Of a DNA stretch of 36,548 bases, positions 1 through 36,548 are shown piece by piece. Source of the stretch: Acidimicrobiales bacterium (GTDB taxonomy: Bacteria > Actinomycetota > Acidimicrobiia > Acidimicrobiales > RAAP-2); NCBI GenBank assembly GCA_017883135.1, contig JADGOE010000029.1, forward strand, positions 1 through 36,548, in the 5' to 3' direction. The notes beneath the pieces are model-generated. The model ran no database searches and was not told the origin of the DNA. It worked only from the letters and a program-made list of their open reading frames with translations. Made by a program: the position numbers and the translations under genes. The first letter of the stretch is position 1; each line of letters opens with the position of its first letter.

Positions 1-1647
1 CGTCGACGCCATGCCGACGATCGGCTTGTTGAGGGTCATCGCGCCGGTCGAGCCGTAGAACTGGGCGTCTCCGAAGGAGAAGATGCCGCCGTCGGTGCCC
101 ACCAGCCAGTAGCCCGCATAGGTCGGTGCAGCCACGTAGGTGAACTGGTCGGCCGGGCTGGTGGCAGACGTGCCACCGGTGCCGATCACCGTGATGTCGA
201 CGGTGCCTGCGGACTCAGCCGGCGCTGTCGCGGTGATCGAGGTGGGGCTGTTGACGGTGATCGCAGTGGCGCTGGTGGAGGCGAACTTCACCCCGGTCGA
301 GGTGGAGACACCGATGAAGTTGGTCCCGGTGATGGTCACGCTGGTGCCGCCACTGGTCGGGCCACTGGTCGGGGCGATGCCGGTCACCGTGGGTATCACC
401 GAGGGCAAATAGGTGAACTGGTCGGCCGGGCTGGTTGCAGAGGTGCCGCCGGTGCTGGTGACCGTCACGTCGACCACACCGGTGCCGGCCGGTGAGGTGG
501 CGGTGATCTGGGTGTCGGAGTCCACGGTGTAGCCGGTGGCATCGGCCCCCCCGAAGGAGACATCACTGGCGTCGGTGAACCCGGTTCCGGTGATGGTCAC
601 ACTGGTGCCACCAGCCTCCGATCCAGAGGTCGGGACGACGCTGGCCACCGTGGGTGCGGCCACATAGGTGAACTGGTCGGCCGGACTGGTGGCACTGGTG
701 CCCCCCACCGTGGTGACCGTCACGTCGACCACCCCGGTGCCCGCGGGTGAGGTGGCGGTGATCTGCGTGTCGGAGTCGACGATGTAGCCGGTGGCGTCGG
801 TGCCCCCGAAGGAGACGTCACTGGCCCCGGTCAGGTTGGTCCCGGTGATGGTCACGCTGGTGCCGCCGGTCTCGGGACCACTGGTCGGGGCGATGCCGGT
901 GACCGTCGGTGCGGCCACGTAGGTGAACTGGTCGGCAGAGCCGGTGGCAGAGGTGCCACCGGTGGTGGTGACCGTCACGTCGACCACCCCGGTGCCGGCG
1001 GGTGAGGTCGCGGTGATCTGGGTGTCGGAGTCCACGGTGTAGCCGGTGGCGTCGGTGCCCCCGAAGGAAATGTCACTGGCGCCGGTCAGTCCGGTCCCGG
1101 TGATGGTCACGCTGGTGCCCCCGGTCTCGGGACCACTGGTCGGGGCGATGCCGGTGACGGTCGGTGCAGCCACGTAGGTTAACTGGTCGGCCGAGATAGT
1201 CGGGCTGGTGCCGAGCGGGTTGATCACAGTCACATCCACCACCCCGGTGCCCGCGGGCGAGGTGGCGGTGATCTGGGTGTTCGAGGCGACGCTGTAGCCG
1301 GTCGCAGCCACCAAACCGAAGTTGACGTTGGTCGCTCCGGTGAAGTTCGTCCCGGTGATGGTGACCACTGTCCCGCCGGCCACCGGGCCGCCAGTCGGGT
1401 CGATGGCGGTGACCGTCGGGGTCGCCAGGTAGATGAACTGGTCGGCCGAGACGATCGGGCTGGTACCGAGCGGATTGGTCACGGTGACCTCGACCATCCC
1501 GATGGTGCCCGCAGGCGAGGTGGCGGTGATCTGGGTGTCCGAGTCGATGGTGTAGCTGGTGGAATCGGTCGAGGCGAACTGGATGTCGGTCGCGTCGGAG
1601 AAGCCGGTCCCGGTGATGGTGACCGGAGTCCCGCCACTTGCCGGTCC
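1..1647 (-). pseudogene. Frame-shifted continuation of the IPT/TIG repeat protein, running off the left edge
   Basis: Read in triplets from position 1, the minus strand has no stop codon across 1-1647. It encodes the rest of the interrupted IPT repeat plus five more full repeats (boundaries near 136, 411, 664, 919, 1174 and 1429), each with the pattern [24 protein letters not shown]...[22 protein letters not shown]...ADQFTYV. Beyond the last repeat, below about 120, the protein changes to a different repeat type, [16 protein letters not shown] followed by QFYGSTGAM...KPIVGMAST. That module is common in secreted actinobacterial proteins. It joins the upstream frame if one A is added (plus strand) next to 1648. 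This is either a real phase-variation-like or null mutation, or a sequencing error. The C-terminus lies outside the window. Confidence 0.75.
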
Positions 1648-2720
1648 ATGGTCGGGGCGACCCCGGTCACCGTCGGTGCGGCGTCATAGGTGAACTCGTC
1701 GGCCGAGCTCGTCGGGCTGGTGCCGAGCGGGTTGATCACAGTGACCTCCACCACCCCGACGGTGCCCGCAGGGGAAGTGGCGGTGATCTGGGTGTCCGAG
1801 TCGATGGTATAGCTGGTGGCATCGGTCGAGGCGAACTGGACGTCGGTGGCGTCGGAAAAGCCGGTCCCGGTGATGGTGACCGGTGTTCCGCCACTTGCCG
1901 GCCCAATGGTCGGGCTGACACCGGTCACCGTGGGTGCGGCGTCATAGGTGAACTCGTCCGCCGGGCCGGTGACTGACGTTCCGCCGGTACCGGTCACCGT
2001 CACGTCGACCACGCCGGTTTCCGCTGGCGAGGTGGCGGTGATCTGGGTCGGGCTGTCGATCGTGATGGATGTGGCGTCGCTCGAGGCGAACTTGACCCCG
2101 GTCGAGGTGGAGACCCCGATGAAGTCGGTTCCGGTGATGGTGACCACGGTCCCGCCACTTGTCGGTCCCGAGGATGGGCTGACCCCGGTGACCGTGGGCG
2201 CCGCCACGTAGGTGAACTGCTCAGCGGAACTGGTGGCAGAGGTGCCCCCGGTGCCGGTCACCGTCACGTCGACCACGCCGGTTCCCGCAGGCGAGGTGGC
2301 GGTGATCTGGGTCGGGCTGTCGATCGTGATGGATGTGGTGTCGCTCGAGGCGAACTTGACCCCGGTCGAGGTGGAGACCCCGATGAAGTTGGTGCCGGTG
2401 ATGGTGACACTGGTGCCACCACTGGCCGGCCCCGAGGTCGGGCTGATCTCGGTGACCGTCGGTGCTGCAACATACATGAACTGGTCTGCCGAGCCGGTCG
2501 CAGAGGTGCCCCCGGTGGTGGTCACGGTCACTTCCACCACACCGGTGCCGGCGGGCGAGCTCGCCGTGATCTGGGTGTCCGAGTCAACTATCACGCCCGT
2601 TGCAGCCGTCGGCCCGAAGTGGACGCTGCTCGCACCGGTGAAGCCGGACCCGGTGATGATGACGCTGGTGCCGCCACCGATCGGGCCCGAAGAGGGGCTG
2701 ACGCCGGTTACAGCCGGAGC
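136..2720 (-). repeat. Tandem IPT/TIG-coding repeats, ten units of about 250-265 bp
   Basis: Ten tandem units coding IPT/TIG domains lie between the propeller/PKD region and the C-terminal module. Unit boundaries (the reverse complement of the ADQFTY codons) are at about 136, 411, 664, 919, 1174, 1429, 1687, 1945, 2206 and 2473, so the period drifts from 252 to 276 bp in codon multiples. Several neighbours, for example the units at 664-919 and 919-1174, are nearly identical in DNA, which suggests recent duplication or gene conversion. Such repeats are prone to assembly collapse, so the unit number may not be exact. Confidence 0.85.
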
Positions 2721-4346
2721 AAGGGTGAACGTTTGGCCGGTCGAAGCGGATGGGCCACCGTTCCTCGAGACGGTCTGGCCGGTGAAGACCTGGGTGGTGG
2801 AGGTGCCGGCGGTGTCGGTGACCGTCAGGGTCGCAGTGAAGGGCCCGGGCAAGCCGTAGGTGTGGGTGGTCGTCGGTATCGAGGTGTTGGCGGTGCTGGC
2901 ATCCCCGAAGCTCCAGGCGTAGTTGGCGATGCTCCCGTACGGCGCCCCCGACGCCGAACCGTCGAAGCTTGTCGGGGATCCCGGCGGCGCCGGGGTCACG
3001 GTGAAGGACGCGGTGGGTGCCTGATCGAGGTTGATCCAGATGCCATAGGGATTGGTCGAAACGGTGATCGGGGTGCCGGGTGTGCCGGTGGCCAACGTGA
3101 TCGGGGTGGTGGTGCTATCGCTGCGATTGTTGATGTAGGCCGTCTTGCCGTCGGGGGTGATCGCTATGCCATAGGGGTTGGCGCCGACGGCGATCGGTGT
3201 GCCGGGTGTATTGGTGGACAGTGTGATCGGGGTGACGGTGTCCGACGCGTAGTTGGTGGCGTATGCGGAACTCCCGTCGGGGGTTATCGCGACGGCGTAG
3301 GGAGTGGTACCGACGGCGATGGGAGTGCCGGCCGTGTTGGTGGACAGCGTGATCGGGGTGACACTGTTCCCCCCGCTGTTGGTGACATACGCGGTCTGGC
3401 CGTTGGGGGTGATCGCAATGCCCACGGGATGGCTACCTACGGTGATCGGAGTGCCGGGTGTGTTGGTGGACAGCGTGATCGGCGTGACGTTGTTCGAGAG
3501 GTTGTTGGCGACGTAGGCGGTCAGGCCGTTAGGGGTGATCGCAATGCCGTAGGGGTCGGTCCCGACGGCGATGGGTGAACCCACCGCACGGGTGGACAGC
3601 GTGATGGGAGTCACGGTGGCCGCATTGCGATCGGCGGCGTAGGCGGTCTGGCCATCGGGGGTGATCGCGATGCCGTAGGGATTGACGACGGCGATGGGAG
3701 TGCCGGGCGTGTTGGTGGACACGGTGATCGGGGTGATGCTGTTACCCCCGCTGTTGGTGACATACGCGGTCTGGCCGTCGGGGGTGAGCGCCACGCCGTA
3801 GGGGTGGGACCCGACGACGATGTTGGTACCGGGCGTGTTGGTGGACAGGGTGATCGGGGAGACCCTGTTCGCGGAGTAGACCACCGCATAGGCAGTCGGC
3901 GGCGCCACATAGGTGTAGTGGTCGGCGGTCACTGTAGGACTCGTCCCCGCGCTCGTCGTGACCGTCACATCCACCGTGCCGGCCGATCCGGCCGGGGAGG
4001 TCACCGTGACCGTCGTGGCCGTGCTGGACAAGATGGTGGCGGTCGTGGCACCGAAATGCACCGCCGTGGGACTGGACAGGTCGGTACCCAGCACCGTGAC
4101 TCGCTGCCCGCCGGCGATCGGTCCCGAGTTGGCGATGATGCTGGTGACCGCCGGAGAAGTCGCCGCACCGGCAGGTCCTGCGGTCAGAACCGGGAACGCC
4201 ATCGCGCAGACGACGGCCACAGCAAGCCCCACCGCAAGACAAGCACCACGCGAACGCCCCTTTTTCGGCCCCTCGGTGCAACCGGGCGCCGCAGCGGGGC
4301 CCGCCATCCCTTCCGGACTCGCAGTACGCCGCTTCCAGAGTCGCAC
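1479..4346 (-). CDS. Secreted IPT/TIG, YVTN-propeller and PKD repeat protein, N-terminal part (frameshifted)
   Basis: This is a large exported surface or extracellular repeat protein. I choose the GTG at 4346 because GGGAGG lies 5 nt upstream; the frame is open further, to a TTG at 4403. After a basic start (KKGRSRG) comes a hydrophobic signal segment ending near GPAGAA. Domains follow in order: one IPT/TIG repeat; seven repeats of about 43 residues ([36 protein letters not shown]), which should form a seven-blade YVTN propeller; a PKD domain (APTASFTV...YAWSFGD...[17 protein letters not shown]); then IPT repeats of about 85 residues. The frame is lost inside the fifth post-PKD repeat, after GVAPTM, and ends in out-of-frame Pro/Arg/Ser-rich sequence at 1479. 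The homologous sequence continues in another frame to the window edge. The ligand is unknown; adhesion or cell-surface display is inference. The nearest upstream neighbour is divergent. Confidence 0.8.
3022..3900 (-). repeat. YVTN beta-propeller coding repeats, seven units of about 129 bp
   Basis: Seven tandem units of about 43 codons encode the propeller blades, with consensus [17 protein letters not shown] and [15 protein letters not shown]. The DNA is repetitive enough to be mistaken for another repeat class, but the units are strictly codon-phased and diverge mainly at blade-surface positions. Seven copies match a complete closed seven-blade propeller. Confidence 0.8.
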
Positions 4347-4665
4347 GCCGACCTCCCAACACCTTCGCCAGACGCACGTAGCCGGTACGACAACGCCGCC
4401 CAATATCCAGGGCAGGAACTACACCCTGTCCAGGCTAGGGCCATAGGTCCCGCGTACCCGGCTCCGCGGGCCGGACACATCGCCCTGCGCCGTTGTGGGC
4501 GCCTGGTCAGTCGAGGAGTCCACGCACCGGACCAGGTCGCAAGGCACGACAGATCCTGGCGGGACCGGTCGCGCCCCAACCACGGCACAACACAGCCTTT
4601 GACCTGCGTATTCTCGGCTTCGTGCGCACACGGTAAAGAAGAGCCGCTGCTCGGCCGATAACTCA
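4347..4665. other. Divergent intergenic region between the repeat protein and the GGDEF gene
   Basis: These 319 bp separate two divergent genes and should carry both promoters. I see no conserved gene in them; the frames that cross it are compositional. The only clear site is the GGGAGG ribosome-binding site for the minus-strand gene at 4352-4357. TTGACC at 4601 and TATTCT at 4611 are suggestive for the rightward gene but do not form a properly spaced pair. No convincing operator or hairpin was found. Confidence 0.4.
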
Positions 4666-6159
4666 TTGGTGAAGTTTGACCTCGAGCACCCTACTCAACG
4701 GCAGCTTCACGACGGTGTGATCTGCGGTCTCATCGCGGAATCGATCCTCATCCCCATTCTGGTCACGGTGACCCTGGTCGGGCACCACCCGATCCGGTGG
4801 GGCTACATCGGAGCTGCCGTCGCCTGCATCTTCGTATCCGTGGTGTATCTCGCCCTCTTCGTTGCCGTCACCAAGGGGAAGTCGAACCTCCACACCCAGG
4901 CCAATGTCTGGTTCGTCATCGTCTGCCTTGCCATCTCCGGCCTCGCCTTCATCGAGCTTGCCACTTCCACTGATTACGGCCTCTACATGCCGGCCATGTT
5001 GGTCGGCGTTGTCTTCGTCTGCATCATCGGTGACCGCCGCATGCAGGTCGTCATCGATCTCTATGCCATCACGCTGATCGCGATGATCAGCTGGGTCGAA
5101 GGGCTGCGCGGCGCCGACCTAGCCACGACGGTCGTGGTCTATGCGTCGACGATTGCGGCAATCACCCTGATCTGTGCACGGACCGTTGGTTCGCTGACCG
5201 GACACGTCAACTTCCGTCAGGCCATCGACGCGCTGAACGAGACATTCGACCGGATCGGTCTCGGTGGTACGGGCACAGGCAGCGACACCTTCCAAGAGAT
5301 CTTCCGCTGTGGTCTCCCCCTTGTCACCGACATCCTGCCCGCCGAGCGGGTCGCCGTGTTCATCCGCAATGGAGCGCTCGGGAGGTTCTCCGTAGTGGCG
5401 ACCTGGCCGGCCCACCACGGGGATGTCTCCGGCCTTTCCCGGCTGCCGGCCCTCACCGAAGCGCTCGTGTACAACTCGGTGACCCTGGACTCCAGCCACT
5501 GCGTCATTCCGGTCGGGTACTCCAGTGACGGTGAGCTGGTGATGGTCGTCGAGCGCAGCCCGGGCGACGGGCGCGTCGACCAGCGATCCACCGAGGCGGC
5601 CGAACTGCTGGCCTCCGCGTTCCTCCGGGTGACCAGTCGCGCCAACTTCGTCGATGGGCTCCACGTCGAGAGCCGCACCGACCCGTTGACCGGGCTGGCC
5701 AACCGACGCAGTCTCTTCGAGCGGATCGAAGTCGAGATGGCCCACGCCCTCCGTTCCGAGACACCCTTGAGCGTGGCCATGATCGACCTCGACCACTTCA
5801 AGGAGTACAACGACCGCTTCGGACACGTCGCCGGCGACACCGTGCTTCGCTCCATCGCAGCGGTGATGGTGTCGAACATCCGCGGTCAAGACATGGTGGC
5901 GCGCTACGGGGGCGAGGAATTCTGCCTCGTGATGCCCGACACCGACCTGGTCGGCGGCCACCACTTGCTCGACAAGCTCCGGTCCGGAGGGCGCGACGCC
6001 ACGTCAGACTTCGGGGTGACCCTGTCTGCCGGACTCACCAGTTGGGATGGGATCGAGGAGACCACGTCGTTCATCGAACGGGCCGACCAGGCGCTCTACC
6101 GTGCCAAGGAGTCCGGTCGGGACCGGGTGGTGTCGATCCAGGCATTCACGGAGTTCTGA
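4666..6159 (+). CDS. Membrane-anchored diguanylate cyclase (GGDEF) with GAF-like domain
   Basis: This enzyme should make the second messenger c-di-GMP from two GTP at the inner face of the membrane. About 497 residues. Residues 15-180 hold five or six hydrophobic helices. Residues 200-325 resemble a GAF-type sensor (LPLVTDILPAERVAVFIRNG). The GGDEF domain starts at about 335 (TDPLTGLANRR) and carries the active-site motif GGEEF at 415-419. The inhibitory I-site RxxD (RGQD, 406-409) lies exactly five residues before it, so product feedback is likely. No EAL domain is present. The start is TTG 4666 or GTG 4669; neither has a strong ribosome-binding site, so the N-terminus is uncertain. It stands alone on its strand. 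The signal sensed by the membrane part is unknown. Confidence 0.9.
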   Translation: MVKFDLEHPTQRQLHDGVICGLIAESILIPILVTVTLVGHHPIRWGYIGAAVACIFVSVVYLALFVAVTKGKSNLHTQANVWFVIVCLAISGLAFIELATSTDYGLYMPAMLVGVVFVCIIGDRRMQVVIDLYAITLIAMISWVEGLRGADLATTVVVYASTIAAITLICARTVGSLTGHVNFRQAIDALNETFDRIGLGGTGTGSDTFQEIFRCGLPLVTDILPAERVAVFIRNGALGRFSVVATWPAHHGDVSGLSRLPALTEALVYNSVTLDSSHCVIPVGYSSDGELVMVVERSPGDGRVDQRSTEAAELLASAFLRVTSRANFVDGLHVESRTDPLTGLANRRSLFERIEVEMAHALRSETPLSVAMIDLDHFKEYNDRFGHVAGDTVLRSIAAVMVSNIRGQDMVARYGGEEFCLVMPDTDLVGGHHLLDKLRSGGRDATSDFGVTLSAGLTSWDGIEETTSFIERADQALYRAKESGRDRVVSIQAFTEF

Positions 6160-6229
6160 CGCAGGCCCGACGGGCCCACCGGTGTGCGCCCGGTCGTGGG
6201 TCTGCATGGCCGCCACGCAGAAGAGAACC

Positions 6230-6400
6230 TCAACCAGGCCGCTGCATCACCAGGTAGATGTTGTCGTCGACGGCGAACGAGCCCACCAGGGTGAACCCCT
6301 CAGCTGCGGCCGCATCCAGCTCTGCCTCGAGCTCCAATCGTCGCTCAGCGACGACCAGCCGCCCCCCGTGGACCCGCAGGACCCGATGACTCGCCGTCAT
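6230..6400 (-). CDS. Small 56-residue protein, DUF4177-like, coupled to the upstream deacetylase
   Basis: This reading frame is only 56 residues but looks real. It begins MTASHRVLRVHGG, has an amphipathic acidic helix rich in Glu/Leu/Ala, then EGFTLVGSFAVDDNIYLVMQRPG. That pattern of strand, helix, E-G-F/W-x-L-V-G, then a strand ending in a basic-proline tail resembles small DUF4177-type proteins. Its ATG overlaps the TGA of the upstream PIG-L deacetylase (ATGA at 6397-6400), with GGAG 8 nt upstream, so translational coupling is likely. The function is unknown; an accessory role for the deacetylase is inference from the coupling alone. Confidence 0.65.
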   Translation of the reverse strand: MTASHRVLRVHGGRLVVAERRLELEAELDAAAAEGFTLVGSFAVDDNIYLVMQRPG

Positions 6401-7251
6401 CGACCGACTCCGACACCGCTCGCTACGCCGGCGGCGTTTGCGATCGCCGAGTCAGGGGAAAGGAGCAGTGCCGCTTCGCGCCGGCCATCGGTGGCCGTCG
6501 GCTCCGGTCGCACCCGGATGAACCACTCCTGCCCCCAGACGGTGGTGAACACGTCCTCGGGCATGGACAGGAAGAAGCTGTCCGGGCCGATCTGGCTGGC
6601 ATGGGCGCGCATGGCGCGGCGCTTGTCATCGATCCACCGGGTCACGTCCACCTCGGTGGTGATCCGACTGGCCGGCTCGCCCATGGTGACCGGTTCGTCG
6701 AGGGTGTCCTCGGGAGGTTGCCAGTCCGAGTCGGCGGCCTGCTGTCTCAGGGCCTCGATGAAGTCGCGGTCCATGGTGGACATGTAGACCACCGGTGTGC
6801 CGGCCAGGGCCGCGGCACGCATGCCGACCCGGTGCACCTGGATGTGGTCGGGATGCCCGTACCCGCCGTGCTCGTCGTAGATCACCAGCACCTCGCTGGC
6901 CTCTTCGGCGAGGATGCCAGCCAGGGCTTCGGCCGCCTCGTCGAGGTCTGCGGCGGCGAAACATCCCGGCCGGCCGTTGCTCTCCTCGCCCGCCATGCCC
7001 GAATCGTGATAGTCGAGGAAGGACTGGCGGGACACACCGAGGATCCGGCCGGCTTCGGCGAGCTCCGACATCCGGCGTTCGGCAAGCGATTCACCGGGGT
7101 CGAGCAGGGCGTCAGGAACCTCACCCAGCTCACCGCGGGTGGCTGTCACCAGCACGACCCGGTGCCCCTGGTGGGCAAGGTCGGCCATGGTGCCGCCGGT
7201 GGCGATGGTCTCATCGTCGGGATGGGCATGGAAGAACGTGACGGTAGCCAT
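6397..7251 (-). CDS. PIG-L/LmbE-family zinc deacetylase (MshB-like)
   Basis: A cytosolic, metal-dependent N-acetylglucosamine-type deacetylase of about 284 residues. The zinc motif HAHPDDE is at residues 8-14 and the second histidine motif GGYGHPDH ends at about 136. LVTATRGELGE and the HDSGMAG segment are also typical of the family. In Actinobacteria such enzymes include MshB, which deacetylates GlcNAc-inositol in mycothiol synthesis. The second family member in this window (16541-17446) is clearly Mca-like, which makes a mycothiol context reasonable, but the exact substrate cannot be read from sequence. I chose ATG 7251; a GTG nine bases further upstream is also possible. The C-terminal 30 residues are Ala/Gly-rich and probably disordered. 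Confidence 0.8.
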   Translation of the reverse strand: MATVTFFHAHPDDETIATGGTMADLAHQGHRVVLVTATRGELGEVPDALLDPGESLAERRMSELAEAGRILGVSRQSFLDYHDSGMAGEESNGRPGCFAAADLDEAAEALAGILAEEASEVLVIYDEHGGYGHPDHIQVHRVGMRAAALAGTPVVYMSTMDRDFIEALRQQAADSDWQPPEDTLDEPVTMGEPASRITTEVDVTRWIDDKRRAMRAHASQIGPDSFFLSMPEDVFTTVWGQEWFIRVRPEPTATDGRREAALLLSPDSAIANAAGVASGVGVGR

Positions 7252-7354
7252 TGCCGCCACCCTACCGGCGAGGACAGGCTGGCCCGCCCCCACTCACGAC
7301 CCTTGCACCGACACGGGACCTTTCACGCGCCGTATCCGCTCGGGCCGGGCGGCG

Positions 7355-7702
7355 TCAACCCAGTGGCAGCTGAGGCGCGTCAGCCAGCGACAGCTGTCCG
7401 GCGACCGTGCGATCGGAGTTGCCCCGAGGCTTCTTCCGGCCGGTCACCGCGAAAATACGGGCGGGCTCGAACGAACGGGTATTCCGGTCACCCGGCCGGC
7501 CGCCGATCACCTCGATCGACTCGGTGCCATTACGTCGATTGACGACGTGGGAGCGAAACTCCCATGTCGCCCCCCGCAGCTGTAACCCGGCGACGATGAC
7601 CGGGTCGCCGGCCCGGAGGCCGTTCCACCTCTCCGAGCGATCCAGGTGCTCGGATGCCCGCAGCGCGGCCCGCTTGGCCGAAACAGGGCTCGCCCGGCTC
7701 AC
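7355..7702 (-). CDS. Conserved hypothetical protein, about 115 residues
   Basis: I do not recognise a functional family. GTG 7702 is supported by GAGGAGG seven bases upstream. A basic N-terminal helix (SAKRAALRASEHLDRSERW) precedes a compact beta-rich core (GLRAGDPVIVAGLQLRGATWEF, then VNRRNGTESIEVIGGRPGD and RSFEPARIFAV). The end, SLADAPQLPLG, reads as a short conserved tail. The core, with GDPV and alternating hydrophobics, could be a small SH3-like or RNA-binding barrel; that is a guess from pattern only. It lies between DedA and the deacetylase on the same strand but is separated from both by 70-105 bp. Confidence 0.65.
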   Translation of the reverse strand: MSRASPVSAKRAALRASEHLDRSERWNGLRAGDPVIVAGLQLRGATWEFRSHVVNRRNGTESIEVIGGRPGDRNTRSFEPARIFAVTGRKKPRGNSDRTVAGQLSLADAPQLPLG

Positions 7703-7774
7703 CGAGCCGCCTCCTCGTGCCCGGTTCCCGTCACGTTGTTCCCCCGACGGACTCGGTGCAGGCCGGGCGGCGGT

Positions 7775-8395
7775 TCAGCGACGTTCCTCACGCACCACCC
7801 GCAGACGGTGGAAGAACAGCACGGCCACGGCGATGACCCCCAGCACGGCGGCCACGTAGCCGGCGTAGCTGAACACTTTCAGCACATGGTTGTAGCTGGA
7901 CCCGAGGGCATAGCCCAGGCTCGCCAACAGTGTGCACCACACCGCACAGCCGATCACGGTGAACACCACGAACTTTCCGATGGCCATCTCGCCCAGGCCG
8001 GCGGCGAACGAAACGAAGGAACGGAGCAGCGGGATGAACCGACCGAAGAGCACCAGGGGCTCGCCGTGGCGGGCGAACCACGCCTCGGCCCGGTCGAGAT
8101 CCTTGTGGGTGAGCAGCACGTACTTGCCGAATCGGTCGACCAGTGGTCGGCCCCCGAAGTAGCCGATGAGATACCCGGCGAGCGAACCCAGCACCTCGCC
8201 CAACGTGGCAAGGACGATGACCACCACCAGAACCAGGTGATGGGGCTGGTTGGGGATCTGGCCGCTGGCGAGCACCCCGCCGTAGAGGATGGCGAGCTCG
8301 GCTCCGACCGGCAGGCCCATCGACGAGACGAAGCTCAGGGCGAACACCGCGATGTATCCCCATGCCTCGAGCCATGTTTCGAGAGAGTGCTCCAT
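7775..8395 (-). CDS. DedA-family membrane protein
   Basis: A polytopic inner-membrane protein of 206 residues in the DedA/SNARE-associated family, which contains lipid (for example undecaprenyl phosphate) flippases and stress-tolerance proteins. The family signature FGRFIPLLRSFVSFAAG is clear in the middle, followed by re-entrant and transmembrane helices (VVFTVIGCAVWCTLLASLGYALG). The N-terminal amphipathic segment MEHSLETWLEAWGYIAVF is typical, so I place the start at ATG 8395 (GGGGA just upstream). The longer open frame upstream overlaps the divergent hydrolase gene and has coding-shadow composition. The specific substrate is unknown. Confidence 0.88.
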   Translation of the reverse strand: MEHSLETWLEAWGYIAVFALSFVSSMGLPVGAELAILYGGVLASGQIPNQPHHLVLVVVIVLATLGEVLGSLAGYLIGYFGGRPLVDRFGKYVLLTHKDLDRAEAWFARHGEPLVLFGRFIPLLRSFVSFAAGLGEMAIGKFVVFTVIGCAVWCTLLASLGYALGSSYNHVLKVFSYAGYVAAVLGVIAVAVLFFHRLRVVREERR

Positions 8396-8483
8396 AAGTC
8401 CCCACTGTTTACTCGGTCGCAGACCCTTCCGCGTGGCAGCTCGACCGCCGGTCGGTCCGTTTCGCTGCGCTACCGTCATCACC

Positions 8484-9389
8484 GTGAGCGCGGACCACCA
8501 CCTGCCCGGGCCGGCCACAGACCGGTGCACCACCCCCGATGACCTGGGCATTGCCGTGTACGACTTCGGCGGACGGGGTGAGGACCTCCTCCTCGTGCAC
8601 GCCACCGGCTTCTGCGCCGAGGTCCTCCGGCCGCTCGCCCGCCATCTCAGTGCCGACTTCGCCTGTTGGGGCCTCGACCTGCGCGGCCATGGCCGATCCG
8701 ATCGACCGGTCGGCGGGGATTTCGCCTGGTCCGGATTTGCCGTCGACGTGCTGGCGGCCATCGATCACCTGGGTCTCGATCATCCCGCCGGTTTCGGCCA
8801 CTCGTGCGGCGGCGCCTCGGTGCTGCTCGCCGAAGAGGCACGGCCACGGACGTTTCGCTCCCTCTACTGCTTCGAGCCGGTGGTCGTCCCCGAGCCGGTC
8901 GGCGCATCGACCTACGGGGAGAACCTGCTGTCGGTCGGGGCCCGTAGGCGGCGGGAGACCTTTCCGTCGTCCGAGGATGCCTTCCTCAACTTCAGCTCGA
9001 AGCCGCCGTTCGCCGACCTCGATCCCGAAGCCCTGCGGCTCTACGTCGAGGCCGGGTTCGAGCAGGTGCCGGCGGCCGAAGGAGGGGATGGCCAGGCCGT
9101 CCGGTTGCGGTGCCGCCGAGACGACGAGGCCCAGATGTACGCCCATGGCGCCTCCCACGGCGCCTTCGGCCACCTCGGTGAGATCGCCTGCCCGGTGACT
9201 CTGTCCTGTGGCGCCCTCACCGATGCGTTCGGTCCGTCGTTCCTCGAAGCCGATGCCGCTCAGCTCCGCCGATCGACGGTCGAGGTCATCGCGGGCATTG
9301 GCCACTTTGGTCCGCTCCAGCAGCCCGAGGTGGTGGCGGACTCGGTGCGGCGGGCCCTGGGCACCGCCGATGTCGCGCCCCCGTCGTAA
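8484..9389 (+). CDS. Alpha/beta-hydrolase fold protein
   Basis: A soluble serine hydrolase of 301 residues. The fold markers are the oxyanion segment LLLVHATGF, the strand-turn LDLRGHGRSDRP, and the nucleophile elbow GHSCGG with Ser107. A candidate acid residue lies in LTDAFGPS and the catalytic His is probably in IGHFGPLQQP near the C-terminus. This arrangement fits esterases, lactonases and C-C hydrolases; the natural substrate cannot be told. Start GTG 8484 was chosen because the upstream frame runs into the divergent DedA promoter region. The next gene begins ten bases after its stop, so co-transcription is likely. Confidence 0.85.
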   Translation: MSADHHLPGPATDRCTTPDDLGIAVYDFGGRGEDLLLVHATGFCAEVLRPLARHLSADFACWGLDLRGHGRSDRPVGGDFAWSGFAVDVLAAIDHLGLDHPAGFGHSCGGASVLLAEEARPRTFRSLYCFEPVVVPEPVGASTYGENLLSVGARRRRETFPSSEDAFLNFSSKPPFADLDPEALRLYVEAGFEQVPAAEGGDGQAVRLRCRRDDEAQMYAHGASHGAFGHLGEIACPVTLSCGALTDAFGPSFLEADAAQLRRSTVEVIAGIGHFGPLQQPEVVADSVRRALGTADVAPPS

Positions 9390-9398
9390 CCTGTACCC

Positions 9399-10220
9399 GT
9401 GCCCTTCGAACTGCCGCGTTCACTCTCGCCGTCGAAGGTCACCTCCTTCCGCGACTGCGCGCTGGCCTTCAGGTTCACCTCCATCGAGCACCTGCCCGAA
9501 GCGCCGACGGTCCCGATGGTCAAGGGCACACTCGTCCACCGGGCATTGGAACGGCTGTTCTGGCACCATGCCAAGGGAGAGCGCACCCCCGCCTCTGCAG
9601 CCCTCGAGCTGGCCCACTCGTGGGACGAAGTACAGGTCGATCCCGAGTTCGTCGCGCTTGGCCTGTCCTCGGATGCGGCTGACTCGTTCCGGTCGGACGC
9701 GGACGCCCTGGTCCGGAACTATTTCGAGCTCGAGGACCCCAACGAGATCAACCCGGTGGGCATCGAGCTCACCCTCGAGGCCCGGTTCGGGGACATGGTG
9801 CTACGCGGCATCATCGACCGTCTCGACCTGACCGCGGATGGGGAGTTGGTGGTCATCGACTACAAGACCGGCCGGGCTCCGGCACCGGCCTACGAGCGCT
9901 CGAAGCTGATCGGCGTGCACATCTACGCCCTCCTCTGTCAAGAGACGCTCGGCCGTCGTCCGGTTCAGGTCAAGCTCCTCCATCTCAAGGAACCGACCAC
10001 CATCACTGCGGAGCCTTCCGAACAGGCGCTCCGCGGGCACCGCCAGAAGACCGTCGCGGTGTGGTCCGCCATCGAACGAGCCTGCCGCGAAGAGGATTTC
10101 CGGCCCCGCACCTCCCCCCTCTGCAACTACTGCCGGTTTCGGGAGTTCTGCCCTGCCTACGGGGGCGACCCCGCAGAGGCGGCACCCGCCCTCGGTTCCG
10201 GCATGGCCGGTGTGGCATGA
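9399..10220 (+). CDS. RecB/AddB-like PD-(D/E)XK nuclease with Fe-S cluster cysteines
   Basis: A stand-alone RecB-type exonuclease domain of 273 residues. Catalytic elements are in the family order: His47 (GTLVHRALE), Asp140 (GIIDRLD) and Asp154-x-Lys156 (VVIDYKTG). Cys20 near the N-terminus and Cys242, Cys245 and Cys251 (CNYCRFREFC) have the C...CxxCx5C spacing that binds a 4Fe-4S cluster in AddB and Cas4 nucleases. No helicase or cas gene is adjacent, so this is the single-domain actinobacterial form, presumably in DNA repair. Its TGA overlaps the ATG of the next gene (ATGA at 10217-10220). Confidence 0.9.
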   Translation: MPFELPRSLSPSKVTSFRDCALAFRFTSIEHLPEAPTVPMVKGTLVHRALERLFWHHAKGERTPASAALELAHSWDEVQVDPEFVALGLSSDAADSFRSDADALVRNYFELEDPNEINPVGIELTLEARFGDMVLRGIIDRLDLTADGELVVIDYKTGRAPAPAYERSKLIGVHIYALLCQETLGRRPVQVKLLHLKEPTTITAEPSEQALRGHRQKTVAVWSAIERACREEDFRPRTSPLCNYCRFREFCPAYGGDPAEAAPALGSGMAGVA

Positions 10221-10813
10221 CCGACGCGGGTGGCGACGTGACCAGCATGCCTGGGGCCGGCGGCCTGGCGGCGATGGTGCGAACCGTCGACGACCGAGTC
10301 GACGGCTGGTTCGAGCCCTTTCGGGGATCGCCCGGCCTCGACGGCGCCGCCAAGCTCATCACCGGGCTCGGCGACCACGGGCTGATGTGGGCCGCCACCA
10401 CGGCTTGGCGGGCACGACACCCGGGGCCGTCACGCGTCAGATCGGTCCGTGCCCTTGCCGTGGCCGGTGCCGAGTCGAGCATCGTCAATGCCGGCCTCAA
10501 AGCGATCATCGGTCGATCGCGCCCCGACCGCGCCGGTCTCCAGCTGGCCGAAGGTGGGGTGCCGGTCCGCGAGCCCAGGACCAGCAGCTTCCCCAGCGGT
10601 CACACCTTGGCGGCCTTCTGCGCGGCAACGGTCATGAGCGAGCCTGGGGACCGCTCGGGCAACGCACTGCTGTTCACCAGCGCGGCGCTGGTGGGGCTGA
10701 GCCGTCTCCACCTCCGGGCGCACCACGCCTCGGACGTCGTCGGAGGGGCGGCCATCGGAATCGCCTTGGGTGTGGTCGGGCGCCGGCTGGTCCGGTCGTC
10801 CTGCTCGGAATGA
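10217..10813 (+). CDS. PAP2-superfamily phosphatase
   Basis: A 198-residue acid-phosphatase-like enzyme with all three PAP2 motifs in order: KAIIGRSRP, then SSFPSGHT, then SRLHLRAHHASDVVGG. The His in PSGH and the His before the SDV segment are the expected catalytic pair. Family members remove phosphate from lipid phosphates such as phosphatidate or undecaprenyl pyrophosphate. Hydrophobic stretches after the motifs suggest membrane association, although it is short for a six-helix enzyme. The start ATG overlaps the stop of the nuclease gene, so translation is coupled; the functional reason for that pairing is unclear. Confidence 0.88.
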   Translation: MTDAGGDVTSMPGAGGLAAMVRTVDDRVDGWFEPFRGSPGLDGAAKLITGLGDHGLMWAATTAWRARHPGPSRVRSVRALAVAGAESSIVNAGLKAIIGRSRPDRAGLQLAEGGVPVREPRTSSFPSGHTLAAFCAATVMSEPGDRSGNALLFTSAALVGLSRLHLRAHHASDVVGGAAIGIALGVVGRRLVRSSCSE

Positions 10814-10840
10814 ACCCGCCAGAGCCGGGGTTGGACAGAC

Positions 10841-11449
10841 ATGGGTCCTCGCCTCCCATTCGCTGTGACCTGGGACTACCGCTGCCCGTTTGCCAGAAAC
10901 GGCCATGAGCACCTCCTCGACGGGTTGGAAGCCGGCGCCCCGTGGGACGTGACGTTCGTTCCGTTCTTCCTCAACCAGACCCACGTGGCCGAAGGAGGCC
11001 TGCCCGCCTGGGAGGATCCAGCCCACCAACCCGACCTGCTCAGCCTGGCTGCCGGCGTCGTCGTGAAGGATCGGTTCCCCGAGCACTTCCTCGCCGTGCA
11101 CCGGTCGCTCTTCACGGCGCGCCACGACGAAGGCGGCGACCTTCGGGACCGAGCTGTGGTTCACGATGCCCTGGCCCGAGCCGGTGCCGATGCCGATGCC
11201 GTCCTCTCCGAGGTCGACTCCGGATGGCCGGCACAAGCCGTCCGGGACGAGCACGAACGCGTGGTCGGCCAACTGGAAGTGTTCGGGGTGCCGACCTTCA
11301 TCGTCGGTGACAGCGCGGTCTTCGTCAGGCTGATGAACCGCCCCCGCGGCGACGGGGCCCTGGCTCGCACCACCATCGACCGCATCGTCGAGATGATCAC
11401 CCACCAGCCCGAGGTCAACGAGTTCAAGCACACCCGGTTGGCCCGGTAA
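10841..11449 (+). CDS. DsbA-like thioredoxin-fold protein with a single active-site cysteine
   Basis: A 202-residue thioredoxin-fold protein of the DsbA/2-hydroxychromene-2-carboxylate isomerase type. Near the N-terminus, TWDYRCPFARNG carries CPF but not a second Cys, so it is not a classical CxxC dithiol oxidase. The cis-Pro loop is FGVPTFIVGD and the helical insertion lies between. No signal peptide is visible, so it is cytosolic. In Actinobacteria such proteins may use mycothiol or act as isomerases; that is inference. ATG 10841 has a G-rich ribosome-binding site. It ends 36 bp from the convergent oxidoreductase gene. Confidence 0.8.
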   Translation: MGPRLPFAVTWDYRCPFARNGHEHLLDGLEAGAPWDVTFVPFFLNQTHVAEGGLPAWEDPAHQPDLLSLAAGVVVKDRFPEHFLAVHRSLFTARHDEGGDLRDRAVVHDALARAGADADAVLSEVDSGWPAQAVRDEHERVVGQLEVFGVPTFIVGDSAVFVRLMNRPRGDGALARTTIDRIVEMITHQPEVNEFKHTRLAR

Positions 11450-11485
11450 GGCGCTGCCGCACCGCTGTTCCGGCCGGCGCAGCCC

Positions 11486-12391
11486 TCAGATGCCGACCGT
11501 CGAGGCCATCGCCGCTATCGATGCCTTGATCTGCTCGGCAGTGCCGAACGGTGCTCCGCAGAAGTCGGTGGTGCCGATGTCGGCCAACTGGCGGATCTGT
11601 GCCACTACCTCCGATTCGGTGCCGACGATTGCCACGTCGGCCGGTCCCCCTGCGCCTTCGCGGTCGAGCATCGCCCGGTAGGAGGGCAGCTGGCCGTAGA
11701 TGGCGAAGACTTCCGCTGCCTTCGCTCTGGCTGCACCTGCATCGTCGGTGACGCATACCGGCAGTCCTACGCCGATCCGCGGCTCGGGTCGGCCGGCCTC
11801 GGCGGCCGCCGCCCGGATGGTGGGAATGATGTGGGATTCGACGGTGGAAGGTCCGGTCATCCAGGTGACCGTGCCCGAGGCCATCCGGCCGGCGATCCCG
11901 AGCATGGTGCTCCCCAGGGCGGCGACCAGCACGAGGGGTGCCGGCGCGTCGATCTGCAGTGGCCCGAAGGTGGATGCGCTCAGCGTCTCGCCGGCAAAGG
12001 ACACCTGCTCGCCCTCGAGCAGCGGCACGAGGATCGAGAGGTACTCCCTCATGTGGCGGGCGGGCTTCTCGAAGGACTGCCCGAAGACGTTTTCGATGAC
12101 CATCTGATGGGACAGCCCGATACCCAGCGTCAGCCGGCCCCCGGTCGCCGCCTGCACGGTCAGGGCCTGGCCGGCGAGCATCACCGGATGGCGCGGGTAG
12201 GTGGGCACGACGGCAGTGCCCAGGTCGATGTCCGGCACCTCTCGACCGATGGCTGCCAAGGCGGTCAGCGCGTCGTAGGCGAAGATCTGCGAGGACCATG
12301 CCATTTGGATGCCGGCGGCACTCAGGGCGACCACCTGCCCCACCATCTCCTCGAACGGCTGTTCGGTGTCGAACATCACGCCGATGCGCAT
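11486..12391 (-). CDS. Luciferase-like (LLM) F420-dependent oxidoreductase
   Basis: A 301-residue TIM-barrel flavin/F420 oxidoreductase of the bacterial luciferase superfamily. MRIGVMFDTEQPFEE begins strand 1, GTAVVPTYPRHPVMLAGQALTV is the typical strand 3/4 region, and GRLTLGIGLSHQ matches the conserved G-R-L-x-L-G-x-G segment. VFGQSFEKPARHMREYLSIL follows as in F420-dependent family members. Start ATG 12391 has GGGGAGG upstream; the longer frame overlaps purE and is rejected. The substrate is unknown. It is divergent from purE across 172 bp and convergent with the DsbA-like gene. Confidence 0.88.
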   Translation of the reverse strand: MRIGVMFDTEQPFEEMVGQVVALSAAGIQMAWSSQIFAYDALTALAAIGREVPDIDLGTAVVPTYPRHPVMLAGQALTVQAATGGRLTLGIGLSHQMVIENVFGQSFEKPARHMREYLSILVPLLEGEQVSFAGETLSASTFGPLQIDAPAPLVLVAALGSTMLGIAGRMASGTVTWMTGPSTVESHIIPTIRAAAAEAGRPEPRIGVGLPVCVTDDAGAARAKAAEVFAIYGQLPSYRAMLDREGAGGPADVAIVGTESEVVAQIRQLADIGTTDFCGAPFGTAEQIKASIAAMASTVGI

Positions 12392-12563
12392 CGCGCCTCC
12401 CCTTTCCGGGTGGCCGCACCCGGCCCCCGTCTCGTTGTTGGCTGCCGCCTTCCGTCCACGGCCCACCCCACTGGGGCCACCGTACTGGCCGGTTCGCCAG
12501 CCCGCGTGCGGACCAACCCGACAGAAACGTGAAAACCTCCCGCGAGTCGGGCAGAATGCCGTC

Positions 12564-13058
12564 ATGTCCGTTGCCATCGTCATGGGAAGTGCATCCGATG
12601 CGTCGATCATGGACGACGCCGTGCAGACCCTCCGGTCCTTCGGGGTCCCCGTCGAGGTTCGGGTGCTGTCGGCCCACCGCACCCCTGACGACACCCTTGC
12701 GTTTGCGCGCGGTGCGCTCGACGCCGGCATCAAGGTGATCATCGCAGCAGCCGGGGGATCTGCCCATCTTGCCGGCGTACTGGCCGCGGCCACTCCGTTG
12801 CCCGTCGTCGGCGTGCCGATCGCCCTGGCCGACCTCGGCGGTCTGGACTCGCTCCTGTCCATGGCCCAGATGCCCAAGGGTGTTCCGGTGGCGACCGTCG
12901 GCGTCAACGGATCACGAAATGCAGCGTTGCTGGCCATCAGGATCATGGCGCTCTCCGACCCCCGGTTGGCCGCCGACCTGGTGCGGTTCACCCAGGAGCT
13001 CGCCGAACAGGTGCGGGACCAGGACGCCGAGATCGTCGCCCGCTACAAGCAGGGCTGA
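12564..13058 (+). CDS. purE: N5-carboxyaminoimidazole ribonucleotide mutase PurE
   Basis: The class I PurE mutase converts N5-CAIR to CAIR in purine synthesis and works as an octamer in the cytosol. The 164 residues include the phosphate-binding VMGSASD, the SAHRTPDD active-site loop, and the AGGSAHLAGVLAA.TPLPVVGVP segment. In most PurE proteins this last loop reads GGAAHLPGM; here Ser replaces Ala and Ala replaces Pro. The start ATG 12564 gives the standard N-terminus (MSVAIVMGS). purK is not adjacent in this window. Confidence 0.93.
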   Translation: MSVAIVMGSASDASIMDDAVQTLRSFGVPVEVRVLSAHRTPDDTLAFARGALDAGIKVIIAAAGGSAHLAGVLAAATPLPVVGVPIALADLGGLDSLLSMAQMPKGVPVATVGVNGSRNAALLAIRIMALSDPRLAADLVRFTQELAEQVRDQDAEIVARYKQG

Positions 13059-13075
13059 AACCGCAGCGGCCGGGT

Positions 13076-14086
13076 TCACCCCGCCCGGACGGGCAGGTCG
13101 GGCACCCACGGTGGTGCCAGCCCGGCCACGGCGTCCTCCAGCGAGACGCCGATGGGGATCACCGCCATCACCGGGATGTCCACGCCGTTGGCGACGTACC
13201 GACCAACGTGGGCACGGCACTCATCGAACGACCCGTGGACGACGAGTGCGTCCACCACCTCGTCGGGGATGGCGGCCAACGCTCCCTTTCGATCGCCGGA
13301 CCGCCATGCGTTCCACATCGGCTCGAGCTCGGGCCCCCGGCCCAGCCACTGGTGGAAGGCGGCGTAGACGCCCACGTTGAGGTAGGCGGTGATCATCCGG
13401 CGGCCCACGGCGCGCGCTGTGTCGGCGTCCTCGGTGGGAATGACGAAGATCCGTGCGGCGACCGGGCGGTCCGTCCCCATTTCGGGCTTGACCGTCGCCA
13501 CGTCCTCGGCGGAGAGCCAGTTGAGGATGGCGCCATCGGCCTCGCGGCCGGCCAGCCTCAGCATGCCCGGCCGGAGGGCTGCCAGAAAGATCGGCGGCGG
13601 GTTCTCCACCGGCCGCGCCAGCCGGAAGCCCCTCACGGTGAAGGTCTCGTACTCGTGGTCGACCTTGTCGCCAGCAAGCGCCGACCTCAGGAACCGGATG
13701 GTGTCCCGGACCCGCTTGTACGGCTCGTCGAACTCGATGCCGTTCCAGCGGCTGACGATCACATCGGACGAGGTGCCCAGTCCGAAGGTGAACCGCCCTG
13801 GTGCGGCTTCGGCCAGAGCCGCCACGCTCTGGGCCAACAAGGCCGGGCCCCGCGTGAACGCCGGGATGATGGCGACCCCCAGCTGGAGCGACGGCGTCCA
13901 CGCCGACGCCAGGGCCAGCGGGGTGAACCCGTCGACCCCGTCGGTCTCCGCCGACCAGACGTCGGTGTAGCCGAGGCGCACCAATTCCTCGTACCAGCTG
14001 CGGTGATCCTCGAGGCTGATCCCGTCGAACGGGATGGTGATCCCGTAGCGCGGTCCGGTCATCACACTTGCATGTCCATCGGTCAT
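13076..14086 (-). CDS. Luciferase-like (LLM) F420-dependent oxidoreductase
   Basis: A 336-residue member of the luciferase-like superfamily. GITIPFDGISLEDHRSWYEE, SAETDGVDGFTPLALASAW, LQLGVAIIPAFTRGPALLAQ and GRFTFGLGTSSD are in the expected order, followed by RVRDTIRFLRSAL. It differs strongly from the other two LLM proteins in this window, so it is not a recent duplicate. ATG 14086 has a GGGGG ribosome-binding site; ATG 14062 is an alternative. The substrate is unknown. The divergent small gene begins only 36 bp away. Confidence 0.88.
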   Translation of the reverse strand: MTDGHASVMTGPRYGITIPFDGISLEDHRSWYEELVRLGYTDVWSAETDGVDGFTPLALASAWTPSLQLGVAIIPAFTRGPALLAQSVAALAEAAPGRFTFGLGTSSDVIVSRWNGIEFDEPYKRVRDTIRFLRSALAGDKVDHEYETFTVRGFRLARPVENPPPIFLAALRPGMLRLAGREADGAILNWLSAEDVATVKPEMGTDRPVAARIFVIPTEDADTARAVGRRMITAYLNVGVYAAFHQWLGRGPELEPMWNAWRSGDRKGALAAIPDEVVDALVVHGSFDECRAHVGRYVANGVDIPVMAVIPIGVSLEDAVAGLAPPWVPDLPVRAG

Positions 14087-14122
14087 GGCCCCCGTATTAC
14101 ACCCTTCGGGCACGATGAAGGC

Positions 14123-14401
14123 ATGAGGTCCAACCGCAGGCGCCGATTGCCCAGCCTCCAGCTCGAGCTCCCTCTCGGGTCGCAGCCCACGACACCGCCG
14201 GCCCGGCCAGGCCCCGCTGGGGGCGAGGCCACCGGCTCCGTCGCTGACAGGACAACCGACGAGTGGCACCTCGACGAGCAGACCCGCCGGATCGGCCGCC
14301 AGGGTGTCGCCACCGCCCGCGCCTTGCTCGCCGGGGCGCCTCCCGAGGGACGCGGGGGCTCCTCGGGCCGGGGTCGGGGACCGGCCGGGCGCGCCGCGTG
14401 A
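14123..14401 (+). CDS. Small basic hypothetical protein, about 92 residues
   Basis: I do not recognise this family. It begins MRSNRRRRLPSLQLELPLG, passes through a Pro/Gly-rich linker, and has one helical block, DEWHLDEQTRRIGRQGVATA followed by RALLAG, before a Gly/Arg-rich tail. The helical block has balanced charge and looks like a conserved core flanked by disordered ends. The start has a short GAAGG. It is 25 bp upstream of the YdjC-like gene on the same strand. Because composition is biased by high GC, the call rests mainly on the helical block and position. Confidence 0.5.
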   Translation: MRSNRRRRLPSLQLELPLGSQPTTPPARPGPAGGEATGSVADRTTDEWHLDEQTRRIGRQGVATARALLAGAPPEGRGGSSGRGRGPAGRAA

Positions 14402-14426
14402 CGTTCGGCGGCACTACGGTCGAGGC

Positions 14427-15260
14427 ATGCCGACCGTTGCCGAACGTCTCGACTACCCAACCGACGCCAAGCTCCTGATCCTCAACTGCGCCGATCTCGG
14501 CTTCTGCCATGCCTCGTCGGTGGGCGTCTACGACGCACTCCGCGACGGCATCGGTACCAGTGCCTCGCTGATCGTGCCCGCCCCGTGGGCCCGCGAGTCG
14601 GCCTCGCGCTTCCGCGGCGACGACGTGGGGGTCCGCCTGACCCTCAACGCCGAGCACGACCTGTACCGCTGGGGCCCGATCACCCAGGCACCCTCCCTCT
14701 TGGACGGCGACGGCGGCTTCCCACGCACGGTCTCCGACGTATGGGACCACGCCGACCTCGACGAGGTCCGACGCGAGTGTCGGGCCCAGGTGGAGCGGGC
14801 GGTCCTGTGGGGGTTCGACATCAGCCACCTCGACGCCCACCTCGACGCCCTGCTGATGCGCCCCGAGTTCTTCGACATCTACCTCGAGCTGGCGGTCGAC
14901 TTCGCCCTTCCCTTGCGTGTCCTCGGCGCCGAGGCAGAGCCCAACGTGGGCTTTCCGGTGCGCCGCCTCGCCGCCGACGAGGGGGTGCTGTTCGCCGACC
15001 GATTCGCCACCCTCCCCCCGCGGGGCACCCGCCAGGCCTTCCTCGACCTGATCGCCGGCCTCGAGCCCGGCCTCACCGAGGTGACGCTGCACCCGGCCGT
15101 CGACACCCCCGAGCTGCGGGCCATCGCCGACGACTGGGAGGCCCGGGTGGCCGACCATGTGCTGCTGGTCGCCGATCGCGGGCTCAACCAGGTCATCGCC
15201 GAGGCGGGCGTCACGCTCATCGGGTATCGACCGCTCCGCGAGGCGATGCGTCGGCACTGA
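14427..15260 (+). CDS. YdjC/ChbG-family carbohydrate deacetylase
   Basis: A 277-residue metal-dependent deacetylase of the YdjC/ChbG family, which removes acetyl groups from chito-oligosaccharides or related sugars. The metal-binding Asp is in LNCADLGFCHASSVGVYDAL (usually NADDFG), the His pair in SHLDAHLDALL, and a further His in VTLHPAVD. VGVRLTLNAE matches the GxHLxL-type strand but lacks the usual His. No signal peptide is present, so it acts in the cytosol. The first ligand motif has Leu where many members have a second Asp, so activity should not be assumed. Confidence 0.82.
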   Translation: MPTVAERLDYPTDAKLLILNCADLGFCHASSVGVYDALRDGIGTSASLIVPAPWARESASRFRGDDVGVRLTLNAEHDLYRWGPITQAPSLLDGDGGFPRTVSDVWDHADLDEVRRECRAQVERAVLWGFDISHLDAHLDALLMRPEFFDIYLELAVDFALPLRVLGAEAEPNVGFPVRRLAADEGVLFADRFATLPPRGTRQAFLDLIAGLEPGLTEVTLHPAVDTPELRAIADDWEARVADHVLLVADRGLNQVIAEAGVTLIGYRPLREAMRRH

Positions 15261-15349
15261 CCGGTGATCGGCGGGCCATCGGTGATGGGCAGCGGTCCTG
15301 ATTCCGGCAACGGCACCGATATCCTGTGGGACCACCGATGGGAGTTGGC

Positions 15350-16090
15350 GTGGCCGAGGGTGAACACACGGGGACCAGGGGTGGCACCGCGCCGTCGAGA
15401 CGAGCAGCCCCACCGGTCCGCGCTCCCCAGCCGTTCCAACTCGAGGGGCTCCTGCTACTCGATGCCGCCGGCAACGACCCGGTGACCATCGACACCATCG
15501 TCTTCGACGACGACGGGGTCGGCGTGGTCCGCCATCGGGGCGACCGGCCCCGGGTGCTGCCCTGGTCCGCCATGACGACCCATGTGGTCGAGCGGTGGAC
15601 CGGTGGGTTCGTCCCCGAATGGTGGGTCGACCCGGAGCTCGACCGGAGCGACCCGCGGGCAGTGGCCAGCGGGATGGTCACCGACCCGGGTGCCACCAAC
15701 CGCTCCCTTTCCCGCGCCGAGCCCGGCGCCCTCATCGCCATCCAGACTCCCACGGGCATCCATCGCTTTCTGCTGCCCGGGGGGGATCCCGCCGAGCTGT
15801 CCCGACGGATCGCCGCATTCGCAGTGAGGCACCAGGGGCCGTCGGGAGCCTCGTCGGCGACCACCGTGGTCGGTGCGGAGCGCGTTGCGCGTCACGGGCG
15901 AAGGGGTTCCGCCGACGGGTCTCCGTCGACCTGGTCGAGCGTGCAGCCCTACCTGGTGGTGGCCCTGATCGTGTTCATCGGTACCGCGGTCGCGCTCATC
16001 CTCCTGCAGAGCGTGGGGACGATCCACCTTCCCTTCCTCGGCGGTGCCAACTCAGGGTCACCGGCGCCGGCACCGCTCAGAACTCGGTGA
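15350..16090 (+). CDS. Conserved hypothetical protein with one C-terminal membrane helix
   Basis: No functional family is recognised. GTG 15350 is preferred because GGGAG lies six bases upstream; ATG 15338 is an alternative. After a disordered start, residues 30-150 form a beta-rich domain (FQLEGLLLLDAAGNDPVTID, VRHRGDRPRVLPWSAMTTHV, ALIAIQTPTGIHRFLLPGGD) reminiscent of a PH-like barrel with a terminal helix (AELSRRIAAFAVRHQG). A single membrane helix (VVALIVFIGTAVALILL) follows near the C-terminus, with a short outer tail. A tail-anchored cytosolic sensor or adaptor is a guess. The last 14 bp overlap the convergent SCP2 gene. Confidence 0.7.
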   Translation: MAEGEHTGTRGGTAPSRRAAPPVRAPQPFQLEGLLLLDAAGNDPVTIDTIVFDDDGVGVVRHRGDRPRVLPWSAMTTHVVERWTGGFVPEWWVDPELDRSDPRAVASGMVTDPGATNRSLSRAEPGALIAIQTPTGIHRFLLPGGDPAELSRRIAAFAVRHQGPSGASSATTVVGAERVARHGRRGSADGSPSTWSSVQPYLVVALIVFIGTAVALILLQSVGTIHLPFLGGANSGSPAPAPLRTR

Positions 16091-16463
16091 CCGCGGTGAT
16101 CCGTCGCCGCAGGTCGAGGTAGTCGAGCGTATTGGTGACGGGCAGCAGGGCCATCATCACCCCCATCGAACCCGAGACCTTCATCCGTCCCTGCATGAAG
16201 GCCACGTTGGGGTCGAGGTCCCCCTTCTGCACTGCAACGGCGTCGTCCCACACCATGGTCAAGGTCACATCGGGGCGGTCGACCATACCGAGCGCGCTGG
16301 CCCGCAGGACGCCGTCCTCGAGGATCCAGTAGTAGGAGATGTCGCCGTCGGGCCCGCCGGTGACCTCGTACTGGATCCGGGCCGAGAGGCCGGGGCGCCC
16401 CGGCTGGTCGGCCGCCAGTACTCGAGTCTCGTCAAACCACTCCGCGGAAAGCCACTTGCTCAC
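16077..16463 (-). CDS. SCP2 sterol-binding-domain protein
   Basis: A 128-residue protein that is entirely an SCP2 lipid-binding domain. The features are YYWILEDGVLRASALG, the strand LTMVWDDAVAVQKGDLDPNV, and AFMQGRMKVSGSMGVMMALL, which is the family's characteristic helix (xGKxKxxGdxxxxxxL). Such stand-alone domains bind hydrophobic ligands such as fatty acids or sterols. GTG 16463 has GGGGAG four bases upstream. It lies 77 bp downstream of mca on the same strand. Confidence 0.85.
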   Translation of the reverse strand: MSKWLSAEWFDETRVLAADQPGRPGLSARIQYEVTGGPDGDISYYWILEDGVLRASALGMVDRPDVTLTMVWDDAVAVQKGDLDPNVAFMQGRMKVSGSMGVMMALLPVTNTLDYLDLRRRITAVTEF

Positions 16464-16540
16464 AGCACTCCCCAACCCACCGTCGTCGACCGGTCCGATG
16501 CTACCGGCGAGGCGGGTCGTCTGTTGGGGATGTCGCGTGG

Positions 16541-17446
16541 CTATCCGGCGCGTTCGAACCCGGGGATCCCGAAGAACAGGTCCGTTTCGACCTCACCATC
16601 GGTTCCGGGCACCACCAGTGAGCCGTCCGAGGCCTTGACCAGCGCCAATCGGTAGTCGTCGTGGGGATGGATGGTGCGCATCACCTCGGGCGGCAGCCCG
16701 AACCAGAACCTCGAGTTGGGGTCCACCTGGGTGGCGTGTGCCAACAGGGCCTGACGCCGCACGTCGGCGTAGGCAGAGATGTCGACAGCGGTACTGGCTA
16801 CGTCCTCGGGAACGCCCTCCCAGCGCCGGCGCCACTCTTCGTCGAAGGGTGACTCGATTCCCAGTTCCTCGAACTTCAGGTGGATCTCGCGGAAGCGGGC
16901 AACGGAGAAGACCGTGTAGTAGAGCTTGTGCGGCTGCCAGGCCTCGCCGGCACCGGGGTAGCGATCCGGGTCCCCCGCCGCCCGAAAGGCGGCCACCCCG
17001 ATGTCGTGGACACGGAGATGGTCGGGGTGCGGATAGGCGGACTGCTCGTCGCCGTAGACGACCATCACCTGCGGTCGGGTGCGTCGCACGATGGCGACCA
17101 GTCGTTCCACCGCCTCCTCGAGCGGGGCCGCGGCAAAGCTCCCCGGGTTGGTGTTCGACTCCGACCCGGCCATCCCCGAGTCGCGGTAGCCGAGCATCAC
17201 CACCTCGTCGTAGCCGATGATCTCCGCTGCCCGGTCCAGCTCCTCCCTCCGCACCGCACCGATCCGGTCACGCACCTCGGGGGTGTCCAGGACCGGATTG
17301 AGGATCTCGCCCTCTTCTCCCCCGGTGCAGCAGACCAGGACGGTGTGGATCCCCTCGGCGTGGTACCGGGCAACGCTTCCCGCCCCTTTGGAGGCTTCGT
17401 CGTCAGGATGGGCGTGAACGGTCAGGAGGCAGAGCGATTGGGACAC
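16541..17446 (-). CDS. mca: Mycothiol S-conjugate amidase Mca
   Basis: Mca cleaves mycothiol S-conjugates, releasing mercapturic acids for export and GlcN-inositol for recycling, so it is part of actinobacterial thiol detoxification. About 301 residues. The zinc site is HAHPDDE (residues 11-17, with His13 and Asp16) plus His143 in YPHPDHLRVH. CTGGEEGEILNP, YRDSGMAG and the long YPGAGEAWQPHKLYY segment are the features that separate Mca from MshB. Start GTG 17446 or GTG 17455. It is divergent from pspA with only about 60 bp between them, which leaves room for overlapping promoters. Confidence 0.9.
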   Translation of the reverse strand: MSQSLCLLTVHAHPDDEASKGAGSVARYHAEGIHTVLVCCTGGEEGEILNPVLDTPEVRDRIGAVRREELDRAAEIIGYDEVVMLGYRDSGMAGSESNTNPGSFAAAPLEEAVERLVAIVRRTRPQVMVVYGDEQSAYPHPDHLRVHDIGVAAFRAAGDPDRYPGAGEAWQPHKLYYTVFSVARFREIHLKFEELGIESPFDEEWRRRWEGVPEDVASTAVDISAYADVRRQALLAHATQVDPNSRFWFGLPPEVMRTIHPHDDYRLALVKASDGSLVVPGTDGEVETDLFFGIPGFERAG

Positions 17447-17513
17447 GCCGCTCACGCTACCGGGCAGGAAAGCCCTAAGCTCCACTACGAAGATCGAGGA
17501 AGGATCTATCACT

Positions 17514-18263
17514 ATGAGCGTGATGAAGCGCCTGTCCGGAATTGTCCAGGCCAAGACCAACAAACTGCTCGACAAGGCCGAAGATCCGCGGGAGTCGCTC
17601 GACCTGTCCTACCAGAAGCAGTTGGAGAGCCTCCAGAAGGTCCGGCGCAGCGTGGCAGACGTCACCACCGCGAAGAAGCGGATCGAGTTGCAGGCCACCC
17701 AGGTCCAGCAGCAGGCGGACAAGCTCCAGCAACAGGCAAAGGCAGCACTGACCCAGGGCAACGAGGACCTGGCCCGAGAGGCCCTGGCGCGTCGGGCCGC
17801 TCTGGCCGAGCAGCTCACCGAGCTCCAGACCCAACACGAACAGGTCGCCACGCAGGAGCGGAAGCTGATCGACACCGCCCAGAAGCTGCAGGCCCAGGTC
17901 GACGCCTTCCGCACCAAGAAGGAGACGATGAAGGCCAGCTACACCGCTGCCGAGGCGCAGACGAAGATCGGCGAAGCGGTGTCGGGGATCTCCGAGTCGA
18001 TGAGCGACGCTGGCATGTCGATGCAGCGGGCCCAAGACAAAATCGACGGCATGCAGGCCAGAGCGGGGGCGATGGACGAGCTCCTCGCCTCTGGGGCCCT
18101 CACCGATCTCACCAACCCGGTCGACGACATCCAGGCCCAACTGAACAAGGCCTCGACCACCTCGACCGTCGACGCCGAGATGGCTGCCCTCAAGGCCGAG
18201 GTCGGGGCAGGCGCCCCTGCGGCCGAGCTCGGATCTGCCGGGCACGGGGACGCAGCGTCGTGA
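17514..18263 (+). CDS. pspA: Phage-shock protein PspA/IM30 family
   Basis: An ESCRT-III-like membrane-remodelling protein that binds damaged inner membrane. The 249 residues begin with the amphipathic helix MSVMKRLSGIVQAKTNKLLD, followed by long coiled coils rich in Gln (ATQVQQQADKLQQQAK; EQLTELQTQHEQVATQERK). The start has a strong GAGGAAGGA. The C-terminal tail is Ala/Gly-rich. Its TGA overlaps the GTG of the next gene (GTGA at 18260-18263). It is the first gene of a four-gene envelope-stress operon. Confidence 0.95.
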   Translation: MSVMKRLSGIVQAKTNKLLDKAEDPRESLDLSYQKQLESLQKVRRSVADVTTAKKRIELQATQVQQQADKLQQQAKAALTQGNEDLAREALARRAALAEQLTELQTQHEQVATQERKLIDTAQKLQAQVDAFRTKKETMKASYTAAEAQTKIGEAVSGISESMSDAGMSMQRAQDKIDGMQARAGAMDELLASGALTDLTNPVDDIQAQLNKASTTSTVDAEMAALKAEVGAGAPAAELGSAGHGDAAS

Positions 18264-18550
18264 TCATCCGGATCCTGGGTGAGGGTCAGTACGAGATCGC
18301 CGACGAGGAGCGCTCCACCCTCGAAGAGCTGGATGCCACGTTGGTGAAAGCTGTCGACAGTGGGGACGAAGCCTCCTTCACCGCGGCGCTGAGCGCCATC
18401 AACGATGAGGTGCGCCGAGCCGGTCAGGCGCTGGCGGCCGACGCCTTCGCACCGTCTGACCTGGTCCTGCCCTTTGCCGACGCCACCCTCGCAGAGACCA
18501 AGTCCCTGCTTGCCGATTCCGGCGACGCAGCCGGACCTGACGACCGCTGA
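18260..18550 (+). CDS. pspAA: PspA-associated protein PspAA
   Basis: A 96-residue PspAA protein, known from actinobacterial and other operons as a companion of PspA. The start VIIRILGEGQYEIADE, the middle LDATLVKAVDSGDEASFTAA and the end SDLVLPFADATLAETKSLL fit the family from end to end. Its GTG overlaps the pspA stop, so translation is coupled and the two proteins are probably made in proportion. The biochemical role is not established; a direct PspA partner is the general view. Confidence 0.88.
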   Translation: MIIRILGEGQYEIADEERSTLEELDATLVKAVDSGDEASFTAALSAINDEVRRAGQALAADAFAPSDLVLPFADATLAETKSLLADSGDAAGPDDR

Positions 18551-18560
18551 AGGCGCCCAC

Positions 18561-19496
18561 ATGAGCACCGCACGGAACATCCCCTCGGATCGGGGCCTCA
18601 ACATCCGGATGTTCACCACCGGACTGATGATCGTGATCCTCTACGCGGTCGTCATCGGGCTGCTGATCGCGTTCGGCCTGTCGTGGTCGATCGTCTTGAT
18701 CTTCGCCGGCGCCATCCTCTTCGTCCAGTACTGGTTCTCCGACAAGATCGCGCTGTTCGGGATGGGTGGACGGGTGGTCACCCCGGAACAGGCACCGCAG
18801 CTCCACGGCATCATCGACCGGCTCTGCGCGATGGCGGACATGAAGAAGCCCCGGGTGGCCATCGCCGACACCGACGTGCCCAACGCCTTTGCCACCGGCC
18901 GGAGCCCGAACAGTGCCGTCATCTGTGCCACGGCCGGTCTGATGCGCCGGCTGGACGAATCCGAACTCGAGGCGGTGCTCTCCCACGAGCTCTCCCATGT
19001 GGCCCATCGCGACGTGGCGGTGATGACCATCGCCAGCTTTCTGGGGATGATGGCCGGCCTGGTCACCCGGATGATGCTGTGGACCGGCCTGGTCGGCGGC
19101 TTCGGTGGCAATGACAACAACAACAACGGGGGGAACGACAATGCCGCCCTCGTCGAGTTGGCCGTGTTGGCCGTGTCGGTCGTGGTCTACGCCATCAGCT
19201 TCCTGTTGACCATGGCGCTGTCGCGCTATCGCGAGCTTGCCGCCGATCGGGCCGGAGCCCTCCTGACCGGGCGACCCTCGGCCCTGGCCTCGGCCCTGGT
19301 CAAGGTGACCGGCGAGATGTCGCGGATCCCGACCCGCGACCTTCGGGCCAGCGAGAGCTTCAACGCCTTCTACTTCACCCCGGCCATCGCCACCAAAGGG
19401 GTCAGCCTCTCCACGTTGTTCTCCACCCATCCGTCCCTCGATCAGCGGCTCGCACAGCTGGCCAGCATCGAGGCCGAGCTGGGCCGGCCTTCGTGA
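18561..19496 (+). CDS. htpX: Membrane zinc protease HtpX
   Basis: A membrane metalloprotease that clears misfolded membrane proteins, 311 residues. Two N-terminal helices (residues 17-40 and 43-60) precede the catalytic motif HELSH at 142-146. A second pair of helices flanks an Asn/Gly-rich loop (GGNDNNNNGGNDN), and the third zinc ligand is the Glu in RYRELAADRAG. FSTHPSLDQRLAQL near the end is the usual HPP-like tail. It begins 10 bp after pspAA, so it belongs to the same stress operon. The Asn-rich insert is a small oddity of this copy. Confidence 0.93.
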   Translation: MSTARNIPSDRGLNIRMFTTGLMIVILYAVVIGLLIAFGLSWSIVLIFAGAILFVQYWFSDKIALFGMGGRVVTPEQAPQLHGIIDRLCAMADMKKPRVAIADTDVPNAFATGRSPNSAVICATAGLMRRLDESELEAVLSHELSHVAHRDVAVMTIASFLGMMAGLVTRMMLWTGLVGGFGGNDNNNNGGNDNAALVELAVLAVSVVVYAISFLLTMALSRYRELAADRAGALLTGRPSALASALVKVTGEMSRIPTRDLRASESFNAFYFTPAIATKGVSLSTLFSTHPSLDQRLAQLASIEAELGRPS

Positions 19497-19529
19497 TCGA
19501 CGGGACCGACCGGTGACCGGTTCTCACTG

Positions 19530-20165
19530 ATGGGCCTCCTCGACACGCTGCTCGGACGCACCAAACCGGTACAGGCCGATCTGGACGCCCTGTTCGCCCT
19601 GCCGTCGGCGTCCATCACCCTCCAGAGCGCGGCAGGGATGTCGTGTTCGGGGCATGCCGGCGTGTGCTTCAAGCCACCCTCGGGGCAAGGGTTCGAGGAG
19701 ATGCAGGCCGAGGTGGTCAATCTCCTGTCCATGGACGGCACCGGTGGGCTCCGCAAGGCAGAGGATTCCTACGGCTACCACTGGCTGGTGGTCGAGGACC
19801 CCGACGTCGAGGCACTGGTGACACGGATCCACCTGGTCAACTCGTCCCTTTCCGATGCCGGCTGGGGCCCCCAGCTGCTCTGCTCGGTGTTCGGCCTCGC
19901 CACCCTTCCCACCCCCGACGGCCAGTCGGACGGCGACTCGGGTCCGGCGCCCGCGACCACCGTCGGGCCGGGCCACGTGCTGGCGTCCAGCGCCTACCTG
20001 GTCTATCTGTTCAAGCGGGGGACCTTCTATCCCTTCGTTCCCACCGGTACCGAGAAGCGGGACATCGAAGAGGAGTTGAAACTGAAGAGCCTGGTGGCTG
20101 ACGATCTGGTGGTCGAAACCGACCTCGATCGCTGGTTCCCCCTCTGGGACCTTCCGGTCGGTTGA
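19530..20165 (+). CDS. pspAB: PspA-associated protein PspAB
   Basis: A 211-residue PspAB-family protein. The N-terminus MGLLDTLLGRTKPVQADLDA is followed by LFALPSASITLQ, which is highly typical, as are VCFKPPSGQGFEEMQAEV and the SYGYHWLVVEDPDVEALVT segment. No membrane helix or signal peptide is seen. PspAB genes occur with pspA, pspAA and htpX in actinobacteria; the molecular function is unknown. It starts 33 bp after htpX and closes the operon. Confidence 0.88.
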   Translation: MGLLDTLLGRTKPVQADLDALFALPSASITLQSAAGMSCSGHAGVCFKPPSGQGFEEMQAEVVNLLSMDGTGGLRKAEDSYGYHWLVVEDPDVEALVTRIHLVNSSLSDAGWGPQLLCSVFGLATLPTPDGQSDGDSGPAPATTVGPGHVLASSAYLVYLFKRGTFYPFVPTGTEKRDIEEELKLKSLVADDLVVETDLDRWFPLWDLPVG

Positions 20166-20216
20166 CCACCCGTCACCCGACGTCCGGGGCGCGCCGGAAG
20201 CACTGCCACTAGCCCG

Positions 20217-20588
20217 TTGGAGCTCCACCAACATGCCGGGTTGCTGGCCGTCAGTCGATTGCCCACCGATGCAGCCTGGCCCACGCCACCGCCGGATGAC
20301 TCGTTCTACTCGGCGACCCGTACCGATTCCGAGCTGTCGGTGGTGTGCCGCCACTACGCCGCCCCCGACGGATCACGGGTCGAACCCGGGTGGCGCGCCC
20401 TCAGCCTGGTGGGCCCACTCGATTTCGCCATGGTGGGGGTAATCGCTCCACTGGCCGCCCTGCTGGCCGAGGCCGGCATCAGCGTGTTCGTCGTCTCGAC
20501 ATTCGACACCGATCACCTGCTGGTCCGGGCGGAGGCTTTCGATCGGGCGGTGTCCGTGCTCCGGTCAGCCGGCCATACCGTTCAGTGA
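20217..20588 (+). CDS. ACT-domain (CASTOR-like) small regulatory protein
   Basis: A 123-residue protein of two ACT-like halves. The first half holds LLAVSRLP, FYSATRTDSELSVVC and GWRALSLVGPLDFAMVGVIA; the second holds LLAEAGISVFVVSTFDTDHL followed by LVRAEAFDRAV. The STFDTD segment is the family hallmark. ACT domains bind amino acids; the ligand here is unknown and no biosynthetic enzyme is fused to it. The start TTG 20217 is the only in-frame start near the N-terminal strand. It follows pspAB by 51 bp and overlaps the convergent pterin dehydratase gene by 7 bp. Confidence 0.8.
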   Translation: MELHQHAGLLAVSRLPTDAAWPTPPPDDSFYSATRTDSELSVVCRHYAAPDGSRVEPGWRALSLVGPLDFAMVGVIAPLAALLAEAGISVFVVSTFDTDHLLVRAEAFDRAVSVLRSAGHTVQ

Positions 20589-20884
20589 GGCCTGGTGGCG
20601 ACCCCGTCGATCGCACGTGCCAGATCGAGGTCGGACTGGGTGATCCCTCCCGAGTCATGGGTGATCAGGGCCAGGGTCACCCGGTCGTAGCGGATGTCGA
20701 TGTCAGGGTGATGGTCCGCATCCTCGGCGAGCCGGCCCACCTCCACGACGAAGGACAGCGCGTCGGCAAAGCTGGCGAGCGTGACCGTCTTGATCAACTT
20801 CCCCCCGATCAGATGCCACTGCACGCGATCCTCTGCGGACAGGGCCGAGTCCAGGGCCGACTCGCTCAGCACCGGTTGCCTCAT
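20582..20884 (-). CDS. Pterin-4a-carbinolamine dehydratase
   Basis: A 100-residue protein of the PCD/DCoH family, which dehydrates 4a-hydroxytetrahydropterin during recycling of pterin cofactor. VQWHLIGGKLIKTVTLASFA, the catalytic DADHHPDIDIRYDRV and the final L-A-R-A-I-D are the standard markers. ATG 20884 has GAGGAGA upstream. It lies 38 bp downstream of a P450 gene on the same strand. No aromatic amino acid hydroxylase is present in the window, so its partner is not shown. Confidence 0.93.
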   Translation of the reverse strand: MRQPVLSESALDSALSAEDRVQWHLIGGKLIKTVTLASFADALSFVVEVGRLAEDADHHPDIDIRYDRVTLALITHDSGGITQSDLDLARAIDGVATRPH

Positions 20885-20922
20885 GACTTCGATCTCCTCG
20901 GTGGCGGGATGACCACTCAGGC

Positions 20923-22134
20923 TCAGTCCCAGGCCCCGACCGAGGCGGTGGGGGTGAAGGCGACCGGCATCGTCTCGTAGCCGGAGACGAAGTTCGCCGC
21001 CCGCTTGGGAGGCTCGCTCTCCTCGACCAGGGACAGATCGGGCAGCCGGTCGAGCAGCCGGTCGAACATGACGGCCAGCTCCATGCGGGCCAGGCGGTTC
21101 CCCATGCAGAAGTGGGCACCGAACCCGAAAGCGATGTGGTCGTTGGGGGTCCGGCCGATGTCGAAGTGCTCCGGCCGGTCGAACATCCGTTCATCGCGAT
21201 TGGCCGAGGGGTAGAGCAACAGGAGCTTCTGCCCTTCGCGGAGGGTCTCCCCGTGGAGCTCCACATCCTTCGTCATCCGTCGCGCCATGTTCTTGATCGG
21301 TGACACCCACCGCAGCATCTCCTCGACGGCCGCCGGCATCAGGGAGCGGTCGTCGGAAAGGGCCCGGAACTGGTCGGGGTGCCGGAGCAGCTCGTACATG
21401 CCACCGCTGATCACGTGGCGGGTGGTCTCATCGCCACCGATCAGGATCAGCAAGGACTCGTAGATCAACGACGCCTCGTCCAGCCGGTCGCCTTCGATCT
21501 CGGCGTGGACCAGGGTCCCGATCAGGTCGTCGGACTGTCCGTCCCGCCGACGCTCATCGGCTACTGCGGTGATGTAGCCGGCGTACTCGACTGCTGCCAG
21601 GGCGGCCTGGTCCATGGCCCCGGGGTCGGGCGAGCCCAGCGCCTTCAGCATGTCGTCGGACCATCGCAACAGATCGTCACGGTCCTCTGGGGCCACACCC
21701 AGCATGTTGCCGATCACGATCATGGGGAGGGGCGCGGCGATGTCCGCCACGAAGTCAGCCGTGCCGGCCTCGCACACCCGATCGATGATCCCGTCGCAGA
21801 TTGCCCGGATACCGGCTTCGCCCGCCCGGATGCGCCGCGGGGTGAACCCTTCGCTGACCAGGCGGCGGCGGCGCACGTGTTCGGGGGCGTCGGTGTCGAT
21901 CATCATCGGTAGCGCATCGCTGTCGGGTCGGATGCCGCCCGCGTTGGAGAAGGTGCCAGGGTCCTTGGATATCTCCTTGATGTCGGCGTAGCGGGTGATG
22001 CCCCACACTCCCGCTGCTTCGTCGAAGTACGCAGGCGCGTGTTCGCGCATCCAGGCGAAGGCAGGGAACGGATCACCCCCGTAGAAGGTGCCGTCGGTCA
22101 GGCCGATAGTCAGGTCAGCGGGCGGAGTGGTCAC
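20923..22134 (-). CDS. Cytochrome P450
   Basis: A soluble bacterial P450 of 403 residues. It contains the I-helix oxygen-binding GGDETTRH, the K-helix ExxR (EEMLRW), and the heme loop FGFGAHFCMG with the heme-ligand Cys343. TDAPEHVRRRRLVSEGFTPR is the usual C-helix region. GTG 22134 is supported by GAGGGAG. Electron partners (ferredoxin, reductase) are not adjacent, and the substrate is unknown. A candidate promoter and palindrome lie about 110 bp upstream. Confidence 0.93.
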   Translation of the reverse strand: MTTPPADLTIGLTDGTFYGGDPFPAFAWMREHAPAYFDEAAGVWGITRYADIKEISKDPGTFSNAGGIRPDSDALPMMIDTDAPEHVRRRRLVSEGFTPRRIRAGEAGIRAICDGIIDRVCEAGTADFVADIAAPLPMIVIGNMLGVAPEDRDDLLRWSDDMLKALGSPDPGAMDQAALAAVEYAGYITAVADERRRDGQSDDLIGTLVHAEIEGDRLDEASLIYESLLILIGGDETTRHVISGGMYELLRHPDQFRALSDDRSLMPAAVEEMLRWVSPIKNMARRMTKDVELHGETLREGQKLLLLYPSANRDERMFDRPEHFDIGRTPNDHIAFGFGAHFCMGNRLARMELAVMFDRLLDRLPDLSLVEESEPPKRAANFVSGYETMPVAFTPTASVGAWD

Positions 22135-22235
22135 GGGGCTCCCTCGGTGTCGGCTCTGGCTGCTTCTGTGGGCACCGGGCCATGTCACCCGCACGCCATG
22201 GGGACGGGTACCGGTCATGGTCGGGTGCGGATCGT

Positions 22236-22270
22236 GTCCGGAGTATACGGACCTGGCAATTGCCTGTCGG
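22236..22270 (-). promoter_or_regulatory. Candidate promoter with palindrome over the -10 box, upstream of a P450 gene
   Basis: On the minus strand, CCGACA (22270-22265) and TATACT (22247-22242) are 17 bp apart, a sensible -35/-10 pair. The -10 lies inside an inverted repeat, GTCCG-TATACTC-CGGAC (22252-22236). A repressor bound there would block RNA polymerase. The repeat arms are only five bases, so chance is possible. No regulator gene is adjacent. It would serve the downstream P450 independently of the upstream one. Confidence 0.4.
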
Positions 22271-22310
22271 GACGTGCCTGCGCCGTACCTCGCCGCCGAC
22301 GTGTCCGGCG

Positions 22311-23558
22311 CTACCGGCGCTGCTGGAAGGAGAGGGGTACCCGGCAGACTCCTGCGTGCTTGTTGGTCCGCACCCGCCCGATCGGCCCGGTCAGGGCGAA
22401 TCCCTCGAGGCGGTCGAGGAGCTCGTCGAGCATCACCCGGATCTCCAGTCGGGCGAGATTGGCCCCCATGCAGAAGTGGGTCCGATGGCCGAAGGTCAGG
22501 TGGGGGTTTGGCGCCCGCCGGATGTCGAAGCGGTAGGGATCCTCGAAGACCGACTCGTGCCGGTTGGCGGACGGCCACCACAGGGTGACCTTGGCTCCTT
22601 GCTCGATGCGGTGGCCCCCCAGCTCCGTGTCACGAATGGCGGTGCGCCGGTTGTAAACGGTGGCCGTGGTCCACCTCAGGATCTCCTCGACGGCGGTGGG
22701 CATCAGGGAGCGATCGTCACGCACTGCTTCGAGTTGGTCGGGGTGCTCCATGAGCGCCACCAGGCCGAGGGCGATCGAGTTCCGGGTGGTCTCGCTGCCG
22801 GCCACAACCAACAGATTGAAGAACATGAGCAGCTCGAGATCGTCGATCGGCCGCGACTCACCGTCGTCGGCCTCAACTCGTCCGGTGGCCAGCGCCGACA
22901 GGATGTCGTCGCTGGGTGACCGCTTCCGTTCGGCGATCAAGTCGGCACCGTACGCGGCCATCGATGCCGCCGCCGCGGCCACGTCTTCGCTGCTCTCCCC
23001 CAGTTCTCGACCGTCGAAGTCGAGCGTGGTGTTCGACCAGGTCATCAGGTCGTGGCGATCGCCATCGGGGACACCCATCAGCGAGGCGACCGCCTGCAGC
23101 GGGAGCTCCACCGCCACGTCGGCCAGGAAGTCGCACGCTCCCCGCTCGGCGATGGCGTCGACGATCCGGCGGGCTCGCTCGCGGAGCTCGCCCTCCATGC
23201 GGGCCAGTGCCTTCGGCGCCACCGGCGGGGTGGCCAGACGGCGGATCCGATGATGGCGGGGATCGTCCATCATGTTGAGGAGGACGCCGGAGGCGAACCC
23301 GTAGGGAAGGTCCTGGATGATCGTGCCGCCACCCGCGGCCCCGGGGGACCGTTCCGAGGAGAACAGCTCGGGGTCGGCGGCCGCACTCATGATGTCGGCG
23401 TGCCGGCTCAGCACCCAGAATCCGACGCCGTCCGGCGTGTGATCGGTCGGGGGCTGCCACCACACGGGCGCCTCGCTCCGGAGCTGGGTGAAGACCTCTT
23501 CGGGGAAGCCGTCGGCGAACAGGTCGAGGTCGCACAGGTCGAGACCCGCCAGGTTCAT
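22311..23558 (-). CDS. Cytochrome P450
   Basis: A second soluble P450, 415 residues, only distantly similar to its neighbour. Motifs: I-helix AGSETTRN, ExxR in EEILRW, heme loop FGHRTHFCMG with Cys363, and MDDPRHHRIRRLA for the C-helix. The N-terminus (MNLAGLDLCDLDLFADGFPE) has the D-L-F pattern of actinobacterial steroid- and fatty-acid-type P450s, but the substrate is not inferable. ATG 23558 has GGAG upstream. The P450 at 20923 follows after 176 bp, so the two may share a transcript or be regulated separately. fumC lies 40 bp upstream. Confidence 0.93.
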   Translation of the reverse strand: MNLAGLDLCDLDLFADGFPEEVFTQLRSEAPVWWQPPTDHTPDGVGFWVLSRHADIMSAAADPELFSSERSPGAAGGGTIIQDLPYGFASGVLLNMMDDPRHHRIRRLATPPVAPKALARMEGELRERARRIVDAIAERGACDFLADVAVELPLQAVASLMGVPDGDRHDLMTWSNTTLDFDGRELGESSEDVAAAAASMAAYGADLIAERKRSPSDDILSALATGRVEADDGESRPIDDLELLMFFNLLVVAGSETTRNSIALGLVALMEHPDQLEAVRDDRSLMPTAVEEILRWTTATVYNRRTAIRDTELGGHRIEQGAKVTLWWPSANRHESVFEDPYRFDIRRAPNPHLTFGHRTHFCMGANLARLEIRVMLDELLDRLEGFALTGPIGRVRTNKHAGVCRVPLSFQQRR

Positions 23559-23598
23559 CTCGTCACTCCGCGATCACGGCGTGGTCAGCCGGCCCTGG

Positions 23599-24990
<1,392 letters not shown>

Positions 24991-25043
24991 TCTCGGTTCC
25001 TTTCGTGCGGGTCCACCACGGTACCGGGTGTCCCGGAGGCTGT

Positions 25044-25496
25044 TCAGCCGGTCGCCCCGCGGCAGTCGGGACACAACCCGACCAGGTCGAACTGGTGACC
25101 GGTGACCACATAGCCCTGCTCTTCGGCGACCACGCGGGCGGCCTCGGCCATGGCCCGCTCGAGACGGGGCGAGGGTGCCACGTCCTCCACGTTGCCGCAT
25201 CGGCCACAGGCCAGGTGATGGTGATGGCCGGCCAGCTCCTCGGCCAGCTCGAAGCGCCCGTGATCGTCGACGCCCGAGACCCGCCGGACCACTCCGGCAT
25301 CGATCAGCGCAGTCACATTGCGGTAGGCGCTGCTCTGGGGAAGCTCGATGTCCGCCGCCAGGATCTCGGGGATGGAGAGCGGCCTCCCTGCGTCGGCCAG
25401 GGTCGCCACCAACGCCTGGCGCATGGGTGTGTACCGCTGGGCCAGGCCTGCCAGGCGCAGGGCGACCTGCTCGTGCACGTACGGTGCTGCGCTCAC
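25044..25496 (-). CDS. Fur-family metal-responsive repressor (Zur- or Mur-like)
   Basis: A 150-residue Fur-family repressor. The winged helix holds [13 protein letters not shown] and the recognition segment [19 protein letters not shown]. The dimerisation domain has the His cluster [11 protein letters not shown] (His91-94, Cys97, Cys100) and CPDC (Cys142, Cys145), the structural zinc set. GTG 25496 is only 10 bp after the second permease gene, so it is the last gene of the metal-import operon. A Fur-type box precedes the operon (29247-29263), so negative autoregulation is expected. Zn, Mn and Fe sensing cannot be separated by motif alone. Confidence 0.88.
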
Positions 25497-25506
25497 GCCG
25501 GCAACA

Positions 25507-26397
25507 CTACGGCGTCCGGGCCGCCGGCCGGGATCCCCGCCGCCGCCGGGTGGAGGTGACGGCGAAGGCCACCAGGTACACGCCGGTAGCCACGCCGAGG
25601 ATCCCGAAGCTGGGAGGCATCCTCGGGAACAGGTACGCCAAGGTCAACCCGGACCACATGGAGACCACCGCGATACCGGCCGAGAGCCACACGGCGACGA
25701 ACGGTCGCGAGGTGAGCTGCTGGCTGGCGCCCCCCGGTGCCGCCAGCAGCCCGAGCAGCAACAGGGCGCCGACCGCCTGGGTGGCGACACCGGCGGTGAC
25801 GCCCACCAGGACGAAGAAGACGTAGCCGAGGGCCCGCACCGGCACGCCGCGGGCGGAGGCCACCGCCTGGTCGAGGCTGGCGAACAGCAGCGGCCGACCG
25901 ACCGCGACGAAGACGAGGACCACGCCCAGGGCCACGATCGCGTCGGTCAGGGCCTGCGAGGAAGACAGCCCGAAGATCGAACCGAAGAGCACGTTCACAC
26001 CGGCGTTGGATCCCACCCCGCCGGTACCGCTGCGGGTGGTGGTGAAGATGGAGAGGAACAGGGCACCGAGCCCGAGGACCCAGGCGAACACCGATCCGAT
26101 CACGGTGTCGTCGGCGTTGGCCCTCCGGCCCAGGCCCGCCATCACGAGGGCCACGGCGATGCAGCCGCCGTACAGCCCGACCCGTAGATCGATGCCGAAC
26201 GCCAGCGCGGCCAGCGCCCCGGTGAAGGCCACGTGCGAGAGGGCGTCGCCGCTGAACACCTGGCCCCGGAGCACCACCACATAGCCCACCAGGCCAGCTG
26301 CCAGGGCGATGCAGGTGCCGGCCCCGAAGGCCGTCCGCATGAACGGGTGGGCCAGCAGGTGAGCGATCCCCACCAGCGGATCGACGGTGGCCATCAT
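25507..26397 (-). CDS. ABC metal transporter permease (ZnuB/TroC family)
   Basis: An integral membrane permease of 296 residues with about eight to nine hydrophobic helices, belonging to the ABC-3 family of Zn/Mn importers. AGLVGYVVVLRGQVFSGDAL and SHVAFTGALAAL give the cytoplasmic loop that contacts the ATPase, and AVGALLLLGLLAAPGGASQQ is the conserved late helix. The ATG overlaps the stop of the other permease (ATGA at 26394-26397). The two permeases are different in sequence and probably form a heterodimer. The Arg-rich tail is cytosolic. Confidence 0.9.
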   Translation of the reverse strand: MMATVDPLVGIAHLLAHPFMRTAFGAGTCIALAAGLVGYVVVLRGQVFSGDALSHVAFTGALAALAFGIDLRVGLYGGCIAVALVMAGLGRRANADDTVIGSVFAWVLGLGALFLSIFTTTRSGTGGVGSNAGVNVLFGSIFGLSSSQALTDAIVALGVVLVFVAVGRPLLFASLDQAVASARGVPVRALGYVFFVLVGVTAGVATQAVGALLLLGLLAAPGGASQQLTSRPFVAVWLSAGIAVVSMWSGLTLAYLFPRMPPSFGILGVATGVYLVAFAVTSTRRRRGSRPAARTP

Positions 26398-27329
26398 GCC
26401 CCGACCACCATGCCACGCGGGGAGCGGCCCCGTGCGTTCGGGGTTCCCGACGGCGGCCGATCGCGCAACCGGCCGGCCGCTGCCCGCCATGCCGCAGCCG
26501 TGACATAGACGACAAAGCCGATCGTCGTGACATAGAAGCCCACCGGGTAGACCGAAAAGAAGGCCACTCCGAGGGAGAGCCAGGTGGTGACCACGGCAAG
26601 CGCGATCGTGAGCACGAAGCTCACCGCGGGCCGGGCGGTGATCTGTTGGGCTGCAGCAGCCGGCATCACCAGGAGGGCGAACACCAAGAGCACCCCGGTG
26701 ATCTGGCTGACCTCGGCCGCTGTGCAGCCGAGAAGCACCAAGAAGGCCACCGACAGCGCCCGGACCGGAACCCGTCGGGCCTCGGCCACCTCGGCATCGA
26801 CCGTGGCGAAGAAGAGGGGTCGGGCCAGCACGGCCAGCACCACGAGAACTGCCACCGCCACGGCCCCCAAGGCCACCACTTGCCCGTTCGAGATACCGAG
26901 GAAGGTGCCGAAGAGCAGTCCGGTGAGGCTGTCGAGGAACCCACCGTAGAGACTGACGAACAGGGCCCCGCTGGCAAGGGCAAAGGCCTGGACGGTGCCG
27001 ATCACCGCCGACTCCTCGCTCCTCGCCCGTCCCGAAGGCGACCGCGGCACGACCGCGATGATCAGTGCGGCCACGATGCTGGCAGCGAAGTAGCCGACCG
27101 TGGCACTGAGGCCCAACCAGATGGCGGCGGCGGCACCCGGAAACGACACCACGGCCAGGGTGTGGCCGGCGAAGCTCTGGCGTCGCAGCACCATGAACCA
27201 ACCGATGGCGCCCGCGACCACGGCCACGATGGTGCCGGCCCGATAGGCGTTGACCATGAAGTGCAGGGCGAAGATCTGATGCAGGTCGTCCCCTGGGTTC
27301 CACACGAACCCGTTGGCTGCCGGGTTCAT
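26394..27329 (-). CDS. ABC metal transporter permease (ZnuB/TroC family)
   Basis: The first of two permeases, 311 residues and polytopic. It has the family cytoplasmic loop (GWFMVLRRQSFAGHTLAVVS) and the helix QITGVLLVFALLVMPAAAAQ. The start is taken as ATG 27329, 31 bp after the ATPase stop, without a strong ribosome-binding site; ATG 27257 is an alternative. The C-terminal 30 residues are Arg/Pro-rich. Its TGA overlaps the ATG of the next permease, so synthesis is coupled. Confidence 0.9.
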   Translation of the reverse strand: MNPAANGFVWNPGDDLHQIFALHFMVNAYRAGTIVAVVAGAIGWFMVLRRQSFAGHTLAVVSFPGAAAAIWLGLSATVGYFAASIVAALIIAVVPRSPSGRARSEESAVIGTVQAFALASGALFVSLYGGFLDSLTGLLFGTFLGISNGQVVALGAVAVAVLVVLAVLARPLFFATVDAEVAEARRVPVRALSVAFLVLLGCTAAEVSQITGVLLVFALLVMPAAAAQQITARPAVSFVLTIALAVVTTWLSLGVAFFSVYPVGFYVTTIGFVVYVTAAAWRAAAGRLRDRPPSGTPNARGRSPRGMVVGA

Positions 27330-27360
27330 GTCGAGCCCGATGGCGGACGCGCCGATGCCG

Positions 27361-28230
27361 TCACCGCGGCCGCCCGGAGTGCCGGTCAGCGTGGTGTGCC
27401 GGTGCCTCGGGGTGCCCGACGACCACCAAGCGCCCGTCTGAGGTCCGCAGCACCTCGATCGCCGTCCCGTACAGCTCGCTGAGGGTCGCCGAGTTGATGA
27501 CCTCCTCGGGGGCCCCGCTCACCGTCCCACCGTGGGCCACGTAGACCACGCCGTCGAGGGAGGAGACGATCGGGTTGACGTCGTGGGCGACGATGAGGAC
27601 GGTGATCCCGTACCGCTTGGAGATGTCGGCGATGAGCCCGGCCACCGACGCCTGGCTGGGAAGGTCCAGGCTGTCGAGGGGTTCGTCGAGCAGCAACAGC
27701 CGGGGCCGACGGACCAGGGCCTGTGCGATCAGCAGTCGCTGCTGCTCTCCCCCTGACACCTCGCCGATCGGGCGATGCGCATACGAGGTGGCGCCGACCA
27801 GGTCGATCACCTCGTCCACCCGCTGGCGCCGGGCTCGACGCCCGGCGAACAGCGATGCGCCAGGGAGCGGCAGTCCCCACCGGTCGCCGTCGCTGCCCAG
27901 TCGCACCACGTCGATGCCCCGGATCCGCAGGCTCGGGTCGAAGTTCCTCCGTTGCGGCAGGTAGCCGATCTCCTTTCCGGTACTTCCGGGAGGCCCGCCC
28001 AGTACGGTCACCGACCCCTCGGCCAGCGGCACCGTCCCGAGGATGGCCTTGATCAGCGTCGACTTGCCCGCACCGTTGGGCCCCAGGACGGCCACGAACC
28101 GTCCCTCGTCGATGCGCAGGTCGACGTTCGACCAGATGGTCCGGCCCCCGAGCCGAGCGGTGGCGCCGACGAAGCGCACCGCCGGTTCGCCCGGGATGAC
28201 CGGGGTCGGTGCCGGGGCCTGCTCAGCCAT
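27361..28230 (-). CDS. ABC metal transporter ATP-binding protein
   Basis: The ATPase of the metal importer, 289 residues. Walker A is GPNGAGKST, the Q-loop is YLPQRRNFDP, the signature is SGGEQQR, Walker B is LLLLDEPLDSLD and the switch His is in VAHDVN. ATG 28230 starts 8 bp inside the end of the binding-protein gene, so the two are translationally coupled. The last 40 residues, with HPEAPAHHADRH, form a His-containing tail not typical of the core domain; it could contact metal, but that is speculative. Confidence 0.93.
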   Translation of the reverse strand: MAEQAPAPTPVIPGEPAVRFVGATARLGGRTIWSNVDLRIDEGRFVAVLGPNGAGKSTLIKAILGTVPLAEGSVTVLGGPPGSTGKEIGYLPQRRNFDPSLRIRGIDVVRLGSDGDRWGLPLPGASLFAGRRARRQRVDEVIDLVGATSYAHRPIGEVSGGEQQRLLIAQALVRRPRLLLLDEPLDSLDLPSQASVAGLIADISKRYGITVLIVAHDVNPIVSSLDGVVYVAHGGTVSGAPEEVINSATLSELYGTAIEVLRTSDGRLVVVGHPEAPAHHADRHSGRPR

Positions 28231-29206
28231 CGGCTCTGGCCAGGGCTGACTCGATGCCGAGGAGCTGCTTCGTCTGCCACGCCTGGAACGTGGCACCGGC
28301 GGGCTCCAGTGTTTCGGTGATGGTGGCCACCGGGATGTGGGCTGCCCGCACCTCTCTCAGTTGCACCTGGATGTCCGGTGTGACGTTCTGACTGTTGTAC
28401 ACGTAGATCTTGATCTGATGGGTCCTGATCTGGTCGTCGATGATCTGCTTGTCGGCCGCCGAGACATCGGTGCCCTCGCTGATGGCCCTCAGGAACGACG
28501 GCGGCGTGATCAGATCGAGGCCGAGGGCAGGCGCGAGCATGGCGAAGATCGACTCCGATGCCCCGACCGGAGCGCCCGCATGGCTCGCTTTGATGGCGGA
28601 GACGGCAGAGTCGTACGGCCGTAGGGCCACGGTGGTGAACCTGACCTCCTGGCGGTCGAAGTACGACCGATCGGACGGGTCGAGCGACGCGAAGTCACCC
28701 ACCAGGGCGTGGACGACCGCCAGCACGTCGGCCGGGTTGTACCAACGATGCGGATTGCCACCCGGTGCCACGCCGAGCAGCGTCCCCACGTCGAGCGTGG
28801 TCGGATGCCCCCCGTCCGCGGCCAGCAGCTTGGGGACCCACGGGTCGTAGCCGATGCCGTTCTCGATGACCACCTGCGCATCGGCCAGGGTGCGGGCATC
28901 GGCCGCAGTCGGCTCATAGGCGTGAGGATCCGTGTTCGGATTGGTAATGATACTCATCACGTGGACACGGTCACCGCCGAGCTGGGTCGCGATGCTGCCC
29001 CAGAAGTTCTCCGCTGCCACCACCCGGAGGACAGGCCCCGTCGCCCCACCGGTGCTCACGCTCCCCGTAGGCAGCCCAGCCGTTCCACAAGCGCTCAACC
29101 CCAAGGAGGTCAACACAACCACGGTGACCATCACCAGGACCGCGGCCCGACCCGTTCCTCCCCCGCCCAGCCGCTGCGGAGGCGATGACCAGTCGCGGTC
29201 GGGCAC
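28223..29206 (-). CDS. Metal ABC transporter substrate-binding lipoprotein (TroA/ZnuA fold)
   Basis: The extracellular metal-binding component, about 327 residues. An N-terminal hydrophobic segment ends in the lipobox LSAC, so it is a lipoprotein. Candidate ligands by position are His in DPHAYEP, His in NPHRWYNP and Glu in GASESIF, which matches the Mn-type PsaA ligand rather than the His of ZnuA. The fourth site, normally Asp or Glu, reads YNSQNVTP. No His-rich loop is present. GTG 29206 is preceded by GGAG. It heads the operon and has a Fur-type operator upstream. The metal (Mn, Fe or Zn) is unresolved. Confidence 0.88.
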   Translation of the reverse strand: MPDRDWSSPPQRLGGGGTGRAAVLVMVTVVVLTSLGLSACGTAGLPTGSVSTGGATGPVLRVVAAENFWGSIATQLGGDRVHVMSIITNPNTDPHAYEPTAADARTLADAQVVIENGIGYDPWVPKLLAADGGHPTTLDVGTLLGVAPGGNPHRWYNPADVLAVVHALVGDFASLDPSDRSYFDRQEVRFTTVALRPYDSAVSAIKASHAGAPVGASESIFAMLAPALGLDLITPPSFLRAISEGTDVSAADKQIIDDQIRTHQIKIYVYNSQNVTPDIQVQLREVRAAHIPVATITETLEPAGATFQAWQTKQLLGIESALARADG

Positions 29207-29241
29207 GGCGCGGACTCCTCTCCTCGGCGGACAGTCCACAC

Positions 29242-29270
29242 TCTATATGGGAATCATTCTCATTACAAGA
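29242..29270 (-). promoter_or_regulatory. Promoter with Fur/Zur-type operator for the metal operon
   Basis: On the minus strand, TTGTAA and TAGAGT are 17 bp apart and could form the -35 and -10 boxes. The spacer is filled by ATGAGAATGATTCCCAT (29263-29247), an inverted repeat with 7 of 8 matching positions around a central base, the 7-1-7 style of Fur-family boxes. It sits about 41 bp before the GTG of the binding-protein gene. The bound repressor is most likely the Fur-family protein encoded as the last gene of this operon. Confidence 0.65.
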
Positions 29271-29293
29271 GCCCTACCCGGCGGCGCGCGGGG

Positions 29294-30166
29294 TCAGGAG
29301 CGCAGTGCGATGCCCGCCTGCCACACCTCGCGGGCCTTCACCACGTCCTCGGCCCGCGGACCGTCGCCCGCACCCGGCACCTCGAGGATGGCGGCCAGGC
29401 CCTGGAGGGCGGGGTGACCGAGTAGCGCAGAGAGACCGTCGGATCCGATGGTGCCGTCCCCGATGTTCTCGTGTCGGTCCTTGTTGGCGCCGAACGCCAC
29501 CTTGGAGTCGTTCAGGTGGAGGCAGCGCAGACGGTCGAGCCCGACGGTGCCGCCGATCAGGTCGACCAGCGCATCGGCCTCAGCGGTCGTGGCGAAGGGG
29601 ATGCCCGATGCCCACAGGTGCTGGGTGTCGAGGCACACCCCGAGCCGCTCGTCCGCGCCCGCCGCCTCGATGACCCGGGCCAGCTCTTCGAATGACCGGC
29701 CCACCGTGTCCCCGGCTCCGGCCGCGTTCTCCAACAGGACCGGGCACGGATCCTCGGAGGCATCGACTGCATCGAGGGCCTCGACCAACGCATCGACCAC
29801 CCCGGGGAGCGCGGTGTCGAACCCGCTGCCGCGATGGCTCCCGATGTGGAGGACCAGTCCGTCTGCACCCATGCCCTCGGCGGTAGCCAGGTTCGCGGTG
29901 AGGCACGCTCTCGACTTGTCGGCCAGCACCGGGTCGGGTGAGGCCAGGTTGATCAGATAGGTCGCGTGGCAGAACGTGGAGGTCACCGTCGGGTGCGCCA
30001 ACTGGGCGGCGCGGTAGCCGGCCAGCACCTCAGGTCCGTACTGGGAGGGCTTCCACATGCGAGGGCTCTGGGTGAAGATCTGGACGACTTCCGCCCCGAT
30101 CTCCGCCCCGTGCGCCAGGGCGGGCACCAGCCCCTTGCCCGCTCTGACGTGGGCGCCGATTCGCAT
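29294..30166 (-). CDS. nfo: Endonuclease IV (AP endonuclease)
   Basis: Endonuclease IV cuts the phosphodiester bond 5' of abasic sites and uses a tri-metal (Zn) centre. The 290 residues begin MRIGAHVRAGKG and contain QIFTQSPRMWK, LVLHIGSHRGSG, LLENAAGAGDTVGRSFEELA, CLDTQHLWASG, LHLNDSK and the closing ILEVPG. The His, Glu and Asp ligands of the family are in these segments. It is upstream of the metal operon on the same strand but ahead of its operator, so it is not obviously under the same control. Confidence 0.93.
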   Translation of the reverse strand: MRIGAHVRAGKGLVPALAHGAEIGAEVVQIFTQSPRMWKPSQYGPEVLAGYRAAQLAHPTVTSTFCHATYLINLASPDPVLADKSRACLTANLATAEGMGADGLVLHIGSHRGSGFDTALPGVVDALVEALDAVDASEDPCPVLLENAAGAGDTVGRSFEELARVIEAAGADERLGVCLDTQHLWASGIPFATTAEADALVDLIGGTVGLDRLRCLHLNDSKVAFGANKDRHENIGDGTIGSDGLSALLGHPALQGLAAILEVPGAGDGPRAEDVVKAREVWQAGIALRS

Positions 30167-30215
30167 GCCGGCACCGTAGCAGCGCGGGGTTCCGGGGCAT
30201 CTCGAGGACCCCGCC

Positions 30216-30241
30216 GGGCCGGCTGGGAGACGAGCCGGGCC
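30216..30241 (-). terminator. GC-rich hairpin downstream of the YdeI-like gene
   Basis: Between the ydeI-like stop and nfo lies an inverted repeat of nine bases (8 of 9 paired) with an 8-base loop, GGGCCGGCT-gggagacg-AGCCGGGCC. The right arm also belongs to a second perfect palindrome, GAGCCGGGCCGGCTC. There is no T tract, so this is a weak intrinsic-terminator candidate or a structural element between two same-strand genes. Confidence 0.3.
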
Positions 30242-30255
30242 GGCTCAGGTATCAC

Positions 30256-30855
30256 TCAGTCGGCCAGGCCCCGCTTCTGCGGATAGATGCTCTCTCCTCG
30301 GGCGAGCATCGAGACGAACTGCTCGATGCGCCTGGCGCGGGTGTCGGCCCGCTTGGCGTTCTCGATGCGGTACAGCACGGCATAGCGGTTCTGGCTGGTG
30401 AGAATCCCGAACATGGCCTTCGCCCTGGGTTCGGCATCGAGGGCCCTCGCCAGGTCTGTCGGGGTGCCGATGGTGGCCTGTCCGGCGTAGGCGGCCTCCC
30501 AACGCCCATCTGCCTTGGCCCTCTCGATTTCGTCGATGCCCGAGGGAAGCATCCGGCCCTCGTGAAGCAGCCGGTCGACGATGGCGACGTTGCGTTCGGA
30601 CCACTGACTGCGTGACCGGCGTGGCGTGAATCGTTGCCGGTACGTTTCTGCGTCACGCCTTCGCACTTGACCGTCGATCCACCCGTGGCAGAGCGCTTCG
30701 TCGAGTGCCTCGTCGTAGGTGAGGCTGGTCGGCTGAGTCGTGCCCTTTTTGGCCAGTACCAACCACACCCCCACCGGAGCCGATCGATGTTCGCTCAACC
30801 AGGTGCGCCAACACGCGGCATCGGTGACGATCAACTCCGGTGGTTCTGTCGCCAT
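30256..30855 (-). CDS. YdeI/OmpD-associated family protein
   Basis: About 199 residues of the YdeI/OmdA-like family. CWRTWLSEHRSAPVGVWLVLAKKG, LTYDEALDEALCHGWIDGQV and FTPRRSRSQWSERNVAIVDR are conserved segments; the C-terminal half, with a Phe/Tyr-containing FGILTSQNRYAVLYRIENAK, is a typical tail. Proteins of this group have been linked to stress or bacteriocin tolerance, but the activity is unknown. ATG 30855 is chosen for the MATEPPELIV start. It is divergent from the secreted repeat gene with 84 bp between. Confidence 0.8.
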   Translation of the reverse strand: MATEPPELIVTDAACWRTWLSEHRSAPVGVWLVLAKKGTTQPTSLTYDEALDEALCHGWIDGQVRRRDAETYRQRFTPRRSRSQWSERNVAIVDRLLHEGRMLPSGIDEIERAKADGRWEAAYAGQATIGTPTDLARALDAEPRAKAMFGILTSQNRYAVLYRIENAKRADTRARRIEQFVSMLARGESIYPQKRGLAD

Positions 30856-30874
30856 CGCCGAACAGACCTTACCG

Positions 30875-30903
30875 TTGCTTCCGGCGCGCTCCCGTCGTAT
30901 GGT
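30875..30903 (+). promoter_or_regulatory. Candidate promoter of the secreted repeat gene
   Basis: TTGCTT (30875-30880) and TATGGT (30898-30903) are 17 bp apart, 36 bp before the ATG at 30940, with GGAGAGGA as ribosome-binding site. Both hexamers are only partly like the housekeeping consensus, so this is a modest call. Confidence 0.35.
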
Positions 30904-30939
30904 GCGCACAGTGCAGGCTCCGGGCGGAGAGGAACTGAC

Positions 30940-31443
30940 ATGCATCTCCGGACGCGAGACCCGGGCCGGCGGTGCGTGTCGACCGTGGTGGCGTGGGCGG
31001 TGTTCGTCGCCGCCGGGCTCGTTGTGGCTGCACCCTCGCCTGCGGAAGCGACCGTCGCACCCACTGTTTCGGTGAGCGACATCGCCGGACCGATTGGTTC
31101 GGTCGTCACCGTGACGTTCTCCTCCCCAGCCGGCAATCGTTGCGGAGAGGTGGAGTTCGGCCCGGAATCGGGGCTCGGGGCCGGATACGTGTTCCTGCCG
31201 TTCAGCGGCGACAGTGGCAGCGATCGCTTCGTCATTCCGAGCGTTCTGTACTCGGGCCCCTCGACCCCTCCCGACGTTCCGGTGTCACCCGGGCACTACG
31301 CGTTCTCGCTCACCTGCGACACGAGCAACCTGCAGGCCACCGCGATCAGTGTGTCCCTACCGTTCACCGTCACCACGGTACGGCCGTCACGCTTCGTCGG
31401 CCTCGCCCCCACCAGGGACGGTGGGGGCTACTGGCTCGCCTAG
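30940..31443 (+). CDS. Secreted repeat protein, N-terminal part up to an in-frame stop
   Basis: An exported protein with a basic N-terminus, a hydrophobic core (VVAWAVFVAAGLVVAAP) and a likely cleavage after PAEA. The mature part is an Ig-like beta domain of about 100 residues (GPIGSVVTVTFSSPAGNRCG, GHYAFSLTCDTSNLQ). It then enters a C-terminal repeat, SRFVGLAPTRDGGGYWLA, where a TAG codon at 31441-31443 stops the frame. The repeat continues without a frame change for 69 more codons. ATG 30940 has GGAGAGGA. Either the protein is truncated here, or the stop is a recent mutation, a read-through site or a sequence error. Confidence 0.75.
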   Translation: MHLRTRDPGRRCVSTVVAWAVFVAAGLVVAAPSPAEATVAPTVSVSDIAGPIGSVVTVTFSSPAGNRCGEVEFGPESGLGAGYVFLPFSGDSGSDRFVIPSVLYSGPSTPPDVPVSPGHYAFSLTCDTSNLQATAISVSLPFTVTTVRPSRFVGLAPTRDGGGYWLA

Positions 31444-31650
31444 GCCGGCGGCGGGGTCTTCGGCTACGGCGACGCACCTTCCTACGGCTCGTTGCCGAGC
31501 GAAGGGATCATGCCGGCCGCTCCGGTAGTAGGGATTGCAGCGACTCCGGATGGCAAGGGGTACTGGCGGGTGGGTGCGGACGGTGGCGTGTTCGGCTTCG
31601 GTGACGCGGTGTTCTTCGGCTCGGCCGGGGGCGCCGGGCTCCCCTGGTAA
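31444..31650 (+). pseudogene. In-frame continuation of the secreted repeat protein beyond a TAG stop
   Basis: Directly after the TAG, the same frame encodes AGGGVFGYGDAPSYGSLP, then VVGIAATPDGKGYWRVGADG followed by GVFGFGDAVFFGS, and ends at a natural TAA (31648-31650). These are two copies of the YW-x-V-x-x-DGG-x-F-x-FGDA-x-F-x-GS module that also ends the large repeat protein at the left edge. A single base change, for example TCG to TAG, would explain the break. Confidence 0.65.
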
Positions 31651-31726
31651 CCCTGCCCACCACCGCGGTCGCTCGTCGTCCGGCGCCGTTCGGCCCTCGA
31701 CTCTGTATCCAACTACCCTGCTCAGG

Positions 31727-32356
31727 ATGGACGCTTCTGGGTTCACATTCGCCCCCCTCCGCCTTGATCGCCGGACTCTGAACGAGGCCGCGGTCCTTGC
31801 CGCCCGAGGGTTCCACGACGACCCGTTCTTCGTTCACCTCTCGCCCCAGCCCCTGTTGCGCGCTCGGGGGCTGGCCATCTTCATCCGGACACATATCGCC
31901 ATCCTCGGTGACACCGCCGTCGTCAACGGGGCCCGCGACGACGCCGGCAACCTGGTGGGGATCAGCGTGTGGCAGCGCCCCGGCACCTACCCGCTGCCCA
32001 TCTGGAGTCAGGTCCGAGACCTGGCCGGCTCGCTCCGCGCTCTCATCCCGAGACCGGCTGCCCTGGTGTCGGGTCTGCAGTACGTGCTCGCCACGGACAA
32101 GGTCCGCCCCCGCCACGACCACTGGTACCTCTCGCTGCTCGTGGCCGACCCCATGGCCTGGCGTCGCGGGATCGGCACCGCCCTCCTCGAACCGTTCCTC
32201 GACTCGATCGATCCCGAAGGACTGCCCTGCTACCTCGAGACGCAGAAGGTGGCCAACCTGGCCTACTACCACCGCTTCGGGTTCGACCTGACGGCCACGC
32301 TCACGCCCAGCCGGACCGGCCCGCCCGTCTACACGATGACCCGGCCACCGCGCTGA
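31727..32356 (+). CDS. GNAT-family N-acetyltransferase
   Basis: A 209-residue acetyl-CoA-dependent acetyltransferase. The signature is HWYLSLLVADPMAWRRGIGT followed by ALLEPFLDS, with the RRGIGTA pyrophosphate loop, and the C-terminal VANLAYYHRFGFDLT is the usual last strand-helix unit. The N-terminal half (AAVLAARGFHDDPFFVHL) resembles family members with aminoglycoside- or small-amine-type substrates; the real substrate is unknown. It begins 77 bp after the interrupted repeat gene and has an AGG just before the ATG. Confidence 0.88.
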   Translation: MDASGFTFAPLRLDRRTLNEAAVLAARGFHDDPFFVHLSPQPLLRARGLAIFIRTHIAILGDTAVVNGARDDAGNLVGISVWQRPGTYPLPIWSQVRDLAGSLRALIPRPAALVSGLQYVLATDKVRPRHDHWYLSLLVADPMAWRRGIGTALLEPFLDSIDPEGLPCYLETQKVANLAYYHRFGFDLTATLTPSRTGPPVYTMTRPPR

Positions 32357-32414
32357 GATCCAGCCGGGGGTCGACAACCGCCGAGGTTGCACCCGGGTCC
32401 ACGGGCGTCGACGC

Positions 32415-33335
32415 CTAGCTTCGTCCGGGCCCCACCCTGGCCGGCACCGAGTCCACCGCGTCCCTGAGCTCGGGCCCGAGGCGTTCGATGGCCCCGGGCA
32501 GGTCGGCCCCGGCCAACGAAACAATGCATCCGTCGGCACCGGCCCGCAGTCGCGCCGCGAGCTCGTCGGGCCGGCGGCCCGGGCCGCCCCTCCAGATCAG
32601 CTGCACCGAGCTCGGCGAGCGACCGTTGGAACTCGCGGCTTCCCCGATCAACTCGACCGCCCCGGCGACGGCTCCGTCATCCCCATCGAGGACCACCGCG
32701 TCCGCGTAGTGGCCCGCCACCCGCAACAGCTCGGGGCCCACCGTCACCCCGGGTTGGGTGAAGACCACCAGTGGCACACCCCCGGGCTGGACCGGAGCAG
32801 GACGGTTCACCGCGCCGCTCACCTCGTAGAACCTGCCGGCAAACGAGGGTGACTCGTCCTCCATCACGGCACGGCACACCTGCAGGCGTTCTGCCAGCCG
32901 CTCGATCCCCTCGTCACCCGAGTCCGGATCGACGCCGAGGACCAACTCGCCCCTGCCGTGGGAGATGACATCGACTGCCGTCACGATCTTGGCCAGCACC
33001 GCAGGGGGGCGTCGCTCCGCTCCGCACGGCACAGCGCCCAGGTGGATGTATCCGGTGCGGGCCGCCAGAGCTCCGAGCAGTGAGTACACCTCGTAGACGT
33101 CGCTTCCGGTACTCGGTCGCCCGGCGGCGCCCGCTGGGCGGTCGCCCGGCGGCCCGCCCGGCGGCACGTCGGCCAGCTCGCTGACGAACAGCGAGTCGAA
33201 CCCGGAGCGCTCGGCGGCCTGTGCGACTGCAACCGCGGCGGCGAGCAGGTCGGGCCCGCCCGGTGCCGCGGACAGGCCCTCCACCCATAACCCCAGTCGG
33301 GTCACCGGCCGTCCGGCCGGAGCGCGCTCATCCAC
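32415..33335 (-). CDS. Luciferase-like (LLM) oxidoreductase, divergent
   Basis: About 306 residues with the luciferase-like fold but a weaker match than the other two copies. RLGLWVEGLSAA is strand 1, AERSGFDSLFVSELAD the helix-strand 2 unit, RTGYIHLGAVPCGAERRPPA the strand 3/4 region and GRGELVLGVDPDSGDEG the G-R-x-x-L-G-x-G segment. The following helix region is shorter than usual, and a Gly/Pro-rich insertion (PPGGPPGDRPAGAAGRPSTG) occurs after strand 2. F420 use is by family only. The start may be GTG 33335 or GTG 33305. It is divergent from the pilin-like gene. Confidence 0.78.
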   Translation of the reverse strand: MDERAPAGRPVTRLGLWVEGLSAAPGGPDLLAAAVAVAQAAERSGFDSLFVSELADVPPGGPPGDRPAGAAGRPSTGSDVYEVYSLLGALAARTGYIHLGAVPCGAERRPPAVLAKIVTAVDVISHGRGELVLGVDPDSGDEGIERLAERLQVCRAVMEDESPSFAGRFYEVSGAVNRPAPVQPGGVPLVVFTQPGVTVGPELLRVAGHYADAVVLDGDDGAVAGAVELIGEAASSNGRSPSSVQLIWRGGPGRRPDELAARLRAGADGCIVSLAGADLPGAIERLGPELRDAVDSVPARVGPGRS

Positions 33336-33439
33336 ATCGACAAGGCTACCGGCACCACCTCCGACCGCCCTGTGTAGCTGAGTCGCTACGCTCTGCACTG
33401 ATACGCTTTGTGAAAGTCAGCGCTCGGAACGAGGGGGCG

Positions 33440-34009
33440 ATGCAACGCGAAACGGGCACGTGCACGGGCCGGGGTGCCGGCGACCACGGCTTCTCGATGG
33501 TCGCCACCCTGATCGCCCTGGTGGCGGCCGCCTTGGTGACCGCTCTCCTCATCGGCTCCACGCTGCATTCGAGCGCCAACCCGCACGCGGGCGTGACCAA
33601 CGCCCCGGGTGTGGCGGCGGCCGGCAGTCTCGAGGCCCAACAGGCCCTGTCGACCGGCCTGACCGCGGCCGACACGGCTGCAGCGAGCCAGGGCGGGTAC
33701 GGCTCGCTCGACGCCTCCTCGCTGTCGGCGTCCGAGCCCTCGATCACCTTCGTGTCCGGGCCGTCCTCGAACCCGTCGACCGTCAGCCTGTCCATCGTCA
33801 CCGACGGGAGCGGGAGCATCACCCTGGCCGACCGCTCCGCCGACGGCACCTGCTGGCTGGTCTGGCGGTCGACCGGATCGCCCACCTGGTACGGAGCGCA
33901 GACGGGACTTGCGAGCTGCACCGCACCCGCCCTGGCGGGAGCGCCCACGCCGGGGGCGGTGTCGGCAACGGCCATCGGTTGGCAGCAAGGTGGCTTCCCC
34001 GCTGCCTGA
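33440..34009 (+). CDS. Type IV prepilin-like protein lacking the usual Glu5
   Basis: A 189-residue protein with a class III-type signal: a hydrophilic leader ends at Gly17, followed by FSMVATLIALVAAALVTALL. In prepilins the fifth residue after cleavage is normally Glu; here it is Ala. The remainder is Ser/Gly-rich beta structure with two Cys (TCWLVW and ASCTAP) that could form a disulfide. GAGGGGG precedes ATG 33440. It is convergent with dprA (17 bp gap), so a role in DNA uptake is possible but only by neighbourhood; a secreted pseudopilin of another system is equally possible. Confidence 0.7.
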   Translation: MQRETGTCTGRGAGDHGFSMVATLIALVAAALVTALLIGSTLHSSANPHAGVTNAPGVAAAGSLEAQQALSTGLTAADTAAASQGGYGSLDASSLSASEPSITFVSGPSSNPSTVSLSIVTDGSGSITLADRSADGTCWLVWRSTGSPTWYGAQTGLASCTAPALAGAPTPGAVSATAIGWQQGGFPAA

Positions 34010-34026
34010 GACGACCCGCTCCTCCC

Positions 34027-35217
34027 CTACCGGCGTGACCACCAATCGGCTCCCGAGCGCAACGTGCCGCTCTCGACCAGCTGTCCACATGCTTCGGCCA
34101 CCGTGGCGATGGACAGGTCGGTGCGGATGAGGATGGTCTCGAAGGCGGTGGGCGTATCGTCGACCGCTTCCCACACCGCATGCTGGGAGGGGGTCAGCGA
34201 CGCCGCCGATGCTCCCTCCATGTCACCCGGTGCGACCGACCCGGTCGGGGACCGATCCGAGTGAGACCGGCCGGCGGGCGGGGGCTGCGGGTCCCCCGGC
34301 GTCAGGAGTGGCAGGGTACGGTCTCCCCGCCCAGCCCGGGCAAGTGAGACCGCCACCAGTACATCGGTGGCGTCGCGGACCGGGATGCACCCGTCGACCA
34401 ACAAGGCGTTGGTCCCGGCCGAGGCTCGGCTGCGGACCGAGCCGGGGACGGCGCACACGGGAATGGAGCGGCGGGCCGCAGCCTCCGCGGTGTACAGCGA
34501 CCCCCCTCCACTGTGGCTCTCGACCACGACCACCACGTCGGCGAGCGCGGCGATGATCCGGTTACGGGCCGGAAACACCCCCGGGTGCGGCTGTGTCCCG
34601 AGCGCCGACTCGGAGAGCACCGCCCCCCGTTCGGCCACTCGTGCCCAAAGGTCACCGTTGGAGGACGGATAGACGACATCGAGGCCGGTCCCCACGACGG
34701 CGACCGGAGGGGCGGCCACATCGGGCGGTCCGCTCATGGCCCCGGCATGGGCCGCCCCATCGATGCCCCGGGCCAGCCCCGACACCACGACGACGCCGTT
34801 GGCGGCCAACTCGCCGGCCAGCTCCGATGCCACCTGGCATCCGTAGTGGGTGGCCGAACGGGTCCCCACAATTGCCACTCGGGCCCTTCCCTCCACCACG
34901 GTCGGGTCTCCTCTGGCGAAGAGGACCGCGGGCGCCCCCGGGTCGCCGCTCAGCATCGACGGGTACCCGGCCGCGTCGGGCAGCAGGACCCGCACGCCCG
35001 CCCGGACGTAGCGCTGCCCGACAGCTCCGGCCTCGGTCCTCTTCGCCGGTAGTGCGAACTTCCGACGAGGGTCGGCCGGATGGGTACCCGCCCGCACCGC
35101 TTGCCAGGCCACTGCCGGACCGAATCCGTCCAGCAGCTTCGCCAGGCGCACCGGCGTCATGCCGGGGAGACCGGCCAACGCCGCGGCGTGGGACTCGGCG
35201 TCGGCGAGGCCGTTCAT
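34027..35217 (-). CDS. dprA: DNA-processing protein DprA
   Basis: DprA loads RecA on incoming single-stranded DNA in natural transformation and is also widely kept in non-competent bacteria. 396 residues. A helical N-terminal domain (ALAGLPGMTPVRLAKLLDGF) precedes the Rossmann core VAIVGTRSATHYG, VVVVSGLARGIDGAAHAGAM, GTGLDVVYPSSN and FPARNRIIAALADVVVVVES. The C-terminal winged helix (LTPSQHAVWEAVDDTPTAFE) is also present. Its ATG overlaps the yifB stop (ATGA at 35214-35217), so the two are coupled. Confidence 0.95.
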   Translation of the reverse strand: MNGLADAESHAAALAGLPGMTPVRLAKLLDGFGPAVAWQAVRAGTHPADPRRKFALPAKRTEAGAVGQRYVRAGVRVLLPDAAGYPSMLSGDPGAPAVLFARGDPTVVEGRARVAIVGTRSATHYGCQVASELAGELAANGVVVVSGLARGIDGAAHAGAMSGPPDVAAPPVAVVGTGLDVVYPSSNGDLWARVAERGAVLSESALGTQPHPGVFPARNRIIAALADVVVVVESHSGGGSLYTAEAAARRSIPVCAVPGSVRSRASAGTNALLVDGCIPVRDATDVLVAVSLARAGRGDRTLPLLTPGDPQPPPAGRSHSDRSPTGSVAPGDMEGASAASLTPSQHAVWEAVDDTPTAFETILIRTDLSIATVAEACGQLVESGTLRSGADWWSRR

Positions 35218-36548
35218 CGGATCCCGCTTCCGAGCAGCAGGTGGCGTCGGCTGCGGAGCAGCAGGGCCTCACGGACCTGTCGCTCCTCGATGACCTCGCC
35301 GGCCTCGTCGAGATCGGCGATCGTCCGAGCCAGCCGATGCACGCGGTGCAGCCCGCGCGCGCTGAGTGATCCGGCCCGGACCTGCCGCTCGACGATCCGG
35401 GAGGCGGCACTGCTCATTGGAGCACTTTCGTCGAGGCCGTGGGCAGCAAGGTCGGCATTTACATCCACGCCACGGTCGGCGGCTCGCACACGGGCCCGGT
35501 CCACCCGGGCGGCCACGGTCGCCGAGTCCTCCTCCGAAGACCGCCCGAACAGTTCGTCGACCTGAGGTCGGTCGACCCGGATGGCGATGTCGAAACGATC
35601 GAGGAACGGAGCCGACAGCCGCCGGACGTAACGCTCCCGTGCTGCGTTGCTGCACCGGCAGGCCCCGGGGGCTCCACCTTCGCCGCACGGACAGGGGTTC
35701 ATGGCTCCGACCAGGATGAATCGGGCCGGGAAGGTGGTCGAACCCCGGGCTCGGCTGACTCGCACCTGACCGTCCTCGAGCGGCTGGCGGAGCGCATCGA
35801 GGACCACCGCGGGGAACTCTCCGAGCTCGTCGAGGAAGAGGACCCCGCCATGGGACAGGCTGATCTCACCCGGGCGCATCCAGGTGGTCCCGCCACCGAT
35901 CATCGCCACCGGAGACACCCCGTGATGGGGGGAGCGAAAGGGTGGGTCCTCGATCAACCCCCCGGGGGGCAACGGGATGCCGGCCACCGAATGGACCCGG
36001 GTGACCTCGAGAGCCGTGGTTCGCTCGAGCCGGGGCAGCAGCCCGGGAAGGCGATTGGCCAGCATGGTCTTCCCCGAGCCCGGCGGACCGACCAGCAGGA
36101 GATGGTGCCCGCCGGCCGCAGCCACCTCCAGCGCCCGGCGAGCAAGTCGTTGCCCCCGGACGTCGGACAGGTCGGCGGCGGGTCGGCGGTCGACGGGCAC
36201 CGTCGCGGCGCCCGCCGATCCTCGGGGCATGGTGCAGGATTCACCCCAGGGCACGCGACCCGACAGCCGGTCGACCAGGTTGGCGAGGGTGCAGGACACC
36301 CGGACATCGCATCCCCCGGCCAGCGATGCCTCGCGCCCGCTCTCCTCGGGCACCACCAGTCGGTTTCCGCGGAGCGTCCCGGCCAGCACGACGGTGCCCG
36401 GCACCCCCCGCAGCGAGCCGTCGAGGCCCAGTTCGCCGACGAAGGCGATGCCCTCCACCGACCCGAGCGGAAGAACACCCGAAGCCACCAGCACCCCGAT
36501 CGCGATGGGCAGGTCGAGACCCGCACCTCCCTTGCGCATCCCGGAGGG
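35214..36548 (-). CDS. YifB/ComM Mg-chelatase-like AAA+ ATPase, 5' end cut by window edge
   Basis: A hexameric AAA+ helicase of the YifB/ComM family, which promotes branch migration during recombination of transformed DNA. The window starts inside it: the first residues, PSGMRKGGAGLDLPIAIGVL, correspond to the LRKxGxxxDLP motif after the Lon-like N-terminus, so perhaps 60-80 residues are missing. Walker A is GPPGSGKT, Walker B GGVLFLDELGEF, and MNPCPCG with the Cys pair (CRC) is the family zinc-like loop. The arginine region APFLDRFDIAIRV follows. Its stop overlaps the dprA start. Confidence 0.93.
   Translation of the reverse strand, partial: PSGMRKGGAGLDLPIAIGVLVASGVLPLGSVEGIAFVGELGLDGSLRGVPGTVVLAGTLRGNRLVVPEESGREASLAGGCDVRVSCTLANLVDRLSGRVPWGESCTMPRGSAGAATVPVDRRPAADLSDVRGQRLARRALEVAAAGGHHLLLVGPPGSGKTMLANRLPGLLPRLERTTALEVTRVHSVAGIPLPPGGLIEDPPFRSPHHGVSPVAMIGGGTTWMRPGEISLSHGGVLFLDELGEFPAVVLDALRQPLEDGQVRVSRARGSTTFPARFILVGAMNPCPCGEGGAPGACRCSNAARERYVRRLSAPFLDRFDIAIRVDRPQVDELFGRSSEEDSATVAARVDRARVRAADRGVDVNADLAAHGLDESAPMSSAASRIVERQVRAGSLSARGLHRVHRLARTIADLDEAGEVIEERQVREALLLRSRRHLLLGSGIR

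Follow-up and report, generated by a model that had tools for sequence, protein, structure and literature searches.

The window, that is, the whole 36,548-nucleotide stretch of Acidimicrobiales DNA analyzed here, encodes a metal-import operon that probably represses itself and most likely serves zinc, and whose repressor, judged from its sequence and distribution, appears to be a non-orthologous replacement for Zur. The genes of a ZnuA/TroA-type importer and a Fur-family gene form a single run on the minus strand; the tight five-gene arrangement put forward in the original prediction is present as described, and its genes and junctions were verified. The features are as follows.

29263..29268, minus strand: −35 hexamer TTGTAA, directly before the operator
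29248..29262, minus strand: putative Fur-type 7-1-7 operator TGAGAATGATTCCCA, 6/7 pairs
29240..29245, minus strand: −10 hexamer TAGAGT, spaced 17 nt from the −35 hexamer
29206-28223, minus strand: substrate-binding lipoprotein (ZnuA/TroA family), PF01297 (ZnuA) 1.5e-37, GTG start
28230-27361, minus strand: ABC ATPase, PF00005 (ABC_tran) 3.3e-30, 8-bp overlap with the binding-protein gene
27329-26394, minus strand: ABC-3 permease A, PF00950 2.2e-39, 31-bp gap after the ATPase gene
26397-25507, minus strand: ABC-3 permease B, PF00950 3.8e-37, ATGA overlap with permease A
25496-25044, minus strand: predicted Fur-family repressor from a separate, non-Zur clade, PF01475 (FUR) 3.8e-12, 10-bp gap
25018..25023, minus strand: −10-like TACCGT of fumC, at the place occupied by GGTAGGGTC in relatives
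24990-23599, minus strand: fumC, Lyase_1 3.7e-111, 53-bp gap after the Fur-family gene

The joint occurrence of a PF01297 binding protein, an ABC ATPase, and PF00950 permeases identifies an importer of the ZnuABC/TroABCD type. The binding protein, which has the lipobox LSAC, is the sole PF01297 match in its genome; its mechanical open reading frame begins at 29239, as against the GTG start at 29206. An Rfam scan of the window returned zero matches.

A Fur-type 7-1-7 inverted repeat had been claimed for the promoter spacer, and it is indeed located there, between TTGTAA and TAGAGT. The geometry recurs among the 26 loci of the regulator's clade, where a script found TAnnnT at 17–18 nt in 17 loci and, in 14, both a −10 element at this distance and a TTG- hexamer immediately preceding the operator, with one further locus (L054) recognized by eye in each case. 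In 12 loci, a start codon of the binding-protein gene lies 6–8 nt past the −10 element, and their mRNAs therefore look leaderless. The output of a generic sigma-70 scan did not include the TTGTAA/TAGAGT promoter of the window. Two places in the 2.96-Mb genome fall within 2 mismatches of TGAGAATNATTCTCA, namely the operator (1 mismatch) and one other (2 mismatches), and a reversed control pattern of TGAGAATNATTCTCA gave 0 matches in the same genome. The second place (C7:5502-5516) is situated just before a lipoprotein-like gene without a Pfam match.

In the mechanism that we propose, the five genes would constitute one transcription unit, supplying both a high-affinity ABC importer for the metal and the repressor that controls it. 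With ample metal, a metal-loaded dimer of the Fur-family protein would occupy TGAGAATGATTCCCA between the −35 and −10 elements and exclude RNA polymerase; under metal shortage, the dimer would release the operator, and importer and repressor would both be made. The sensing site, which does without the Asp and Cys ligands of Zur, is probably formed by E83 with H92/H94 and/or by H91/H93/E113/H134.

Both forms of the operator consensus (AAT and ACT) were derived beforehand from the loci that were then scored, and the following counts therefore express conservation, not independent prediction: upstream of the binding-protein gene, a site of either form with ≤4 mismatches is present in 26/26 loci, the window included, with ≤3 in 22/26, and with ≤2 in 19/26, the corresponding means over 20 shuffled controls being 2.8, 0.35, and 0.1 of 26. 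At ≤2 mismatches, none of 18 loci from Zur-containing genomes has the operator, as compared with the 19/26 of the window's clade; at ≤3 mismatches, the figures are 6/18 and 22/26. Operator type tracks the type of the linked regulator, which supports the proposed self-regulation by the linked Fur-family protein. Within the lineage that has a P(R/K)SSAYRH helix (L054-L060), the GACT form is the nearest in 6/7 loci, L060 being mixed. A simple code, by which a PQ..N helix would specify GAAT and a PR..H helix GACT, was rejected: three loci (L136, L142, and L163) are nearest to GACT with other helices and break it, and so a mere lineage association is claimed.

The negative feedback loop with the repressor as the last gene, as originally predicted, finds comparative support. 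It is strengthened by the conservation of the operator and by its link to regulator type, and the regulator gene ends the operon, as it does in the window, in 14/28 family loci; it is divergent in 8/28. In 6/28, the regulator gene precedes the site, so that the site would not control the regulator there. At class level, many members of the clade do not adjoin the importer genes. The neighbors of three class-level members encode MaoC, HIT, CopC/CopD, and transglutaminase-like proteins and an ABC ATPase, none of which is diagnostic for zinc.

Assignment of the regulator to the Fur family, made in the earlier work, is upheld by a PF01475 score of 46.9 bits (cut-off 23.1) and by two CxxC motifs (C97, C100, C142, and C145); its clade and the exchange with Zur are additions of the present analysis. 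The M site of a canonical Zur is missing, since R71 and A85 align with the sensor Asp and Cys of Streptomyces coelicolor Zur. The former of these we take to be Asp65. The latter M-site residue is Cys79 in the available text on that protein (PMC6103462). Neither an Asp at position 71 nor a Cys at position 85 occurs in any of 78 clade members, whereas 11/11 Zur rows carry both. A quick tree of 97 rows and few columns, its class-level rows taken from the 57/60 loci with ≥41% identity to a query, places the window regulator outside the Zur clade, with SH-aLRT values of 95 for its own clade and 98 for Zur. It falls below every cut-off of the NCBIfam Fur, PerR, and Zur models (best 53.3 bits versus a cut-off of 220); among named models, those for Fur and PerR score highest, ahead of the one for E. 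coli-type Zur. Like Fur-type proteins, it carries E83 in a sensor region without Cys.

Sampled genomes carry Zur or the window-type regulator or neither, never both. With relatedness ignored, the Fisher test gives 1.2e-8 at family level, where Zur (called at E≤1e-30) is present in 0/27 genomes with the window's clade versus 23/34 without it, and 2.8e-11 at class level, where the figures are 0/127 and 11/21; the clade is thus present in 127/148 sampled class genomes. The samples include many incomplete drafts. At these thresholds, 11/61 family genomes have neither regulator, and a PF01297 match is absent from 11/60 other family genomes; two of these 11 (G009 and G056) still have Zur.

The transporter is shared across this divide. 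The binding protein has ligand positions H95, H153, E218, and E298, and the set H, H, E, E is invariant in 40/40 aligned relatives, 16 of which cluster with a Zur gene. Two Zur-linked binding proteins share 60% (L188) and 58% (L181) identity with that of the window, and their loci still adjoin nfo, whereas several partners of the window's own regulator clade are less similar (L039, 49%; L049, 40%; L054, 34%). In a binding-protein tree built from 20/26 loci (near-duplicates and one incomplete row omitted), all 20 of a second locus set, and 3 references, the regulator label changes 5 times, at least 3 changes being forced by starred branches, which points to repeated swaps of the regulator. The sharing of the transporter with Zur-linked loci, combined with mutual exclusion, is the reason for regarding the regulator as a non-orthologous replacement of Zur. 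Zinc is the most likely metal because sister genomes pair the same transporter subfamily with canonical Zur and because the two regulators were not found together in sampled genomes.

The choice of metal nevertheless has to be weighed against another possibility, in which the same self-repressed operon serves manganese (or iron), the regulator is an actinobacterial counterpart of Mur governing a Sit/Mnt-type importer, and a switch of metal accompanied the exchange of regulators. In the binding protein, the third ligand, E218, is not the His expected of a zinc-type protein: it aligns with His in two zinc-annotated proteins and with Glu in a SitA-like protein of Pantoea. Similarly, the Cys-free sensor region with its Fur-type E83, the Fur and PerR models that score best, and an operator that presumably resembles Fur boxes would all suit manganese or iron. 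However, the same Glu is invariant in the copies clustered with canonical Zur, and it is for this reason that the manganese reading of the third ligand was demoted. Mutual exclusion with Zur also counts against it, as do an Nramp transporter, another possible Mn/Fe route, and a DtxR-type regulator encoded elsewhere in the genome; Nramp and DtxR-type regulators usually serve manganese and iron. On balance, we consider manganese or iron unlikely, while retaining it as a serious candidate. Much less probable is that the operator is read by one of two Fur paralogues, the linked gene merely riding along. The genome does hold three Fur-family genes, and the operator has the generic 7-1-7 form of Fur-type repeats, but operator type follows the linked regulator across loci, both paralogues fall outside that regulator's clade, and one of them (on C34) lies beside a divergently oriented NicO nickel transporter gene.

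Read-through from the importer promoter, which would make fumC part of the unit and tie fumarase to metal, had been suggested and is consistent with the 53-bp same-strand gap, in which a terminator scan found none (a result that says little in GC-rich DNA). It did not hold up against the wider comparison, and we now regard it as very improbable. The neighborhood is lineage-limited: fumC adjoins the operon in 8/28 family loci and lies within about 5 kb in 0/60 class-level loci, with some loci in both sets stopping at contig ends. In 7/14 relatives without the operon, nfo is directly followed by fumC. A GGTAGGGTC box before fumC, moreover, is kept in 5/8 loci with the operon (three from one genus) and occurs in 2/14 genomes without it.

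Self-regulated metal-import operons as such are well known. Mur is the Fur-family regulator of the four-component manganese importer sitABCD, and by description the window is similar, with a Fur-family regulator and a four-component importer, although its metal is predicted to be zinc. The znuABC system has one permease gene. In comparison with S. coelicolor znuABC-zur, the window has two permease genes and a regulator of another clade, without the sensor Asp and Cys of Zur. For the window's clade, a profile comparison gave a weak match (5.1e-8) to 7dh7, which we take to be the Zur of Synechococcus. According to the available portion of the S. coelicolor literature, zur controls its own expression when it is part of an operon, such as one with znuABC, an importer combined, as here, with its own Fur-family repressor (PMC6103462). 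In troABCDR of Treponema denticola, as described in the accessible text, four transporter genes are likewise followed by a repressor gene, and a dyad operator and a sigma-70-like promoter precede troA, but TroR is an Mn/Fe-dependent member of the DtxR family, whereas the window repressor belongs to the Fur family (PMC2628430). The Synechococcus Zur, which without an M site binds regulatory zinc at its D site in the part of the report available, provides a precedent for zinc sensing without M-site Cys (PMC11077047).

A broader proposal is that across the class, probably Acidimicrobiia, a Fur-family clade fills the role of Zur in repressing zinc uptake, having been swapped with it several times on the same transporter, with a cysteine-free zinc site and an operator that shifts between GAAT and GACT with the recognition helix. 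This we put forward tentatively, at somewhat below even chances. Among the titles and abstract openings listed, no description was found of the window's regulator clade or of Zur replacement in the class, though one may be in print. If the proposal is true, a function would be assigned to a regulator clade whose member in the window reaches no NCBIfam cut-off. The novelty would lie in a natural experiment, with a transporter that keeps its set of metal ligands while its Fur-family repressor is exchanged between two clades with different sensor residues. Such a swap puts metal selection by Fur-family proteins to a direct test: either zinc can be sensed without the Cys of Zur, or the transporter has changed its metal with its ligands unchanged.

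The five genes and all of their junctions are exactly as the original prediction gave them for a metal-import operon with its repressor last. By their Pfam matches, they encode a binding protein of the ZnuA/TroA type, an ABC ATPase, a pair of ABC-3 permeases, and a protein with a FUR domain. For the binding protein, GTG at 29206 is the better start, with GAGGAGAGGAG preceding it and a lipobox, LSAC, resulting. The window makes up contig 60 in a 126-contig draft genome of 2.96 Mb, and its features in this region are as follows.

Upstream of the operon, minus strand: nfo, deoxyribonuclease IV (TIGR00587, 1.9e-65)
29262-29248: Fur-type 7-1-7 repeat, the operator
29206-28223, minus strand: binding protein, first gene of the operon
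25496-25044, minus strand: Fur-family repressor, last gene of the operon
24990-23599, minus strand: fumC, downstream of the operon (TIGR00979, 9.6e-228)
20923-23558, same strand as fumC: two adjacent cytochrome P450 genes, past fumC

In the window, TGAGAATGATTCCCA fills the gap between TTGTAA and TAGAGT, and a related repeat precedes the binding-protein gene in all 26 loci (the window counted) with upstream DNA to examine. A script located a TAnnnT -10 at 17-18 nt in 17 of these, of which 14 also carry a TTG- hexamer, and one further case (L054) was recognized by eye; the -10 lies at 16 nt in L044 and L048, and the script found none at 17-18 nt in six loci (L041, L042, L043, L046, L047, and L059). 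The promoter is independently supported by the start codon, which falls 6-8 nt past the -10 in 12 loci, as in leaderless mRNAs. Genome-wide, TGAGAATNATTCTCA occurs within two mismatches at the window operator and one other place only; the latter (contig C7, 5502-5516; about 4003-4017 in L068) precedes a lipoprotein-like gene that Pfam assigns to no family. At class level, 60 loci were retrieved and 59 examined; by a manual count, 24 of these carry a candidate site, matching one of three patterns with at most two mismatches, close to where a transporter-like or regulator gene begins (its 5' end), although some of the ATPase genes so counted may belong to other transporters.

Operons of this kind are known; it is the regulator that is interesting. 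In a tree of 97 rows, built on few columns, the Fur-family clade of the window's repressor (78 rows) and Zur (11 rows) stand apart with SH-aLRT values of 95 and 98. Glu-83, His-91 to His-94, Asp-105, and His-134 are present in 78/78 members of the window's clade, whereas Asp at 71 and Cys at 85, both found in 11/11 Zur rows, occur in none of the 78. Beyond the four structural cysteines, 64 members have no other and 14 have one or two. The C79S change virtually abolished binding by Streptomyces coelicolor Zur (PMC6103462); a Synechococcus Zur is without the M site (PMC11077047) and is therefore a precedent for zinc sensing without one. Elsewhere in the window's genome (contig C34, L064, 4963-6102 and 6210-6668), another Fur paralogue is probably a nickel regulator, because it is divergent from a NicO nickel transporter.

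A relative of the repressor (E 2.6e-31 or better) was found in 27 of 61 family genomes, the window's own counted. None of these 27 has Zur (E<=1e-30) versus 23 of the 34 others; weaker Zur-profile matches (1e-18 to 1e-24) occur in seven genomes, including the window's, and are other Fur-family proteins in the six checked. In a class sample of 148 genomes, the window's clade is present in 127 (E<=1e-22) and Zur in 11, all 11 falling among the 20 listed of the 21 genomes without the clade; the two samples were taken as the same draw because the listed genomes agree. By profile, the Zur of transporter-linked loci is true Zur (S. coelicolor Zur, 1.4e-52; Mycobacterium tuberculosis FurB, 2.8e-49), and the window's clade matches Fur, PerR, and Zur structures alike (best nine, 6.6e-20 to 8e-13).

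The transporter subfamily is the same whether or not the window's clade is present, its ligands being His, His, Glu, Glu in 20/20 loci with the clade and in 20/20 from genomes without it. In the latter, Zur is encoded in the cluster in 16 and elsewhere in the genome in two (L182 and L197), and a profile search of the genomes found none for L189 and L192. PF01297 has one match in 46 of the 60 other family genomes, two in three (partial pieces in two of these), and none in 11. On the binding-protein tree (43 rows), regulator labels are clustered yet have switched several times: the tree needs five changes of the window's-clade label, where shuffled labels average 13.7, and the starred branches force at least three of the five. 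L188 and L181 look like a swap of regulator in place, having a divergent Zur, an adjoining nfo, and binding proteins 60 and 58% identical to that of the window. Two family genomes (G009 and G056) have Zur and no PF01297 match. In L189 (genome G013), the transporter lies beside another Fur-family kind, judged by eye (5669-6073), with a GACT-like site, TGATACTTAGTCTCA, upstream. A Streptomyces chartreusis plasmid (L071) carries a transporter with the same set of ligands, at 35% identity, and nothing matching the window's repressor in the 12.8 kb examined.

The proposed self-regulation is strengthened in that operator form appears to follow regulator type across loci. The helix reads PQSS(A/V)YR(N/T/S) in 20 of 28 regulators, ALSSAYRN in L045, PRSSAYRH in six, and PKSSAYRH in L060. 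Among the last seven, sites are nearest the GACT form in six and mixed in L060; with the remaining helices, they are nearest the GAAT form. The AAT or ACT form is present within two mismatches in 19/26 loci of the window's clade versus 0/18 from Zur-containing genomes, within three in 22/26 versus 6/18, and within four in 26/26 versus 7/18; the operator thus tracks the regulator, but only up to a point. The transporter precedes the regulator in 14 of 28 family loci, and the regulator is divergent in eight (L044 and L054-L060) and first in six (L041-L043 and L046-L048). In these six, the repeat is a shifted variant sited between regulator and transporter, and self-regulation through it is therefore not expected. 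One genome, G050, has two modules (contigs C131 and C3; L038 and L060), one per regulator lineage.

Given the rest of this reading, zinc is rather likely to be the metal, because the same transporter subfamily lies beside Zur, the two regulators are mutually exclusive, and there is mostly one such importer per genome. In favor of manganese or iron are the Fur-like sensor region of the regulator and the Glu ligand of the binding protein, as in a SitA-like protein. According to PMC3851752, the manganese protein MntC uses His-50, His-123, Glu-189, and Asp-264, and PsaA binds manganese and zinc by the same ligands, so Glu alone does not decide the metal.

Read-through into fumC, also raised originally, could occur, although nothing indicates that it is used. 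A GGTAGGGTC box precedes fumC both with and without the operon, and nfo and fumC can adjoin without it. The operon is followed by fumC in 8 of 28 family loci of the window's clade. Among 14 family genomes searched for fumC, nfo is directly upstream in seven and absent within the 1.5 kb examined in six; in the other (L166, genome G015), a 41-residue fur remnant (about 1261-1383) lies between the two genes, probably reflecting loss of the module in place. G015 belongs to the same genus as the window and carries a distantly related module at another place (contig C114, L054). The operon is thus a module that has been gained or lost from genome to genome, between two genes that are often linked.
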